Source: Catalinimonas alkaloidigena
Lineage (GTDB): Bacteria; Bacteroidota; Bacteroidia; Cytophagales; Flexibacteraceae
Assembly (NCBI RefSeq): GCF_900100765.1
Contig: NZ_FNFO01000008.1
Coordinates: 124,001-188,000, forward strand
Direction: 5' to 3'
Length of the DNA: 64,000 nt
Part shown: piece after piece, positions 1 through 64,000 of the stretch
Layout: each line of letters begins with the position of its first letter
Numbering within the stretch: position 1 is the first letter of the stretch
The notes under the pieces: model-generated
What the model saw: the letters and a program-made list of their open reading frames with translations, nothing else
What the model was told of the DNA's origin: nothing
Databases searched by the model: none
Program-made: the position numbers and the translations under genes

Positions 1-1541
1 ACATCCTCACCCGGATCTACGAAGAAAACGCCGCGGTCTTGCAGCTTGTCGATGGCATAAGGCGTACCAACGCCCGTCTCCATCGAGATCAGCGATCCGT
101 TAATTCGTTCCGGAATCGAACCCTTGTAAGGTTCATAGGCACGAAAGCGGTGCGTCATTACGGCTTCGCCCGCCGTTGCGGTCAGTACCTGGTTCCGCAA
201 GCCGATCAGCCCGCGTGACGGAATGTTGAATTCCAGGTGTTGCAGATCCCCTTTCGGCTCCATCACCACCAGCTCGCCTTTCCGCTGCGACGCCAGTTCG
301 ATCACCTTACCGGACGACTCTTCCGGCACATCGACCACCAACGTTTCCATCGGCTCCAGCCGTTGGCCGTCCACCTCTTTGTAAAGTACCTGCGGTTGTC
401 CTACCTGCAGCTCATACCCCTCGCGACGCATGGTTTCGATCAGAACCGACAAGTGAAGAATGCCACGGCCGTAGACCAGAAACCGGTCTTCGCTTTCGGT
501 CTCCTGAATGCGCAACGCCAGGTTTTTCTCCGTTTCGCGGTAAAGACGGTCGCGCAGGTGACGCGACGTCACGAACTTGCCTTCTTTGCCAAAAAACGGC
601 GAGTTGTTGATCGTAAACAACATGCTCATCGTCGGCTCGTCGATCGAGATGCGCGCCAGCGGTTCCGGATTGTCGGCGTCGGCGATGGTGTCTCCAATCT
701 CAAACCCTTCGATGCCGGTGATGGCACAGATGTCGCCAGACGACACTTCTGCCACTTTTACGCGACCCAGCCCTTCAAAGACCTGAATTTCTTTGATGCG
801 CGATTTTTTCATCGAGCCGTCGGCTTTGCAAAGCGAAACGGCCTGCCCTTCTTTAAGCGTGCCGCGGTGTACCCGTCCGATGGCAATCCGCCCTACGTAC
901 GCCGAATAGTCGAGCGACGTAATCTGCAACTGCGGCGTTCCTTCCCGCACAGGAGCCGGCGGAATGTGCGCCACGATGGCGTCGAGCAGCGGCGTGATGT
1001 CCTCGGTCGGCTGTTTCCAGTCTTCGCTCATCCAGCCCTGTTTAGACGAGCCGTACAACGTTACGAAGTCCAGTTGCTCCTCGGTCGCGTCCAGGTTGAA
1101 CATCAGGTCGAAGACTGCTTCGTGCACCTCGTCGGGACGGCAGTTCAGCTTATCGACCTTGTTGACTACCACAATGGGCGTCAGGCCCAGTTGTAGCGCC
1201 TTGCCCAGGACGAACCGCGTCTGGGGCATAGGGCCCTCGAACGCATCCACCAGCAGCAGCACGCCGTCGGCCATCTTCAAGACCCGCTCCACTTCGCCGC
1301 CAAAGTCGGCGTGGCCCGGAGTATCGATGATGTTGATTTTAACGTCCTTGTAACGTACTGAAACGTTCTTGGACACAATGGTGATTCCTCGCTCGCGTTC
1401 CAGGTCGTTGTTGTCAAGGATCAGGTCCTCAAACTGTTGGTTCTCCCGGAAGATCTTGGAAGCGTGGATAATCTTGTCGACTAGCGTCGTTTTGCCGTGG
1501 TCGACGTGCGCGATGATAGCGACGTTACGAATGTTTTGCAT
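1..1541 (-). CDS. typA: Translational GTPase TypA/BipA (3' end cut by window edge)
   Basis: Ribosome-associated GTPase of the EF-G-like translation factor superfamily, linked in other bacteria to 50S assembly and stress adaptation. I read about 513 residues on the minus strand, starting at the ATG at 1541-1539 (MQNIRNVAII). The G1 motif AHVDHGKTT lies at residues 11-19, G3 DTPGHAD near residue 75 and G4 NKVDK near residue 130. They are followed by the domain-II beta barrel and the EF-G-like domains with the TypA-typical stretch SRGLIGLRNQ. The family is usually about 600 residues, so roughly the last 90 lie beyond the left edge. It diverges from metG. A TAnnTTTG box at 1560-1567 suggests a very short leader. 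Confidence 0.96.
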   Translation of the reverse strand, partial: MQNIRNVAIIAHVDHGKTTLVDKIIHASKIFRENQQFEDLILDNNDLERERGITIVSKNVSVRYKDVKINIIDTPGHADFGGEVERVLKMADGVLLLVDAFEGPMPQTRFVLGKALQLGLTPIVVVNKVDKLNCRPDEVHEAVFDLMFNLDATEEQLDFVTLYGSSKQGWMSEDWKQPTEDITPLLDAIVAHIPPAPVREGTPQLQITSLDYSAYVGRIAIGRVHRGTLKEGQAVSLCKADGSMKKSRIKEIQVFEGLGRVKVAEVSSGDICAITGIEGFEIGDTIADADNPEPLARISIDEPTMSMLFTINNSPFFGKEGKFVTSRHLRDRLYRETEKNLALRIQETESEDRFLVYGRGILHLSVLIETMRREGYELQVGQPQVLYKEVDGQRLEPMETLVVDVPEESSGKVIELASQRKGELVVMEPKGDLQHLEFNIPSRGLIGLRNQVLTATAGEAVMTHRFRAYEPYKGSIPERINGSLISMETGVGTPYAIDKLQDRGVFFVDPGED

Positions 1542-1559
1542 AGCCCGAAAATTCGGCCG

Positions 1560-1567
1560 CAAAAGTA
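1560..1567 (-). promoter_or_regulatory. Candidate -7 promoter box for typA
   Basis: Reads TACTTTTG on the minus strand (followed by CGGCC), 19 bases before the typA ATG. It matches the Bacteroidota -7 consensus TAnnTTTG. I found no clear -33 TTTG at the expected spacing, so this rests on one element and on similar boxes at other starts in the window. Confidence 0.4.
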
Positions 1568-1810
1568 CGCAAATGATTACAGTTAAGCGGGCTTATCGGC
1601 GGGTATTTGTCTATCGTCGTTACACAATCGCACCGAAAGGCAGGTAATAGCGGTTGCCTCTGCCCTTGAAAAGCTCGCTCAAAACAGAGGCTATATCGCA
1701 GCAAAAGACCTCTTCACACTGCCGTACAGCCCTCTACGCTTGTTTCAATCCCCCTACAGGCTGTGCCAATGCTACTCAGGTTCGCTACATTGCGGACAAA
1801 ATTGTTTGCA

Positions 1811-3919
1811 ATGGCTGAAGAAAAGAATTATTCTCGATATACCGTAACGGCGGCGCTGCCCTACGCCAACGGCCCCCTCCACATTGGGCACATTGCGGGA
1901 GTATACGTTCCGGCTGACATTTACGTACGGTACCGACGGCTGCGCGGCGACGACGTGGTGTTTGTCTGTGGCTCGGACGAGCACGGCGTTCCCATTACCA
2001 TTCGCGCTCAGAAAGAGGGCGTAACGCCGCAGCAAATCGCCGACAAATACGACGGCATCATCCGCAATGCGTTTCAGGAGTTCGGCATCGCGTTCGACAT
2101 CTACGCGCGCACGTCCAACCCCGTGCACCACGAAACCGCCGCTGAGTTTTTCAAAACGCTCTACGACAAAGGCGAGTTTGTTGAACAGGCATCTGAGCAG
2201 TTTTATGACGAAGAAGCGGGGCAGTTCCTGGCCGATCGCTATATCCAGGGGATTTGCCCGGTTTGTAGTTTCGACCGTGCTTATGGTGATCAATGCGAAA
2301 ATTGCGGCTCGACGCTCAGCCCGTCAGAACTGAAGGAACCACGCTCGATGCTCAGCGGCTCCAAGCCCGTGCTGAAAACCACCCGCCACTGGTACCTGCC
2401 CCTCGACAAGTACGAGCCCTGGCTGCGGGAGTGGATTCTGGAAGGCCACAAAGAGTGGAAGCCCAACGTTTATGGACAGTGCAAGTCGTGGCTGGACGGT
2501 GGCCTGCAACCACGTGCCATGACGCGCGACCTCGACTGGGGTGTAAAAGTGCCGCTTCCCAACACAGAGGGGAAAGTATTGTACGTCTGGTTCGATGCGC
2601 CGATCGGCTACGTTTCAGCGACGAAAGAATGGGCCGCGCGCGAAGGCGTCGACTGGAAACCTTACTGGCAGTCGGATTCGACGAAGCTGGTCCACTTCAT
2701 CGGGAAGGACAACATCGTTTTCCACTGCATCATCTTCCCGGCCATTCTGCACGCCCACGGAGATTATATTCTGCCCGATAATGTGCCGGCCAATGAGTTT
2801 CTGAACCTGGAAGGCGAAAAGATTTCGACTTCGCGCAACTGGGCGGTCTGGCTACACGAATACCTGGAAGACTTCCCGGATAAGCAAGACGTATTGCGCT
2901 ACATGCTGTGCGCCACAGCTCCCGAAACGAAAGACAACGACTTTACCTGGAAAGAATTTCAGGCCCGCAACAACAACGAGTTGGTGGCCGTTCTTGGCAA
3001 CTTCGTGAACCGCGCGCTGGTGCTTACCCATAAGTACTTTGAAGGGAAAGTGCCTCCCCGGGGCCAACTGTTTGAAGTCGATACGGAAGCCATCGACGAA
3101 TTAAAAACCTTTCCCTCGCGCATCGCTACTTCGCTAGAAGGCTATCGCTTCCGCGAAGCCATGCAAACGTTTATGGATCTTGCACGACTGGGCAACAAGT
3201 ACCTGGCTGACACGGAGCCGTGGCAGGTTATTAAAACCAACAAAGAGCGGACCGGGACGATTCTCAACATCGGGTTGCAGATCGCCGCGAACCTGGCGGT
3301 ACTGGGTGCGCCCCTACTGCCCTTCACGGCCGAAAAAATCAATGCACTGCTGAACCTGTCAGTGCTGACGTGGCAACAGGGCGGCAGCGCCGATCTATTG
3401 GCAGCAGGTGCTACGCTGGAAAAACCTACTCTGCTCTTCACTAAGATTGAAGACGAGGCGATCGAACAGCAATTGCAAAAGTTGAACGCCACCCGGCGCG
3501 CCAACACGCCTCCCTCCACGCTGGCGGCGGCTCCTCCGGTATCGGAGCCTGGCCCGGCGGGTCGGGACGGTAAGCCCCTGGACCCCGCGCGCCCGGAAAT
3601 TGTCTATGACGACTTCGCAAAGCTTGACGTGCGGGTTGCGACCATTCTGGCCGCAGAACGGGTTCCTAAAACGGACAAGCTCATGAAACTGACACTGGAT
3701 ACAGGTCTTGACCAACGGACTGTTGTCAGTGGCATTGCAGAGTATCACCAACCCGAGGCTATCATTGGCAAGCAGGTGTGCGTACTGGTCAATTTGGCCC
3801 CGCGTAAGCTCAAAGGCATCGAGTCGCAGGGTATGATCCTGATGGCTGAAGATTCGGACGGACGTCTGGTGTTTGTTGCGCCTGATCAGTCTGTCGCGCC
3901 CGGCAGTGGGGTGAGCTAA
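1811..3919 (+). CDS. metG: Methionyl-tRNA synthetase with C-terminal tRNA-binding domain
   Basis: Charges tRNA-Met in the cytoplasm. The 702-residue protein starts best at ATG 1811 (MAEEKNY); an upstream in-frame start at 1763 adds 16 residues with no family support. The class I signature HIGH is at residues 24-27. A CxxC...CxxC zinc knuckle lies around residues 149-165 (CPVC, CENC), as in the two-knuckle long bacterial MetRS type. The KMSKS-equivalent KISTS is at residues 337-341. From about residue 595 a C-terminal EMAP/Trbp-type tRNA-binding domain follows ([12 protein letters not shown]), joined by a Pro/Ala-rich linker. The gene is single, divergent from typA, and ends at a strong hairpin. 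Confidence 0.97.
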
Positions 3920-3933
3920 TGTTTTTTAAAACG

Positions 3934-3980
3934 CAAAGCAAAACGGCCGGCTCCGTAACAGAGCCGGCCGTTTTGCTTTG
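3934..3980. terminator. Bidirectional intrinsic terminator
   Basis: Perfect 20-bp inverted repeat, arms 3934-3953 and 3961-3980, with a 7-base loop. The GC core is flanked by CAAAGCAAAA on one side and TTTTGCTTTG on the other, so either strand gives a hairpin with T-rich 3' side. It lies between the convergent 3' ends of metG and the propeller gene. Confidence 0.9.
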
Positions 3981-4048
3981 ATAAGATTTTTCTATTTCGG
4001 GTTACTGACAAGGCTTAGCTAGCTTGGCCTCTCGAAAGTCAGTCTTGA

Positions 4049-5551
4049 TTATTCTGTCTGTTTCGTCACGCGTTTGCGAATGGTCTCGCCCTCTTCTGTC
4101 TCGAACGTCAGAATGTAGGTTCCGGCGCTAACCTTGATCTCAGGAATTTCCAGGGATACTTCGTGCTCGCCGGCCTCCTGTTTGTTGAATTTCCAGGTTT
4201 TCACCGGCTTCCCTGCCAGGTCGTGCAACTTGATCCGGATGTCCTGCGACTGAGGCAAAGAGTAGTTAAGCTTGCTGACCGAATTGGCGGGACTGGGCGT
4301 GAGTGTGAGGTTGTACTTACGCTCACTGGCCAGTTGCCCGCCGGTAGCGATGTATTGATCTGACTGAAATACGATCAGCCATTGACCGCTCCCCGCCACA
4401 GAGAGAAGTCCTTCGCTACTCAGGGCCGGACCGCTCAGGTGCAGTCCTTCCACTTCATGCGCCCAATGTTGCTTCAGGTTCGGCGTAAAAGCGTACACCA
4501 TCCCGGTAGGAAATTCCGCCACACTTACGAACACCGTCCCCATGGCATCTACGGCCATACGGGCACTGATGCCTCCGGCGGCCGAGCGAACCAGCGTACG
4601 GGTCGAATCCATCATGTGCCCGTTGCGACTGTTCAGACGCACAATTTTTCCGTTATGAGGGATGTACACAGATCCGTCAGGTCCGCAAGCCATCTGGGAG
4701 TAGGCAGAATTACCCAGGATGGGCGTTTCCCAAAGCGTTTGCAACGCAGTTCCTGTGTTTCGCAGCGCCACCAGCCGGTCGCGTTGTTTATAAGCGTAAA
4801 CCGTACCGTCCGGCCCGACGGTAATGGGCGTTTGCACGAAAGCTATCATCTTACTCCGGCTCGGAATCACCTGCGTGGCTACTTTCCGGCCCGTCTCCAA
4901 ATCGATCATACTGACCGCTTGGTTGGGATAGGTGGCCCATTCCCACACATAAGCCCAGCGACCACCAATCGTAGGATGCAACTCACCACGGGCCATCGGG
5001 TCACATTTGGTAGCCCACAAACGCTGCCCTGTGCGGTGGTCGATCCGCACCAAAAGACCTTCTTCGCCTTCTACAATCAAATCACCTTCAGGGGTGAACG
5101 CAGCACTTGAGGCGTGTGAGCAGCGCAGCGGAACCGATGAGCGCCACTTGATGGCACCTGTGGCGGCATGGAGCGCATACAAAGTATCGGCCTTGCGATC
5201 CGTACGCAATGCATACACCGTTTCCTGCCGAAAGCCGATCGGTAGGGTTTGTGAAGTCTGTCCCGTCAGGTCGCGCACCCATAACAGCTCGCCGGTATAC
5301 AGGTCGTGGCATACAAGCGGTGCATACTGATTGGACTGCCGTCGCGTGGTTACGACTCTTCCGTTGGCGATGTAGGTCTGATTCGCCGTGGTGGCTTCCA
5401 GCGAAGTGCCCTCCCACAAAACACGGGCGTGGGTAGGCCCTACTGTTTCTACGAAGCCGTTGCGGGAAGCATTGCCGCCGATGGTAGACCAATCCTGAGC
5501 AAAAGCAATGGAAGAACAGATAAGGCAGGCAATCAGCAGGATAACGCGCAT
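4049..5551 (-). CDS. Secreted PQQ-like beta-propeller protein with T9SS C-terminal sorting domain
   Basis: 500-residue exported protein. Residues 1-18 form a signal peptide (MRVILLIACLICSSIAFA). The body has repeated WD/PQQ-type blades such as TGELLWVRDL, TGAIKWRSSV and TGQRLWATKC, with many DGTVYAY/DGSVYIP-like turns, consistent with a seven- or eight-bladed propeller. From about residue 410 the sequence changes to LTLTPSPANS...INLKHD-like strands and ends GTYILTFETEEGETIRKRV, the pattern of type IX secretion type-A C-terminal domains. The inference is export through T9SS and surface attachment. No heme motif or quinoprotein catalytic residues are evident, so an enzymatic role is not supported; a structural or binding propeller is equally likely. 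Confidence 0.85.
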   Translation of the reverse strand: MRVILLIACLICSSIAFAQDWSTIGGNASRNGFVETVGPTHARVLWEGTSLEATTANQTYIANGRVVTTRRQSNQYAPLVCHDLYTGELLWVRDLTGQTSQTLPIGFRQETVYALRTDRKADTLYALHAATGAIKWRSSVPLRCSHASSAAFTPEGDLIVEGEEGLLVRIDHRTGQRLWATKCDPMARGELHPTIGGRWAYVWEWATYPNQAVSMIDLETGRKVATQVIPSRSKMIAFVQTPITVGPDGTVYAYKQRDRLVALRNTGTALQTLWETPILGNSAYSQMACGPDGSVYIPHNGKIVRLNSRNGHMMDSTRTLVRSAAGGISARMAVDAMGTVFVSVAEFPTGMVYAFTPNLKQHWAHEVEGLHLSGPALSSEGLLSVAGSGQWLIVFQSDQYIATGGQLASERKYNLTLTPSPANSVSKLNYSLPQSQDIRIKLHDLAGKPVKTWKFNKQEAGEHEVSLEIPEIKVSAGTYILTFETEEGETIRKRVTKQTE

Positions 5552-5559
5552 AGGTGATT

Positions 5560-5589
5560 CTTCGTAACAGTATAATTATTGTTACGAAG
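5560..5589. promoter_or_regulatory. 10-bp inverted repeat just upstream of the propeller gene
   Basis: CTTCGTAACA (5560-5569) and TGTTACGAAG (5580-5589) are perfect complements around an AT-rich 10-base centre containing TATAATTA. It ends 9 bases before the start codon at 5551. The AT-rich centre suggests an operator at the promoter rather than a terminator. No regulator is assigned. Confidence 0.45.
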
Positions 5590-5662
5590 CTACGCTTTTT
5601 ATCAATAGATCCCGGAATTGTGTAATAAATTCATAGAATCCACTGAATCGAGGCTTCTACCT

Positions 5663-6016
5663 TCAATAAAAGGCATCTTTGAAGTGCTGCAAACGTGCAC
5701 GTTCCTTCTCGTAATGAATGGCGATGATGTCGAAGCGAATGTCGCCTTCCCATCCTCGCTCTTCAACAAAATGGTCGGCCGCCGCCAGAATTAACGACGT
5801 TTTTGTTTCTCCAACTGCCTCCTCCGGGAAGCCATACGCGACCGAAGTACGCGCTTTGACCTCCACAAATACCACAAGACCTTGCCCCTGCACAATGAGA
5901 TCCACTTCTGCACGCCGGTACCGATAGTTCCGCTCCAGAATCTGGTACCCACGCTCTTCCAGAAACCGTGCGGCCAAAGCCTCGCCTTCTTTCCCGAGGT
6001 CTAGGTGTTTTGCCAT
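5663..6016 (-). CDS. yraN: YraN / UPF0102 family endonuclease-like protein
   Basis: 117 residues, full length for the family. The N-terminus LGKEGEALAARFLEERGY and the core RRAEVDLIVQ...VVFVEVKAR give the Glu/Asp-Glu-x-Lys arrangement of the restriction-endonuclease-like PD-(D/E)xK fold. The start is ATG 6016 (MAKHLDLG). UPF0102 proteins are widespread and linked to DNA processing or Holliday-junction resolvase-like folds, but their physiological role is not settled. The gene is divergent from lipB with about 93 bases between starts. Confidence 0.93.
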   Translation of the reverse strand: MAKHLDLGKEGEALAARFLEERGYQILERNYRYRRAEVDLIVQGQGLVVFVEVKARTSVAYGFPEEAVGETKTSLILAAADHFVEERGWEGDIRFDIIAIHYEKERARLQHFKDAFY

Positions 6017-6109
6017 AGCTTTGTAAGGAGGTTTTGTTACCAGAGGAACGATGTTGCCAGCTTGTCAGTTCTTTATCCTAGCCGATGCACTCGGCTATCC
6101 GATTACGTT

Positions 6110-6844
6110 ATGATGCGTTCTGAAAAAGCTACACATTTTCAACATTGGGGGCTGATCGACTATCAGGAGGCCTGGAGTCGCCAGGAAGCGGTTTTCGCGG
6201 AAGTCGTTGCCCAAAAGGTGCATAACCGCGGCTTGGCAGAAGCGGACCGGCAAGCGACCCGCAATTACCTGATTTTCTGCGAACATCACCACGTATATAC
6301 CTTAGGAAGGAATGGCGTAGCCACCCACCTGCTGTTAGACGAGGCCGGCCTGCGGACCAAAGGAGCTACTTTTTATAAAATTAACCGGGGCGGTGATATT
6401 ACGTACCACGGCCCTGGGCAAATTGTGGGATACCCTATTCTTGACCTGGATAATTTCTTCACGGACATCCATCTGTACCTCCGCTATTTGGAAGAGGCCG
6501 TGATCCAAACGCTGGCGGACTACGGCCTGGCGGCCGGGCGTATTCCCGGGCTCACCGGCGTCTGGCTCGACCACGAGCAGCAGCGTAACCCCCGGAAGAT
6601 CTGCGCCATCGGGGTGCGTACCAGTCGGTGGGTCACCATGCACGGCTTCGCTTTTAACGTCAATACCGATCTCGATTACTTTAAGCACATTGTTCCCTGC
6701 GGCATCGACGACAAAGCGGTGACTTCGCTGGCCACCGAAATAGGCTGTACTGTGTCGATTCCTGAAGTAGAAGCGAAACTCAGAGCCCATTTGGCAGAGT
6801 TATTTCAGATGCAGCTAGTCGACGAGGTGTCGTCCATTCAGTAA
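6110..6844 (+). CDS. lipB: Octanoyl-(acyl carrier protein):protein N-octanoyltransferase
   Basis: Transfers octanoyl from ACP to lipoyl domains, the first step of lipoate synthesis. About 244 residues from ATG 6110 (a second ATG follows at 6113). The longer frame opening at 6005 overlaps the yraN start and lacks family similarity. Diagnostic features: HHVYTLGRNG, the loop INRGGDITYHGPGQIVGYPI, catalytic Lys163 in RKICAIGV, and catalytic Cys197 in IVPCGIDD. It is the first gene of a same-strand run with the hypothetical at 6866 and queG. Confidence 0.96.
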   Translation: MMRSEKATHFQHWGLIDYQEAWSRQEAVFAEVVAQKVHNRGLAEADRQATRNYLIFCEHHHVYTLGRNGVATHLLLDEAGLRTKGATFYKINRGGDITYHGPGQIVGYPILDLDNFFTDIHLYLRYLEEAVIQTLADYGLAAGRIPGLTGVWLDHEQQRNPRKICAIGVRTSRWVTMHGFAFNVNTDLDYFKHIVPCGIDDKAVTSLATEIGCTVSIPEVEAKLRAHLAELFQMQLVDEVSSIQ

Positions 6845-6865
6845 CAGAGTAAGCCTATCCCTTGT

Positions 6866-7270
6866 ATGAAGAGAGATATCGATTTCCCAACCGTCGAAGG
6901 CGTTCACGTCGCCATTGCCCGCCAGAAGGCCGAAGACGATTCGTACGAATGGCGTGTGTACCTCCTCAATCAGAACCCTTTTCCGCTCGATACCGTGCTG
7001 GTCGCTTCGAAAGGCTATGGCGAGTCGGAGGGCGAAGCACAACGTACCTCCACGTTAAGGCACCTGATCGAATACGTGGCTCCTCAGAGCACAGCGATTG
7101 TTGAGCGCATCGATCCGGCTGTATTTCATCTGGTGAACGAGTATTGGGTCAGCTATTATGTGGAGGGGCAAATCCATGATAAAAAGTTTTTGTTTCTGCC
7201 GGACAGCATCGTCGATGCCAACTTGAGTTACATCCCGGAGCTGGAGCTGGAAGGCGTTTTACACAGCTAA
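6866..7270 (+). CDS. Hypothetical protein between lipB and queG
   Basis: 134 residues, start ATG 6866 (MKRDIDFP), 21 bases after lipB and overlapping the queG start by one base (TAATG). It is acidic, soluble, and without a signal peptide or membrane segment. Visible features are an alpha/beta pattern with [35 protein letters not shown] and [16 protein letters not shown] recognise it only as resembling conserved uncharacterised Bacteroidota proteins and assign no reaction. Coupling with queG suggests shared expression, not necessarily shared function. Confidence 0.8.
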
Positions 7271-8223
7271 TGATGGAACCCTTCGTACGCCGTCGCCATA
7301 CCATGCTCATCAAAGAGCGGGCGCATGCCCTGGGCTTTGCGGCGTGTGGTGTCTCGACAGCCGACTTTCTGGAAGAAGAAGCACCCCGCCTGGAGCACTG
7401 GCTGCGCCAGCAGCAGCACGGTCAGATGGCGTACATGGCCAATCATTTCGACAAGCGGCTCGACCCCAGAAAACTGGTGGACGACGCCAAATCGGTGGTG
7501 TCGCTGCTGTTCAACTACTTTCCCAAAGAGGAGCTTCCTACCGACGGTACGTACAAGATTGCACGTTACGCCTATGGCACTGATTACCACTTCGTGATCA
7601 AAGACAAGTTGCGGGCGCTGATGGCGTACATCGAAGAGGAAATCGGTGAGGTACACGGGCGTGTGTTTGTAGACTCGGCACCGGTGATGGACAAGGCGTG
7701 GGCAAAACGAAGCGGCTTGGGGTGGGTCGGCAAAAACTCGAACCTGCTCAACCGACGCATGGGCAGCTATTTTTTCATCGCCGAACTGATTCTGGACCTG
7801 GATCTGGTACCCGACCAAGGCATTCGTGACTATTGCGGCACTTGTACACGGTGCCTGGACGCCTGCCCAACCGGTGCCATTGTCGAGCCGTACGTGGTGG
7901 ATGGCAGTCGATGCATTTCGTACTTCACCATCGAGTTGAAAGATCAGATTCCGGAAGCGGTGCGGGGCCAGTTCGACGACTGGATTTTTGGCTGCGACAT
8001 CTGCCAGGAGGTATGCCCCTGGAATCGGTTTGCACAGCCCACCACTGAGCCAGCCTTTGCGCCTCATCCGGCGCTGTCAGAGATGAAAAAATCCGACTGG
8101 GAAGAGCTGACCGAAGAGGTATTCAGAGAGATTTTCAGGCGGTCGCCCGTCAAGCGCACCAAATTCGAGGGACTAAAACGCAATATTAATTTCGCTAAAA
8201 ATGCAAAAGGCTTCCCGGAATGA
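7270..8223 (+). CDS. queG: Epoxyqueuosine reductase
   Basis: Last step of queuosine synthesis in tRNA: reduction of epoxyqueuosine using cobalamin and two [4Fe-4S] clusters. 317 residues; the start at ATG 7270 overlaps the previous stop by one base, and a second Met at 7303 is possible. The proton-donor Asp region is [23 protein letters not shown]. The two ferredoxin-type cluster motifs are [16 protein letters not shown] (about residues 192-207) and [11 protein letters not shown] (about 243-253), with the lone Cys in [11 protein letters not shown] between them. Third gene of the lipB run; its stop codon lies in the loop of a terminator hairpin. Confidence 0.95.
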
Positions 8224-8232
8224 GAAGCCTTT
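8206..8232. terminator. Intrinsic terminator overlapping the queG stop
   Basis: Arms AAAGGCTTC (8206-8214) and GAAGCCTTT (8224-8232), with a 9-base loop that contains the queG TGA. AAA on one flank and TTT on the other allow use from both strands. The convergent small gene ends at 8253. Confidence 0.75.
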
Positions 8233-8252
8233 CAATTACCTTTCTGTGACGT

Positions 8253-8456
8253 TCAAGTAGTATAAGTTGTAAAGCAGCGATCCAGGACCATATAATGCAT
8301 CTCACTGAACTTTGCGTAACACCAATGTCGTAAATCTTCCACCTCTACAGGCATCAAGCGGGCAATGGCCTTACGAAGTTCTTTCTCAAAAAGCGTCTTG
8401 TCAAAACTTACTTTTTGAAGGATGAGTTTTACGTAATCCAGCATTGGTTTCATCAT
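8253..8456 (-). CDS. Small conserved hypothetical protein
   Basis: 67 residues from ATG 8456 (MMKPMLDYVKLILQKVSF); an in-frame TTG at 8462 would add two residues. It is predicted all-helical and positively charged, with FEKELRKAIARLMPVEVEDLRHWCYAKFSE, and has no signal or membrane segment. The codon pattern and sharp helical periodicity look like a real gene, and I recall similar short proteins in Cytophagales. Function unknown. Confidence 0.65.
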   Translation of the reverse strand: MMKPMLDYVKLILQKVSFDKTLFEKELRKAIARLMPVEVEDLRHWCYAKFSEMHYMVLDRCFTTYTT

Positions 8457-8637
8457 GGTCAACAGTTGTTACGTTTGAGAAAGGATTTCTAATTTAAAGC
8501 GAAAAGTTAAAAAACTCAAACTCGATAGTTTGCAAGTAATATATTTACTTATTTAGCAGTCACTTTCCGAAGAATATTTCCCATTACTATCTAAGTCAGA
8601 AGCTTTTACGCGTTGTTAACGAAACAAATTGAGGGAT

Positions 8638-10158
8638 ATGTATACTGACCGTATTAAAGATGGGTTAAAAATCTGTCAAGTGTGTGTTGAGTTGCCAGCT
8701 AAGAAATCTCTTCGTTTTGCATATTTCAGCATCTTAACATTCCTTAATCTTCTAACGTTCAACACGTTAGCACAATCTCAAGAAGCTACTATCCGCTTGG
8801 GGAAAAGTAATATCGCCTTCAACGAAGCTTATACCATCACCATTACGGTCACCAACGAAGATCTGCGCAGTTACGGGAAATTCCCGGACATCCCGGGGTT
8901 TGTCAAGCGGGGCACGACGTCTTCCACCTCCACCAATATTGTCAACGGCCAAATCAGTTCGACGCAGAGCATCACTCAAAATTATATGGCCGAAAAGGAA
9001 GGGACGTTTACCATACCACCTTTCGAACTGGAGATAAACAACAATAAATATAATTCTCCAGGAGGCACGGTGGTCGTGGGGCCTCCCGCTCAAGCCAAGA
9101 ATAGCCCCGATCAGTTTGGTTTCGATCCTTTTGAGGACTGGTTCAACCAAGACGAACCCCGCGAATTTGTGGACGTCAAAGAAGATGCCTTTTTAGCCCT
9201 GACCACTTCGGAAAGCGAAGTCTACGTAGGCGAGGGGTTCAACACCACACTTGCGTTCTACATTGCCGAAACCAACCGGGCCGACATGAGCTTCCACGAG
9301 TTGGGGCAGCAACTGAGTGAGATTCTGAAAAAACTCCGTCCTACCAACTGCTGGGAGGAGAACTTCAACATTGAGGAGATTCAGCCCCGCAACGTGACCC
9401 TCAACGGCAAGCGCTATACGCAATACAAAGTCTACCAAGCTACTTTTTACCCCCTTAACACCGAACCCGTTCAGTTTCCGTCCGTAGGGCTGCGCATGAT
9501 TAAATACAAAATCGCCAAGACGCCGTCGTTTTTTGGCCGCAACCGCCAGGAGGAGTACAAAACATTCTATACCTCGCCGAAAATTGTGCAGGTGCGTGAA
9601 CTTCCTCCCCATCCGCTGCGCGATCGTGTGTCGGTAGGCGAGTTTCGGCTCGAAGAGGCCATTAGCGGCGATCAGCTCAGTACGGGCGAAAGCTTCAGTT
9701 ACCAGTTCAACATCGTGGGGGAAGGGAATATTTCGGCCATCAAAGCACCCGAAGTACCCAAAAACGAGTATTTCGATTTCTACGCGCCGAGTGTCAACCA
9801 GGAAATCAAGCGCAGTAACAACCGCGTAACGGGCAAAAAAGTATTTGAATACTTTGCGGTTCCGAACGAAGCGGGCACCTACTCGCTGGGAGATTATTTT
9901 CAATGGGTATTTTTCGATCCGCGCAAAGAGCGCTACGATACGCTTCAGTCGCAGGTAGAAGTGCAGGTCAGCGGCGAAAGCCAGAAGAACGCGGTGATTT
10001 CGGGCAACAGCCGCGACGATTATTACGAGACCTTGCAAGCCGAAAGCAATCATCTGCTGGAGCGCAATTTGGACGACTGGGTGAAAATACTCGCTAACGG
10101 ATCTATCTTATTGATGCTGGGGGTTACTATTTTTGCGTTGGCGCGGCGTCCTTCGTAA
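8638..10158 (+). CDS. BatD-family protein (protein BatD / oxygen tolerance)
   Basis: About 506 residues from ATG 8638; an in-frame TTG lies at 8629. A hydrophobic export segment falls at about residues 25-48 ([20 protein letters not shown]), with an unusually long polar N-terminus, so a start inside the first 25 codons cannot be excluded. The body is a run of Ig-like beta domains: [44 protein letters not shown]. Near the C-terminus is one membrane helix ([19 protein letters not shown]). This is the BatD layout. Bat proteins usually sit with MoxR and VWA partners, but here no Bat partner is adjacent; the AAA+/VWA pair is 5 kb away. Confidence 0.85.
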
Positions 10159-10199
10159 CCTCGTGCTGCTTTGTTGCTCACACTAAACAGAATTGCGAC

Positions 10200-11306
10200 G
10201 TGAATACGTACGGACATACTTTCCGCATTTCCACCTACGGTGAATCGCACGGCCCCGCGGTGGGTGCCGTCATCGACGGCTGCCCGGCCGGCCTGCCCAT
10301 TGACCTGAGCCTGATTCAGTATGAACTGGATCGGCGCAAACCGGGACAATCGCGCATCACGACCCAGCGTCGCGAACCCGACGAGTTCGAAGTGCTGTCG
10401 GGTATTTTCGAAGGCAAAACCACCGGGATGCCCATTCACCTGATGATTCGCAATACCGACGCCCGCAGCAAGGACTACTCGCACATTGCAGACAAGTTCC
10501 GCCCCTCGCATGCCGATTTTACCTATCAGCAGAAGTGGGGCTTCCGCGACTACCGTGGTGGCGGTCGCAGTTCTGCCCGCGAAACCGCGGCGCGTGTGGC
10601 GGCCGGGGCCGTGGCCAAGCAGTTGTTGGCCACGATGGGCGTCGAAATTTATGCGTACGTGTCGCAGGTAGGTCCCCTACGTCTCGAAACCCCCTATCAG
10701 GAACTGGACCTACGCCAGACCGATACCAACGCCGTGCGCTGTCCCGATGCGGCCATGGCAGAGAAGATGTACGACTTTATTGACGAAACGCGTAAAAAAC
10801 AAGATACCGTAGGCGGGGTGGTGAGTGGCGTATTGCGCAATGTCCCGGTAGGCCTGGGCGAACCCGTATTCGACAAATTGCACGCAGAGCTGGGAAAAGC
10901 CATGCTCAGCATCAACGCGGTGAAGGGATTCGAATACGGCAGCGGATTTCAGGGCGTAGAGATGTATGGCTCTCAGCACAACGACATTTTTTACCGTGAC
11001 GGCGAACGCGTCCGTACCCGAACCAACCACTCGGGAGGCGTACAAGGTGGCATCTCCAACGGCGAAGACATTTATTTCCGCGTGGCGTTCAAGCCTGTGG
11101 CTACGCTCATGCAGGACCAGCCCAGTGTTAACCAGGAAGGCGAGGACGTAACCGTCAGCGGCAAAGGACGCCACGATCCTTGCGTCGTGCCCCGGGCAGT
11201 ACCGATCGTCGAAGCCATGTCGGCCCTCGTGCTGGCCGATTTTTACCTGCGAAATCAGGCGTGTCAGCCCAATCTGGCCGCTCAGTCCGCTGTGGCGAGC
11301 GAATAG
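10200..11306 (+). CDS. aroC: Chorismate synthase
   Basis: Converts EPSP to chorismate with reduced FMN, the last common step of aromatic biosynthesis. 368 residues with a GTG start at 10200 ([17 protein letters not shown]). Family signatures are [18 protein letters not shown] near the N-terminus, [16 protein letters not shown] in the middle, and the C-terminal [20 protein letters not shown]. Full length. It follows the BatD-like gene by 41 bases on the same strand, probably without functional linkage. Confidence 0.97.
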
Positions 11307-11480
11307 AATCGCTTTACTTCCGTATGCTTCTTATGCAGCCGTCGTGCGATTTTCCCGCGATGGCTTTTTTGTGGGGTAACTTTCTGGGGATTGGCACGGT
11401 GCCCTTTGTAACTTTCCGCAACGCTTCGCCCGGCCGAATCGGTCATTTTTTGCAAATTTGTTGCTATTGCACTCCCTCTT

Positions 11481-12833
11481 ATGAAGAAAAAACTCCCGTT
11501 ACATACGCAAATCATCCTCGGTCTGGTGCTTGGTCTGGTGTGGGGACTGGTCAGTGCCTGGCTGGGATGGTCGCCCAAAATCACAACGGATTACATCAAA
11601 CCCTTCGGGACGATCTTTGTCAACCTCCTGAAAATGATCGCCGTTCCGCTGGTACTGGCTTCGCTCATTGTAGGAGTATCGAGTTTAAGCGACATCAGCA
11701 AGTTGTCGCGCATCGGCGGCAAAACCATCGGCATCTACCTCTGCACCACGGTGGTGGCCGTGACCGTCGGGCTGCTGGCCGTAAACCTGATTCGCCCCGG
11801 CACCAAACTCCCGACCGAAACCCGCGAAAACCTGATTCAGGTCTACAGCAGCGACGCCGAAAGCAAAGCCGCCAGCGCCGAACAGCTGCAACAGCAAAGC
11901 CCTTTGCAACCGCTGGTCGATATGGTTCCCGAGAACTTGTTTGCTTCGGCCGCCAGCAACGGCAGCATGCTTCAGGTGGTGTTTTTCGCTATTCTGGCGG
12001 GGATTGCGCTGATCCAGCTTCCCGAAGCTAAGAAAGAACCCGTCGTTCGGTTTTTCGACGGCATCAACGACATGATCATCCGCATCGTGGAGTTTATCAT
12101 GCTGATTGCCCCCTACGGAGTATTTGCCCTGATCGCTTCACTCATTGTAGAAGTGGCGGGCGACCAACCCGAAAAAGCGCTGCAACTGTTGCTGGGGTTG
12201 GGTTGGTACAGCGCTACGGTGGTAATCGGGCTTTTCTTCATGATGCTGGCCGTTTATCCGGCCATCTTCAAGCTTCTGACCAACATTCGCTACCGGGTGT
12301 TTTTTAAGGCGATCCGGCCGGTGCAGTTGCTGGCTTTCAGCACCAGTTCCAGCTCGGCCACGTTGCCGTTGACCATGGAAACCATCGAGAAGAAGATCGG
12401 AGTATCGGAAGAGGTATCGAGTTTTGTGCTGCCCTTGGGCGCTACCATCAACATGGACGGCACCAGCCTCTATCAGGCCGTAGCGGCCGTGTTCATTGCT
12501 CAGGCCTTAAACCTGGATCTGACGCTTGCCGATCAGTTGATGATTGTGCTGACCGCGACGTTGGCGTCGGTAGGGTCGGCCGGAGTACCCGGCGCAGGCA
12601 TGGTGATGCTGGTCATTGTGCTCGAGTCCATCGGCGTCCCTACTGCAGGGATTGCGCTGATCGTGGCGGTTGACCGGATTCTGGACATGCTGCGCACGGC
12701 GGTGAATGTAACGGGCGACACCGTGGTGACGATGGTCATTGCCGCCTCCGAAGGCGAGATCGAGCTAACGGAGTATCGGGCCAAGGAACGCTCTCGCATC
12801 GGCGCCACAGTCGATCCTTCCAAGCCAGCCTGA
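11481..12833 (+). CDS. Dicarboxylate/amino acid:cation symporter (GltP/DctA family)
   Basis: 450-residue inner-membrane transporter of the glutamate transporter-homologue fold. It has eight hydrophobic segments plus re-entrant loops. HP1 shows the serine-rich tip FSTSSSSATLPLT, TM7 has NMDGTSLYQ (cation/substrate site), HP2 is GVPGAGMVML, and TM8 contains DRILDMLRTAVNVTGD with the Asp and Arg that read substrate charge. An Arg in TM8 favours acidic amino acids or dicarboxylates; the cation (sodium or proton) cannot be read. A Gln/Ala-rich loop lies around residues 115-150. Single gene, start ATG 11481. Confidence 0.92.
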   Translation: MKKKLPLHTQIILGLVLGLVWGLVSAWLGWSPKITTDYIKPFGTIFVNLLKMIAVPLVLASLIVGVSSLSDISKLSRIGGKTIGIYLCTTVVAVTVGLLAVNLIRPGTKLPTETRENLIQVYSSDAESKAASAEQLQQQSPLQPLVDMVPENLFASAASNGSMLQVVFFAILAGIALIQLPEAKKEPVVRFFDGINDMIIRIVEFIMLIAPYGVFALIASLIVEVAGDQPEKALQLLLGLGWYSATVVIGLFFMMLAVYPAIFKLLTNIRYRVFFKAIRPVQLLAFSTSSSSATLPLTMETIEKKIGVSEEVSSFVLPLGATINMDGTSLYQAVAAVFIAQALNLDLTLADQLMIVLTATLASVGSAGVPGAGMVMLVIVLESIGVPTAGIALIVAVDRILDMLRTAVNVTGDTVVTMVIAASEGEIELTEYRAKERSRIGATVDPSKPA

Positions 12834-12880
12834 TTTTCCGGAACCTCTCGGCAGCAATCCGGGTTGCTTCCTTATACTCT

Positions 12881-12888
12881 TAAGTTTG
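12881..12888 (+). promoter_or_regulatory. Candidate -7 box for the Nfu gene
   Basis: TAAGTTTG, eight bases before the ATG at 12896, matches the Bacteroidota TAnnTTTG consensus. Its closeness to the start implies an almost leaderless transcript if used. No clear -33 element. Confidence 0.3.
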
Positions 12889-12895
12889 TTTTCCT

Positions 12896-13477
12896 ATGAA
12901 CCCAACCAAACGTTATATCAACCTCTACACTGAGGCGAATCCTAATCCCAACTCGCTGAAGTTTGTCGTCAACATCATGCTCGTGCCCGACGGTACGGAT
13001 TACGACTTCCCTACGGCCGCTTCGGCGGCCGCTTCGCCACTGGCACAACAGCTTTTTGCTCTGCCCTACGTCGAGCGCGTGTTTTTCATGAGCAACTTCG
13101 TGACCGTTACCAAAAGCGAACAGGTCGATTGGGAAGAAGTAAAAGAGGAACTGAAACGGATCATCAAAAGCTACCTGGAAGAAGATCGTCCGGTGGTGAC
13201 GCAGCCGTTGCAGGAAGCGGAGAACGCCTATCGTGAAGAAGATGCCGAAACTGTGCAGTTGATCAAAGGTGCGCTGGAAGAATACGTTCGCCCGGCGGTG
13301 GAATCCGACGGAGGTGCCATCAGCTTCCGCTCGTATCACGAAGGCGTAGTAACCGTCGAGTTGCGCGGTGCCTGTAGCGGCTGCCCCTCGTCGACCATGA
13401 CGTTGAAATCGGGCATCGAAAATCTGCTGAAGCAGATGGTTCCCGGTGTAAAAGAAGTAATCGCCGAAGGCGTCTAA
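12896..13477 (+). CDS. Nfu-type Fe-S cluster carrier (NifU-like)
   Basis: 193 residues with two domains. Residues 1-95 are an Nfu N-terminal domain (EANPNPNSLKFVVNIML, LFALPYVERVFFMSNFVTVTK). Residues 118-193 are the NifU C-terminal domain with the cluster-binding Cys160-x-x-Cys163 in RGACSGCPSSTMTLKSGIE. Such proteins receive Fe-S clusters from a scaffold and deliver them to target enzymes; queG upstream is one possible client, but that is only inference. It is convergent with the NlpC/P60 gene, whose stop lies 5 bases away. Confidence 0.93.
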   Translation: MNPTKRYINLYTEANPNPNSLKFVVNIMLVPDGTDYDFPTAASAAASPLAQQLFALPYVERVFFMSNFVTVTKSEQVDWEEVKEELKRIIKSYLEEDRPVVTQPLQEAENAYREEDAETVQLIKGALEEYVRPAVESDGGAISFRSYHEGVVTVELRGACSGCPSSTMTLKSGIENLLKQMVPGVKEVIAEGV

Positions 13478-13482
13478 GCTGT

Positions 13483-14739
13483 TTATTGATTGACCCGCCC
13501 CCACTCGTAGAGTTGGGTGGCGGGCACCAATCCGTTGGGGAGGCGGTCGCCCGACTGCAAGAGGCGCTTGGCCCGCAGAAAACGGTTTCGCTCGTATGCG
13601 TCGTAGTTTTCGGCCGTGGGATCAACGCTGCTTATGCGCACCTGCCCCGACGCATGAATAAACTCACGGTCACCAATCCACATGCCCACATGCACGACGC
13701 GTTCCCGCGTGGAGTCCGTAGCCGGTCGCCCAAAAAAGAGTAAGTCCCCAGGACGCAGGTTAGAAAAGTCCTCGTTGGGCTCGATTTGCTGCCCTACCAA
13801 AACCTGCTGTGAAGCGTCTCGTGGCAAGATCCACCCGTTCAACAGATAGACGGTTTTGGTAAAGCCACTGCAATCAACCCCTTTGGTCGAAGTACCGCCC
13901 CACAGGTAAGGCGTTCCCATCAGCGTGCGTGCACTTGCTACTAGGTTCGTTTCGGTTGGCTGTGTGGCCGTTGCCCAGTCTCTCCAGGGCCGTGCGTCTT
14001 CTTTAGCAAGCCACGCCGTTCGCCCATCGGGAAAGCCCACTTCGTAATAACCCGCCTGTTCACCCAGGCGTTGCAATAAATCGCCAGCCACCAGATCGGA
14101 CACAGACGCCGCTTCTGCCCGAGGCTCCTCCAGGGCATAAGTAGCACGCGACAATACAATGATTTTTTCGCTTTGCTCCCAGGCGGCATAGCTCGAATCG
14201 GCAGGCAGGGTCAGCCCACCGGCATCGACCCAGGCAATGTAGCGATCGGGTGTTTGCACCATGTACCAGCCGCCCTCCTTCTTCAGCACCCGCACCGGAG
14301 TTCCCAAAAGCGCTTGCGTGGCCAGCTCGGCACTATGTCGGGGGTCTGTGCGCAGATTGGCTACCGACAGACGTACCAACCCGCGAGTGGTCGGCAAGGT
14401 GGTGTCGGGCAGCAGCTGCACGGCTACTTCTCCCGCAAAACCCTGGCTTTTTAAGAGGTGCTGCAACGCCTGGTGTGCTTCCGGCTGATCGGTTTCCCCC
14501 ACGAGCCGAAACGTCGGGCTACTCGTACTGTCCAGCTCCACGTCGAACCGGGCGGTGCGGCGGTCGGGTGCGTAGACGTTTTGCAAAGAATCGACCAAGG
14601 CCTGATATTCTACCTGCTCACGCGCCGGAGGCTTCTGACACGCGCTTAGCGCGCTCAATACCAAGCAAATCCATACCAAAGGCAGCCCCAAAAAAGTGGG
14701 AGGCACCGCTGCCTCCCCTTTTGCACTAGTAATCTTCAT
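13483..14739 (-). CDS. NlpC/P60 peptidoglycan hydrolase lipoprotein with SH3 domains
   Basis: 418 residues. The lipoprotein signal ends at about residue 34 with a lipobox (LSALSAC). Bacterial SH3-type domains occupy roughly residues 115-260 (VRLSVANLRTDPRHSAELA, LLQRLGEQAGYYEVGFPDGRTAWL). A C-terminal NlpC/P60 domain follows, with catalytic Cys290 in GVDCSGFTK and the His in VVHVGMWIG near residue 350. These enzymes cut gamma-D-Glu-diamino-acid bonds in stem peptides. The start ATG (14739) lies 14 bases inside the end of the upstream AAA+ gene, so co-transcription with the ATPase is likely. Confidence 0.92.
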   Translation of the reverse strand: MKITSAKGEAAVPPTFLGLPLVWICLVLSALSACQKPPAREQVEYQALVDSLQNVYAPDRRTARFDVELDSTSSPTFRLVGETDQPEAHQALQHLLKSQGFAGEVAVQLLPDTTLPTTRGLVRLSVANLRTDPRHSAELATQALLGTPVRVLKKEGGWYMVQTPDRYIAWVDAGGLTLPADSSYAAWEQSEKIIVLSRATYALEEPRAEAASVSDLVAGDLLQRLGEQAGYYEVGFPDGRTAWLAKEDARPWRDWATATQPTETNLVASARTLMGTPYLWGGTSTKGVDCSGFTKTVYLLNGWILPRDASQQVLVGQQIEPNEDFSNLRPGDLLFFGRPATDSTRERVVHVGMWIGDREFIHASGQVRISSVDPTAENYDAYERNRFLRAKRLLQSGDRLPNGLVPATQLYEWGRVNQ

Positions 14740-16237
14740 CTTCGTCGTTCATTTTGTCGAACGAGAACATGCTGCTCAGCAAATCTTTAAACTGCGTTCC
14801 TCGTTCCAGACGGTTTTTGCTGATGGCCGAGTATTCTGCCAGGCCGTGCAGCGCAAACTCCATCATCAGCAACCGGGCTTCTTTATCGGCGCGACCGAAG
14901 TGCTTCTTCACCAGATCGGCCAGCCCCGGTACTCCCATCAAGGCCTTTTCGTATTCCTGGTTGGATGCATCGTTCAATAAATCGATCGTGTTGCCTTCGC
15001 CAAACCAGTTGGTAATTTCCTTGTAGGGGTTATTGCTCTTCTGCTTTTTGGCTTTCTCCGGATCGGGAAAATACTTCACAAACTGCGTGCGAATGGCTTT
15101 GCCGATCAGGTTCTGGGCGACAATCACGGGGCCTTCCTGTTCGCCTTCGTATACCAGCTCGATTTTACCGGTGATGGCCGGAATCAGACCCCAGAAATCG
15201 GTGAGGCGCACAAAGGTATTTTTTTCGCGATGGAGCAACGTCCGGCGCTCGGCCGCGCTCATCAGGTTCTCGAACGCCGAGATGGTCAGACGGGCCGACA
15301 CGCCACTGTTGGTGTCGACGTATTCGTTGTCGCGTGCTTCAAACGCCAGTTGTTCGACCAGATCACGAATAAGTTCATCGACTTTGATGCTCTGCTGTTC
15401 GGGCTTGATGCGCGCTTCCTGCTGCGTGATCTGCTTCCCGATGTCGATTGTTTTCGGATAGTGGGTCGTGATCTGGCTTTCGATACGGTCTTTCAACGGC
15501 GTGACGATCGAACCCCGGTTCGTATAATCTTCCGGATTGGCCGTAAAGACAAATTGAATGTCGAGCGGCAAGCGCAGCTTAAAGCCCCGGATTTGGATGT
15601 CGCCTTCCTGCAAAATGTTGAACAGGGCCACCTGGATGCGGGCCTGTAGGTCCGGTAGTTCGTTGATTACGAAAATGCCGCGGTGCGACCGGGGAATCAG
15701 ACCGTAGTGAATCACCCGCTCGTCCGAGTAAGGCAATTTCATGGTGGCGGCTTTGATGGGGTCCGCATCGCCGATCAGGTCGGCTACCGAAACGTCGGGC
15801 GTTGCCAGCTTTTCCGTATACCGTTCGGCCCGATGGAGCCACGCAATGGCGGTATGATCGCCGTGCGCCTCGAGTTCGTCTTTGGCAAACCGGGAGAGCG
15901 GCTGCAACGGATCGTCGTTCAGCTCCGAGCCCGCCACCACAGGAATGTACTCGTCCAGCAGCCCGATCATCATCCGGGCCAGACGCGTTTTGGCTTGTCC
16001 GCGTAACCCCAACAGGTTGATGTTGTGCATGGACAGAATGGCACGCTCCAGGTCGGGAATGACGGTTTCCTCGTATCCGTAAATGCCGGGAAATACTTCT
16101 TCCTTTTTACGCAACCTGTGAATCAGGTTATTGCGCAACTCTTGTTTAACCGACTGTGGCTGATATCCGGCGGCTTTGAGTTCGCCTACCGTTTTGATTT
16201 TCAAAAGTTGTTCTGACGAAAGATCTTTATAAGTCAT
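14726..16237 (-). CDS. ChlI/MoxR-like AAA+ ATPase
   Basis: 503 residues from ATG 16237 (MTYKDLSSEQ); a longer frame upstream is low complexity and not supported. Walker A is GLRGQAKT at residues 77-84, Walker B-like GIFVINELPDL (Asn-Glu rather than Asp-Glu), sensor 1 region FVFTANPEDYTNRGS, and the following PLKDR carries a likely arginine finger. This is the magnesium-chelatase subunit I/MoxR clade. The VWA gene ends 67 bases upstream on the same strand, the classic partner arrangement in which the ATPase remodels a target recruited by the VWA protein. No bacteriochlorophyll or cobalamin genes are nearby, so a metal-chelatase role is unlikely; the target is unknown. Confidence 0.9.
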   Translation of the reverse strand: MTYKDLSSEQLLKIKTVGELKAAGYQPQSVKQELRNNLIHRLRKKEEVFPGIYGYEETVIPDLERAILSMHNINLLGLRGQAKTRLARMMIGLLDEYIPVVAGSELNDDPLQPLSRFAKDELEAHGDHTAIAWLHRAERYTEKLATPDVSVADLIGDADPIKAATMKLPYSDERVIHYGLIPRSHRGIFVINELPDLQARIQVALFNILQEGDIQIRGFKLRLPLDIQFVFTANPEDYTNRGSIVTPLKDRIESQITTHYPKTIDIGKQITQQEARIKPEQQSIKVDELIRDLVEQLAFEARDNEYVDTNSGVSARLTISAFENLMSAAERRTLLHREKNTFVRLTDFWGLIPAITGKIELVYEGEQEGPVIVAQNLIGKAIRTQFVKYFPDPEKAKKQKSNNPYKEITNWFGEGNTIDLLNDASNQEYEKALMGVPGLADLVKKHFGRADKEARLLMMEFALHGLAEYSAISKNRLERGTQFKDLLSSMFSFDKMNDEDEDY

Positions 16238-16304
16238 GTGTGATGCTTGAAAAGCTGCGTGGATGTTCAAGCGACTCGACAGATAAGCCGCTCCTATTGA
16301 CCGT

Positions 16305-17402
16305 CTATACTCGTTTCCGACGGTTGCGTTGGTAATCTTCGAAAATAAAATTGCCCAGCCCCTGCAACGAGCTGTAGTACGCCCGCCCGTGGTTGACCTG
16401 CGTAAACTCCTTAACGAACTCCTGCAGATAAGGATCGGTGGCAATCATAAAGGTGGTAATCGGGACTTTGATTTTGCGGCACTGACGCGCCAGGTTCAGG
16501 GTTTTGTTCAGGATTTTCCGGTCCAACCCGAACGAGTTTTTGTAATAGCGCAAGCCCTCTTTCAGACACGTGGGTTTTCCGTCGGTGATCATGAAAATCT
16601 GCTTGTTCGACGTTTTCCGGCGGCGCAACAGGTCCATGGCCAGCTCCAGTCCGGCCACTGTGTTGGTATGGTACGGCCCCACTTCCAGGTACGGCAGGTC
16701 TTTGATCTGCACCTGCCAGGCGTCGTTGCCGAACACGATGATGTCGAGCGTATCTTTCGGGTACTTAGTCGTGATCAGTTCGGCCAACGCCATCGCTACT
16801 TTTTTGGCCGGCGTAATGCGGTCTTCACCGTAGAGGATCATCGAATGCGAAATGTCGATCATCAGCACCGTAGAGGTCTGCGCTTTAAACTCGGCTTCGC
16901 GCACCTGCAAATCCTCTTCGGTCACCATAAAATCGCCGATGCCGTGGTTGATCTGCGCGTTCATCAGCGAGTCGGTCATGGCAATCTGCTCCAGCGTGTC
17001 GCCGAACTGATACGGTCGGATGTCAGGCGTCATCTCGTCGCCCATGCCGCTGAAAGGCGTCCGGTGCTGACCGCGCTGCGATTTTTTCAGCTTCCCAAAA
17101 ATTTCTTCGAGGGCGCTACGCCGGATGTTGACTTCGCTCTTGGCCGTTAGCGACAGCGCACCTTCGCCGGGCGTCTCTTCAATGTATCCCTTCTTCTTCA
17201 GATCTTCGATAAAGTCGCCCATGCCGTACTGATCGTCCGTCAGGCCGTAGCGCTGGTCCAGCTGGTTCAGCCACTGGAGGGCCTCGCTCACGTCGCCCGA
17301 GGTTACGACAATCAGTTGCATGAACATGTTCAGCAACTTATCAAAGGTACTTTGGTCCCCACCCGGCGGGGGAGTGTATTCAGAAAAGCGGTATCCTAGC
17401 AT
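16305..17402 (-). CDS. VWA-domain protein partner of the AAA+ ATPase
   Basis: 365 residues, no signal peptide. The N-terminal 170 residues are helical (QLIVVTSGDVSEALQWL, MGDFIEDLKKKGYIEE). A von Willebrand A domain follows with an intact MIDAS: Asp183-Ile-Ser185-His-Ser187, the Thr in YHTNTVAGLEL, and the Asp in MITDGKP. The C-terminus is strongly basic (NRRKRV). It starts the unit VWA - AAA+ - NlpC/P60. The MIDAS suggests metal-dependent binding of an acidic ligand. Bacteroidota Bat operons pair MoxR and VWA proteins, but those VWA proteins have membrane helices and this one does not, so it is a separate soluble pair. Confidence 0.88.
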   Translation of the reverse strand: MLGYRFSEYTPPPGGDQSTFDKLLNMFMQLIVVTSGDVSEALQWLNQLDQRYGLTDDQYGMGDFIEDLKKKGYIEETPGEGALSLTAKSEVNIRRSALEEIFGKLKKSQRGQHRTPFSGMGDEMTPDIRPYQFGDTLEQIAMTDSLMNAQINHGIGDFMVTEEDLQVREAEFKAQTSTVLMIDISHSMILYGEDRITPAKKVAMALAELITTKYPKDTLDIIVFGNDAWQVQIKDLPYLEVGPYHTNTVAGLELAMDLLRRRKTSNKQIFMITDGKPTCLKEGLRYYKNSFGLDRKILNKTLNLARQCRKIKVPITTFMIATDPYLQEFVKEFTQVNHGRAYYSSLQGLGNFIFEDYQRNRRKRV

Positions 17403-17755
17403 GGGAAAGGAAGGTAGAAAAAAGTGTTCAGAACTGAAACCTAATCAAAACGCAGGAAGGGGTCGGATAGTTTAGCGTTCGGCCGTTTTCGTGGGCGGAA
17501 CCTGACGATCTTTGGGGAGCTCAGCACCTTCGGCTTTTAGCGAAAGATCAACCCCGACCGGATGAGGGGCGGCGTTCGGAACACGAAGGAAGCAATTGAT
17601 GGGATTATACCCATTCTCTTTGAAACATTCCCAATTTGCTGACAACTGGACTGGCTGAGTTTCAGAACCCAACAATATGCGCTTAAATCCTACGCAACAT
17701 GGCTTTATAACATCAAACAAACTATATTACTACCTCATTTCTAAACAACATTGCA
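17403..17755. other. Intergenic region, no confident gene
   Basis: 353 bases between the divergent VWA and glycosyltransferase genes, becoming AT-rich towards 17755. A minus-strand frame of 82 codons (17472-17720) opens only from TTG, contains ordinary residues such as FKENGYNPINCFLRVP, and has no recognisable domain. I do not call it a gene. The divergent promoters of both neighbours must lie here. Confidence 0.5.
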
Positions 17756-18934
17756 ATGAGGATCGGCATCGAAGCGCAGCGCTTGTTCAGGACGCATAAA
17801 CAAGGCATGGACGTGTATGCGTTGGAATTAATCAAACACCTCCAGCAGATGGATCAGGAGAACGAGTACTTCATCTTTGTGAAGGCCGACGCTGATACCT
17901 CCTGCCTACCGGACGCTTACAACTTTCACATCGTCGAAGTGCAGGGGCGCAGTTACCCTGACTGGGAGCAGTACTACCTGCCGAAAGCGGCGCTACGCCA
18001 TCAGTTAGACGTGCTGCACTGCACTGCCAATACTGCCCCTTTGCGCTACCATGGCAACCTGGTACTGACCATCCACGACGTTACCTACATGGAAAAAGAG
18101 TCGCTGAAGAACGACGGCTCTACGGCTTACCAACGGGCCGGCAGTCTGTACCGTCGGCTGGTGGTGCCCATGGTGGCGCCGAATGCCTCGCAAGTGATGA
18201 CGGTGTCGTGGTTTCAGCGCAACTGCATCTCTCAATCGCTACACTTGCCAACCGACCAGATTGAGGTGGTGCACAACGGCGTGGGGCATCAGTTTTTTCA
18301 ACCTACCAACCAGGAAAAACGCGAACAGGTACGCGAGCGCTACCAATTGCCGACCCACTACTACTTCTTCTTGGGAAATACGGAGTACCGCAAAAACCTG
18401 ACGGGGGTGGTTCAGGCCTATGCCTTGCTGACGCAACGGCGCAACGACGTGCCGGCGTTGGTAATGAAAGGCATCGACGAACCTTTCCTGACACGCACGC
18501 TGGCTGCCCTCGGGCAACCTGACCTGCGGGAGCGGTGTCGCCTGATCGATTACGTAGACACGGAGGATCTGCCCACCCTCTACGACATGTCCGAAGCTTT
18601 TTTATTCCCGTCGCTCAGCGAAGGTTTCGGTATTCCGATCATCGAAGCCATGGCCAGTGGCACGCCCGTAATTACGTCCGATACGTCGGCGATGCCCGAG
18701 ATTGCTGGCGACGCGGCTTTACTCATCGATCCCTACGATCCGAAAAGCATCGCCGATGCTATGGAGGAATTACTCGACAGACCCTACCTCGCCGAGGATC
18801 TTCGTTCACGAGGTATTCTACGCGCCCGTCATTTCTCCTGGCGCTCTACCGCCGAGCGTACCTTGCAGATTTACCAGCGCTTTAATCCGGAAGACGCCGC
18901 AGCACCTTACGAAGAGACGTTGCTGCATCAGTAG
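17756..18934 (+). CDS. Glycosyltransferase family 4
   Basis: 392-residue retaining GT-B glycosyltransferase. The N-terminal Rossmann half begins MRIGIEAQRLFR...GMDVYALELIKHL, which places the acceptor site. The C-terminal half has the nucleotide-sugar motif EAFLFPSLSEGFGIPIIEAMASGTPVITSD (only part quoted as motif: the EGFGIPIIEAMASG core), around residues 278-310, with the E-x7-E signature. The family fits mannosyl- or glucosyl-transfer in surface polysaccharide assembly; donor and acceptor are not readable. It is a single gene ending at a strong terminator. Confidence 0.9.
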   Translation: MRIGIEAQRLFRTHKQGMDVYALELIKHLQQMDQENEYFIFVKADADTSCLPDAYNFHIVEVQGRSYPDWEQYYLPKAALRHQLDVLHCTANTAPLRYHGNLVLTIHDVTYMEKESLKNDGSTAYQRAGSLYRRLVVPMVAPNASQVMTVSWFQRNCISQSLHLPTDQIEVVHNGVGHQFFQPTNQEKREQVRERYQLPTHYYFFLGNTEYRKNLTGVVQAYALLTQRRNDVPALVMKGIDEPFLTRTLAALGQPDLRERCRLIDYVDTEDLPTLYDMSEAFLFPSLSEGFGIPIIEAMASGTPVITSDTSAMPEIAGDAALLIDPYDPKSIADAMEELLDRPYLAEDLRSRGILRARHFSWRSTAERTLQIYQRFNPEDAAAPYEETLLHQ

Positions 18935-18964
18935 TGGCCCGGTGCGCTTCTGCACAGATCCTAT

Positions 18965-19010
18965 CCACATAAAAAAAGGCGGCCCACAAGGGTCGCCTTT
19001 TTTTATGTGG
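18965..19010. terminator. Bidirectional intrinsic terminator
   Basis: 17-bp perfect outer stem (18965-18981 with 18994-19010), extended inward by a G-T pair and CCC/GGG around the 4-base loop ACAA. Seven A's on one side and seven T's on the other serve both the glycosyltransferase (+) and the LytTR gene (-). Confidence 0.92.
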
Positions 19011-19022
19011 CCTGTTTGTTCT

Positions 19023-19724
19023 TTATAGTTTGTTGATCCGGCCGAAGAAATCGTCCTGATAAGACTTGCTGATCGGAATGTATTTGCCGTTGATCACCAC
19101 CGAATTGTCTTCGATGGTATCGATGTGCTTCAGGTTGATGATGTACGAACGGTGAATCCGCATAAAGTAATCTCCCGATAAGCGCTCGTCGATGGCTTTC
19201 ATAGTCGAGTACACTATGTGTTTGTGGGCGTCGGTTACGATGATCACATAGTCGGACAGGGCTTCGATGTACTGCACCTGGGTCAGGTCCAGCCGCACCA
19301 TTTTACCGTTTACTTTAACGAACAATTCCTCCGGGCCCGATTTGGCATGCACCGCCGGGCCGCTCAGGTTTTTGACTACCCGCTGCACAGCTTTTTCAAA
19401 GCGCGCGTATTCAACAGGCTTGACCAGATAGTCGGCGACTTCCAACGCGAACGCATCTACCGCAAAATTTTCGTGCGACGTAATCAAAATCGTTTCTGGC
19501 ATCTGGGGCAATTGCCGCAGCAGGTCAATGCCGTTCATGCCGGGCATCTCCACGTCCAGAAATAAAATATCGACAGGGTGACTCAACAGATACTGAAGCC
19601 CTTCCTGCCCATTCGACAAGGAGGCCTGTAGATCCAGCTGCTTATTCCGCTCGATATAATGCTCCAGAATAAATCGCACGCTCTCGTCATCGTCGATGAT
19701 CAGGCAGCTAAAGGATGCATCCAA
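19023..19724 (-). CDS. LytTR-family response regulator
   Basis: 233 residues, REC domain then LytTR DNA-binding domain. The acidic pocket is DDDE at residues 11-14, the phospho-acceptor is Asp57 in LFLDVEMPGMNG, and the conserved Lys is in DYLVKPVEY. The LytTR domain from about residue 130 contains FVKVNGKMVRLDL, IEALSDYVII, FMRIHRSYIINLKHI and ISKSYQDDF. The only usable start is TTG at 19724; a stop lies a few codons upstream in frame. No histidine kinase is adjacent, unlike many Bacteroidota LytS/LytTR pairs. It diverges from the PP2C-like gene across 279 bases. Confidence 0.92.
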   Translation of the reverse strand: MDASFSCLIIDDDESVRFILEHYIERNKQLDLQASLSNGQEGLQYLLSHPVDILFLDVEMPGMNGIDLLRQLPQMPETILITSHENFAVDAFALEVADYLVKPVEYARFEKAVQRVVKNLSGPAVHAKSGPEELFVKVNGKMVRLDLTQVQYIEALSDYVIIVTDAHKHIVYSTMKAIDERLSGDYFMRIHRSYIINLKHIDTIEDNSVVINGKYIPISKSYQDDFFGRINKL

Positions 19725-20003
19725 GGTGATATAGTGTTGTGTCTAAAATGAGATTATTACAATTCTACCGTTAATTAATGTTAACTCACCTAAAAAGTCA
19801 AATTTCGCCGAACAGGAGGTCTACCTTTAATTCTTGAGGGATGTATGCCCACCGGGGCAACTATTTTATTCTAATTCTTTTATGCATAGCGTCTCCGTTT
19901 CGGCACTTGGGGTCCAAAACGGGATAACCTGTTAGAAACCAGAGGCAAAGCCATTTTAGCAAGGGTTTGTTCTAAAATGAGCGATGTCTCGATCATGTAA
20001 GTT
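19725..20003. promoter_or_regulatory. Divergent promoter region with three CTAAAATG octamers
   Basis: AT-rich 279 bases between the LytTR regulator and the PP2C-like gene. CTAAAATG occurs at 19743-19750 (+), as its complement CATTTTAG at 19952-19959, and again at 19972-19979 (+). The first and third copies extend to an 11-base direct repeat TCTAAAATGAG (19742-19752 and 19971-19981). The second and third form an inverted pair with 12 bases between. A binding site for the neighbouring LytTR protein is possible but unproven. Confidence 0.4.
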
Positions 20004-20705
20004 ATGAAAGGTACCTACCCTACTCATCTGTCAGCATCTGATCGATCAGTGCACGCTTTAGAATCGTGCTCGTTTTTCTCTCAGTCCTTCGTACTGGAGA
20101 AGAACGTAAGTGCGTTTGGGGGCGTCCATCATTGGTGCATCCAACAGCATCATACACTTTACCTGGTCCTTGTTGACCTGGGCCATCGCGCTCTTCCTAC
20201 CGAAGAGATCGATACGCCCGTCGCCAACCTGATTCGCAATCATCTGAACGGAAATCCGGTCGACCTGATTCACCGCATTACGCAACACTTCGCGCCCACG
20301 GCCGACGAGCCCTATCCCTTCGAGGTGATGGTGATCAAGGTCAGTACCAGCCTGCGGAAGGTGTCGTTTGCGACGACCCACCGCCCCATCTACTTCATCC
20401 GGAACCAGCGCCTGAAGCGGATTTCGACCCGTACAACATCACGCGAACGCCTGAGTAAGAGCGACGTATACTCCTGCCGCTGCAAGTCGGGGGACGTAGT
20501 ATACCTCAGTTCAGGCGGATTTGCAAGACTCGAAGGCGGTCCCAAAAATCTTTCTTTCGGCGAAAGCAATCTGGAAGCTCTTCTCTTCAACAACCACCGG
20601 AATTCGTTCGACGTCCAGCACCAGTATTTGCAGGAAACCATGGATACGTGGCTGGAGCATCGCCGTCCCCACGAGTCCGTCTTGATTCTGGGGGCAGAAT
20701 TCTAA
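20004..20705 (+). CDS. Degenerate PP2C/SpoIIE-like protein, probable pseudophosphatase
   Basis: 233 residues, start ATG 20004. Its whole length follows the SpoIIE/RsbU-type PP2C fold: FGGVHHW where active enzymes have GDFYW, LVDLGHRALP for the D-x-x-GHG-x-P helix start, ATTHRPIYFIRNQRLKRI for the A-x-x-xP-x-xxR strand pair, GDVVYLSSGGFARLEGG for GDxLxLxSDGxxD, and a C-terminal HESVLILGAEF for DDxxxLxI. The metal-binding Asp is therefore missing at three positions (GD to GG, SDG to SGG, DD to HE), and only the Asp in VDLGH may remain. The reading frame is intact, so a binding or decoy role is likelier than a dead pseudogene. No sensor domain is fused. Function inferred only. Confidence 0.7.
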   Translation: MKGTYPTHLSASDRSVHALESCSFFSQSFVLEKNVSAFGGVHHWCIQQHHTLYLVLVDLGHRALPTEEIDTPVANLIRNHLNGNPVDLIHRITQHFAPTADEPYPFEVMVIKVSTSLRKVSFATTHRPIYFIRNQRLKRISTRTTSRERLSKSDVYSCRCKSGDVVYLSSGGFARLEGGPKNLSFGESNLEALLFNNHRNSFDVQHQYLQETMDTWLEHRRPHESVLILGAEF

Positions 20706-20712
20706 CACCTTC

Positions 20713-22434
20713 TTAAAATTCGTGCAAGCGCTGCGGAATGTTCCAACGTACCGCGGCCGAGAAAACGGTGGTTGTCTGGTCGAGCGCGTCGTCGGCACTG
20801 TCCAGTTGCCGGTGGGTAAACTTGGCGTCGAGAAACAAGCGGTGCCGTAGCTGGTAAGTCGCCGTGAAGTCTGCAAAAAGCAGATAGGTCTTTACCCCCT
20901 GTCCGATGTAGTTGCCAAATTCCTGTCGCTTGTAATTGTAGTCGATCAGGATATTCCCACCCCAGTTTGAATTGGGCAGGTCGGTGCCGTACAAGGCGTA
21001 AATCAGCTTTCCGGTTAACGCAAGGCGCGGAAGGGGCTGGTAACGCAAAATGCCGATTCCTTCCCGGAAGTTGGCTCCCAGAGGATGTGCCAAAGGCTGC
21101 TTGTAATGGGTGTAGCTGGTGTAGAGGCTCGAATGGCCGTACATGTAGGGGCGTGCTACGTTGAACTCGGCTTGCAGATCCAGGTTGGGAATGCCTGCCA
21201 CGTCGATGTACTTGAAACCAAGCTGACCAGCCTGTTTGTTGCCCCACCAGCCGCTGCCGTCGAACGTATGGCTTAGGATAAACTCATCAAGCGCCAGTTG
21301 CCCGTACAGCGACAGCCGCCGCCAAAGCACCCACCGTGCATCGAGTCCCAGCAGTACGTTGTCGGGGCTGCCAAGGTCCTGATCGAGCGCCCGGTAGAAA
21401 ATGATCGGGTTCAGGTACTGCAACTCAAATCCATTGCGGCCGGTGGAATCGTTCCGTTCGAACACGATCGATTCGAATATACCGACGTTCAGGTTTTTTA
21501 ACAGGTTGACGCTGAGGTGATGGAAGGCCAGATATTTGGACGGAAAAACGCCATAGCTTCCCTGAGGCGTACCGTTACCAGAAGGGTCCAAGATGAGGTC
21601 CGCCTTCATTTTGGCAAACAGGTTGGTGTATTCGAATCGCCACACCCGCGTGTTCAGTTTCAGAAAAGAGTAATTGTTGGCAAAGTCGGAAAGGATCATC
21701 GACCGATAGCCGTTTCCGATGAAAAGGCGGTCGTGCCCGGCCTGCACATGAATGTGCCGGGTGACGGGAAAGGTGATGTAGCCACGCGCGGTGACAAAAT
21801 CGACGCCAGTGTCATTAAAACGCTTCCAGAAGCCTTCGTGAGGCAGCACGTTGGTAGCACGCATACGGTCGTTGACGTAGCCGGGCAGCTCGGCCTGATT
21901 CTCGGCCATAAACGTGTAGAAGCCTACTTTCCCGTCGATCATGCCGCGCACTTCCAGGCCACGCGTGTTAATGTACAGCGTGGGATCGGTATCGGAGGCT
22001 TGCCCGAGCTGGCCGTAAAAGACGGGATTGACGTGCAGATCAACCGACGCATTGCGGTAGTGGTAAAAGTCCGCAGGGGTACGGTAAAAGACCTTGGCCA
22101 GCGCCCGACGGCTTTCGATCGGGGATGCCATGCTCCACTCGTGGTTATCGGCCTGCAAGAACTGCAGATTGAAGCGATCGCGTGCATTCCACCGGTAGTG
22201 CGCACTATCGAGCAGCAAACTATCGGCCAGCAGCGCAATGCCACGCCGTTCGTAAGGGCGCACGGACGAATGGAACGCCTCGGCCAGTGAGTCGTTGGCG
22301 GCACGTCCACTCCGAATTTCGTACCGCTCAACCAGGTGGTAGTAATCTTTGTCGAGGGGCGCGTACACACTTTGGCTGTACCCGACTCCTCCGAGGGCCA
22401 CCCCCAACAGGAGGCTTAGCAAGAGCTTTCTCAA
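20713..22434 (-). CDS. Wzi/RemB-like outer-membrane beta-barrel protein
   Basis: About 573 residues from a TTG start at 22434 (reads LRKLLLSLLLGVALGGVGYSQ, a good signal peptide). The frame also opens upstream at 22512, but that extension runs through a hairpin at 22466-22489 and places 26 residues before the signal. The mature protein alternates aromatic/polar strands with tight turns and ends in a barrel-closing VRWNIPQRLHEF. Segments HVQAGHDRLFIGNGYRSMILSDFANNY and LQYLNPIIFYRALDQDLGSPDN match the capsule-assembly Wzi family, which includes the gliding protein RemB. It probably anchors or exposes surface polysaccharide. Confidence 0.78.
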   Translation of the reverse strand: MRKLLLSLLLGVALGGVGYSQSVYAPLDKDYYHLVERYEIRSGRAANDSLAEAFHSSVRPYERRGIALLADSLLLDSAHYRWNARDRFNLQFLQADNHEWSMASPIESRRALAKVFYRTPADFYHYRNASVDLHVNPVFYGQLGQASDTDPTLYINTRGLEVRGMIDGKVGFYTFMAENQAELPGYVNDRMRATNVLPHEGFWKRFNDTGVDFVTARGYITFPVTRHIHVQAGHDRLFIGNGYRSMILSDFANNYSFLKLNTRVWRFEYTNLFAKMKADLILDPSGNGTPQGSYGVFPSKYLAFHHLSVNLLKNLNVGIFESIVFERNDSTGRNGFELQYLNPIIFYRALDQDLGSPDNVLLGLDARWVLWRRLSLYGQLALDEFILSHTFDGSGWWGNKQAGQLGFKYIDVAGIPNLDLQAEFNVARPYMYGHSSLYTSYTHYKQPLAHPLGANFREGIGILRYQPLPRLALTGKLIYALYGTDLPNSNWGGNILIDYNYKRQEFGNYIGQGVKTYLLFADFTATYQLRHRLFLDAKFTHRQLDSADDALDQTTTVFSAAVRWNIPQRLHEF

Positions 22435-22465
22435 AACGAAGGTGTTTAGACAATCGACGCAAAAT

Positions 22466-22489
22466 AGGAGGATTTGTGTAAATCCTCCT
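22466..22489. terminator. 10-bp hairpin between the ABC permease and Wzi-like genes
   Basis: AGGAGGATTT and AAATCCTCCT, perfect complements with a GTGT loop. On the minus strand it is followed by ATTTTG. It sits 104 bases downstream of where transcription leaves 22594 and just before the Wzi-like signal peptide, so it could terminate the permease transcript or act in the leader of the Wzi-like gene. Confidence 0.5.
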
Positions 22490-22593
22490 GCGATTCGTAC
22501 TGCCGCCCTCACAGGTTACGCACGTGTGTAGGAAAAGCGAGGAGGCTGCACCTCAGCCCGTTACCCACGCCTTCCGGCCCTAAGTGCCTTGCT

Positions 22594-23916
22594 TCACTGC
22601 CGATAGAATACCCACTTCGACAGTTCGCGGTAGTTGACTTTTTTGCCGTACATCAAAATTCCGACGCGGTAAATGCGCCCGGCCAGCCACGTGGTGCCCA
22701 GAAAACCCAATACCAGCAACACCATCGACAGAACCAGTTCCCAGATCGGCACGCCGAAGGGCAGGCGGACCATCATCATGACCGGCGATGTAAACGGGAT
22801 AAGCGAAAGCCAGGTCGCCAGCGGCGAGAACGGATCGCGTACGGCAAATTGGGCCATGACGAAGCTCAGGATCAGCGGTATGGTAACCGGTAGCATGAAC
22901 TGCTGCGTATCGGTTTCGCTGTCGACGGCGGCCCCCACCCCGGCGAACAGAGAGCCATAGAGCAGATAGCCGCCCAGAAAGTAAAACAGAAAGGCGCTGA
23001 GCAATAAGGGAATGTTCTGAGTCTCCAGAAGGTGAAATGCTTTGATCACCGCCGGTTCGGCAACGGTAGGTGCGGCGGCGGCCTCAGCTTGTCCTTGGGC
23101 CGCGATGGCGGCTTGAGAAGTCGCTTGCGAAAGCTGCTCTTTGTCGACAAACAGGTTGATCACAGCCGTATACACTACCCCGGTCAGCATGATCCACAGC
23201 AGAAACTGCGTCAGGCCCACCAGCGCAATACCGAAAATTTTCCCGGCCATCAGCTGAAACGGTTTTACCGACGAGATGATCACCTCCACAATGCGATTGG
23301 TCTTCTCTTCGATAACGCCGCGCATAATCTGCACGCCGTAGATAAAAATGAACATGTAGATCAGAAACGCGCCGATGAACCCCAGCGCGGTTGCAATCCC
23401 CACGTTGCTGTCTTCTTCCCCGTCGTCGGCCAGTTTTTTGGTATCGAGGCTGATGTTCGCCCGCATGTTTTCGATCACCGACCGGTCGATTCCGGAAAGC
23501 AGCAGACGTTCGTCTTCAATGTTCTGTTCCAGCCGACTTTCCAGCCGTTGCTGAATTTCAAGTCCCAGCCCTTTGGTCGAAAACAATTTAATGCCCTGCG
23601 GCCGCTCCAAATCAAGTTGGGGCACGTAAAGCAGGGCGTCATGGCCGCTGGCGCGGAAACGTTCCTGTGCAATTTCGAGGGGGCCATCCACAAAGGTGAA
23701 GTTCAGGGTAGCATCGTCTACCAACTTGTCTTTGAACATGTTGCTCTCGTCCAGCACTTCGACGGTCTTGGTCTCCGGGGCGTTGATGCCCGCCCAGATG
23801 GATAACCCAAACACCCCACCAAATAGCAAGGGTCCCAGCAACGTCATGATCAGGAACGACTTCTTTTTAACCCGGGTCAGGTACTCGCGCGAAAGAATCA
23901 GCAGAATTTTATTCAT
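22594..23916 (-). CDS. ABC-2 type permease (NatB-like)
   Basis: 440-residue membrane protein with one N-terminal helix (FLIMTLLGPLLFGGVFGLSIW), a large extracytoplasmic domain (residues about 45-180), then five or six helices. The pattern MRGVIEEKTNRIVEVIISSVKPFQLMAGKI is the ABC-2/NatB signature that contacts the ATPase. An Ala/Gln-rich insertion (about residues 262-285) lies between helices. It follows its ATPase by 28 bases on the same strand. Sodium or small-molecule export is the family precedent; the substrate here is unknown. Confidence 0.9.
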   Translation of the reverse strand: MNKILLILSREYLTRVKKKSFLIMTLLGPLLFGGVFGLSIWAGINAPETKTVEVLDESNMFKDKLVDDATLNFTFVDGPLEIAQERFRASGHDALLYVPQLDLERPQGIKLFSTKGLGLEIQQRLESRLEQNIEDERLLLSGIDRSVIENMRANISLDTKKLADDGEEDSNVGIATALGFIGAFLIYMFIFIYGVQIMRGVIEEKTNRIVEVIISSVKPFQLMAGKIFGIALVGLTQFLLWIMLTGVVYTAVINLFVDKEQLSQATSQAAIAAQGQAEAAAAPTVAEPAVIKAFHLLETQNIPLLLSAFLFYFLGGYLLYGSLFAGVGAAVDSETDTQQFMLPVTIPLILSFVMAQFAVRDPFSPLATWLSLIPFTSPVMMMVRLPFGVPIWELVLSMVLLVLGFLGTTWLAGRIYRVGILMYGKKVNYRELSKWVFYRQ

Positions 23917-23944
23917 GGAATCGGTATGCAGCAGTGGTTAGTGG

Positions 23945-24886
23945 TTATTCAGTCAGGCCGCTGGCCATGGTGGTCAGCTCCGGCATGTCGCCGCGGACCG
24001 TACGGATAAAGATTTCGTTCATGCTCGGGATTTTCTCCTGCACCACGTGCAGCTCGACCCGATCGAGTAGCGCCGCCATCAGTCGGTTCGCCGAACGGTC
24101 ATGGGGTGCCCGGATGGTCGCCTCGAAGTGATCTTCGTCGCCGGTGACGTCCAGCACCTCGAAATCGGGCGGCAACTCACCCAGCACGCCCTGACCCACC
24201 ACCTCGTAGGTGTTGGTCCGGTACTGATGCTTGATTTCTTTTTTCGGGCCTTCCAGCACTTTTTCCGACTTGTTGATCAGCGCAATGTAATCACAGAGTT
24301 CTTCTACACTTTCCATGCGGTGGGTCGAGAAGATGATCGTGCTCCCCAAACTGCGCAGCCGCAGGATCTCGTCTTTGATCAGGTTGGCATTGATGGGGTC
24401 GAATCCCGAAAAAGGTTCGTCGAGAATGATCAGCTTAGGTTCGTGCAGTACCGTCGCGATAAACTGCGCCTTCTGTTGCATGCCTTTCGAAAGGTCCTCT
24501 ACCTGTTTGGGCCACCAATCCTGGATCTCGAAACGCTCGAACCAAAACCGCAGCTTCGCCTGGGCATCTCTTTTCGACATGCCTTTCAACTGCGCCAGGT
24601 ACATCAGTTGCTCGCCCACTTTCATCTTTTTGTACAGGCCCCGCTCTTCCGGCAGGTAACCGATCTGCTCGATGTGCCGGGGGGCCAGCCGCTCGCCGTC
24701 AAACCGGATTTCGCCGGTATCGGCCCCGGTAATCTGCGTGATGATGCGAATCAGTGAGGTTTTCCCCGCCCCATTCGGTCCCAGCATACCGAAGATGCTT
24801 CCCTGGGGGATGTTCATACTCACTTCTTTTAACGCCTGGTGCTGTGCGTAATATTTGGAAACGCGGTCGATTTCTAACAGATTCAT
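23945..24886 (-). CDS. ABC transporter ATP-binding protein (NatA-like)
   Basis: 313 residues from ATG 24886 (MNLLEIDRV); an earlier in-frame start at 24913 adds nine poorly supported residues. Walker [10 protein letters not shown] lies at about residues 38-46, the Q-loop in IITQITGADTG...YLPEERGLYKKM, the signature LSKGMQQKAQ in place of the usual LSGGQ, Walker B LIILDEPFSGFDP, and the H-loop IFSTHRM. The C-terminal 90 residues form the regulatory extension typical of NatA/DrrA ATPases. It forms a two-gene exporter with the downstream permease. Confidence 0.93.
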   Translation of the reverse strand: MNLLEIDRVSKYYAQHQALKEVSMNIPQGSIFGMLGPNGAGKTSLIRIITQITGADTGEIRFDGERLAPRHIEQIGYLPEERGLYKKMKVGEQLMYLAQLKGMSKRDAQAKLRFWFERFEIQDWWPKQVEDLSKGMQQKAQFIATVLHEPKLIILDEPFSGFDPINANLIKDEILRLRSLGSTIIFSTHRMESVEELCDYIALINKSEKVLEGPKKEIKHQYRTNTYEVVGQGVLGELPPDFEVLDVTGDEDHFEATIRAPHDRSANRLMAALLDRVELHVVQEKIPSMNEIFIRTVRGDMPELTTMASGLTE

Positions 24887-25072
24887 GTAGCGATTTTTGC
24901 CTTGAGCGAACAATAAAGTACCGACAAGTTAATTCTTTTACCGATAAGGGAGAGGCGGAATCTGAAAAGGATAAACGGCCCCTAATGTGGGCAATCCCGT
25001 CGGTAACACGCGTAGTGCCTTTACGGTTGGAGAATCTTTTTTCTTTCCACGCCCGGCGCTTACTTTTAGCCC

Positions 25073-25864
25073 GTGAAACCCTCCGTCGCGTTTATTGGCG
25101 CGGGCCGCGTTGCCTGGCACCTGGCGCCCGCCCTGGACCGGGCCGGTTATGCCGTGCAGGAAGTCTGGAGCCGTTACGAAAGTTCGCGCCGCTTTTTGTG
25201 TTACCGTCTGGCGCAAGCAAGTACATCCCAGCCCACGCCCCACGCCTCACTGGATTTTTCAACTTCTACTGCCCGGCTCTTGGTGATCGCGGTGACCGAC
25301 GAAGCGCTGCCGCAGGTTGCCGCGACGTTGGTCCCCCCGCCCGAGGCGCTGGTGGTGCATACGTCGGGCAGCACGCCTCTTGCCGTCCTGGACCGTTTCC
25401 CGAAGCGGGGGGTGTTATATCCGCTCCAAACCTTCAGTAAGGAACAGGAAGTCGATTTTCGGAACGTTCCGTTGCTGGTCGAAGGGCACAACGAAGCAAC
25501 GGCCTCCTTTTTATCGCAACTCGCCCACGAGCTGGGAGGACCGGTGCATCACGCCGACAGCACGCAGCGCCTTACGTTGCACTTAGCGGCGGTGCTGACC
25601 AATAATTTTCCCAATTATCTTTACACGCTGGCACAGCAACTCTTAAAAAATGCCCACCTGGACGTCGGGCTCCTGGCTCCGCTGTGGCAGGAAACGTTTC
25701 AGAAAGCGGCGGCGTTAGGCCCTCAGGAGGCCCAGACCGGCCCGGCACGCCGGGGCGACCGCCGCATCATTGACTTGCATCAACAACTGCTCACCGCTCA
25801 ACCCGATCTGCTGACCCTGTACCGACTTTTGTCGGAGAGCATTCTGCATCATTATCATGTCTGA
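25073..25864 (+). CDS. Rossmann-fold DUF2520 oxidoreductase-like protein
   Basis: 263 residues, GTG start at 25073 (KPSVAFIGAGRVAWHLAPAL). The N-terminal NAD(P)-binding motif GAGRVAWHL lies at residues 9-17; the middle shows LLVIAVTDEALPQVA and VVHTSGSTPLAVLD; from about residue 150 the all-helical DUF2520 domain follows (RLTLHLAAVLTNNFPNYLY...GPQEAQTGPARRGD). The architecture resembles pyrroline-5-carboxylate reductase and F420:NADP oxidoreductases, but substrate and reaction are unknown. Its last 8 bases overlap the KdsC-like gene, the usual pairing in Bacteroidota as I recall. Confidence 0.87.
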   Translation: MKPSVAFIGAGRVAWHLAPALDRAGYAVQEVWSRYESSRRFLCYRLAQASTSQPTPHASLDFSTSTARLLVIAVTDEALPQVAATLVPPPEALVVHTSGSTPLAVLDRFPKRGVLYPLQTFSKEQEVDFRNVPLLVEGHNEATASFLSQLAHELGGPVHHADSTQRLTLHLAAVLTNNFPNYLYTLAQQLLKNAHLDVGLLAPLWQETFQKAAALGPQEAQTGPARRGDRRIIDLHQQLLTAQPDLLTLYRLLSESILHHYHV

Positions 25865-26363
25865 TCGTAACTTATTTCAACCCATTCGCGCCTTTCTTTT
25901 CGACGTCGATGGCGTCTTTACCGACGGCAGCCTCCTGGCCCTGGAAAGTGGCGAACAGGCGCGCGTATTCAACATCAAAGATGGGTTGGCCGTGGTCAAA
26001 GCCTTGCAGGCAGGGTATCACATCGGCGTGATTTCCGGCGGTACGCACGAAGGTGTACGGCGGCGCTTGAGCGGCTTGGGCATTCAGCACATCTACCTGA
26101 AGGTAGACGACAAATTAGCGGTATTTCACGAGCTAGTTCGTCAACTCGGCCTAGGGCCGCAGGAAGTGGTATACATGGGCGATGACCTACCCGACTACCC
26201 TGTGATGTCGCGCGACGATGTGGTGGCCGCCTGCCCGGCCGATGCGGTTGAAGAAATCCGGCAGATCAGCCAATACGTTGCCTCTCGTCCCGGCGGGCAC
26301 GGTGCGGTGCGTGAAGTGATCGAACGTGTGATGAAAACCCAGCAGACCTGGACCGTGCCGTAA
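25857..26363 (+). CDS. KdsC-like HAD phosphatase
   Basis: 168-residue C0-type HAD hydrolase without a cap, the form that acts as a tetramer on 3-deoxy-D-manno-octulosonate 8-phosphate. Motif I is FDVDGVFTDG (residues 15-24), motif II VISGG, motif III region Lys in KVDDKLAV, and motif IV GDDLPD. The C-terminus RPGGHGAVREVIE matches KdsC. The start overlaps the DUF2520 stop by 8 bases, so the two are translationally linked. Kdo phosphatase is the most likely role; related phosphatases act on other sugar acids. Confidence 0.87.
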   Translation: MSDRNLFQPIRAFLFDVDGVFTDGSLLALESGEQARVFNIKDGLAVVKALQAGYHIGVISGGTHEGVRRRLSGLGIQHIYLKVDDKLAVFHELVRQLGLGPQEVVYMGDDLPDYPVMSRDDVVAACPADAVEEIRQISQYVASRPGGHGAVREVIERVMKTQQTWTVP

Positions 26364-26366
26364 CGG

Positions 26367-27674
26367 CTAGGTATAGAGCGTCCGCCCGATGACCTGCGAA
26401 CGGTGCGCGTCGAGTTTGATGAAGATGAACAGCAGGATGGTGAACGACCAGAGCGACGACCCCCCGTAGCTGAAGAAGGGCAACGGAATCCCGATTACGG
26501 GAAACAACCCGATGGTCATGCCAATATTGACCGTAAAGTGGAAGAACAGAATCCCCGCCACACAGTAGCCATATACCCGCGTGAACGGCGTTCGTTGCTG
26601 TTCGGCCCGATAGATGATGCGCGCCAGTAGCGCCACGAACAAGCTGATGATGAATACGCTGCCCGTCCAGCCGTGTTCTTCGCCGATGGTGCAGAAAATA
26701 AAGTCGGTGCTCTGTTCCGGCACAAAGTCGAACTTTGTCTGGGTTCCTTGCAGAAATCCTTTGCCCGAAAGTCCGCCCGAACCAATCGCGATTTTCGACT
26801 GAATGACCTGGTACCCAAAGCCCGAAGGATCGTACTCTGGATTGATCAGCGCCTTGATCCGGACCTGCTGGTGCGGCTGAAGGATGTTGTTGATGAAGAA
26901 GTTCACGCCGCTCACTTCTCCGGCCATCAGCGCCAGCGCCCCGACAATCAGTCCCGTCATGCGAACCTTACGCATCACCGTGCGCTCGTTGAACATCACG
27001 TAAGCAAACGCCACGACCGCCAGAATCGAGAAAGCGATGAGCAGATACATCTGCGGCACAAACAGCGTCAGGACAAACAGGGCCACGGCGATCAGCCCCA
27101 ACACCGGAATCCAGCTCGGCAACCCTTCACGATAGAGGGCCACGATAAAAGCACTGAAAACGAGGGTAGATCCCGTTTCGTTTTGCAGAATGATGATGAT
27201 CGCCGGCAAGCCAATGATGCCCGCTACCACCAGTTGTTCTTTCAGTTGATTGAGTTTGACCTGCGGTCGATCCAGATAACGCGCCAGACAGAGCGCCGTC
27301 GCAAACTTGGCAAACTCCGCCGGCTGGATTTGCAACGCCCCCAACTTCACCCACGATTTGGAACCGTTGATTTCACTGCCCAACACAAAGGGGGACAGCA
27401 GCACGAGTAGAAAGACGGCGTAAATCACGTAGGAGAACGACTCGTAGAACCGGAAGTCGATCACCATGATGGGCAGAATCAGTAAAATGCTCGAGCAGAT
27501 GATCCAGATCATCTGCCGACCGGAGTTCAATTCCATGTCGAAAATGCTCTGATCGGCCTGCGGATCGTAGGTCACCGCAAAAATATTCGACCAGCCAATC
27601 AGCACCAGGGCCGCGTAGAGCAGCACCATCACCCAATCGACTTTTGCCAACGAAAGGCTATCCCTTCTTCCCAT
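26367..27674 (-). CDS. rodA: SEDS peptidoglycan glycosyltransferase RodA
   Basis: 435-residue polytopic membrane protein that polymerises lipid II for side-wall growth with PBP2. About ten transmembrane helices. Diagnostic parts are the long periplasmic loop QSKIAIGSGGLSGKGFLQG followed by FVPEQSTDFIFCTIGEEHGW (the catalytic-Asp region of SEDS proteins) and the final PLPFFSYGGSSLWSF. It starts 6 bases after the PBP2 stop, closing the mre operon. Its stop is 3 bases from the convergent KdsC-like gene, so transcription from both sides meets here. Confidence 0.96.
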   Translation of the reverse strand: MGRRDSLSLAKVDWVMVLLYAALVLIGWSNIFAVTYDPQADQSIFDMELNSGRQMIWIICSSILLILPIMVIDFRFYESFSYVIYAVFLLVLLSPFVLGSEINGSKSWVKLGALQIQPAEFAKFATALCLARYLDRPQVKLNQLKEQLVVAGIIGLPAIIIILQNETGSTLVFSAFIVALYREGLPSWIPVLGLIAVALFVLTLFVPQMYLLIAFSILAVVAFAYVMFNERTVMRKVRMTGLIVGALALMAGEVSGVNFFINNILQPHQQVRIKALINPEYDPSGFGYQVIQSKIAIGSGGLSGKGFLQGTQTKFDFVPEQSTDFIFCTIGEEHGWTGSVFIISLFVALLARIIYRAEQQRTPFTRVYGYCVAGILFFHFTVNIGMTIGLFPVIGIPLPFFSYGGSSLWSFTILLFIFIKLDAHRSQVIGRTLYT

Positions 27675-27680
27675 CCGTGT

Positions 27681-29486
27681 TTAGTAGACAAACTTGCCCT
27701 TCAGGGCGTAATCCTCAATATTTTTCCGCTTGATCTCGCCCAGCATGTACTTCTCAATTACCAGACTGGCAATCGAAGCGGCGGCTCGGGCGCCCTGCCC
27801 CGCATTTTCCACGTAAACCGCCACGGCGATTTTCGGATTGTCTTTCGGTGCAAACGCGATGAAACCGGAGTGGTCTTCGCCGTGCGGGTTTTGCACCGTG
27901 CCGGTTTTGCCACATACCTGCAGTCCTGGAATTTTAGCCCGATACTGCCCCGTACCGTGGTCCACCACGTCGGCCATGCCTTCCACGACCGTCTCGAAGT
28001 GCCGGGCCTCTACGCCCACAAAGTTCTTCTGCTGGTATTCCAGCAACGGCTGTCCCGATTCCCCAATTGACTTAATCAGGTGCGGCGTCACGTAATAACC
28101 GCGGTTGGCGATGGTGGCCGCCAGGTTGGCCATTTGCAGCGGTGTCACCAGAATTTCGCCCTGCCCAATGCCCAGCGAGTAAATCGTAGAGTGTTTCCAG
28201 TGGCCTTCGCCGTAATAGCGGTCGTAGTATTCCGGGCTGGGAATGAACCCGCCTTTTTCGTTCGGAATGTCGAGGCCCAGTTGCCGCCCCAACCCGAACC
28301 GCAGTTGGTATTCGCGCCATTTGGTCAGGCCGATCCGCGAATCAATGAACGTATTCGGGTTGACTTCCTGGTTGATGATGCGCTTGAACGTATTGACAAA
28401 ATAGGGATTGCACGAGTTGGTGATGGCGCTGCGCAAATCGGGAAACGAGTGGGGCCCGTGGCAGTTGATGATCGCCCGGTTGCAGGCAATGTGCGTCTCC
28501 GGATGAATCACCCCTTCTTGCAAGGCGATGAGCGCTTCGATAAGCTTAAACGTAGAACCGGGAGGGTACATGGCCTGAATCCCCCGGTTGAACAGCGGCA
28601 CCAAACTGTCTTTTTGCAGGACCGAAAAGTTTTTCCCGAACTCGCGGCCGCGCAAGATATTCGGATCGTACGAAGGTCCGGAAACCAGGCTCAGGATTTC
28701 GCCGGTAGCGGGCTCAATCGCCACAATGCTGCCGATCTTTCCGTTCATCAGGCGTTCACCGTACTGCTGCAAGTTCAGGTCGATGGTACAGACCAGATTC
28801 TCGCCTTTTACGGCAGTGGTGTCGTATTTTCCGTCTTTGAAAGCTCCTTTGTTGATGCCGTGGCGGTCGACCATGATGTACTTCACGCCCCGCTTCCCGC
28901 GCAGGAAACGCTCGTACTGGTACTCCAGTCCGCTGATGCCGATGTAGTCGCCCGCGCTGTACTGGTCTTTGCCCATTTTCTCAAGTTGCGACGGGCTGAT
29001 CTCGCCGATGTAGCCCAACGCGTTGGCGAAGCTTTTGTGCGGATAGCCCCGCACCGTACGCGGCACTACCTCGAAACCAGGAAACTCGATGAGTTGGTCC
29101 TGAATGCGCGCAAAATCGGCGCCCGACACCTGCTTCAGGAAGGCAGAAGGCTTACGGTAAGAATAATCTTTGGCCTCAGCCAGCTTCGTAATCACCTCCT
29201 CTTTGGTCAGGTGCATCAGCCGGCAAAACGCCAGCGTATCGTCCAGGTGCACCTCGCGCGGGGTGACCATAATGTCGTAAACCGGCTCGTTGTAAACCAG
29301 TTTGGCACCGTTACGGTCGTAGATCACGCCCCGGTAGGGATATTCCATCACACGTTTGACCGCATTGTTATCGGCCCGCCGCTTGTAGGTATCGTCTACG
29401 ACCTGCAGCATGAAAAGCTTGGCAGCGTAGACCATCCCGATCAACAGGAAGGCGAGGATAACAATGTATTTTCTGTTCTCGATCAT
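27681..29486 (-). CDS. mrdA: Penicillin-binding protein 2 (elongasome transpeptidase)
   Basis: 601 residues. One N-terminal membrane helix (residues 7-30), the PBP dimerisation domain, then the transpeptidase domain. Catalytic motifs: Ser311-Thr-Phe-Lys314 in PPGSTFKLIE, Ser358-Cys-Asn360 in ITNSCNPYF, and KTGT in VCGKTGTVQNP near residue 525. Cross-links peptidoglycan made by RodA. The start ATG overlaps the mreD stop by 4 bases (ATGA), so translation is coupled. Order mreC-mreD-PBP2-rodA is the canonical cell-shape operon. Confidence 0.96.
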   Translation of the reverse strand: MIENRKYIVILAFLLIGMVYAAKLFMLQVVDDTYKRRADNNAVKRVMEYPYRGVIYDRNGAKLVYNEPVYDIMVTPREVHLDDTLAFCRLMHLTKEEVITKLAEAKDYSYRKPSAFLKQVSGADFARIQDQLIEFPGFEVVPRTVRGYPHKSFANALGYIGEISPSQLEKMGKDQYSAGDYIGISGLEYQYERFLRGKRGVKYIMVDRHGINKGAFKDGKYDTTAVKGENLVCTIDLNLQQYGERLMNGKIGSIVAIEPATGEILSLVSGPSYDPNILRGREFGKNFSVLQKDSLVPLFNRGIQAMYPPGSTFKLIEALIALQEGVIHPETHIACNRAIINCHGPHSFPDLRSAITNSCNPYFVNTFKRIINQEVNPNTFIDSRIGLTKWREYQLRFGLGRQLGLDIPNEKGGFIPSPEYYDRYYGEGHWKHSTIYSLGIGQGEILVTPLQMANLAATIANRGYYVTPHLIKSIGESGQPLLEYQQKNFVGVEARHFETVVEGMADVVDHGTGQYRAKIPGLQVCGKTGTVQNPHGEDHSGFIAFAPKDNPKIAVAVYVENAGQGARAAASIASLVIEKYMLGEIKRKNIEDYALKGKFVY

Positions 29487-30004
29487 CGACGTGCGCGTGG
29501 CGAATGCACCGTATATTGAATAAGTAAAAGAATTGCGTAAGTAAACAGTGTGCTACTCAATGCTTTAAGCAAAATCCATCCGGAAAGTTCCCAAGTGGCC
29601 GCTTCAATTCCGAAAAGTGCCAGATGAAACGCCAGCAGCAGCGGCAGCATGAACAACGTCAGCCATTGGGGCCCCATCAGTCGGACCGAAATGTCGTCGC
29701 CCGCTTCATATCCCCCACCCGGCGTCAGTCCTTTCAACAGGTACGGTCGTAGAAATGCAACCAGTACCGAAGCGGCAGCGTGGATGCCGCTGGTGTCGTA
29801 GAACCAGTCGATAAACAACCCGGTTCCGAAGGCCAGTAGCATCACGAGCACGGGGTTCATTTCGCGCGGCAGCCAGAGGATAAAGCCCACATACACAAAG
29901 CAGAAGGCGTAATTGAACATGACTAAGTTACGGAACAGCAACAGCTGCAAGCCGACTAAAAAGACGAAGTACAAAACCTGGGTAATAAATCGACTGCTGT
30001 TCAT
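29483..30004 (-). CDS. mreD: Rod shape-determining protein MreD
   Basis: 173 residues, short polytopic protein with about five hydrophobic segments (FITQVLYFVFLVGLQLLLF, PVLVMLLAFGTGLFIDWFYDT, LFMLPLLLAFHLALFGIEA, LLKALSSTLFTYAILLLIQY). The LFIDWFYDTSGIHAAASVL stretch is typical of MreD. It links the MreC scaffold to the PBP2/RodA enzymes at the membrane. ATG at 30004, 7 bases after mreC; its stop overlaps the PBP2 start. Confidence 0.9.
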   Translation of the reverse strand: MNSSRFITQVLYFVFLVGLQLLLFRNLVMFNYAFCFVYVGFILWLPREMNPVLVMLLAFGTGLFIDWFYDTSGIHAAASVLVAFLRPYLLKGLTPGGGYEAGDDISVRLMGPQWLTLFMLPLLLAFHLALFGIEAATWELSGWILLKALSSTLFTYAILLLIQYTVHSPRARR

Positions 30005-30011
30005 GTATTGC

Positions 30012-30899
30012 CTATTGCATACTGACTTGCTCGAGCGAATCCTGCTCTTCCTGCAATAAATTCTCGATTACGTATACGTAAGTAACTGTCTGTAAATCAT
30101 TGAATAACGTCACATCGATGTCGTAAAACGTTTGGTTATCGTCAATGTTTACATCCTGGATGGTGCCGATCGCCATGTACGGCGGAAAGAGGGTGCTGTA
30201 CCCCGTGGTCACGATCGTGTCGCCCACTTCGATCTGAATGTGTCGCGGAATGTAGTTGAGCTGGACGCGCTGCGGGTCGGTACCGTCCCAACTGATGGAC
30301 CCGAACGCGTTTTCGCCCTGAATCTGGGCCGATACCGTCATGTCGGTATGCAGTACAGACGTCACGGTCGAGAAATGTTTGGAACTAGCTTTCACGCGCC
30401 CCACCACGCCCTGTGACGAGGCCACACCCATTCCGGGGCGAATGCCGTCGTCGGTCCCCCGGTTGATGGTCAGGTAGTTTTTGAAGCGACGGACGGAGTT
30501 ATTGATGACTTTGGCCGTTCTGAATACGTATTGCGGCACAACCGTGTCGGACGCAAACTGGAACGGTGGCAGCTCTATATGGAGCGAATCGCGCATCGAA
30601 TCGCGCTGTGTGAGCGTGTCGGTCCGGATCGGCAACGTTTGTAACCGTACCTGCTCCAACTCGAACCGCAACCGGGCGTTTTCTGCCGCCAGCTGCTGGT
30701 TGGTCGTCGTTAATTCCAGAAACTCTTTGGTACTGTTACTGAACGTCAGGACATCGCCGGTAAGGGTACTCGACGTGTGGTGAAACGCAGCACTCTGGTA
30801 AGGATTGTTCCGCACGATCAACCACCCACAAATGGCCTCCAGCAGGAGAAACATCAGGAAGAGCCGATATTGGAAAAGTAACTGAAAAAGCTGCTGCAT
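30012..30899 (-). CDS. mreC: Rod shape-determining protein MreC
   Basis: 295 residues: N-terminal membrane helix (FLMFLLLEAICGWLIV), a coiled coil at about residues 60-90 (LELTTTNQQLAAENARLRFELEQVRL), then the periplasmic beta-domain pair (YLTINRGTDDGIRPGMGVASSQGVVGRVK, VGDTIVTTGYSTLFPPYMAIGTI). Scaffold of the elongation complex in the periplasm. The start ATG 30899 is 73 bases after mreB, which is wider than the rest of the operon spacing. Confidence 0.95.
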   Translation of the reverse strand: MQQLFQLLFQYRLFLMFLLLEAICGWLIVRNNPYQSAAFHHTSSTLTGDVLTFSNSTKEFLELTTTNQQLAAENARLRFELEQVRLQTLPIRTDTLTQRDSMRDSLHIELPPFQFASDTVVPQYVFRTAKVINNSVRRFKNYLTINRGTDDGIRPGMGVASSQGVVGRVKASSKHFSTVTSVLHTDMTVSAQIQGENAFGSISWDGTDPQRVQLNYIPRHIQIEVGDTIVTTGYSTLFPPYMAIGTIQDVNIDDNQTFYDIDVTLFNDLQTVTYVYVIENLLQEEQDSLEQVSMQ

Positions 30900-30972
30900 G
30901 ATTGCCAGATCGTGGGTTAGAAACAGGCATCATCGTATCGACAAAGTGCCCAACCGGCGTAACGGCCAAGCG

Positions 30973-32001
30973 TTACTGGATAAGTACACTTTTGAAATTG
31001 TCGAGATTTTTCAGCGCAATGCCGGTTCCGCGCACAACGGCACGCAGCGGGTCGTCGGCAATGTGGATCGGGAGTTTGGTTTTCAGGGCCAGACGCTTGT
31101 CGAGGCCACGCAGCATGGCACCGCCACCGGTCAGGTGAATTCCGTTTTCGTAAATGTCGGCCGACAACTCGGGGGGCGAAATCTCCAGGGCTTTCAGCAC
31201 CGCTTCTTCGATTTTCGAAACGGACTTGTCGAGTGCGAACGCAATTTCCGAGTAGCTCACTTTGATCACCTTCGGAATACCGGTCATCAGGTCGCGTCCC
31301 CGAATTTCGTAATCGGCCGGAGGGTTGTCCAGCTCGGTCAGTGCTGAACCGACTTCGATTTTGACCCGTTCGGCCGAGCGCTCCCCGATCAGCAGGTTGT
31401 GCTGCCGACGCATGTAGTCGAGAATGTCTTTGGTGAACACATCGCCCGCGATGCGGATCGACTGGTCACAAACAATGCCGGAGAGGGCAATAACCGCAAT
31501 TTCGGTGGTCCCTCCGCCTATATCGACGATCATCGATCCCACGGGTTGCTCGATGTCGATCCCGATCCCGATGGCCGCCGCCAGGGGTTCGTAGATCATG
31601 TAGACCTCTTTGGCACCGGCGTGTTCGGCCGAGTCTTTTACGGCCCGTTTTTCTACCTCGGTGATGCCCGACGGGATGCAGATTACCATCCGGTGCGACG
31701 GCGAAAACAGCCCCATCTTGCCTACGTTGATCAGCTTGATCATGCCGCGAATCATCTGCTCGGCGGCCGTAAAGTCAGCGATCACGCCGTCTTTCAACGG
31801 GCGGATGGTCTTGATGTTTTCGTGCGTTTTTTCGTGCATCTGCATGGCCCTCTTGCCGATGGCCAGCACTTTGCTCGTTGTTTTGTCGATGGCGATGATG
31901 GACGGTTCGTCCACCACAATCTTGTCTTTGTGAATTACGAGGGTATTCGCGGTACCCAGGTCGATCGCTATATCGCTGGAAAAGAAATCAAAGAATCCCA
32001 C
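30973..32001 (-). CDS. mreB: Actin-like cell-shape protein MreB
   Basis: 342 residues with a GTG start at 32001 (GFFDFFSSDIAIDLGTANT). Actin-fold ATPase motifs: phosphate 1 DLGTANTLV, phosphate 2 VDIGGGTTEIAVI, and adenosine motif HLTGGGAMLRGLD. Forms membrane-bound filaments that orient PBP2/RodA. First gene of the mreB-mreC-mreD-mrdA-rodA unit; the 397-base AT-rich gap upstream should carry its promoter. Confidence 0.97.
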   Translation of the reverse strand: MGFFDFFSSDIAIDLGTANTLVIHKDKIVVDEPSIIAIDKTTSKVLAIGKRAMQMHEKTHENIKTIRPLKDGVIADFTAAEQMIRGMIKLINVGKMGLFSPSHRMVICIPSGITEVEKRAVKDSAEHAGAKEVYMIYEPLAAAIGIGIDIEQPVGSMIVDIGGGTTEIAVIALSGIVCDQSIRIAGDVFTKDILDYMRRQHNLLIGERSAERVKIEVGSALTELDNPPADYEIRGRDLMTGIPKVIKVSYSEIAFALDKSVSKIEEAVLKALEISPPELSADIYENGIHLTGGGAMLRGLDKRLALKTKLPIHIADDPLRAVVRGTGIALKNLDNFKSVLIQ

Positions 32002-32398
32002 AGGAGTAGTTGGTGTTGTCGATATGTGACTAAATCCTCCCCACCGCTAGGCAACCCCGAAGAAGTTGTGTCAACTGACTTCACCAGTGCTTTGGCAGAA
32101 AGTAACGTCGACAAAATTAGCGGATTTTGCACGTTTCTAAGGGTAGATCTGCCCATTTTCCGGTCTTGTTGGGAGGTTTCCAAAATTAGAAAGTTTTTTC
32201 ACATTGTTCGACAAGCGTCGCCAAGAAAATCTGCAAGTATCTTCGTTTCTACTTCATTTTAAGGCGTTTATAGATCACGTATATCGTAAATTTAGAAATA
32301 AACCCTCGGCGAACGTAATGTAATGTTGGAAAAAGAAGCGATGCCCTTTTTTGAAAACATTACGCCGCCGAGAAGCTCAGACTTGACTTTTAGAAAGA
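32002..32398. other. Intergenic region between purH and mreB
   Basis: 397 AT-rich bases without a convincing gene. On the minus strand TAATTTTG occurs twice (plus-strand CAAAATTA at 32112-32119 and 32181-32188). Both fit the Bacteroidota -7 consensus and are candidate mreB promoters with leaders of about 110 and 180 bases. A long inverted repeat at 32305-32372 lies close to the purH stop. Confidence 0.45.
32305..32372. terminator. Long imperfect inverted repeat downstream of purH
   Basis: CTCGGCG + CGTAATGT (32305-32311, 32314-32321) pair with ACATTACG + CGCCGAG (32357-32364, 32366-32372), giving 15 pairs interrupted by a 2x1 internal loop around a 35-base loop. It begins 27 bases after the purH stop on the minus strand. 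No clear T tract follows, so it may be a terminator or an RNA 3'-end structure. Confidence 0.4.
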
Positions 32399-33946
32399 TT
32401 AGTGCTTGAAGTGACGCACGCCGGTCAGCACCATGCCCATGCCGTGCGCGTTGCAGAAATCGATGGAATCCTGATCGCGGATGGAGCCACCGGGCTGCAC
32501 CACCGCGCGTATTCCGGCCTCGTGGGCGATTTCTACACAGTCGGGGAACGGGAAGAAGGCATCGGAGGCCATCACAGCACCTTCGAGCGAGAAGCCGAAA
32601 TGACGGGCTTTTTCAATGGCTTGTTTCAGGGCATCGACCCGGGACGTCTGTCCCACGCCGCTGGCAATCAGTTGGTTTTCGCGTGCCAGCACAATGGTAT
32701 TCGACTTGGCGTGTTTCACCGCCTTAACGGCAAACAGCAGCGCGCGTACTTCTTCGTCGGTCGGCTGACGTTCCGTAACGCAACGCAAATCGGAGGCTTG
32801 CTCTGCAAAAAGGTCTTTGTCTTGCAAAATCACTCCGTTCAACAAAGTTTTGAACTGCGGCGCCGACAAATCGACAGGTTTCTGTTTCAGGAGGATGCGG
32901 TTCTTTTTGCGCTTCAGGGTTTCCAGGGCTTCGGGCGCAAAGTCGGGCGCAATCAAGACTTCGAAAAAGAGTTTGTCCAACTCTTCTGCCACGGCGGCAT
33001 CGATCGTTTGGTTGGTGATGATCACCCCCCCGAAGGCTGACACCGGATCGCCCGCCAGGGCATTCAGGTACGCTTCTTTCGGAGTGGCGGCGTTTGCCAG
33101 GCCACAGGCGTTGGTGTGTTTCAGGATGGCAAACGTGCACTGCTCCGTTTTGGTCGCTTCGAACTCCTGCATCAACATCACCGCCGCATCGATATCGACC
33201 AGGTTGTTGTACGACAGTTCTTTGCCGTGCAACTGCTCCAGCATCTTCTCCAGATCGCCGTAAAAAATTCCCTTCTGGTGCGGGTTTTCGCCGTAGCGGA
33301 GGGTGCGCCCCTGCCCGATGCTCTGCTTGAACGGCTGCGGCGCCTCCTCCTCACTACTTTCCAGGAAGTAGCGATGAATGGCCACGTCGTAGTGCGAGGT
33401 CACGTCGAAGGCTTTGGTAGCGAACCGCTTGCGGTCTTCCAGATCGGTGTAGCCTTCTTTCTCGCGGAGAAGCTGTTCCAGCGCTTCGTACTGCGCGCGC
33501 GACGAGATAACCAACACGTCCTTGAAGTTTTTGGCGGCTGCCCGAATCAGCGAGATACCGCCGATGTCGATCTTCTCGATGATGTCTGCTTCCGAAGCCG
33601 CCGAGGCAACGGTATCTTCAAAAGGATAGAGGTCAACCACCACCAGATCGAGGTTCGGGATTTCCATCTTCGCCACTTCCTGCTGGTCGGTATCGTGCTC
33701 GCGACGGTTCAGAATGCCGCCAAACACTTTGGGATGCAGGGTTTTAACCCGACCGCCGAGAATCGAGGGATAGCCGGTGACCTCTTCGACGGCCGTGACC
33801 GGCACGGCCAGGCTCTGGATGAAGGTTTGCGTTCCGCCGGTCGAATACAAGCGTACACCCAGTTGATGTAACAGGGGGACAATCGTGTCAAGACGCTCTT
33901 TGTTATAAACCGAAATGAGGGCGGAGGTAATCTTTTTGCGCGACAT
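32399..33946 (-). CDS. purH: Bifunctional AICAR transformylase / IMP cyclohydrolase
   Basis: 515 residues, the normal length. Residues 1-190 are the MGS-like IMP cyclohydrolase domain (ALISVYNKERLDTIVPLL, LYSTGGTQTFIQ, ILGGRVKTLHPKVFGGIL). The rest is the transformylase domain with RYGENPHQKGIFYG, FAILKHTNACGLA (Lys-His catalytic pair), DPVSAFGGVI and the C-terminal VVQPGGSIRDQDSI. Catalyses the last two steps of IMP synthesis. The mre operon lies downstream on the same strand but is separated by 397 bases; purN is 122 bases upstream on the same strand. Confidence 0.97.
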   Translation of the reverse strand: MSRKKITSALISVYNKERLDTIVPLLHQLGVRLYSTGGTQTFIQSLAVPVTAVEEVTGYPSILGGRVKTLHPKVFGGILNRREHDTDQQEVAKMEIPNLDLVVVDLYPFEDTVASAASEADIIEKIDIGGISLIRAAAKNFKDVLVISSRAQYEALEQLLREKEGYTDLEDRKRFATKAFDVTSHYDVAIHRYFLESSEEEAPQPFKQSIGQGRTLRYGENPHQKGIFYGDLEKMLEQLHGKELSYNNLVDIDAAVMLMQEFEATKTEQCTFAILKHTNACGLANAATPKEAYLNALAGDPVSAFGGVIITNQTIDAAVAEELDKLFFEVLIAPDFAPEALETLKRKKNRILLKQKPVDLSAPQFKTLLNGVILQDKDLFAEQASDLRCVTERQPTDEEVRALLFAVKAVKHAKSNTIVLARENQLIASGVGQTSRVDALKQAIEKARHFGFSLEGAVMASDAFFPFPDCVEIAHEAGIRAVVQPGGSIRDQDSIDFCNAHGMGMVLTGVRHFKH

Positions 33947-33968
33947 GGAAGGTGGATTGATTGGGCCG

Positions 33969-33998
33969 CAAAGCTAACCAATTTGAAAAAGGGGACAA
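33969..33998 (-). promoter_or_regulatory. Candidate purH promoter (-33/-7)
   Basis: On the minus strand a TTG (33998-33996) is followed after 19 bases by TAGCTTTG (33976-33969) and then CGGCCC. Spacing and sequence fit the Bacteroidota TTTG-N19-TAnnTTTG model, with a predicted leader of roughly 16-20 bases before the ATG at 33946. Confidence 0.5.
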
Positions 33999-34068
33999 GG
34001 CAGCGGAGGAGTTATCCGTGCGCAAACGATGCCCCTTCGGCCCCCGCTGGAGGCGTTGCCCCGTCGCA

Positions 34069-34650
34069 TCAGTCGGCCGCTTCCAGCTCCTGCACGTAGC
34101 GCTCAATCACTTCGGGAAAGTGCCGGTGTTCCAGCACCTGAACGCGCTTCTGTATGTCTTCCGGCGTGTCGGTCGGTTGTACAGGGCACGTCGCCTGAAA
34201 TAGCACCCTGCCTTCGTCGTACCGTTCGTTGACCAGATGAATCGTGATGCCGGTTTCAGATTCCTGGCCAGCCACCACCGCCTCGTGTACGTGCATTCCC
34301 CACATGCCTTTGCCGCCAAAGCGGGGCAGCAGCGCCGGATGAATGTTCAAGATCCGATCGGGATAGGCTTCTATCAGGTAGGCGGGCACCAGCCATAGAA
34401 ACCCGGCCAGCACTACCAGGTCGACTTTGTGCGCGCTGAGGGCTTGCAGGATTGTGTCGGTTTCCCGGAACGTCTTCCGGTCGAAGACGACCGTAGGCAC
34501 CCCGAAGCGTTTGGCACGTTCGAGGGCGTAAGCATCGGGTCGGTTGGCCAGCAGCAGACTCACCCGAATGTCCGGATGGTTTTCGAAGTAAGCCATGATT
34601 TTCTCGGCATTGGAGCCGGAACCGGAACAAAAAAGCGCAAGATGAGTCAT
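34069..34650 (-). CDS. purN: Phosphoribosylglycinamide formyltransferase
   Basis: 193 residues from ATG 34650 (MTHLALFCSGSGSN); the frame stays open upstream but that stretch has no family match. Folate-dependent GAR transformylase. The phosphate-binding loop is CSGSGSNAEKI near the N-terminus. The catalytic Asn-His pair is in ILNIHPALLPRFGGKGMWG, followed by ETGITIHLVNERYDEG with the catalytic Asp. Adjacent to purH, consistent with a purine cluster. A TACTTTTG box lies 18 bases upstream (34668-34675, minus strand). Confidence 0.95.
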   Translation of the reverse strand: MTHLALFCSGSGSNAEKIMAYFENHPDIRVSLLLANRPDAYALERAKRFGVPTVVFDRKTFRETDTILQALSAHKVDLVVLAGFLWLVPAYLIEAYPDRILNIHPALLPRFGGKGMWGMHVHEAVVAGQESETGITIHLVNERYDEGRVLFQATCPVQPTDTPEDIQKRVQVLEHRHFPEVIERYVQELEAAD

Positions 34651-34667
34651 AAGAGAAAACGGATGCC

Positions 34668-34675
34668 CAAAAGTA
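34668..34675 (-). promoter_or_regulatory. Candidate -7 box for purN
   Basis: TACTTTTG on the minus strand, 17 bases before the purN ATG, matches TAnnTTTG. No clear -33 element at the right spacing. Confidence 0.35.
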
Positions 34676-34770
34676 GCATACCTGACCGAAACGAAGGGCG
34701 GCCGGGTGGCCCGGCAACATGCGCACAACTTTTCTCCTATCGACTCTCGTAAAAGCCCTACTGGCTGTTT

Positions 34771-36030
34771 ATGGACGCATACATTCTTATTCTCTTTATT
34801 ATTGGCGTCGCTGCCCTCAGCATGGCGTGGCTCCCACGCATCCTGCGCGACTCGCCCCTCTCCTACCCGATGGTCTACCTCCTGCTGGGTGCGGGCCTGT
34901 ACGGATTGCCCTTCGACCTGCCCATTCCGCGGCTACGCGAAGAGTCCATTCTACACGTCACTGAGCTGAGCGTCATCATCACCCTGATGGGAACGGGCGC
35001 CAAGATCGACCGCGTGTTTTCGTTTCGGCAGTGGCAGGTCCCGTTCCGGCTGGTGTCCATCACCATGCTGCTGTGCATCGCCATTGTGGCGGTGATCGGG
35101 ACCTATTGGCTGGGGCTCTCGCTGGCGGCGGCTGTCTTGCTGGGCGCTGTGCTGGCACCGACCGACCCGGTATTGGCCGACGATGTTCAGGTAGGCCCGC
35201 CCCAAGAAGGCGAAGAGGACGAGGTGCGGTTTAGCCTGACGGCCGAAGCTGGCTTGAACGACGGCACGGCCTTCCCGTTTACGTGGCTCGCGGTGCTGCT
35301 GGCCGGGGCGGGCAGTGCGGCGGCCATGGACTGGGGCGAGTGGGCGGCACGCGATCTGTTGTACCGCATTGTGGCGGGCGTAGCCATCGGGTACGGGGCC
35401 GGGCGAGGCTTGGCTTACCTGATTTTTGAATTGCCGCAACGCAGCCGCTTTCCCGAAACGAAAGATAACCTCGTGGCGATTTCAGCAACGCTGGGCGTCT
35501 ACGGCCTCACCGAATTGCTTCACGGCTACGGGTTCATTGCGGTTTTTGTCACGGGGCTGGTCTTCAGCAGTTTCGAGAAAGAGCACGAGTACCACAAGTC
35601 ACTCCACGAATTTTCGCAGCAGGTAGAACGTTTGCTGATGGTCGTCATCCTGATTCTGCTGGGCGGCAGCCTGGCGCGTGGGCTCCTCAACGCCCTCACC
35701 TGGCCTGCCGTAGCCCTCGCCGTCGGTTTTCTGTTCGTGATCCGCCCGCTGACGGGCTGGCTGGCGCTACTGGGCACCAACTTGTTTCAGCGCGAACGCA
35801 TCGCCATCAGCTTTTTTGGCATCCGGGGGGTCGGTTCTTTTTTCTACCTGGCCTTTGCCCTCAGCAAAGCATCGTTCGATCACGAAGACCTCATCTGGTC
35901 GACGGTGGGGCTAATCGTCGCCATTTCCGTCATCATCCACGGCATCACGGCCACGCCCGTCATGCGCTTGCTCGACATGAAACGTAACAAGCAGCAGGCG
36001 GTGGAACCCGAAGTGGAATCGATTGAGTAA
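34771..36030 (+). CDS. CPA1-family cation:proton antiporter
   Basis: 419-residue membrane protein with about 12 hydrophobic helices. Family signatures are GAVLAPTDPVLADDVQ (the Thr-Asp-Pro unwound-helix motif) and TAEAGLNDGTAFPF (Asn-Asp ion-binding pair), both of NhaP/NHE type. An Asn-Asp pair usually marks electroneutral exchange. The C-terminal tail is short and acidic (EPEVESIE), without a regulatory domain. Start ATG 34771. The 3' end faces marC with 5 bases between. Confidence 0.92.
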   Translation: MDAYILILFIIGVAALSMAWLPRILRDSPLSYPMVYLLLGAGLYGLPFDLPIPRLREESILHVTELSVIITLMGTGAKIDRVFSFRQWQVPFRLVSITMLLCIAIVAVIGTYWLGLSLAAAVLLGAVLAPTDPVLADDVQVGPPQEGEEDEVRFSLTAEAGLNDGTAFPFTWLAVLLAGAGSAAAMDWGEWAARDLLYRIVAGVAIGYGAGRGLAYLIFELPQRSRFPETKDNLVAISATLGVYGLTELLHGYGFIAVFVTGLVFSSFEKEHEYHKSLHEFSQQVERLLMVVILILLGGSLARGLLNALTWPAVALAVGFLFVIRPLTGWLALLGTNLFQRERIAISFFGIRGVGSFFYLAFALSKASFDHEDLIWSTVGLIVAISVIIHGITATPVMRLLDMKRNKQQAVEPEVESIE

Positions 36031-36035
36031 CGGAA

Positions 36036-36671
36036 TTAGCTTGGGAACGCGATGGATGCCAGCGACAGCAGGCCGTTGACGATGAAGCTTACCCCGATGG
36101 CAAGCACAATGAAGCCCATCATCCGCGCCAGGGCGGCCATCCCGCCTTTGCCCAGGAAGCGGGTCAGTTGCGGCGAAAAGACCAGAATGATGTAGCTCAC
36201 AAACGCTACCAAAATGATGGACGCCACAATGATGAGCGAATCGAGGTAAGTCCCGGCCCGGCCGTTCATCGAAATGGTGACCGCAATGGCACCGGGTCCC
36301 GACAACATGGGCATGGCCATCGGCGTAAACGAGATGTCCTCTTTCTCCATCCCCTCTTGCTCTACCTCCTCCGAAATTTTCTTGCCTTTATGGCCATCCG
36401 GGTCTAATAACGCCAGTCCCGACTTCACAATCAGAACGCCGCCCGCCACGCGCAGGTCTTCGATGCGCAAGCCAAAGAAATTCAGGATGAAGGTACCCGC
36501 AAAGAAAAAGACGACCAGCACGCCGATCATGTACAGCGCAGACTTGAGGGCCTGCTGCTGCTGATGCTTGCGCTCATAGTTTTGGGTCAGGGCCACAAAT
36601 ACAGGCATGGCCCCGAACGGGTTAACTACCGAGAAAAGGGCGGTGAAAGTCGCCAGAAATAATTCTACCAT
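36036..36671 (-). CDS. MarC-family (UPF0056) integral membrane protein
   Basis: 211 residues and six predicted helices: LATFTALFSVVNPFGAMPVFV at the N-terminus, GVLVVFFFAGTFILNFFGL, LRVAGGVLIVKSGLALLDPD, MPMLSGPGAIAVTIS and SYIILVFSPQLTRFLGKGG. The NPFGAMP and MLSGPGAI motifs define the family. Early claims that MarC exports antibiotics were not upheld, so function remains unknown. A charged cytoplasmic loop (HKGKKISEEVEQEGMEKED) separates helices 3 and 4. It is 39 bases downstream of the CNNM-like gene on the same strand. Confidence 0.9.
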   Translation of the reverse strand: MVELFLATFTALFSVVNPFGAMPVFVALTQNYERKHQQQQALKSALYMIGVLVVFFFAGTFILNFFGLRIEDLRVAGGVLIVKSGLALLDPDGHKGKKISEEVEQEGMEKEDISFTPMAMPMLSGPGAIAVTISMNGRAGTYLDSLIIVASIILVAFVSYIILVFSPQLTRFLGKGGMAALARMMGFIVLAIGVSFIVNGLLSLASIAFPS

Positions 36672-36710
36672 ACGTCAAAAGGCGGCGCAAAGTAGTGAAA
36701 AATAGGATGA

Positions 36711-37871
36711 TCAGTCGGACGTGTTGCCATCTTTGTGTGCAGCAGACGACTCCCCGGCCGGAGGCTGCCCGCCGGTCAGGCCCAGTTGAATGGTTTTCTC
36801 CCGCGCTTCTTCTTCCTCACGCAATTCTTCCGTCAGCAAGCCCAGCCGCTCGGCTCGCTGCCGCCAGCGTGTCCGCGCCAGTACCTGCATGTCCTGCGTG
36901 CTGTCAAACTCATCCATAATTTCGATGCCCAGCAACGTCTCCATTACGTCTTCCATCGTCACGATGCCCGCCATGCCGCCATACGGATCGGTCACCAGGG
37001 CAATCTGCTCACGCTCGGCCAGCAGCATTTCGAACAGGCGGGGCAGCGGGGTCTCTTCACCGACCACCATCAGCGAACGCACTACTTCCTTTACGGGCAG
37101 CTTGTGCTGGTCTTTGGCCAGTTTGTCCAACACGTCGTGCTTGTGAATAAAGCCGAGCACGTGGTCTTTCTGCTTGTGGTACACCGGGATGCGCGTAAAC
37201 TTAGGAAAGTTCTCGTCCTGAAACACCTGCTTCAGACTCAGGTTATCCGGATAGGCCACCACCACGGTGCGGGGCGTCATGATGTCTTCCGTTTTGATGG
37301 ACTTGAACCGAATCAGGTTTTTCAGAATGCGCGATTCGCTTTCTTCGAAAATACCTTCCTGATGGCCCAAATCGGCCATGGCCGAGATCTCGTCACGACT
37401 AATGCTGGGTTCTTTTTCTCGGCGCGTCAACAAGCTCGTAATGCCTTTGGCCACAAACACAAACGGCAGCATCAGCGGTACAATGAGGCGCAACATGGTG
37501 ACGGTAAACGGCGTCAGCGCCTTCCAGTAATTCGCACCCAGGGTCTTGGGAATAATCTCCGACAACACCAGAATCAGCAGCGTCAGCACTACAGAAATCG
37601 CGACCGTCGACACCTCGCGAAACACCACGGCCGCCTGCGCGCCCACCCCCGCCGCGCCGATGGTATGGGCGATGGTGTTAAGAGAAAGAATGGCCGACAG
37701 GGGACGGTCCACATCGTCTTTCAGGCGACGGAGACGCCCCCCGGTTATGGGATCTTTTTCTTCCAGTGCCAGAATGTACGAGGGCGTGATGCTGAGCAGA
37801 ACAGCCTCCAGAATGGAACACAGAAAGGAAAAAAGAATGGCAAGAAGTAAATAGAAAAGCAGTAGGGCCAT
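36711..37871 (-). CDS. CNNM/TlyC-like transporter, DUF21 and CBS pair
   Basis: 386 residues from ATG 37871 (MALLLFYLLLAIL); a frame opening at 37880 needs TTG. The DUF21/CNNM membrane domain spans residues 1-185 (CSILEAVLLSITPSYILALE, LVLSEIIPKTLGANYW). A cytoplasmic CBS pair runs to about residue 325 (MTPRTVVVAYPDNLSLKQVF, ALVTDPYGGMAGIVTMEDVMETLLG). The C-terminal CorC/HlyC domain of many relatives is missing; a charged tail rich in Glu and Arg replaces it. Magnesium or divalent-cation efflux is the family precedent. The related GldE gliding protein has the same fold, but I see no gld neighbours. Confidence 0.88.
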   Translation of the reverse strand: MALLLFYLLLAILFSFLCSILEAVLLSITPSYILALEEKDPITGGRLRRLKDDVDRPLSAILSLNTIAHTIGAAGVGAQAAVVFREVSTVAISVVLTLLILVLSEIIPKTLGANYWKALTPFTVTMLRLIVPLMLPFVFVAKGITSLLTRREKEPSISRDEISAMADLGHQEGIFEESESRILKNLIRFKSIKTEDIMTPRTVVVAYPDNLSLKQVFQDENFPKFTRIPVYHKQKDHVLGFIHKHDVLDKLAKDQHKLPVKEVVRSLMVVGEETPLPRLFEMLLAEREQIALVTDPYGGMAGIVTMEDVMETLLGIEIMDEFDSTQDMQVLARTRWRQRAERLGLLTEELREEEEAREKTIQLGLTGGQPPAGESSAAHKDGNTSD

Positions 37872-37927
37872 GCCGAACAAAGAGTTGTCTCTTACTTAAC
37901 GAGTCGCTGCCCGACAGGTTAGGGAAA

Positions 37928-38695
37928 TCAGGATTTCATGTAGTGGACCAGCAACCCGATGAAAGGCGAAAGCAGGCTGACGATCGCGATGAACATCCCC
38001 AACCCCAACAGAAGCGACAGGGCAATTTTCAGCCAACCTTTCCAGCCGCGCACCTGCAAAAAACGTTGCGCGGCGTAAATCGCGTACGCGCTTGTCGCCA
38101 CCATGGAAACGGGGCTGAACAAACGAAACATCTCTCCTGACCCGACCCACAACAAGGGCAACAGCCCGATGCTCAGCAAGTTGGTGTGGCCCATAATGTA
38201 GGTATACGCCACAAAATGCTGCAAGTAGCGCGGGCGTTGCTTATGAAACAACCACTTGCTTGACAACGCCAGCACTGGTACATAAAACAAAACGACCATG
38301 AACGGAAGGTACTGTTGCATCAGCCGACTCATCCCCTCGGCAATTTTTGCCTGCTCGCGAAGCACTTGATCAGAGACTTCCAAACCCATCAGCCGATTGC
38401 CATGCGCCGCGCTGCTCATGATCATTTCTTCCCAATCGATCGTCAGGTTGAGTAATACAGTATAGAGGGTCGCCATCAGGAAGATGTACTTGAACGGCCC
38501 GAAGTAGTCTTTGCGTCGTTTCAGATAGGCGTTGATGGGCTCTTCCGGACACACAAACATCGCCCGCACCGTGCCCACCAGGCTGCGCTCCAGGTTAAAG
38601 ACGCCCGTCAGAAAATCCGCCGCCAGGTCTTTGGCCGAACTTTCGTCTACTTCGTTGTCCTGCGTTTTTGCGACGGTTGGCTCTTCCTGTGACAT
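37928..38695 (-). CDS. DUF3667-like membrane protein
   Basis: 255 residues. After an acidic N-terminus comes the segment DFLTGVFNLERSLVGTVRAMFVCPEEPINAYLKRRKDYFGPFKYIF, which follows the DUF3667 pattern (membrane-proximal helix, then P-x-x-x-I-x-x-Y-L-x-x-R-x-x-Y-x-x-P). Four or five helices follow (IFLMATLYTVLLNLTI, YLPFMVVLFYVPVLALSS, LKIALSLLLGLGMFIAIVSLLSPFIGLL). The N-terminal zinc ribbon of many DUF3667 proteins is absent. Function unknown. It lies 56 bases upstream of the CNNM-like gene on the same strand, possibly co-transcribed. Confidence 0.75.
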   Translation of the reverse strand: MSQEEPTVAKTQDNEVDESSAKDLAADFLTGVFNLERSLVGTVRAMFVCPEEPINAYLKRRKDYFGPFKYIFLMATLYTVLLNLTIDWEEMIMSSAAHGNRLMGLEVSDQVLREQAKIAEGMSRLMQQYLPFMVVLFYVPVLALSSKWLFHKQRPRYLQHFVAYTYIMGHTNLLSIGLLPLLWVGSGEMFRLFSPVSMVATSAYAIYAAQRFLQVRGWKGWLKIALSLLLGLGMFIAIVSLLSPFIGLLVHYMKS

Positions 38696-38787
38696 CTTTC
38701 TTCGTACATGACCATGCCGAAAATAAAACTCTTTTGTGAGTTATCGAGGCTGCACCCGAAAAATACCGTGAAAACTTGCCGTAGGCG

Positions 38788-40308
38788 TTAGGCTTCCTGG
38801 AGCATTTCTTTGATCTCGTCTACGTACTGGCGGCTGTTGAACAACCGGGGGACTTTGTGCTGGCCGCCCAGCTTGCCGCGCCGTTTCATCCAATTGTAGA
38901 ACGTGCCGGGCGGCACGGCATGAACCACCGGCGCGACCAGCGCCAGGTCGTGCGAGCGCTTGGCATCGTAGTCAGAATTGATCTGACGCAAGTGATCGTC
39001 GAGGAGGTGGGTGAACTGCGCTAGGTCAGTCGGTTCCTTTTCAAACTCAATGATCCACTCGTGGCCGCCCCGGTTCGAGGTGCCCAGGTAGACGGGCGCG
39101 GCCGTGAAGTCCGCCATCACCGCGTCGGTTTGGCGACACGCTTCAGCAATGGCCTGTTCGGCGTTCTCGACGATGACCTCTTCGCCGAAAGCGTTGATAA
39201 AATTTTTGGTACGGCCGCTGATGCGAATCCGGTACGGGCTCAGCGACGTGAAGCGAACCGTATCGCCGATCAGGTAACGCCAGAGGCCCGCGTTGGTCGA
39301 AATCACCAGCGCATAATTTTTGTGCAGCTCGACCTCGTCGAGGCTGAGCGTGCGGGGATGTTCCCTGCCGAGTTCTTCGGTCGGAATAAATTCATAATAC
39401 ACGCCGTAGTCGAGCAGCAACAGCAGTTGATCGGGCAGGCTGAGGTCGTCCTGAATGCCGAAGAACCCTTCCGAAGCATTGTAAATCTCCATGTAGTGCA
39501 TCTGCGACGAAGGAATCAGATCGGCGAACAATTGGCGGTAAGGTGTAAAAGACACCGCACCGTGGGCGAACAACTCCAGGTTGGGCCACACTTCCAGGAT
39601 GTTGCGTTTGCCCGTTAACTCCAGAATGCGTTCGATCAGCACGATGGTCCAGGTCGGCACGCCCGAGAAGCTGGTGACGTTTTCGCCGATGGTTTCGCGG
39701 GCCATCCGCTCGATTTTTGGCTCCCAGTCGCTCATCAGGGCGGTTTCGATCGAAGGGGTGCGGATCATCTGTGCCCAGATCGGCAGGTTGTGCATGATGA
39801 TGGCCGATACGTCGCCGATGCGTGTGCCTTCGGCCAGGTCGTTGTTCTGCAACGATCCGCCGATGGTCAGCCCCTTGCCGCTGAACAGCTTGGTGTCGGG
39901 GCGGTTGTGCACATACATCGACAGAAGGTCTTTGCCGCCTTTGTAGTGGCACTCTTCGAGCGATTCGTCCGAGACGGGAATGAATTTGCTGCGGGCGTTG
40001 GTGGTACCCGACGATTTGGAAAACCAGCGAATGCGCGAGGGCCACAGCACGTTCTGCTCCCCTCGTAAGACGCGCTCGATCCAGGGACTGAGCTGTTCGT
40101 AAGTGGAGATGGGGACGCGTTCCCGGTAGGTTTCGGGGGAATCGATGTCGGCATAGCCGTATTTTTTGCCCCATTCGGTCGGACGGGCTTCTTCGATCAG
40201 TTGCCGAAAAACATCGCGTTGCGTTTCGTGGGGGTACTTCCGAAAATGTTCGATTTGCCGGAAGCGTTTTTCCATAAACCAGGTCAGGACCGCGTTGAGT
40301 AATTCCAT
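38788..40308 (-). CDS. GH3 auxin-responsive-promoter family protein (acyl-acid amido synthetase-like)
   Basis: 506 residues from ATG 40308 (MELLNAVLTWFMEKRF). ANL-superfamily adenylating fold. ATP motif 1 is FSKSSGTTNARSKFIPV (about residues 92-108); motif 2 region YNASEGFFGIQDD; motif 3 YRYLIGDTVRFTSLSPYRIRISGRTKNFINAFGEEV, of which the core LIGDTVRF and SGRTKNFIN are diagnostic. Plant GH3 enzymes conjugate acyl acids to amino acids; bacterial homologues are common in Bacteroidota, and I know of no firm substrate. Upstream lies a TAnnTTTG box and a 15-bp palindrome after lptB. Confidence 0.9.
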   Translation of the reverse strand: MELLNAVLTWFMEKRFRQIEHFRKYPHETQRDVFRQLIEEARPTEWGKKYGYADIDSPETYRERVPISTYEQLSPWIERVLRGEQNVLWPSRIRWFSKSSGTTNARSKFIPVSDESLEECHYKGGKDLLSMYVHNRPDTKLFSGKGLTIGGSLQNNDLAEGTRIGDVSAIIMHNLPIWAQMIRTPSIETALMSDWEPKIERMARETIGENVTSFSGVPTWTIVLIERILELTGKRNILEVWPNLELFAHGAVSFTPYRQLFADLIPSSQMHYMEIYNASEGFFGIQDDLSLPDQLLLLLDYGVYYEFIPTEELGREHPRTLSLDEVELHKNYALVISTNAGLWRYLIGDTVRFTSLSPYRIRISGRTKNFINAFGEEVIVENAEQAIAEACRQTDAVMADFTAAPVYLGTSNRGGHEWIIEFEKEPTDLAQFTHLLDDHLRQINSDYDAKRSHDLALVAPVVHAVPPGTFYNWMKRRGKLGGQHKVPRLFNSRQYVDEIKEMLQEA

Positions 40309-40361
40309 AGGGAGCGTGGCGGAAATCAGGTTCCGAGCCTTATTTACGTAAAGTAGGCCGA

Positions 40362-40385
40362 CAAAGGTATGAAGTTCTGAACTTC
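40362..40385 (-). promoter_or_regulatory. Candidate GH3 promoter box with adjoining palindrome
   Basis: TACCTTTG on the minus strand (40369-40362) matches the -7 consensus. One base upstream begins the palindrome GAAGTTCtGAACTTC (40371-40385), 7-bp arms with a single central base. That spacing puts it between -33 and -7, where a repressor dimer would block initiation. It ends two bases from the lptB stop. Confidence 0.45.
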
Positions 40386-40387
40386 TC

Positions 40388-41119
40388 TTAGATTTTCCGG
40401 CGCAACTCAAAATGTTGCCCCAGGTAGGCCCGGCGCACCTGCTCGTCGGCGGCCAGCTCTTCGGCGGTGCCGGCTTTCAGGATGCGTCCCTCGAACATGA
40501 TGTACGCCCGGTCGGTAATGGAAAGTGTCTCGTTCACGTTGTGGTCCGTAATCAGAATGCCGATGTTCCGGTTTTTCAGCTTGGCCACGATGCCCTGAAT
40601 TTCTTCCACCGCAATGGGGTCTACGCCCGCAAAAGGCTCGTCCAGCAGCACAAACTTAGGATCGACCGCCAGCGCCCGTGCAATCTCGGTTCGGCGGCGT
40701 TCGCCCCCCGACAGCACGCGCCCCAAGTTTTTCCGCACGTGGGTCAGGCTAAACTCTTCCAGCAGGGCTTCCATCTTTTCGCGCTGCACCGCTTTGGGCT
40801 GATTGGTCAGCTCCAGTACGCCCAGGATGTTGTCTTCGACCGAAAGGGTACGGAACACCGAGGCTTCTTGCGCCAGGTACCCGATGCCGCGCTTGGCCCG
40901 GCGGTACATGGGCTGACTGGTGATGTCCTCCTTATCAAGATAGATCCGGCCGCTGTTGGGTTTGATCAGGCCCACAATCATGTAGAACGAGGTGGTTTTC
41001 CCCGCGCCGTTCGGGCCCAGCAGCCCGACAATCTCCCCCTGATTTACTTCGACGGATACCTGGTTGACGACCGTGCGTTTTTTGTACTTCTTAATTAAGG
41101 TATCGGCGCGTAGAATCAT
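40388..41119 (-). CDS. lptB: LPS export ABC transporter ATPase LptB
   Basis: 243 residues, ATG 41119 ([19 protein letters not shown]). Walker [10 protein letters not shown] near residues 35-43, Q-loop, the LptB-typical [18 protein letters not shown], signature [15 protein letters not shown], Walker [14 protein letters not shown], and H-loop [10 protein letters not shown]. Powers extraction of lipopolysaccharide from the inner membrane with LptFG, none of which is in this window. An imperfect -7 box TACTTTCG sits 28 bases upstream. Confidence 0.95.
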
Positions 41120-41221
41120 GGTGTTGTCCGTTTTGGGTTCGGTTCACGAAAGTAGCAAGAATCGTGCGGGAAAGGGCAACAGTCACGGAATAGCGATGGG
41201 GTGTTGCTCCGCACGCATGCG

Positions 41222-41767
41222 CTAGAGCTTCAGGGTTTGTACATGTTGCATCACCGCCTGCACCCGGTGCTCCACCGTCATATCACCCCGGAGTTGCAAA
41301 ACCGGGCACGGCAAGGCCGACATCCACGTTTCGTGAACCACAAGCGACCGGCCACGAAACGTGCTGTCGTCGTAGCGGGCCGCCCAGGCAATAAACGCTT
41401 CGTACTGCCGCCGGCGGACCGGGTCTGTTCTGATGATGTCGCCGTAGCGCTTGTGTTCGCGCGACCGCAGCCGTTCCAACCGAACCGACGGCGGAATCCA
41501 GATAAAAACCGCTAGGTCAAAACGCAAAGGCCACTCGGGTCCCCAGCTAACCAGCGAACCGCCCAACACCCAAGCCGCCTGAGCGCTCAGGGCTTCGCGC
41601 AACCGGTCATTCCGAACGACGGGGTCGCGGCGAATTGTAAACGGCGGATCAGATTCTTCCCAGTAGTAGGCATCGGCATCGAAGTAAGGACATCCCAACG
41701 CTGCCGCCAGTCGATTTCCCAGCGTCGTGACACCCGAACCTGAGGCGCCGAAGATGTGTATTCTCAT
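41222..41767 (-). CDS. P-loop adenylate-kinase-like ATPase
   Basis: 181 residues from ATG 41767 (MRIHIFGASGSGVTT); an upstream in-frame Met at 41779 is inside the terminator region. Walker A is GASGSGVTT at residues 7-15. WEESDPPFTIRRDP and AAWVLGGSLVSWG fit the small-kinase family often labelled adenylate kinase-like or shikimate kinase-like (FlaR-type topology-modulation proteins). A HKRYGDIIRTDPVRRRQYEAF lid helix is rich in Arg. No substrate can be named. It is separated from the aldolase by a terminator. Confidence 0.75.
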   Translation of the reverse strand: MRIHIFGASGSGVTTLGNRLAAALGCPYFDADAYYWEESDPPFTIRRDPVVRNDRLREALSAQAAWVLGGSLVSWGPEWPLRFDLAVFIWIPPSVRLERLRSREHKRYGDIIRTDPVRRRQYEAFIAWAARYDDSTFRGRSLVVHETWMSALPCPVLQLRGDMTVEHRVQAVMQHVQTLKL

Positions 41768-41779
41768 GGCTATAGACAA

Positions 41780-41813
41780 GAAAGGTTCTGTTCGTGGTAG
41801 AACAGAACCTTTC
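41780..41813 (-). terminator. Intrinsic terminator after the aldolase gene
   Basis: 14-bp perfect stem (41780-41793 with 41800-41813) and 6-base loop, followed on the minus strand by TTGTCTAT. It lies 45 bases after the fba stop and ends the aldolase transcript before the kinase-like gene. Confidence 0.8.
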
Positions 41814-41858
41814 GGATCATATCATCGGACGCCGGTGGCCCGTTTGGTCTCGTACGTA

Positions 41859-42938
41859 TTAGCCGTTCCGGCCGATGCAATTCAGGTCTTCGAACGCCTG
41901 TTTCAGCCGCTTGATCATCGACTTTTCGCCATCGCGCAGCCAAACGCGCGGATCGTAGTATTTTTTGTTCGGGCTGTCGGGGCCTTCGGGGTTCCCGATC
42001 TGCGCCTGCAGGTAGCCGCGTTTGCCGGCTTCGTACGCACGAATGCCGTCCCAGAACGCCCACTGCATGTCGGTATCGATGTTCATCTTCACCGCGCCGT
42101 ACTGAATCGCCTCGCGGATTTCTTCCTGCGTAGAGCCGGAACCACCGTGGAACACGAAGTTGATCGGGTTGGCCGACGTATTGAATTTCTGCTGTACGTA
42201 GTCCTGCGAATTTTTCAGGATAACGGGCTTCAGCGAAACGTTACCGGGCTTGTAGACCCCGTGTACGTTCCCAAAGGCAGCGGCGATGGTAAACCGGTCG
42301 CTTACTTCTTTCAACTCTTTGTAAGAGTAGGCCACCTCTTCGGGTTGTGTGTAGAGGCGGGCGTTGTCGACGTGCGTGTTGTCCACCCCGTCTTCTTCAC
42401 CACCGGTGACACCCAGTTCGATTTCGAGCGTGATGCCCAACTGGTCCATGCGCTGCAGGTACGTTTTGCAGACGGCCACGTTCTCTTCCAGAGGTTCTTC
42501 CGACAGGTCGAGCATGTGCGAAGAGAAGAGGGCTTTGCCGTTTTTCTCGTAATGCTTCTCGCTGGCGTCGAGCAGACCGTCGATCCAGGGCAGCAGTTTC
42601 TTGGCAGCGTGGTCGGTGTGCAGAATGACCGTAACGCCGTAGGCTTCGGCCAGCGTATGTACGTGCTTGGCCCCCGAAATGGCACCCAGAATCGCGGCTT
42701 TCTGGCCGTCGTTCGAGAGCCCCTTGCCGGCGTAGAAGGAAGCTCCTCCGTTCGAAAACTGGACGATGACGGGAGAGTTGACTTCACGGGCGGTTTCCAA
42801 TACGGCGTTGATGCTGTTGGTTCCCGTTACGTTGACCGCCGGCATGGCAAAGTCGTGGGCGTTGGCGTAATTCAACAGTTCGGTTACTTCGTCGCCGGCC
42901 AACACACCCGGTCGGAATAGAGTCTTCGCACTACTCAT
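41859..42938 (-). CDS. fbaA: Class II fructose-bisphosphate aldolase
   Basis: 359 residues, the long class IIA form. Zinc-dependent cleavage of fructose-1,6-bisphosphate. The zinc-site motif LHTDHAAKKLLPWID holds the first His and the catalytic Asp; further metal ligands are in GVTGGEEDGVDN, FGNVHGVYKPGNV and FVFHGGSGST; the dihydroxyacetone-phosphate loop is KMNIDTDMQWAFW. Start ATG 42938. Single gene, strong terminator downstream. Confidence 0.96.
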   Translation of the reverse strand: MSSAKTLFRPGVLAGDEVTELLNYANAHDFAMPAVNVTGTNSINAVLETAREVNSPVIVQFSNGGASFYAGKGLSNDGQKAAILGAISGAKHVHTLAEAYGVTVILHTDHAAKKLLPWIDGLLDASEKHYEKNGKALFSSHMLDLSEEPLEENVAVCKTYLQRMDQLGITLEIELGVTGGEEDGVDNTHVDNARLYTQPEEVAYSYKELKEVSDRFTIAAAFGNVHGVYKPGNVSLKPVILKNSQDYVQQKFNTSANPINFVFHGGSGSTQEEIREAIQYGAVKMNIDTDMQWAFWDGIRAYEAGKRGYLQAQIGNPEGPDSPNKKYYDPRVWLRDGEKSMIKRLKQAFEDLNCIGRNG

Positions 42939-43171
42939 AAATAGTCAGGAAAGTTAATTTTACAAGGATTATTTTGGGTATCGGGCAGAATAGCGTTATT
43001 AACTATGGTCATACGCGCCTTTTTCCCCGCATGATTCTGTCCCGCGTAACCTGATCGGCGGCAAGTTAGTAAAGATTACGGGATGACGCACAGTCCTTCC
43101 CGCATGCCACCAAAATTGGTTACTTTCGCGCCGTTTCATAACCGCCGTTTTCGGCTATAAATTCCACCATT

Positions 43172-44143
43172 ATGCAAGAACCATTGCTGGAAGAAATTCC
43201 GTCGCTTGATCTCGCACATTTCACGCAGGGCACGCCCGAGCAGAAGCAGAAATTTGTGCAGGACCTGGGCCGGGCCTATAACGAAATTGGCTTTGTGGCC
43301 ATCCGCAATCACGGACTTTCCGATGAGTTGACGCGGAATTTATACGATACTGTCAAGAAGTTCTTCTCCCTTCCGGAAGAAGTAAAAGAAAAGTACGATG
43401 TGCCGGGCATGGCCGGGCAGCGCGGCTACGTCGGCAAAGGCAAAGAGCACGCGAAGGGCCGCACCGTGGGCGACCTGAAAGAGTTCTACCACGTAGGGCA
43501 GGAAGTAGAAGGCGACGATCCGGTCAAAGATCAATATCCGGGCAACATCTGGCCCGACGAAATTCCTGAATTTGAGGACTACACCGTTACGGCCTACAAA
43601 ACGCTGGAGCGCACAGGCAAGCAGATGCTCCGCGCCATTGCGCTGTACCTTGGGCTGGACGAAGATTATTTTGAAGACAAAGTGAAGAACGGTAACAGCA
43701 TTTTGCGGGCCATTCATTACTTTCCGATCGAAAACCCGGAGGCCGTTCCGGCCGATGCCGTGCGGGCTGCGGCCCACGGCGACATCAACCTGATTACGCT
43801 GCTGATGGGGGCGTCGGCCGAAGGGCTGCAGGTGCAACGCCGCGACGGCAAGTGGATTCCGATCACGGCGCTGCCCGATCAGATCGTGGTGAACGTGGGC
43901 GACATGTTGGATCGCCTGACGAATCACAAGCTGAAATCGACCATTCACCGGGTGGTGAATCCGCCCCGCGAAAAGATGAAATCGTCTCGTTACTCCATTC
44001 CGTTCTTTATGCATCCGCGCTCGGAAATGGACCTGACGTGCCTGAACTCGTGTATAGACGAGGAACACCCCAAACAGTACGCTGACATGACCGCCGGCGA
44101 ATTTTTGGACGAACGGCTCCGAGAAATCGGCCTGAAAAAGTAA
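43172..44143 (+). CDS. 2-oxoglutarate/Fe(II) dioxygenase family protein (isopenicillin-N-synthase-like)
   Basis: 323 residues with the full double-stranded beta-helix architecture. The N-terminal DIOX_N part is IPSLDLAHF...IGFVAIRNHGLSDEL. The iron triad is His202-x-Asp204 in AHGDINLIT and His259 in KSTIHRV; Arg273 in SSRYSIPFF binds the co-substrate carboxylate. Related enzymes hydroxylate or cyclise amino acids, and gibberellin- or ethylene-type paralogues share the fold; the substrate here is not known. A TACTTTCG box (one mismatch to consensus) is at 43121-43128. Confidence 0.9.
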   Translation: MQEPLLEEIPSLDLAHFTQGTPEQKQKFVQDLGRAYNEIGFVAIRNHGLSDELTRNLYDTVKKFFSLPEEVKEKYDVPGMAGQRGYVGKGKEHAKGRTVGDLKEFYHVGQEVEGDDPVKDQYPGNIWPDEIPEFEDYTVTAYKTLERTGKQMLRAIALYLGLDEDYFEDKVKNGNSILRAIHYFPIENPEAVPADAVRAAAHGDINLITLLMGASAEGLQVQRRDGKWIPITALPDQIVVNVGDMLDRLTNHKLKSTIHRVVNPPREKMKSSRYSIPFFMHPRSEMDLTCLNSCIDEEHPKQYADMTAGEFLDERLREIGLKK

Positions 44144-44193
44144 TTCCGTCGCGGCGCATCTGCCGATGCGCCGCTTTCCCCCTTGGTCGGCGT

Positions 44194-45420
44194 ATGGGCA
44201 AAACGTACCTTAAAACGCCCCGTACCCTGGTGCCGGAGATGACGACCCGCCGTATCCGTCACTACATTTTCTTACGGGATGTTCTGATTCTGACCGCCAC
44301 TACCTTCGGTGGCCCTCAGGCCCATATTGCCCTCTTTATCGACATGATGGTGGTCCGCCGTCGCTACCTGACCGAAGGGGAGCTGATGGAGTTGTATGCT
44401 CTCTGTCAGATGCTGCCCGGCCCTACGTCGACGCAAACCCTCACAGCCATTGGCTTCAAAATCGGCGGACCGCGGCTGGCCTTCCTGACGCTGCTGGTCT
44501 GGATTCTGCCCGCGTCGCTGTTCATGACGGCGGCGGCCGTGGGCATCTCTTACCTGCAGGTGCGCAGCTCGTCGATGGAATTCACGCGCTTTATTCACCC
44601 CATTGCGGTAGGGTTTGTTTCGTACGCGGCCTATCGCATCGCCACGCGGGTCATCCACACGCCCGTTGGTTTTCTGCTGATGGCCGTAGCGGCCGTGGCC
44701 TCCTACTTCGTGCGGTCGCCGTGGGTGTTTCCGGGCGTGCTGATCGTGAGTGGGGCCATTACGGCCATTCGCTACCGGAACCGCCACCAGCGGGAAGAGA
44801 AAGAGCCGCTGCGCATCGAATGGGCCAATTTTGTGTTGTTCGCGGGGGTGTTTATCGGGGCGGCAGTGCTGGGGGCTATCACGCGCGAATTGCCCGTTCG
44901 CCTGTTCGAGAATTTCTACCGCAACGGTAGCCTGATTTTCGGCGGGGGGCAGGTGCTGATCCCGCTGATGTATACCGAGTTTGTCGAGTTCAAGCACTAC
45001 CTCTCGTCCGAGGAGTTTCTGTCGGGGTTTGCACTGGTGCAGGCCCTTCCGGGACCAGTCTTTTCGTTTTGTGCTTACATCGGCACGCTTTCCATGCGCG
45101 ACTGGGGCATCTGGGGCGAACTGCTGGGCAGCCTCGTGGCCGTAACCGGGATTTTCCTGCCAGGCACGTTCCTGATCTTTTTTGTGATTCGGTTCTGGAC
45201 GCAACTGAAACGTTACCGGGTGGTACGCGCGTCGCTCGACGGCATTCAGGCCGCATCGGCGGGGCTGGTCGTGGCGGCAGCGGTGTTGCTGTTCGACCCG
45301 ATCGAGGGCAGTTTACTGAACGTCGGCATCATTGTCGTTACGTTTCTGCTGTTGTTCAAAACTAAGCTTCCCGCCTTCGCAATCATCGCGGCTGGGCTGG
45401 TCGCGGGGTTTATCTTCTGA
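44194..45420 (+). CDS. ChrA-type chromate transporter
   Basis: 408 residues, two homologous CHR membrane domains. The first has TATTFGGPQAHIALF, ELYALCQMLPGPTSTQTL and RLAFLTLLVWILPASL; the second has LIFGGGQVLIPLMYTEFV and GFALVQALPGPVFSFCAYIG. Long-chain bidomain CHR proteins export chromate in some bacteria, but others are only inferred. An in-frame Met at 44239 would shorten the N-terminus by 15 residues. The last 108 bases are overlapped by the antisense 3' end of modC. Confidence 0.87.
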   Translation: MGKTYLKTPRTLVPEMTTRRIRHYIFLRDVLILTATTFGGPQAHIALFIDMMVVRRRYLTEGELMELYALCQMLPGPTSTQTLTAIGFKIGGPRLAFLTLLVWILPASLFMTAAAVGISYLQVRSSSMEFTRFIHPIAVGFVSYAAYRIATRVIHTPVGFLLMAVAAVASYFVRSPWVFPGVLIVSGAITAIRYRNRHQREEKEPLRIEWANFVLFAGVFIGAAVLGAITRELPVRLFENFYRNGSLIFGGGQVLIPLMYTEFVEFKHYLSSEEFLSGFALVQALPGPVFSFCAYIGTLSMRDWGIWGELLGSLVAVTGIFLPGTFLIFFVIRFWTQLKRYRVVRASLDGIQAASAGLVVAAAVLLFDPIEGSLLNVGIIVVTFLLLFKTKLPAFAIIAAGLVAGFIF

Positions 45421-46218
45421 TCCTTTTTCTTGCCGGGAGTCCGCTCCATTCCAGACCAGCCGCGTTCCGGGGGGAGGCACGTCGTTCGCCAACGGCAACG
45501 TTCTGAGCTGAATTTCCAGCGCGACCTGCATTTCCTGCCGAGCCGCGTCGGTACTGACCACGTATGCCGTACGCGGAATGGGGACTTCCACGCATTTGCC
45601 GCTCTGCAATTGAAACGCCCGGTCAGCCAGCCAGAAGGCATCCAGCGGATCGTGACTGACCAGCAAGGTGGTGAGGTCCCAGGTTTGGTGCAACTGGCGG
45701 AGGATCTGCCGCACGTCGTCTTTCAGTTCCGGATCGAGGGCCGCAAAGGGTTCGTCCAGCAACAGGAGGCGCGGTTTCCGCACGAGCGCACGCGCCAGGG
45801 CCACGCGCTGCTGTTGTCCCCCGCTCAGCCGACGCGGCCGACGCGCCTGCAACTGCGTCAGTTGAAACACCTCCAGCAGTTCGTCGATCAGGGGCGTTTC
45901 CATGCCGGCGGCAAACGCCAGGTTTTCGCGAACCGACAGATGAGGAAACAGGGCGTATTCCTGAAAGACCAGCCCGACCGACCGCTTCTGGGGCGGTAGA
46001 TTTACCCGTTGTGCCGCGTCGAACCACACATCGCCGTTGACACGGAGGGTCCCCGCATCGGGCTTGAGTAACCCGGCCCACATCCGCAGAATCGAGGTTT
46101 TGCCCGCCCCCGACGGCCCGGACAGCACCGTCAGGCTCCCCGGCGGCAGGTCCAGTGCAATGTCCAGCGTGAGGTGCCCATCGCCCCCCTGCAACGCTTT
46201 CGTGACCCGCATCTCCAT
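45313..46218 (-). CDS. modC: Molybdate ABC transporter ATPase ModC
   Basis: 301 residues. Walker A GPSGAGKTS (about residues 34-42), LPPQKRSVGLVFQEYALFPHLSV Q-loop region, signature LSGGQQQRVALARAL, Walker B LLLLDEPFAALDPEL, and H-loop LVSHDPLDAF. The usual C-terminal TOBE domain is short and followed by a charged tail (SRQEKGSEDKPRDQPSRDD) whose coding overlaps the 3' end of chrA on the other strand by about 108 bases. Start ATG 46218 shares a base with the modB stop (TGATG). Metal specificity could be molybdate or tungstate. Confidence 0.9.
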   Translation of the reverse strand: MEMRVTKALQGGDGHLTLDIALDLPPGSLTVLSGPSGAGKTSILRMWAGLLKPDAGTLRVNGDVWFDAAQRVNLPPQKRSVGLVFQEYALFPHLSVRENLAFAAGMETPLIDELLEVFQLTQLQARRPRRLSGGQQQRVALARALVRKPRLLLLDEPFAALDPELKDDVRQILRQLHQTWDLTTLLVSHDPLDAFWLADRAFQLQSGKCVEVPIPRTAYVVSTDAARQEMQVALEIQLRTLPLANDVPPPGTRLVWNGADSRQEKGSEDKPRDQPSRDDCEGGKLSFEQQQKRNDNDADVQ

Positions 46219-46892
46219 CAGATCACCCGCGCCGTCCGGCGATTTTGGTACGTGTAAACGCCCAGCAATACGACGAATGAGAACAGCAGCAACACCAGGG
46301 CGTAGCGGTCGGCCGCATCATACTGCAACATCTCCACTTCGTTGTAAATGGCGATGGACGCGACACGCGTCTCGCCGGGGATGCTCCCCCCGATCATCAA
46401 GATCACCCCGAATTCGCCGATGGTGTGTGCGAACGTCATGACGGCACCCACCACCACCGAGGCGCGCACCATCGGCAGCAACACGCGTACGAAAGTCGTT
46501 AATCGCGATTTCCCGAGCGTATAGGCTACCTCTTCGTAAACCGTCGATACGCCTTCGAGGGCCGAAAGGATGGGATTGATCATGAACGGCAGGCTGTAAA
46601 TCACCGAGCCGATCACCAACCCTGGAAAGCTGAACACCAGCCGCCAGCCGAACCAGTCGTCCAGCCAGCGCCCCAGCCCATTTTCCGGACTCATCAGCAC
46701 CAGCAGGTAGTAGCCCAGCACCGTGGGAGGCAGCACCAGCGGCAGGCTGATCAGCGCCTGACCGATCACCTGCCCCCGCCCCCGGCGGAAGTGCAAGAGA
46801 TAGACCAGCGGCAAGCCGATCAGGAGCAGCACCAGGGTCGTCACGAGGGCCAGTTTGAAGCTCAGCCAGAGTGGCTCCCACGAAAAAGTCAT
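46218..46892 (-). CDS. modB: Molybdate ABC transporter permease ModB
   Basis: 224 residues from ATG 46892 (MTFSWEPLWLSFKLAL), with five or six helices. The EAA-type cytoplasmic loop EEVAYTLGKSRLTTFVRVLLP contacts ModC. The C-terminal half shows FAHTIGEFGVILMIGGSIPGETRVASIAIYNEVE, a strong ModB pattern. It starts 17 bases after modA and overlaps modC, so the three are one operon. Confidence 0.93.
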   Translation of the reverse strand: MTFSWEPLWLSFKLALVTTLVLLLIGLPLVYLLHFRRGRGQVIGQALISLPLVLPPTVLGYYLLVLMSPENGLGRWLDDWFGWRLVFSFPGLVIGSVIYSLPFMINPILSALEGVSTVYEEVAYTLGKSRLTTFVRVLLPMVRASVVVGAVMTFAHTIGEFGVILMIGGSIPGETRVASIAIYNEVEMLQYDAADRYALVLLLFSFVVLLGVYTYQNRRTARVI

Positions 46893-46909
46893 ACGAACGG
46901 GTAATTGAG

Positions 46910-47659
46910 TCAAGGGGCAAGATAGCCCCATTTCTCCAGAATTGTGCGGGCGGTCGGCGTCCGGAAATAGGCCAGCAGCGCTTGTGTCGTCTGCCGTTCG
47001 GCGGCCGTTAATCCCTTCAGCACCACCATGCTGTGCGCAATGCCTCCCTCTTGTGGCAACGTCTGCCAGTAGCCTTTCTGCCCGATGGAAGAAGCGCGGG
47101 CCGAGGCGGCGGTAAAGGCGGCATCGACGGCCCCGGCCTGGATCAGGCGGTTGACCTGCCCTACGTTTTCGCCATAGACCATTTTAGGCCACACGGTGTC
47201 GTACAGGCGCTGGGCGCGCAGCCAGCGGACGGCTTCCTTGCCGAAGGGGGCCAGTTGCGGCTGGGCGATGGCGATTTTTTTGATCTGATTGCCGGGCAAC
47301 AGCACGTTTATATCCTGATTTTCCAGGGGATAGCGACACCACAGCGCCAGTTGCCCGTAAGCCAGTACCTGCGGTGGTCCATCGGTTCGCTGCTGTTGCC
47401 ACAGCGTATGCGGATACAGCGTATCAGCCGAGATGAACAGTGCAAAATGGGCCCCGTTGGTAATCTGGGCCGTCAGCACACCAGAGGACGCCACCACCAA
47501 GGTGGGTTTCTCGACCCGCTCCCGCGCAAACGAATCCACAATTTCCTGAAGCGGCAACCCCAGGCTGGCTGCGACGGCAATCCGGAGGGGTTGCGCCCCC
47601 ACCGACAGGCAAACCGACCAGGCGCACACCAGCGGCGCAAACAGTCGAAAAAGCCTCAT
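46910..47659 (-). CDS. modA: Molybdate ABC transporter substrate-binding protein ModA
   Basis: 249 residues from ATG 47659 (MRLFRLFAPLVCAWSVCLSVGAQ signal peptide). Type II periplasmic binding fold: RIAVAASLGLPLQEIVDSF at the front, SSGVLTAQITNGAHFALFISAD (oxyanion Ser/Thr region), KIAIAQPQLAPFGKEAVRWL and GAVDAAFTAASARAS. Captures molybdate or tungstate in the periplasm. Downstream of sbcD by 38 bases on the same strand; no molybdenum cofactor genes are in view. Confidence 0.92.
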   Translation of the reverse strand: MRLFRLFAPLVCAWSVCLSVGAQPLRIAVAASLGLPLQEIVDSFARERVEKPTLVVASSGVLTAQITNGAHFALFISADTLYPHTLWQQQRTDGPPQVLAYGQLALWCRYPLENQDINVLLPGNQIKKIAIAQPQLAPFGKEAVRWLRAQRLYDTVWPKMVYGENVGQVNRLIQAGAVDAAFTAASARASSIGQKGYWQTLPQEGGIAHSMVVLKGLTAAERQTTQALLAYFRTPTARTILEKWGYLAP

Positions 47660-47697
47660 AGCATCTGGGGCAAAACCGCGAAGATCAGATGTACGCA

Positions 47698-48924
47698 TCA
47701 GTCTTCATCTACGTCGATTACTTCGTCGAATAGCGCCAGCAGATCTTCGTTCGGCTGCTGGCCTTTCCGGGCCTGAAAATAGTCGCAGAACAGCGCTTTC
47801 AGATCCTTCGACAAATCGACTTTTTGCGTGGGCTCTTCTTCGCCTTCGGCCGTTTGTGTCCGCAGCTCGGGAATCAGGCTGACGATGCCGTCGTGCGAAT
47901 CGTAGAGCGCTTTTTTGGTCGGGGCATCCAGGTAAGTATCGCTAACCAGCGTCAGTTCCAGAAAGGTGTCGGGGTTTTCGGGCAGCCACGCCAGCGCCGC
48001 TTCCGGCGACTCGAACCGCTTCCGCAGCAACTTTCGGCCTGCCTGCAACCGAATCGACTGGGTTTGCACCGGCCGACCAGGCTCAGCGTCGATCAGCACC
48101 ACAAATTTGGGTTGATTGGCTTCGCTGAAACTGTAGGCCAGCGGGCTGCTGCTGTACACCACCGGGCAGGGCTGTTCGGCGACGGTCTGGTAGCGATGCA
48201 AATGCCCCAGCGCCACGTATTGCAACTGCGGCGGCAGGTTTTCGGTGTAGATGGCCTGGGCCCCTCCCAAATGCAAAATGGGCTTTTCGTCGTCGGGTTC
48301 TTCGGGGGCGGGGCCGTCTTTCTGCATAAAATACAGGTGCGCGACCATCATGTTGACCCCGTGTGCGTCGCAATAGGCATCGGCCAGCTGTTGCCAGGTG
48401 TCTTGCAATAGGGTACGCAATTCGCTTTCCTGATCTTCCGTTCCCAGAAAACGCCGCATCAGCGCTTCGTTGGCGTAGGGCGTCAGCAACAGGCGCAACG
48501 GATAGTCGAAATGCGGCAATTTCAGCTCGACAAAGCCGGGGGCAGAACGCACCACCGACACGCACCCGTCCCGCTCCGAGCACGTCACCGTGGTGGTGGG
48601 GCGACCGGCCAGCACAATGCCACAGGCCCGGGCCAGCGGATCGGGCGCCTGAATGCCATCAGCCGAATCGTGGTTGCCTGCAATGGCGACGACCGCGCGC
48701 TTCCCCCCCGCCGACAGCCGATGGATGGTGGCATAGAAGAGTTCGCTGGCCTCGTTCGAAGGCTTGAAGTTGTCGTACAGATCGCCGGCAATCAGCACGG
48801 CGTCGACCGCCTCGCGCTCGGCAAGCTGGCAGATTTCGTCCAGCACCGCCCGCTGCTCTTCCAGGCGGCTGTACTCGTTCAGCTTTTTTCCCAGGTGCCA
48901 GTCGGCGGTGTGGAGGATTTTCAT
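47698..48924 (-). CDS. sbcD: Exonuclease subunit SbcD (Mre11-like)
   Basis: 408 residues from ATG 48924 (MKILHTADWHLGKKLN). Metallophosphoesterase motifs: Asp-x-His in ADWHLG, AGDLYDN, AGNHDSADG, MVAHLYFM and ALGHLHRYQ. The capping domain follows, ending in an acidic tail. SbcD works with the SMC-like ATPase SbcC on DNA hairpins and ends. No sbcC is adjacent here: modABC follows downstream and a fasciclin gene lies upstream. Reading frame is complete. Confidence 0.94.
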   Translation of the reverse strand: MKILHTADWHLGKKLNEYSRLEEQRAVLDEICQLAEREAVDAVLIAGDLYDNFKPSNEASELFYATIHRLSAGGKRAVVAIAGNHDSADGIQAPDPLARACGIVLAGRPTTTVTCSERDGCVSVVRSAPGFVELKLPHFDYPLRLLLTPYANEALMRRFLGTEDQESELRTLLQDTWQQLADAYCDAHGVNMMVAHLYFMQKDGPAPEEPDDEKPILHLGGAQAIYTENLPPQLQYVALGHLHRYQTVAEQPCPVVYSSSPLAYSFSEANQPKFVVLIDAEPGRPVQTQSIRLQAGRKLLRKRFESPEAALAWLPENPDTFLELTLVSDTYLDAPTKKALYDSHDGIVSLIPELRTQTAEGEEEPTQKVDLSKDLKALFCDYFQARKGQQPNEDLLALFDEVIDVDED

Positions 48925-49018
48925 GGGCTTTTGCAGATTCGTCTCCAACGAAAATACACAGCCTTTTGCGGATTTGCCCGAAAAATCCGTTCCGTGCCGG
49001 CCTCGGCCGAAACAGGAA

Positions 49019-49050
49019 AAATCCCGGCCATCGAACGACGACCGGGATTT
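49019..49050 (-). terminator. Intrinsic terminator after the fasciclin gene
   Basis: AAATCCCGG (49019-49027) pairs with CCGGGATTT (49042-49050) over a 14-base loop. On the minus strand the hairpin is followed by TTCC and T-rich sequence. It lies 58 bases after the fasciclin stop. Confidence 0.65.
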
Positions 49051-49107
49051 CGATTGAGAAAACTAGCTTGCTTTGACTTATGAAGAAGTTGAGTTGAGAG
49101 AGCCTGG

Positions 49108-49668
49108 TTACGGAATCATGGCAATGTTGCCGATGGTGTGGATCACGCCGTTGCGCGAAGCAATGTTGCTGGTCAGGATCGGCGCACCGTTGATGTACAC
49201 CTGATCGCCTTTGCGGCTGACGCGCAGCTTTTTGCCCTGCAACGTTTTGAGGTGTTGCCCGTCTTTCAGTTGGGCGACGTCGATCTGTCCGGGCACAATG
49301 TGGTAACGCAACAGGTCCGTCAGGATTTCGTTCCGGTCTTCCATCATTACGTTGAGGTAACGCTCCGGAATCATGTCGAACGCTTCGTCGATGGGCGCAA
49401 AGACCGTAAAGGGTCCATCCTGGTTGTTCAGGGTTTTGCCCAGGTCGGTGATCATCAGCGCTTCGCGGAAATAATTCAGATGTTCGTTGACGACTACATT
49501 AACGGTAATGGACTTGGTGGGCTCCATCACCATTTCTTTGATCGGCATATTTTCTTTGACGTATGGCATGCTGCTGGCAACAACTTGTGCACGGGCCGGA
49601 ATGGTGGAAGCAGCGACTATACCTGTCAGCAACAGGGCGGAGATGGTTTTCTTAATCATGGTTGTCAT
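49108..49668 (-). CDS. Secreted fasciclin (FAS1) domain protein
   Basis: 186 residues with a signal peptide ending ASTIPARAQ near residue 28. One FAS1 domain covers residues 60-186: H1 box ALMITDLGKTLNNQDGPFTVFAPIDEAFD and H2 box GQHLKTLQGKKLRVS...ILTSNIASRNGVIHTIGNIAMIP. FAS1 domains mediate adhesion or matrix interactions. A start at the second Met (49659) is equally possible. A TACCTTTG box is present at 49732-49739 on the minus strand, 64 bases upstream. Confidence 0.9.
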   Translation of the reverse strand: MTTMIKKTISALLLTGIVAASTIPARAQVVASSMPYVKENMPIKEMVMEPTKSITVNVVVNEHLNYFREALMITDLGKTLNNQDGPFTVFAPIDEAFDMIPERYLNVMMEDRNEILTDLLRYHIVPGQIDVAQLKDGQHLKTLQGKKLRVSRKGDQVYINGAPILTSNIASRNGVIHTIGNIAMIP

Positions 49669-49731
49669 CGTTTTGGTTCAGAAAGAGGGTTTCAAGTGCT
49701 TGTGGGGTGGGTTATCCCCGAAAGCATGAAC

Positions 49732-49739
49732 CAAAGGTA
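49732..49739 (-). promoter_or_regulatory. Candidate -7 box for the fasciclin gene
   Basis: TACCTTTG on the minus strand fits TAnnTTTG; predicted leader about 55 bases. Nothing else was found in the 271 bases from 49669 to 49939. Confidence 0.35.
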
Positions 49740-49939
49740 TACGACGTTTTTGGGCGTTCCTGGGGGTTTGGGATAAATGGGAACGCCTTCATATGAACGG
49801 AACCTGCCCGTGCCGACGTGATGAGTGGTAACCTGAGTACACAGGTTGTTAAGAGCGCTAAAACGCTGACCAGAGGAATAGGATATGGAGGAACGGCGGG
49901 CCTCCCCCGTCTGCTCCCCCACATTCCGGCCGTAATGGC

Positions 49940-51505
49940 TCAGTAATAGCCGCGGTACTCGTGATCGAGGCGTTTCATCGGCGGAACTTTCAGCGGGATT
50001 TGCATACCGTCGGTAGTCTCCAGCCAGTTCCACAAGTCCTGCTTTAGCCCCAGGGCAATGTCCTGGTGTTGCGGGCTTTTGATCAGGTTGTTCACCTCGT
50101 CCGGGTCGGTCTGCAGGTCATACAGTTCGTTCGGGTCCCACACGCCCCAGTTGTAGATGTACTTGTACCGCCCCGTCCGCACGGCAAAGATGGTCGGCGT
50201 CTGCGGGAAAGCGCTCTCCCAGTAATATTCGTAGTACATCTGATTGGGCCAGTGGGCTGTGTCGCCCTGCAGCACCGACAGAAACGATTGTCCGTTCATG
50301 TTCTCGGGTGTCGACAGGCCCGCCGCAGACAGGATCGTCGGCCCGACATCTACCCCCTGAACTACCGACTCGACAGTGGTGCCGGGCTGGATCAGGTCAG
50401 GACAGCGCGCCAGCATCGGTACGCGCATGGACGCTTCGTAAGCCGTACGCTTGTCGATGATGCCGTGCTCGCCGAACTGGAAGCCGTTGTCGCCCATGTA
50501 AATGACCAGGGTCGATTCCGCCAGCCCCTCCTGATCCAGGTAATCCAACACCCGCCCGATGCTGCGGTCCATGCTGTAGAGCGTTTCGCAGTAGCGGTAG
50601 AGGATGGTATCCATGTTGAACTGACCGTGGTAGGCGTAATCGACGCCGTGCCAGCTGTAGCGCTGCCGCTTGAGCCACTCGGGCATGTCATCGTAATTGA
50701 CCCCCTCTTCGTCCTGAATGTGGCCCGGCTTGGTGTAATTGATCGAGGCGGGATAGTCGATGTCGTTGCCGTGGTACTTGTAGTGATCCTGTTGCGCCGG
50801 ATCGAACTCAGCATGAACGGCTTTGTGCGACAGGTAGACGAAAAACGGCTTGTCCTTGTCGCGCTGTTTCAGGAAATCGAGGGCGTAATCGGTCAGAACT
50901 TCCGAGATATAAGCGCTGTCGCCGTGCTGCACTTCCGAGCCATCGACGTTGATGGTCGGGTTGTAGTACACGCCCTGGCCCCGGAAACTCACCCACCGGT
51001 CGAAACCCGGCCGCGGTTCGTTCCGGTCTTCGCCCATGTGCCACTTTCCGAAAAAGCCCGTCTGGTAGTTGGCCTTTTGCAGATACTGCGGAAAGAACGT
51101 GAGGCCGTCCGGCACGGGCGCGGAGTTGTCGACCACCGTATGGACGTGCGCATACTGCCCGGTCAGGATCGACGCGCGACTCGGCGAGCAAAGCGCCGTC
51201 GACACGAACGCGTTTTTCAGGTGCGCGCCTTCGCGGGCGATGCGGTCCAGGTTCGGCGTCTCCAGCCACGGCACCATGTTGTTCATGAAACTCATGAAAT
51301 CGTACCGATGGTCGTCGCTCAGGATGAAGATGACGTTGCGGGGCGCACCGGCGCTGGTCAGCGGAGCGAGTTGTAGCGAATCTGTTTCACCGGCCGCAGC
51401 GCCGCCCGACTCCGATTGGCAGCCACTCAGCCAGCCAACGGATAAGAGCAGAAAGAAAAGCGGCAATGGGAAACGGGACGGAAGAGAGGGGTAGAGAGGT
51501 TGCAT
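49940..51505 (-). CDS. Lipoprotein sulfatase, type I formylglycine family
   Basis: 521 residues from ATG 51505 (MQPLYPSLPSRF). Lipobox LSGC at about residue 25. N-terminal metal site VIFILSDDHRYD; the formylglycine-modification motif C-S-P-S-R lies in STALCSPSRASILTG (Cys is converted to formylglycine). Further metal and substrate segments are FFGKWHMGEDR, FVYLSHKAVHAEF and YMGDNGFQFGEHGI. The C-terminus carries YKYIYNWGVWDPNELYDLQTDPDE. Close to N-acetylglucosamine- or heparan-type sulfatases in pattern, but the substrate is not readable. Genome must encode the formylglycine-generating or anaerobic sulfatase maturase elsewhere. Confidence 0.92.
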   Translation of the reverse strand: MQPLYPSLPSRFPLPLFFLLLSVGWLSGCQSESGGAAAGETDSLQLAPLTSAGAPRNVIFILSDDHRYDFMSFMNNMVPWLETPNLDRIAREGAHLKNAFVSTALCSPSRASILTGQYAHVHTVVDNSAPVPDGLTFFPQYLQKANYQTGFFGKWHMGEDRNEPRPGFDRWVSFRGQGVYYNPTINVDGSEVQHGDSAYISEVLTDYALDFLKQRDKDKPFFVYLSHKAVHAEFDPAQQDHYKYHGNDIDYPASINYTKPGHIQDEEGVNYDDMPEWLKRQRYSWHGVDYAYHGQFNMDTILYRYCETLYSMDRSIGRVLDYLDQEGLAESTLVIYMGDNGFQFGEHGIIDKRTAYEASMRVPMLARCPDLIQPGTTVESVVQGVDVGPTILSAAGLSTPENMNGQSFLSVLQGDTAHWPNQMYYEYYWESAFPQTPTIFAVRTGRYKYIYNWGVWDPNELYDLQTDPDEVNNLIKSPQHQDIALGLKQDLWNWLETTDGMQIPLKVPPMKRLDHEYRGYY

Positions 51506-51679
51506 ACGAAAAAGGTGAAGCGGAACATGGGGCAGCGGCACCCCTGCAGGTTGCTCAATATTAGAGATTCTGCCCCGAAATGTGCGACCGCCGCCCAAGA
51601 AATTCCGTCGGCGAGGGCGCTGCCGGAATCTTTTCCGCTTTGCAAAGCGCATGGGGCTGTCCGTTCTGGGAACAGGGCT

Positions 51680-51687
51680 TAACTTTG
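51680..51687 (+). promoter_or_regulatory. Candidate -7 box for the PhoD-like gene
   Basis: TAACTTTG ends 3 bases before the ATG at 51691. If active, the transcript is nearly leaderless. The start is otherwise supported by a clean signal peptide. Confidence 0.3.
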
Positions 51688-51690
51688 GCC

Positions 51691-53031
51691 ATGCTTACAC
51701 GATCTGCTCGCTTCTGTTGTTTTTGGCTGCTCTGCCTCGCCCCCCTTTCCCTGCGGGCTCAGGCTTCTTTGCTTCAATCCGGCCCGATGGTCGGCTACTC
51801 CGAAATGCGCGAAGTGGCCCTGTGGGTACAGACCACCACGGCTGCCGACGTCCGCTTCGAGTACTTCGATCAGGCGGAGCCGAAAACCCGCTACCGCACG
51901 CCGACCCAACGCACAGAACCGCAAGTGGCCTACGCCGCCACGCTGATTGCCGACCGGGTGCTGCCCGGCAAAACCTATACGTACGAACTGTTCATCAACA
52001 ACCGGAAGGTGACGCGCCCCTATCCATTGACGTTTCAGTCACAGCCGTTGTGGCAGTGGCGTACCGATCCGCCCGATTTCACGTTTGCGACCGGCAGTTG
52101 TGCGTACATCAACGAACCCGCCTTTGACCGCCCCGGCACGCCCTACGGAAGCGACTACGAGATTTTCCAGGCGATGTACGAGACCCACCCGGCGTTTATG
52201 CTCTGGCTGGGCGACAACACCTACCTGCGCGAACCCGACTGGAACACACGCACGGGCGTACTGCACCGCTACACACACACCCGTTCGTTGCCCGAGATGC
52301 AGCCGTTCCTGGGTTCGGTCCACCAGTACGCCATCTGGGACGACCACGATTACGGCCCCAACGACGCTGACCGCAGCTTTGCCTACAAAGACCTGACGAG
52401 CGAGGTATTCCGTGCCTTCTGGCCCAACCCGAACTACGACGTCATCAACGAAGGCGGCATTACGGGCACGTTCGAGTGGGGCGATGTTCAGTTCTTTCTG
52501 CTGGACGACCGCTACTTCCGCACGCCGAACGACCGTTACGTGGGCGAACGTCACATGCTGGGCAAGGCGCAGATCGACTGGCTCATCGACGCGCTGGTGG
52601 GGAGCCGCGCCCCGTTTAAATTCATTGCCGTGGGGGGCCAGGTGCTGAACCCCGCGCCCATGTTCGAGACGATGGCGATTTATCCGGAAGAGCGCGAGGA
52701 ACTGTTGCGCCGCCTCCGGGAGGTAAACGTACCCGGCGTGATTTTCCTGACCGGCGACCGCCACCATACGGAAATGAGCAAGCTGGAACGTCCCGGCACG
52801 TATCCACTCTACGACCTGACCACCTCGTCGCTGACCGCCGGCGTGGCCCCGCCTGCCAAGGATGAAAACAACTACCTGCGCGACCCCGAAAGCCTGCTGG
52901 TGGAACACAACTTCGCGCTGCTGTCCGTCACCGGGCCGCGCACCGACCGGATGCTGACCATCCGCATCCTCGACAAAGAAGGAAAGGAACGTTGGAAGAA
53001 AGAGATCAAAGCCAGCGAACTGCGTCCGTAG
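51691..53031 (+). CDS. PhoD-like phosphodiesterase/alkaline phosphatase D family protein
   Basis: 446 residues from ATG 51691; signal peptide MLTRSARFCCFWLLCLAPLSLRAQ. An N-terminal Ig-like domain (MVGYSEMREVALWVQTT) is followed by the metallophosphatase domain: FATGSCAYIN (Cys ligand typical of PhoD), FMLWLGDNTYLREPDW, AIWDDHDYGPNDADRSF, and the C-terminal FLTGDRHHTEM. Ca/Fe-dependent phosphate-ester hydrolase, periplasmic or surface. The GT2 gene starts inside its last 40 bases. Confidence 0.9.
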   Translation: MLTRSARFCCFWLLCLAPLSLRAQASLLQSGPMVGYSEMREVALWVQTTTAADVRFEYFDQAEPKTRYRTPTQRTEPQVAYAATLIADRVLPGKTYTYELFINNRKVTRPYPLTFQSQPLWQWRTDPPDFTFATGSCAYINEPAFDRPGTPYGSDYEIFQAMYETHPAFMLWLGDNTYLREPDWNTRTGVLHRYTHTRSLPEMQPFLGSVHQYAIWDDHDYGPNDADRSFAYKDLTSEVFRAFWPNPNYDVINEGGITGTFEWGDVQFFLLDDRYFRTPNDRYVGERHMLGKAQIDWLIDALVGSRAPFKFIAVGGQVLNPAPMFETMAIYPEEREELLRRLREVNVPGVIFLTGDRHHTEMSKLERPGTYPLYDLTTSSLTAGVAPPAKDENNYLRDPESLLVEHNFALLSVTGPRTDRMLTIRILDKEGKERWKKEIKASELRP

Positions 53032-53987
53032 CGCCGCTCGTCACCGTCGTTTGCCTCTGCCACAACCACGCTCCCTTTGTCAAAGAGGCGCTGCGTTCGG
53101 TGTGGGCCCAGAGCTACGCCGCCATCGAACTGATTGTGGTCGACGACGGCAGCCGGGACGAGAGCGTGCGGGTGATCGAAAAAGAACTGCGCGACGAACC
53201 CTACGCTCATTTTCTGCACTGGAAAGAAGGCATCGGGAACTGCCGAGCCTTTAACAAAGCGTTGGCTCTTTCGACTGGCAACTATGTGATCGATCTGGCC
53301 GCCGACGATGTGCTGCTGCCCGACCGGGTAGAAAAACAGGTGGCGGCCTTCGAAGCGCTGGACCCGAACTGGGGCATTGTATTTTCGGACGCGGTCCTGA
53401 TCGACGAACGCTCGCGGGTTACCGGCTACCAGTACGCCCGCGACAAACAGGGCAACCTGAAAAAACCGGTGCCGCAGGGCGATGTCTATCAGGCACTGCT
53501 GGGGCCGTTTTTCCTCCTCTCCCCGACCGTGATGTACCGCCGCGATATTTTGGAAGAGCTGGGTGGGTACGACGAAACGCTGCACTACGAAGATTTCGAC
53601 ATCCTGATCCGCACCGCGCGTCGCTATCTTTTCTATTACCTCGACGAGCCTACGACGATGAAGCGGCGTGTCAAACACTCGCTGTCGTCCCGTTTCTACC
53701 ACCGCCGCCGTAACGATCTGCTGGAGTCGACGCTGCGGATTTGTGAGAAAGTGTACGCGATGAACCACACGCCCGACGAGCACGCCGCGCTGGCCTACAC
53801 CGTCCGCTATCACCTCCGGCAAGCGTTTTACACCGAAAACTTCGCGTTGGTGGAAGGCTACTTTGCTTTGTTGGAACGCACCGGCCACGTCGATCCGCTC
53901 AGCCGCCGCCTGAGGCAACTGGCACGCTGGCGACTGCCCGTCTGGCCGCTCTACCGGCAGTACTTACGGCTGCGCAAACAGCTCTGA
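52992..53987 (+). CDS. Glycosyltransferase family 2 (start TTG)
   Basis: 331 residues. GT-A fold: PLVTVVCLCHNHAPFVKEAL, then IELIVVDDGSRDES (nucleotide Asp), GIGNCRAFNKALALSTGNYVIDLAADDV with the DxD-like metal site, and YDETLHYEDFDILIRTARR for the acceptor region. The only start that keeps the first strand is TTG 52992, overlapping the PhoD-like gene by 40 bases. The C-terminus is helical and basic. Donor and acceptor unknown; likely in a surface glycan. Confidence 0.87.
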   Translation: MEERDQSQRTASVAPLVTVVCLCHNHAPFVKEALRSVWAQSYAAIELIVVDDGSRDESVRVIEKELRDEPYAHFLHWKEGIGNCRAFNKALALSTGNYVIDLAADDVLLPDRVEKQVAAFEALDPNWGIVFSDAVLIDERSRVTGYQYARDKQGNLKKPVPQGDVYQALLGPFFLLSPTVMYRRDILEELGGYDETLHYEDFDILIRTARRYLFYYLDEPTTMKRRVKHSLSSRFYHRRRNDLLESTLRICEKVYAMNHTPDEHAALAYTVRYHLRQAFYTENFALVEGYFALLERTGHVDPLSRRLRQLARWRLPVWPLYRQYLRLRKQL

Positions 53988-54012
53988 TCAAACCCGATCC
54001 CGTCGGTTTTCC

Positions 54013-54020
54013 TACTTTTG
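54013..54020 (+). promoter_or_regulatory. Candidate -7 box for the second GT2 gene
   Basis: TACTTTTG followed by CCGCC, 18 bases before the ATG at 54039; fits TAnnTTTG and suggests this gene has its own promoter 51 bases after the preceding stop. Confidence 0.4.
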
Positions 54021-54038
54021 CCGCCATTCTTTTGCCCT

Positions 54039-55022
54039 ATGCTCTATTCGTTCATCATCCCCGTTTACAACCGCCCCGACGAACTCCTCGAACTGCTGGA
54101 GTCGATTACGCAACAGACGCACCAAAATTTCGAAGTCGTCATCATTGAAGACGGCTCCGAACAATCGTCGGAAGCGGTCGTGCGGTCGTTTCAGGACCGG
54201 CTGGACATTGCGTGGTATCCGACGACGGGTCGCATCGGGCAGGGCTTTTCGCGGAACCTGGGGTTCACCAAAGCCAAAGGCGACTACTTCATCATCCTCG
54301 ATTCGGACACCACCATCGACCCCGATTACCTGGAAAACCTGGATCGGCACCTGAACGAACACGAACTGGATGCCTTCGGCGGGCCGGACCGGTCGCCCCG
54401 CGTCGCCACGCCGGTGCAACAGGCCATCGACTACTGCATGACGTCGCCCTTCACCACGGGCGGCATTCGCGGCCGGAAAAATCAGGTCGACAAATTCTAC
54501 CCCCGGAGTTTCAACATGGGCTTTTCGCGCGAAGTGTACGAGGCAACGCAGGGCTTCAACCTCCCCTACCTGGGCGAAGACATTGAGTTGAGCACGCGCA
54601 TCATGGAAAAGGGATTCAGCACCGGCCTCGTGCCCGATTCGCCCGTTTACCACAAGCGCAAAACGTCGTTTTTGAATTTCTACAAACAGATTCACTTTTT
54701 CGGGCGGGCGCGGGTCAACCTCTACAAGCTGTTTCCCCACACGCTGAAACTGCCGCACTTGTTCCCGGCTGTCTACCTATGCTACTTCGGCACGGCGGCG
54801 GTGGGCACGGTTATTCTGACGCGCAAGGGCCACCGGAAGGGCGCGCTTCTGCTGGCGCCCTGGGCACTGTACCAACTCCTCATCTTCACGCACGCGACGA
54901 TGACGAAGAAAAGCCTCAAGGTCGGCCTCCTGAGTACCATCGGCGTCAATGTTCAGATGATCGGTTACGGGGCCGGTTTTATTCAGGACTTTGTGAAGCG
55001 GGTGGTGCTGAAAAAGAAGTAG
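54039..55022 (+). CDS. Glycosyltransferase family 2 with C-terminal membrane segments
   Basis: 327 residues from ATG 54039 (MLYSFIIPVYNRPDELLEL). GT-A features are VVIIEDGSEQSSE, GQGFSRNLGFTKAKGDYFIILDSDTTIDPDY (DSD metal site) and FNLPYLGEDIELSTRIMEKGF. The C-terminal 90 residues hold hydrophobic stretches (FPAVYLCYFGTAAVGTVIL, LLLAPWALYQLLIFTHA) that probably anchor it in the inner membrane. Family fits undecaprenyl- or polysaccharide-directed transfer. Confidence 0.88.
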   Translation: MLYSFIIPVYNRPDELLELLESITQQTHQNFEVVIIEDGSEQSSEAVVRSFQDRLDIAWYPTTGRIGQGFSRNLGFTKAKGDYFIILDSDTTIDPDYLENLDRHLNEHELDAFGGPDRSPRVATPVQQAIDYCMTSPFTTGGIRGRKNQVDKFYPRSFNMGFSREVYEATQGFNLPYLGEDIELSTRIMEKGFSTGLVPDSPVYHKRKTSFLNFYKQIHFFGRARVNLYKLFPHTLKLPHLFPAVYLCYFGTAAVGTVILTRKGHRKGALLLAPWALYQLLIFTHATMTKKSLKVGLLSTIGVNVQMIGYGAGFIQDFVKRVVLKKK

Positions 55023-55087
55023 CGTAGCTTTTCCTTCACTTTTTCCTCTCCCACTCATCCGGCTGTTTCGCCGCTCTTCCCATTAGG

Positions 55088-55129
55088 TGTGCAAAAGTGA
55101 ATAATATCCATTTCTTTCACTTTTGCACA
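55088..55129. promoter_or_regulatory. 14-bp inverted repeat upstream of padR (putative operator)
   Basis: TGTGCAAAAGTGAA (55088-55101) and TTCACTTTTGCACA (55116-55129) are perfect complements separated by an AT-rich 14-base spacer. The right arm ends 15 bases before the padR ATG, and its CACTTTTG resembles a -7 box. PadR proteins usually repress their own operon at such dyads, so autoregulation is the natural reading. Confidence 0.65.
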
Positions 55130-55144
55130 TCATACGTTCGCGCC

Positions 55145-55483
55145 ATGTCCCGCATTTATTTAGGAGAACTCGAAGAACTGATTCTGCTCATCGTCGCCAT
55201 GTTGCAGGGCGAGGCCTACGGCGTCGCGGTGCAGACGGAAGTAAAAGAGCAAACCGGTCGCGCGGTCAATATCAGCGCGATTCATGCGGCCCTGCGGCGA
55301 CTCGAAGCCAAAGGCTACCTGCGTTCCGAATGGGGCGACGCCACGGCCCAACGCGGCGGGCGACGCAAGCGCCTCTTCGTGGTGACCCAGGGGGGTGTCC
55401 ATGCGCTGCAAACCCTGCGCGACATGCGCGTGCAGTTGTGGAACCAGATTCCCGGTCTTTCGCCCAACCTTTCCATCTCATGA
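55145..55483 (+). CDS. PadR-family transcriptional regulator
   Basis: 112 residues from ATG 55145 (MSRIYLGELEELILLIV); the frame opens earlier at 55097, inside the dyad. Winged-helix pattern: LILLIVAMLQGEAYGVAVQTEVKEQTGRAVNISAIHAALRRLEAKGYL, where AIHAALRRLEAKGYL is the recognition helix and turn, then the wing GRRKRLFVVTQGG. The short C-terminal helix makes it a subfamily-2 PadR. Its TGA overlaps the next ATG (ATGA). Control of the downstream permease is the likely role. Confidence 0.92.
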   Translation: MSRIYLGELEELILLIVAMLQGEAYGVAVQTEVKEQTGRAVNISAIHAALRRLEAKGYLRSEWGDATAQRGGRRKRLFVVTQGGVHALQTLRDMRVQLWNQIPGLSPNLSIS

Positions 55484-58170
55484 AACGCGTACCCAACCAA
55501 CCCAAGCCGGCCGCACCGCAGCCGGCTGCACCCCGCTGGGCCGACCGTTTTCTGTCGTGGTACTGCCGCCCCGAACTGCTGGAAGAGATTCAGGGCGATG
55601 TGTACGAACTCTTCGATCAGCGCCTCGAGACCACAGGCCTCGCGGCTGCCCGGCGTGGGTTTGTGTGGGACGTGCTGCGTTCCTTTCGCCTTTCTACCAT
55701 TCGTCATCCCCTTCCCTCTTTCTCTCCTGCCATGTTCAGAAATCACCTCCAAGTCACCGTGCGCCACCTGCGCAAACAGAAATTCTACACCGGCATCAAA
55801 GTGGTGGGCTTCGCCCTCGGCCTGGCGTGTTGTCTGCTGATCCTGCTGTTCATCCGGCACGAACTGGGATACGACCGCTTTTACCCCGATGCGGACCGCC
55901 TCTACCGGGTGATCGCCGAGTACCGACAGGGCGACCGAAGCGGCATTGCCGCCTTTACCACCACGCCCCTGGCCGAAACACTGGAGCGCGACTATCCGGA
56001 AGTAGAACGAGCGGTGCGCGTCGCGCCCGGTTTTTACGATGCGGGCAGCAGCCTGATTCACCTGGAGGGCGAAACGCAGAATGTCTACGAAGAAGGATTT
56101 ATGTACGCCGATCCGGCTTTTCTCGACGTCTTTAGCTTTCGGATGCAACAGGGCAACGCCGCTACCGCGCTCACCGAACCCTACTCGGTGGTGCTGACCG
56201 AACAGATGGCCGAGAAATACTTTCCTGACAAAAATCCGGTCGGGCAGGTGCTGATCCTCAACAATAACGCCGAACGGCCCTACCGGATCACGGGCGTGAT
56301 GGAAAACGTGCCGGAGCAATCGCATTTCCGTTTCCAGTTCGTGCTCTCGATGAACAGCGTGGGCGACAGTCAGTTGCCGAACTGGGGCTACTCAAATTTC
56401 TTCACCTATGTGCGGCTGCAACCCGAAGCCGATGCAAAGGCACTGGAGGCCAAACTGCCGGAAATCGTGCACAAGTACATCGATCCCGACGGGGAAGCCG
56501 CCAAGGCCGGAAGATCGATGCGGTTTATGTTGCAACCTGTTCCGGAGGTGTACCTGTATTCCAGCGGTATTTTCGACAACGGCTACTTCAAGGTGGGGGA
56601 CATTCAGTACGTCTGGCTGTTTGCGGCCGTGGCGCTCTTCGTGCTGCTCATCGCCAGCATCAACTTCATCAACCTCTCGACGGCCAAGTCGGCCAACCGC
56701 GCCCGCGAAGTCGGCATCCGCAAGGTGTTGGGCTCGGTGCGCGGCCAACTGGTTTCGCAGTTTCTAACCGAATCCGTCTTGCTGAGCGTCATCGCCTTTG
56801 CCGCGAGTCTGCTGCTGGCACAACTGGCGCTGCCCTTCTTCAACCGCCTTGCCGATCAACACCTGTCGCTACCGTTCGGGGAACTCTGGTTTATTCCTGG
56901 CTTGCTGCTGGCCGCCCTTGCGCTGGGCCTGCTGGCCGGGGCCTATCCTTCCCTCTTTCTCTCTTCTTTCCTTCCTGCACAGGTCCTGAAGGGCAAGCTC
57001 AGCCAGGGGGCCCGGAGCGGGCGGTTGCGTTCGGCGCTGGTGATCGTCCAGTTTACGACGTCCATCGTGCTGATCATCGCCACGTTGGTGGTGCAGCAGC
57101 AAATGCATTACATCCAGGACAAAAAGCTGGGCTTCGAGAAAGACCAGACCCTGATTCTGGAAGATACTTACGCGCTGGGCAACCAGATTCAGCCCTTCAA
57201 AGAAGCCCTGAAAAATCTTCCGAACGTCGCCCATGTCACCGTCACGGGGTTCCTGCCCGTCGCGGGATACGACCGCAACAATACCTCTGCCTGGCCCGAG
57301 GGGGGCCATCTACCCGAAGCGGAAGTGGGGCTGGCCAAGTGGTATGTCGATCACGACTACATTCCAACGCTGGGCATGCAGATGCTTGAAGGGCGCAACT
57401 TTTCGCTCGACTTCCCTTCGGATTCGCAGGCCATCATCCTCAACAAAAAAGCGGTGGCGATGTTGGGCTGGGATGACCCCATCGGCCAACGCGTCAGTTC
57501 GTACACTTACCTGGACGACAAAACCGGTGAGCTGCTGCACAAGACCTATACCGTGATCGGCGTGGTGGAAGATTTTCATTACGAATCGATGAAACAAGAC
57601 ATCGCCGGTCTGAGTCTGGTCCTTGGCGGTAACACCGGCGCGACGGCGCTCAAAGTCCACACCGAGGACATGGCGCAACTTCTTGAAGACGTGCAACAGG
57701 TCTGGCAGTCCTTCGCGCCCACCGAACCCTTCCGGTATCACTTCCTGGACGAACAATTTGCCAACATGTACCGGACGGAGCACCGGGTCGGGCAACTCTT
57801 CGCCATCTTCGCCGGGCTGGCCATTGCGGTGGCGTGCCTGGGGTTGTTTGCCCTGGCGGCGTTCATGGCCGAGCAGCGCACGAAAGAAATCAGTGTCCGG
57901 AAAGTGCTGGGCGCGTCTGTACACAGTCTCTTTTTCCTGCTGACCCGGAATTTTGTGGTGATGGTGCTGGTGGCGTTGGCTTGTGCCATCCCCCTGGCGT
58001 GGTACCTGATGCACCGGTGGCTCCAGGACTTCGTCTACCGCACCACCATCGGCTGGGAAGTATTCGCCGTGGCCGGGCTGGCTGCACTGGGCGTTACCCT
58101 CCTGACGATCAGCTACCAAGCCATTCGGGCGGCGTTCCTGAACCCGGCCGATACGTTGCGGTCGGAATAG
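55480..58170 (+). CDS. MacB/FtsX-type ABC permease with N-terminal prefix domain
   Basis: 896 residues from ATG 55480, overlapping padR by 4 bases. Residues 1-75 form the permease prefix domain (RFLSWYCRPELLEEIQGDVYELFDQRL). Then two MacB-type halves, each with a membrane helix, a periplasmic domain and three helices: FYTGIKVVGFALGLACCLLILLF, INFINLSTAKSANRAREVGIRKVLG, and in the second half AAFMAEQRTKEISVRKVLGAS. The second FtsX half ends YQAIRAAFLNPADTLRSE. Such proteins work with an ABC ATPase that is not adjacent; the nearest is the YbbA-like gene at 61866. Substrate unknown; antimicrobial-peptide or envelope-stress export is the family precedent. Confidence 0.9.
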   Translation: MKRVPNQPKPAAPQPAAPRWADRFLSWYCRPELLEEIQGDVYELFDQRLETTGLAAARRGFVWDVLRSFRLSTIRHPLPSFSPAMFRNHLQVTVRHLRKQKFYTGIKVVGFALGLACCLLILLFIRHELGYDRFYPDADRLYRVIAEYRQGDRSGIAAFTTTPLAETLERDYPEVERAVRVAPGFYDAGSSLIHLEGETQNVYEEGFMYADPAFLDVFSFRMQQGNAATALTEPYSVVLTEQMAEKYFPDKNPVGQVLILNNNAERPYRITGVMENVPEQSHFRFQFVLSMNSVGDSQLPNWGYSNFFTYVRLQPEADAKALEAKLPEIVHKYIDPDGEAAKAGRSMRFMLQPVPEVYLYSSGIFDNGYFKVGDIQYVWLFAAVALFVLLIASINFINLSTAKSANRAREVGIRKVLGSVRGQLVSQFLTESVLLSVIAFAASLLLAQLALPFFNRLADQHLSLPFGELWFIPGLLLAALALGLLAGAYPSLFLSSFLPAQVLKGKLSQGARSGRLRSALVIVQFTTSIVLIIATLVVQQQMHYIQDKKLGFEKDQTLILEDTYALGNQIQPFKEALKNLPNVAHVTVTGFLPVAGYDRNNTSAWPEGGHLPEAEVGLAKWYVDHDYIPTLGMQMLEGRNFSLDFPSDSQAIILNKKAVAMLGWDDPIGQRVSSYTYLDDKTGELLHKTYTVIGVVEDFHYESMKQDIAGLSLVLGGNTGATALKVHTEDMAQLLEDVQQVWQSFAPTEPFRYHFLDEQFANMYRTEHRVGQLFAIFAGLAIAVACLGLFALAAFMAEQRTKEISVRKVLGASVHSLFFLLTRNFVVMVLVALACAIPLAWYLMHRWLQDFVYRTTIGWEVFAVAGLAALGVTLLTISYQAIRAAFLNPADTLRSE

Positions 58171-58177
58171 TCGGTTT

Positions 58178-60340
58178 TTACGGCGTTCCGGCTTTCGCCT
58201 GACGGGCGATTTCCACGTCGTGGGCGACGGCGGGGCGCAAATTGGCCCAGTGGAACCGCAGGTGGTCGTTTTCCTGCCACGGCCGGTTGTCCTGTTCGCT
58301 GAAGTGGACCAGCGGCATGTCCTGGTAGAGAGGACGGGTGATGGCGATGACAACATCCCAGTAGCCCAACGCTTTTTCCAGGTGTTGAATGGCGGTCTGT
58401 TGGTTCTTCGCACCGCCCTGCATGCGGTACGTCTGCAACGCCACCGCGCCTCGTAATTTCTCCGCGAAGTACAGCCCCAGGTTGGCCCAGGCCTTCACGT
58501 CGGCGACTTCCTGCACAAACGCGGGATTATCGGTACCGTTCAGGCCTTTCACCTGCGCCAACGCCTGTCGGCAGTCGCGTTCCAAGTCATCGGCCAATTG
58601 CGGCGGCGTCACCCGTTCGTTCGAAAATACGCCCCCGGCCGTCAGCGTATCCACGTACGCCTGCACCGACACGTAGGCCGGGTCGAGCGGCGGTTGCCGG
58701 ATCTGCCAGTCGACCGAGATGTACTCTTCACGGTGCGCTTCCTGGTTCAGGGCCATGAACCCTTCGCTGTAGAGCGTAAAATCCCACGTGCAGTCGAACG
58801 ACGCGGCGAGGCGGAGCGGCGTTTTTCCGGCCAGGGCACTCGCCTCGAACAAGGCGTTGCCGGGCTTGCCGTACCGCCGGACAAACGCGGCGCGGAACAC
58901 CGCATCGGGCGTGTCGTCGTTGTAAAGGAGTCGTCCCCAGAGCTGGTAATACAGCCACTGCCGCTCGAAGGCGTACCGCCAGTTGGTCTTCACCCCGGGT
59001 CGGGTAAAGTAGTCTTTGGCCGGAATGTAAGTTTCGGAACCGATGAAGTAGCCCCCGACGTAAGGCGGGGAGTTTTGCCGGATGTGGGTACGGATGAAGT
59101 CGGGCACGCCCCAGCGTAGACAAAAGAAATCTTCGTTGCGGGCCGTCCAGGTGATTTTGTAATCGGTCGGCAAGGGGTCCCAGTACGTGCCGTAGATTTT
59201 GCCGCCGTGGACTTTGATCAGCTTGGGCGTCGAGAGTGGGTGTGACCAGTTGAATTTCAGGTCGGCCCAGACCGGCCCTTCGATGCAGGGCAGTTGCGAC
59301 TCACGCTCGACGCTGCGGCGGGTGATCTGTTCCATTTCGACCGTCGTCGCGCCCAGCGAACCCGTATTGCCCGAAAACGGAATCCGGTGAATCAGTTTCG
59401 AGGTACGGTTGGCGTCGCACATCCCCGCGATGATCGTTTCGGTGATCCAGTCTTCTCGTTCCTGCGGCGTCATGCCGCCCATGCCCTCGCCCAGCGTCAG
59501 CCCCATGCCCGTCAGGTCCGGGTACTCTTCCAGCAGTTGCGTCACGCACGCGCGGGTGTAGCGTTTGATGATGTCGGACGTGTCGCCCCGCACAAAAAAG
59601 TGGTGCTCCAGGTTGTCCATCGCCACGTGATGCGCCTTGGCAAATTCCGGCGTCACGAAGATGTTGAACGGCATCACGTACGTATCGATTCCCCGCTCCC
59701 GCGCCATGCGAAAAATACCGCCGAACAGTGTTTTCCAGTCGGCCATCTCCACCTCGGTCCAGGGACTCGCCTCCGGAAAATCCTTGGGTCGGATCATGAA
59801 CGTGTAGGGGTGTAGGTTCCAGACCGTGAGAGCATTCAGCCGGTTTTCCGCCATCATGTCGAGAAAAGCTTCCCAGAATGCCAGGTCGCGGCAGGTTTCC
59901 TGGTGCTGCGTCAGTGCATAGCTGTGCCGGTAGGTATCCCAGGGCAGGTCGAACTTGACGGCGCGGAACGGCAGCTTCGCCGTTTCGGAATGCGCTGCCA
60001 CATCGCCCAGGGCCATGCCGTTCTGCAACGCTTCCACCAGCGACAGGCATCCGTAGACCAGCCCACGGCCATCGCCGCCGGTGATCTCTAGTTGATTCCG
60101 GTCCGGACGCAGCACAAACGCTTCCGGAGCCAATTGTGTGGAATCGACCTGTAAGGTGATGGCGAACGCACCTGACACCTCAACCGCATGTCCATTGGCT
60201 TGTAGGGCCTCTTGTACACGGCGCGCCGCATACTCCGCCTGCAACACGTCCGTGGCGCGGTGAATCACGACCGATTGCGCGTGCAACGCCTGGGCAAACA
60301 GGAAACAAAGCAGGAGCGTGGGATTACGTAGGCGGCACAT
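58178..60340 (-). CDS. Secreted glycoside-hydrolase-like protein (GH20 zincin-like N-domain, TIM barrel)
   Basis: 720 residues from ATG 60340 (signal peptide MCRLRNPTLLLCFLFAQALHAQ). The N-terminal 110 residues have the alpha/beta look of GH20b/GH67 N-domains (QVDSTQLAPEAFVLRPDRNQLEITGGDGRGLVYG). The barrel starts about residue 125 (PFRAVKFDLPWDTYRHSY) with NRLNALTVWNLHPYT and GIDTYVMPFNIFV. A candidate catalytic Glu285 lies in LTLGEGMGG. The C-terminal third is helical. I cannot assign a substrate; alpha-glucuronidase- or hexosaminidase-like folds are the nearest families. No SusC/SusD pair is adjacent. Confidence 0.7.
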   Translation of the reverse strand: MCRLRNPTLLLCFLFAQALHAQSVVIHRATDVLQAEYAARRVQEALQANGHAVEVSGAFAITLQVDSTQLAPEAFVLRPDRNQLEITGGDGRGLVYGCLSLVEALQNGMALGDVAAHSETAKLPFRAVKFDLPWDTYRHSYALTQHQETCRDLAFWEAFLDMMAENRLNALTVWNLHPYTFMIRPKDFPEASPWTEVEMADWKTLFGGIFRMARERGIDTYVMPFNIFVTPEFAKAHHVAMDNLEHHFFVRGDTSDIIKRYTRACVTQLLEEYPDLTGMGLTLGEGMGGMTPQEREDWITETIIAGMCDANRTSKLIHRIPFSGNTGSLGATTVEMEQITRRSVERESQLPCIEGPVWADLKFNWSHPLSTPKLIKVHGGKIYGTYWDPLPTDYKITWTARNEDFFCLRWGVPDFIRTHIRQNSPPYVGGYFIGSETYIPAKDYFTRPGVKTNWRYAFERQWLYYQLWGRLLYNDDTPDAVFRAAFVRRYGKPGNALFEASALAGKTPLRLAASFDCTWDFTLYSEGFMALNQEAHREEYISVDWQIRQPPLDPAYVSVQAYVDTLTAGGVFSNERVTPPQLADDLERDCRQALAQVKGLNGTDNPAFVQEVADVKAWANLGLYFAEKLRGAVALQTYRMQGGAKNQQTAIQHLEKALGYWDVVIAITRPLYQDMPLVHFSEQDNRPWQENDHLRFHWANLRPAVAHDVEIARQAKAGTP

Positions 60341-60466
60341 AGAGGGTAAGTCGTCGTTTCCGGCTTCAGCCCCGGCATCCGGCACCGGAGGCTTTCTTAG
60401 CAAGAGAGGAAACGCGAACCGAAGTTACTAGGCCCCCGCCCAATTTTCATTCCGGTGGCCGCAACC

Positions 60467-61105
60467 TTACCGCTTGAACGGCTGCGCCGGATTGCCCAGC
60501 ACCGTTTCTTTCGCGGCGACATCGGCCAGCACGACCGACCCGGCCCCGATGCGTGCGCCCTTGCCAACGGTTACGCCGGGCAAAATCACTGCTCCTGCCC
60601 CGACAAATACTTCGTTTTCCAGTTTGGCTCCGGCTCCGATGGTGCTACCCGCGCCGACCTGCACAAAATCGCCCAGCTCGACTTCGTAGTCGAGGGTGGC
60701 GTTGGCGTGAAGGATGCAGTGTTGTCCGACTTTGGCGAAGGCGTTGAGCGTGGTGCCGACACTAAGGAGATTGCCGTGCCCGAGGTAGGCCGAGGGGGCC
60801 ACGTACGCGCGCTGGTGAATGGCGTTGGTCGGCATCACGTGCCGTTTGTCGTTCAGCATTTTCACGAGTCCTTTGCGCAGCGCGTTGTCGTCGACGGCCA
60901 CGAAGGCTTCGCATTTGTGGCCGATCAGCTTCAGAAATCCCGCGTCGTCGGTCTTGCCCAACACGGAAACTTCGCCGATCTGCTGACCGTGCAAGGCCTT
61001 ATCGTCGTCCAGAAAACCGTAGATGACAATACCGTTGCTTTCGAAAATTTCGAGGGCGACTTTGCCGAGGCCACTGGCCCCGAAAATGATGACGGGCTTT
61101 TCCAT
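60467..61105 (-). CDS. NeuD/PglD-type sugar O-acyltransferase
   Basis: 212 residues from ATG 61105 (MEKPVIIFGASGLGKVALEIF). The N-terminal Rossmann-like PglD domain binds the sugar nucleotide. From about residue 95 come left-handed beta-helix hexapeptides (VGTTLNAFAKVGQHCILHANATLDYEVELGDFVQVGAGSTIGAGAKLENEVFVGAGAVI are successive coils). The catalytic His lies in the coil near HANATLDYE. Family members acetylate sialic acids or bacillosamine-type sugars. No sialic-acid or bacillosamine genes flank it. A -7 box TACCTTTG is at 61112-61119 on the minus strand. Confidence 0.87.
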   Translation of the reverse strand: MEKPVIIFGASGLGKVALEIFESNGIVIYGFLDDDKALHGQQIGEVSVLGKTDDAGFLKLIGHKCEAFVAVDDNALRKGLVKMLNDKRHVMPTNAIHQRAYVAPSAYLGHGNLLSVGTTLNAFAKVGQHCILHANATLDYEVELGDFVQVGAGSTIGAGAKLENEVFVGAGAVILPGVTVGKGARIGAGSVVLADVAAKETVLGNPAQPFKR

Positions 61106-61111
61106 AGGCCG

Positions 61112-61119
61112 CAAAGGTA
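61112..61119 (-). promoter_or_regulatory. Candidate -7 box for the NeuD-like gene
   Basis: TACCTTTG followed by CGGCCT on the minus strand, only 6 bases before the ATG at 61105, so the transcript would be almost leaderless. No -33 at the expected spacing. Confidence 0.4.
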
Positions 61120-61153
61120 GGAAAAGGGATGTTGCTTCACGTAGTTGCGCTCA

Positions 61154-61771
61154 TTACGAGCCGAACATCAGCGATAGCGCTAAAATAAGCCCACCCGGTT
61201 GTAGAAGGTCCATGATAAGGGCTGACTCGTACGAGAGCTGGCTGCCGTCCAGGGTTTCGTAGGCCCGATCTCGCAACGAAAAGGCGTAGCCGAATTCCAC
61301 GCCCAGGCGGGTCGTCTTGCCTAAAGACCAAAAGTACAATCCCGACAAGTTGAAGGTAGCGGTGGGTTTCAGCCGCAAAGTCACCTCACTCCCCTGGCGG
61401 TAGGGCCCGTTGAGTGTATCCAGTTCTGTTTCGAATTTCGGAAGGCCGGTGCAGTACGAAACTCCGGCGTTGAACGCCAGTTTTGAGGGATACGACGGAT
61501 AAAAACGTACGCCACCGGTCATTTTATATCCCCAACTGCCCAGCCCCAGGCCACCCGCCACAGTCAGTTTGTTGGCGAAGCGGTACTCGGCCTGCGGTCC
61601 GATCAACCCTACCGGCCCGTTAAAACCCGTTCCGAGTCCGAGGTAAAAGTCAGGGGCGGTGAAGAGCACGGTTTGGCTACGCGCTTCGTCATAATACTGC
61701 GCCTGCGCCGGATTGCTACACCACAGCGCGCATACACTCATCAGCAGCAACAAAGAATAATACGTCCGCAT
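61154..61771 (-). CDS. Outer-membrane beta-barrel protein
   Basis: 205 residues with a signal peptide (MRTYYSLLLLMSVCALWCSNPAQAQ). The mature part alternates glycine- and aromatic-rich strands: FYLGLGTGFNGPVGLIGPQAEYRF, LTVAGGLGLGSWGYKMTGGVRFYP, TTRLGVEFGYAFSLRD, ending LILALSLMFGS, a likely barrel-closing strand. Length and spacing suit an 8-stranded barrel. No fold beyond that is recognised. It lies downstream of the YbbA-like gene on the same strand, 94 bases after it. Confidence 0.78.
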   Translation of the reverse strand: MRTYYSLLLLMSVCALWCSNPAQAQYYDEARSQTVLFTAPDFYLGLGTGFNGPVGLIGPQAEYRFANKLTVAGGLGLGSWGYKMTGGVRFYPSYPSKLAFNAGVSYCTGLPKFETELDTLNGPYRQGSEVTLRLKPTATFNLSGLYFWSLGKTTRLGVEFGYAFSLRDRAYETLDGSQLSYESALIMDLLQPGGLILALSLMFGS

Positions 61772-61865
61772 ACGTTCCGAAATTTGGTGGCAAGGTAGAA
61801 GAAAGCGAGGCGTGGTTTTTTACCAAGTTATCGATTTTACCACATCCTTTCTACCCCCTCCTGAA

Positions 61866-62528
61866 TTATTCGGATACCAGCCGGCCGCCCCGGATGCGCA
61901 AGACCTGCTGCGTCCGGTGGGCCAGGTCCACATCGTGCGTTACCAACACCAACGTGGTGCCCGCCTCGCGGTTCAGTTCGAACAAAAGTTCTTCTACGCG
62001 CTGGCCCGTTTCGGCATCCAGGTTGCCGGTCGGCTCGTCGGCGAAAAGAATCCGCGGCGCGTTGGCAAACGCCCGGGCGATGGAAACCCGCTGCTGCTCT
62101 CCACCCGACAGTTGGGTCGGATAATGGTGCCGCCGGTCCTGCAAGCCCACGCGTTCCAGCAACGCCACGGCACGCTTTTCCGCACCACGTTCGCCCCGCA
62201 GTTCGATGGGCACCATCACGTTTTCGAGGGCGGTCAGCGAGGGTAACAACTGAAAATTCTGGAACACGAAACCCACGTACCGGTTGCGCACGTCGGCGCG
62301 CTCGTCTTCAGTCAGGTCGTCGAGCTGAATGCCGTTGAGGTAGACCGACCCGGTCGAAGCGCGGTCCAGCCCGGCACAGAGTCCCAGCAGCGTGGTTTTG
62401 CCGCTACCCGACGGCCCGATGATGGCCGCAGAAGCGCCATCGGCCACCGAAAATGAAATATCTTGTAACACCGTGAGCTCCCGTTGGCCGGAGCGGTAGG
62501 TTTTTCCCAGTTGATTGACTTGTAGCAT
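61866..62528 (-). CDS. ABC transporter ATP-binding protein (YbbA/LolD type)
   Basis: 220 residues, ATG 62528 (MLQVNQLGKTYRSGQRELTVL). Walker A GPSGSGKTT near residues 38-46, Q-loop FVFQNFQLLPSLTALENV, signature LSGGEQQRVSIARAF, Walker B ILFADEPTGNLD and H-loop LVTHDVDLAHR, the MacB/LolD/YbbA pattern. In many bacteria ybbA is next to a large FtsX-like permease and divergent from tesA. Here tesA-like is close (63335) but a sulfotransferase intervenes and no permease is adjacent; the prefix-domain permease at 55480 is a possible but unproven partner. Confidence 0.92.
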   Translation of the reverse strand: MLQVNQLGKTYRSGQRELTVLQDISFSVADGASAAIIGPSGSGKTTLLGLCAGLDRASTGSVYLNGIQLDDLTEDERADVRNRYVGFVFQNFQLLPSLTALENVMVPIELRGERGAEKRAVALLERVGLQDRRHHYPTQLSGGEQQRVSIARAFANAPRILFADEPTGNLDAETGQRVEELLFELNREAGTTLVLVTHDVDLAHRTQQVLRIRGGRLVSE

Positions 62529-62574
62529 AAGGGTTGGTCAAACGTCCGTGCGCCGCGTTGCGTGGGCGCCCGGG

Positions 62575-63315
62575 CTAAATTACATATCCGAGCCGGTGTG
62601 CCGTGGCTTCTACTAGCGGGCGAACCTGTGCTATTTCTTCGGCCGTCAGGTTTTCCTGCCACCGCCCCACTTTAACGTGATGGTCGTTCCGCGAATACGG
62701 TCGCGACGTTTGCGCTTCCACAAACCGGTGGTTGTTCGTATTCTGCACCCGTTGCGCCCAGGCTTCCAGCGCTTCCAGATGGGCATCGGCCCGTAGGCCT
62801 ACATCACGACACACTTCAGAAGCAAACGCAAGCGGGTCGGCAATCATCGCTTCGAATCGCATAATTTTGGCCCGATCGGCAACCCGGGCGTAGCCTTCGG
62901 AGTTGATATAATGCCAATGGTACGCGCAGCGTTCCAACAGCGGACGCGCCAGCCACGCCTGCCAGTCGGGTGGTTTCGGGTGGTGGCCCCATTTTTGGGC
63001 AATGCCCACACGCAGGGAACAGATGGCATCCAACGGATGGCGCACCTGCCAGTACAGTTGCTGCGGAGGCGGCACCAGCGCATCGAGCGCTTCGATCGGA
63101 AACGACAGGCCGGGTGAGGCGGGATACGTTGCATGTGTCCTGGGCACTTTGATCGCCTGCGGCGTCTGGAAGTCGAGGTGCGGCACCTGATCAACGAACG
63201 GTTCGCTGTGGTACGTGTAATAGGGCAAGTGCTCGAAAAGCTCTCCGAAAATGGAAGTGCCACTGCGGCCACAGCCCAGAATCAGAACGTGGCGGAGGGA
63301 AGTGGGCGAATGCAC
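62575..63315 (-). CDS. Sulfotransferase family protein
   Basis: 246 residues with a GTG start at 63315 (HSPTSLRHVLILGCGRSGTS). The 5'-phosphosulfate loop is GCGRSGTSIF at residues 14-23. The 3'-phosphate segment includes YWQVRHPLDAICSLRVG with the RHPxD motif, and the C-terminal SRNDHHVKVGRWQENLT resembles the loop that closes over PAPS. Probably sulfates a carbohydrate or small molecule. It ends 46 bases before the YbbA-like start on the same strand and is divergent from the esterase with only 19 bases between starts. Confidence 0.87.
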   Translation of the reverse strand: MHSPTSLRHVLILGCGRSGTSIFGELFEHLPYYTYHSEPFVDQVPHLDFQTPQAIKVPRTHATYPASPGLSFPIEALDALVPPPQQLYWQVRHPLDAICSLRVGIAQKWGHHPKPPDWQAWLARPLLERCAYHWHYINSEGYARVADRAKIMRFEAMIADPLAFASEVCRDVGLRADAHLEALEAWAQRVQNTNNHRFVEAQTSRPYSRNDHHVKVGRWQENLTAEEIAQVRPLVEATAHRLGYVI

Positions 63316-63334
63316 GTCAGAAGAAATTAGGAAG

Positions 63335-64000
63335 ATGAACGTGAAAAATAGAGATAAAAAAAATAAGGTCGCGGGCTACGCGCCGCTAAGCTTTGCTTTT
63401 TTACTGGTCCTTTTGATGGCCTGCCAGTCGGAGTCGACGAGCGAGACCACCGCCGCCGAGGCGACAGCGCCTGCCTCGACCGAAACGGCTGCCGCGCCCA
63501 CCGCTGCCCAGAAAACAATCGTGTTTTTCGGCAACAGCCTGACGGCGGGCTATGGACTGGAAGCCGATCAGTCGTACCCCAGCCTCATCCAGCAACGCAT
63601 TGACTCGCTGGGCTGGCCGTACCGTGTGGTGAACGCCGGGTTGAGCGGAGAAACCACGGCGGCGGGTCTGAACCGCCTCGACTGGGTGTTGCAGGATTCG
63701 GTCGACATATTTGTGCTCGAACTGGGCGCAAACGATGGCCTGCGGGGCATTCCACTCACCGAGACCCGCAGCAACCTGAAGAACATCATCAACCAGGTGC
63801 AGCAGAAGCACCCGGATGCGCAGATCGTGCTGGCCGGGATGCAGATTCCCCCGAACATGGGACCGGAGTATACGGCGGAGTTTCGTCAGATTTTCCCCGC
63901 GTTGGCCGAAGCCGAAGGCGTGCACCTCATTCCGTTTCTGCTCGACGGCGTGGCGGGTGATCCGGGCCTGAACCTGCCCGACGGCATTCACCCCAACGCC
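63335..64000 (+). CDS. tesA: TesA-like SGNH esterase lipoprotein (3' end cut by window edge)
   Basis: 222 residues visible from ATG 63335 to the right edge. Lipobox LMAC at residues 27-30 followed by a Thr/Ala-rich linker. SGNH blocks: GNSLTAG with catalytic Ser68 (Asn replaces the usual Asp of GDSL), the Gly of block II in NAGLSGETTAAG, GANDGLRG in block III, and DGIHPNA with Asp216 and His219 in block V. TesA-type arylesterase/thioesterase/lysophospholipase. It is divergent from the sulfotransferase, so their promoters overlap the coding region of one or both. Confidence 0.9.
   Translation, partial: MNVKNRDKKNKVAGYAPLSFAFLLVLLMACQSESTSETTAAEATAPASTETAAAPTAAQKTIVFFGNSLTAGYGLEADQSYPSLIQQRIDSLGWPYRVVNAGLSGETTAAGLNRLDWVLQDSVDIFVLELGANDGLRGIPLTETRSNLKNIINQVQQKHPDAQIVLAGMQIPPNMGPEYTAEFRQIFPALAEAEGVHLIPFLLDGVAGDPGLNLPDGIHPNA

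Follow-up and report, generated by a model that had tools for sequence, protein, structure and literature searches.

A gene of Catalinimonas alkaloidigena encodes a small, sensorless protein of the SiaA-type PP2C family that has lost its metal center. We consider it probable, with moderate confidence, that this protein is a lineage-restricted pseudophosphatase acting by binding, one that would engage another protein or proteins rather than dephosphorylate them. The PP2C fold is recognized by a profile built without the query and by a structure model, three of the four aspartate metal ligands are replaced, and the reading frame is open throughout its 233 codons.

Locus and Gene Neighborhood

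The gene lies in a 64,000-nucleotide stretch of contig NZ_FNFO01000008.1, all of which is referred to here as the window. The features of the locus, numbered from the first nucleotide of the window, are the following.

20004..20705, plus strand: stand-alone SiaA-type pseudo-PP2C; ATG start, 233 amino acids, PP2C fold over approximately residues 23-233
19023..19724, minus strand: LytTR response regulator, divergent neighbor of the pseudo-PP2C gene; widespread in the order, without a PP2C where examined
19725..20003, no strand assigned: intergenic region between the two divergent genes; 279 bp, 39% GC
19733..19752, plus strand: copy 1 of a 20-nt direct repeat, containing TCTAAAATGAG; adjoins the regulator start
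19962..19981, plus strand: copy 2 of the 20-nt direct repeat, 80% identical to copy 1; adjoins the pseudo-PP2C start

The initial annotation described an intact frame and no fused sensor, and both descriptions hold: the frame at 20004-20705 on the plus strand is open over 233 amino acids, and the protein stands alone. Pfam assigned the regulator a LytTR domain (E 6.9e-22) and a receiver domain (E 6.3e-21). The remark that no kinase lies beside the pair is borne out among the 13 proteins around the locus that were scanned with Pfam (the query, the regulator, and 11 neighbors, a subset of the nearby ORFs), and it has to be read together with the 14 LytS-type His_kinase matches present elsewhere in the genome. 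The scanned neighbors comprise a glycosyltransferase, a convergent gene at 20713-22512 that ends 7 bp from the pseudo-PP2C gene and gave a weak match to Wzi capsule assembly (E 7.8e-8), and nine further proteins: a symporter, an NlpC/P60 protein, an AAA-type protein, an ABC transporter pair, a DUF2520 protein, an FtsW/RodA protein, a transpeptidase, and one protein with no Pfam match. A terminator-like stem of 20 pairs (18965-19010) lies between the converging glycosyltransferase and regulator genes.

The Protein Is Predicted to Have a SiaA-Type PP2C Fold

Standard libraries miss this protein, because Pfam gave no match at E ≤ 10, PF07228 (SpoIIE) included, and NCBIfam returned only a weak match to SiaA (E 1.2e-4, residues 108-217, 20.7 bits against a cut-off of 700). 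When the protein itself was used as the query, at least 40 of 59 genomes, its own included, were matched at E ≤ 1e-3, and the relatives found were PP2C domains. An alignment of 34 of these, drawn from 39 distinct relatives after omission of partial or near-duplicate sequences (L003, L019, L025, L034, and L035), shares 18-25% identity with the query, and every one of the 34 matches PF07228. The profile built from these relatives without the query recognized the protein over residues 23-233 with 84.7 bits (E 3.3e-24); the highest score among 2000 shuffles of the query against the same profile was 5.5 bits.

Structure prediction gave the same answer. With the relatives aligned, AlphaFold2 produced a model with a pLDDT of 87.4 and a pTM of 0.86, in which the strands and helices of the PP2C fold were predicted confidently, whereas the protein folded as a single sequence reached a pLDDT of only 49.7 and a pTM of 0.48; the high confidence of the model rests on the alignment of PP2C relatives. 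The best solved match to the model was the PP2C domain of Pseudomonas aeruginosa SiaA, 6k4e (VIA Z 24.1, rmsd 2.5, 215 residues aligned; Foldseek E 1.7e-12), followed by Rv1364c (VIA Z 19.6). The same entry was the best PDB profile match of the alignment (E 1.5e-62, with a profile of 35 rows that includes the query). The aligned model and the query-free profile thus both place the PP2C beta-sandwich fold over the whole domain, and among solved structures the SiaA PP2C domain is the closest. The initial annotation, which had called the protein a SpoIIE/RsbU-type PP2C from end to end and had suggested a profile search and a structure prediction, was right about PP2C over residues 23-233; its RsbU-type naming was set aside, as the SiaA type fits better by both the PDB profile match and the VIA structure match. 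A phmmer search of PDB sequences returned only RESC5 chains (E 0.025-0.038), which were taken as chance matches.

Although SiaA resembles the protein across the whole domain fold, the two differ in architecture. SiaA has a sensor, a conserved N-terminal stretch, and a siaB/siaC operon. The pseudo-PP2C has neither an N-terminal sensor of the SiaA kind (Cache/HAMP/PAS/GAF) nor the operon, both of which the siaA gene of the same genome possesses, and most of the stretch, NYAKRIQxAILP, is missing. The stretch appears to belong to the helices by which SiaA dimerizes, and its loss argues against pairing of the pseudo-PP2C with SiaA through the usual dimer face.

The Metal-Binding Site Is Largely Replaced

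SiaA residue numbers were placed on the protein by counting along the profile alignment with 6k4e, and the roles of the SiaA aspartates as metal ligands or as supporters of the third metal (M3) are those described in PMC7647112. The codons of the metal site are as follows.

20124..20126, plus strand: V41, replaces the Asp of the GD motif (SiaA D457; alignment, with SiaA numbering from PMC7647112)
20175..20177, plus strand: D58, the sole metal-site Asp retained (SiaA D474; alignment)
20514..20516, plus strand: G171, replaces the Asp of the SDG motif (SiaA D600; alignment)
20673..20678, plus strand: E224-S225, replace the C-terminal DD (SiaA D653 and the next Asp; alignment)

Three of the four aspartate ligands present in SiaA are therefore gone (V41, G171, and E224), with the motifs GD, SDG, and DD changed to GV, SGG, and ES (E224 and S225), respectively. 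The replacements put forward in the initial annotation were confirmed residue by residue at V41, G171, and E224-S225; D58, the one ligand that is kept, had gone unmentioned there. Metal-site aspartates at shifted positions, which had been named as grounds for rejecting that reading, were not seen, as the alignments agree with one another at V41, G171, and E224 and the query-free profile alignment is ungapped around these residues. D58 is the Asp of the D-x-T-G-H-G motif, and the loop that follows it is degenerate (DLGHRA) and ambiguous by one residue: in an ungapped alignment SiaA G477 falls on H61, and in the query-free profile alignment the G-H of GHG is kept after D58 following a one-residue loss. 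The M3 supporters D534 and D604 of SiaA are likewise replaced, by E107 and R175.

The relatives do not share these losses. All four metal-site aspartates were present in each of the 40 aligned rows, which represent 39 distinct proteins (rows L091 and L074 are one gene and were counted once), and in every one of 14 additional complete relatives, 9 in other genomes and 5 in the genome of origin; two cut fragments, left out of the 14, display the first two aspartates only, and both are present. The total is 53 of 53 distinct complete relatives. Within the same genome, the SpoIIE-type domains found by Pfam keep the four ligands in eight of eight cases.

With three ligands lost, phosphatase activity by the known two- or three-metal PP2C mechanism is very probably absent, as far as the sequence and the model allow a judgment, and the description of the protein as catalytically dead in the initial annotation is in that sense well supported. 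By its PPM fold, lost metal ligands, and intact frame, the protein classes as a probable PPM pseudophosphatase.

Distribution and Origin

Among the matches listed, no ortholog was found in overlapping draws of 59, 390, 395, and 395 genomes, each of which included the source genome and none of which, among the genomes shown, contained another member of the genus; the three large draws were run at limits of 1e-12, 1e-11, and 1e-11 with mostly only 7 candidates scored where a genome had more, settings under which a stand-alone relative of very high divergence might escape notice. In one of the 395-genome draws, a sample of the phylum, the protein matched only itself at E ≤ 1e-11. Exact peptide words of the protein occurred in 19 stretches of genome contigs, none of them a relative. 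The best outside match in the 390-genome draw (E 7.3e-15, 25% identity) was to a frame of 1150 amino acids, and another top outside match, in a 395-genome draw (E 8.9e-15, 25% identity), was to one of 672 amino acids; both have the Asp ligands.

Plasmid and phage collections gave no match to the protein at E ≤ 1e-3, and transfer by phage or plasmid was rejected on that basis. The GC content of the gene is slightly below that of six neighbors at the third codon position (0.645 against 0.675-0.743) and slightly above it at the second (0.402 against 0.274-0.388); given these values, the gene may have a foreign source.

Alternatives to the Proposed Binding Pseudophosphatase

The main rival to a binding pseudophosphatase is a decaying relic, that is, a superfluous PP2C copy that has shed both sensor and active site and whose frame has stayed open by chance. 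The lack of an ortholog among the genomes searched fits such a history, as does the saturated branch (length 10) of the protein in the tree, where its placement beside L003 (support 82/80) was not used. Conserved residues have also been lost broadly and not only at catalytic positions: where a column is conserved at 90% or more, the protein retains the residue in 2 of the 13 columns that we assigned to the active site and in 13 of the 34 remaining ones (Fisher p 0.17), and at nine further conserved columns it has a gap. Among seven genes scored for synonymous codon choice it ranks lowest, with 0.096 bits per codon against 0.184-0.388 for the rest; three of the six comparison genes were in the training set, and the three outside it still scored 0.184, 0.243, and 0.388. 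Against decay, the coding frame still scores best of the six (0.115, the others -0.207 or less), and the model made with relatives aligned assigns its strands and helices with high confidence. When the SiaA domain of the same genome was subjected to neutral simulation by random base change, at least one stop had arisen by 40% identity in 200 of 200 runs (mean 6.15 stops), whereas the pseudo-PP2C, at 18-25% identity to its 34 relatives, has none in 233 codons. Selection has therefore probably kept the frame open over a large part of its divergence, although a recent loss of function may have followed. We regard the relic as unlikely, if the most serious of the competing explanations. A different objection is that the site is not dead but rebuilt, with H42, H43, D58, H61, E107, H223, and E224 binding one metal ion and the protein having another activity or a sensing function. 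The protein is rich in histidine for its family (15 of 233 residues, or 6.4%; the 34 relatives average 2.4% and reach at most 5.3%), four histidines stand at or beside positions of the lost metal site, and the inactive PP2C PHLPP2 carries a single zinc, as described in PMC12002173. The 15 histidines are, however, spread throughout the protein; because they are abundant along its whole length, the four near the site may reflect composition alone. The Asp ligands are intact in all 53 relatives with which the protein was compared. A rebuilt site with such an outcome strikes us as very improbable.

It is also conceivable, though in our judgment quite unlikely, that the pseudo-PP2C works with the LytTR regulator beside it, either as a target gene reached through the promoter repeat or as a binding partner in the manner of a split RssB. 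The arrangement is suggestive: the genes diverge with 279 bp between their starts, each start has one copy of the 20-nt direct repeat, the 11-nt core of the repeat occurs only three times in 7.1 Mb with two of these in this intergenic region, and position 19767 has a sequence that fits the consensus of a LytTR half site in full. In RssB, moreover, an orphan response regulator itself carries an inactive PP2C domain (PMC10957080). Comparison across genomes points the other way. The regulator is common: 47 of the 59 genomes searched, counting its own, have a match at E ≤ 1e-35 (a figure that takes in paralog-level matches in distant members). The closest named homologs, from Hymenobacter, share 51-52% identity, and in the wider stretches its neighbors differ from genome to genome. 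Elsewhere in the order, the PP2C profile found nothing beside regulator relatives at 29 places (with flanks of approximately 1.5 kb and with 15 of the 29 also covered by wider stretches), while it recovered the locus itself as a positive control. Among 80 wider regulator homologs, with flanks of up to 4 kb, one had a PP2C nearby, a distant partial match in Paenibacillus koleovorans; some of the flanks examined stop at contig ends. On the basis of these counts a conserved pair is not supported, and the proposal of the initial annotation that the two genes form an uncharacterized signaling pair, together with its suggestion that conservation of the pair be examined in related genomes, led to a negative result: the regulator is widespread, the pseudo-PP2C has no ortholog in the genomes searched, and the pairing is not kept in the flanks examined. 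The intergenic sequence also speaks against it, as TCTAAAATGAG was found exactly within 300 bp upstream of none of the 29 regulator relatives (one with one mismatch, three with two mismatches), and LytTR-type half sites, counted when 8 or more of their 9 positions matched, were not clearly in excess (7 against 5.25 +/- 2.35 in 500 shuffles).

Possible Partners and Comparison with Known Systems

A retained binding function in general seems to us somewhat more probable than its absence, and the identity of the partner is a much more tentative matter. The leading guess, a doubtful one, is a SiaC-type phosphoprotein. The pseudo-PP2C would then hold phosphorylated or free SiaC back from the active SiaA phosphatase or from the SiaB kinase. 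The genome has one siaA-siaB-siaC operon, in which SiaA is a 1143-amino-acid Cache-HAMP-GAF-PAS-SpoIIE protein, the second gene encodes a DUF6272 protein that we take to be SiaB-like, and the third encodes SiaC; neither siaB nor siaC adjoins the pseudo-PP2C gene. In Pseudomonas, SiaC phosphorylation is kept in balance by SiaA and SiaB (PMC7647112). A second siaC gene was observed elsewhere (L112 1453-1866; G000:C2:865496), with neither siaA nor siaB in the surrounding 3.3 kb. The most specific form of the idea, in which a free-standing pseudophosphatase would read SiaC-type phosphorylation and leave it unchanged as a built-in dominant-negative of SiaA, possibly through a His-rebuilt one-metal site, is improbable. 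Five STAS matches (four above the cut-off) and matches to RsbW-type ATPases are also present in the genome, which makes a STAS protein a second possible partner.

SiaA, the nearest solved structure, has D457, D600, D653, D534, and D604, all of which are replaced in the pseudo-PP2C. RsbX (3w40) is, like the pseudo-PP2C, a small SpoIIE-type PP2C (VIA Z 17.2 to the model), but it is more distant than SiaA, and its structure was solved with magnesium; it is an active phosphatase. Inactive PP2C domains are already known from RssB (PMC10957080) and from TAB1 and PHLPP2 (PMC12002173). RssB of Escherichia coli is a bacterial adaptor with an inactive PP2C-type domain in which a response regulator is involved, as PMC10957080 describes it; it unites receiver and PP2C in one chain, whereas here there are two divergent genes whose pairing is not conserved and a neighboring regulator that carries a LytTR DNA-binding domain. 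TAB1 and PHLPP2 share the PP2C fold and a degraded metal center (VIA Z 13.8 to the model for TAB1) but are eukaryotic PPM pseudophosphatases that, according to PMC12002173, keep one metal ion at M2. In the open-license literature we found no report of a stand-alone SiaA-type pseudophosphatase and, as a bacterial precedent for an inactive PP2C, RssB alone; the word "inactive" does not occur in the main text, as available, of a 2025 survey of bacterial PP2C proteins (PMC12088040). A stand-alone inactive PP2C would offer an uncomplicated setting in which to study the role of the fold without catalysis, here alongside eight SpoIIE-type domains that retain the metal-ligand Asp residues and two SiaC proteins in the same genome. 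If the gene is instead a relic, it represents a usual fate for a member of a large paralogous family.

Further Observations on the Intergenic Region

Bacteroidota promoters are expected to differ from the sigma-70 type. A scan of positions 18900-20800 for sigma-70-type promoters, the Bacteroidota type being outside its scope, returned two sites, neither of them in the intergenic region. A third copy of TCTAAAATGAG was found in the same genome (L093 1498-1566), where a possible short basic frame of 22 codons begins, upstream of a secreted-looking protein without a Pfam match. Positions 19740-19783 share TGTCTAAAATGAG and GTTAATTAATGTTA exactly with the region upstream of a dnaE-like gene of the same genome (L093 1499-1673). 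Both words are rare, with the 11-nt core of TGTCTAAAATGAG occurring 3 times and GTTAATTAATGTTA 2 times in 7.1 Mb. No 11-nt word of the dnaE region recurs in ten other intergenic regions taken from the first 45 kb of the window, and 162,553 other bases of the genome repeat one 13-nt word of the region and no 14-nt word. In one relative (G002; L076 2034-7366), the closest homolog of the regulator lies close to, and divergent from, a gene that we take to be dnaE-like from its N-terminus. Because the two genes are neighbors there, the shared intergenic words may be traces of an old neighborhood of the regulator and dnaE.
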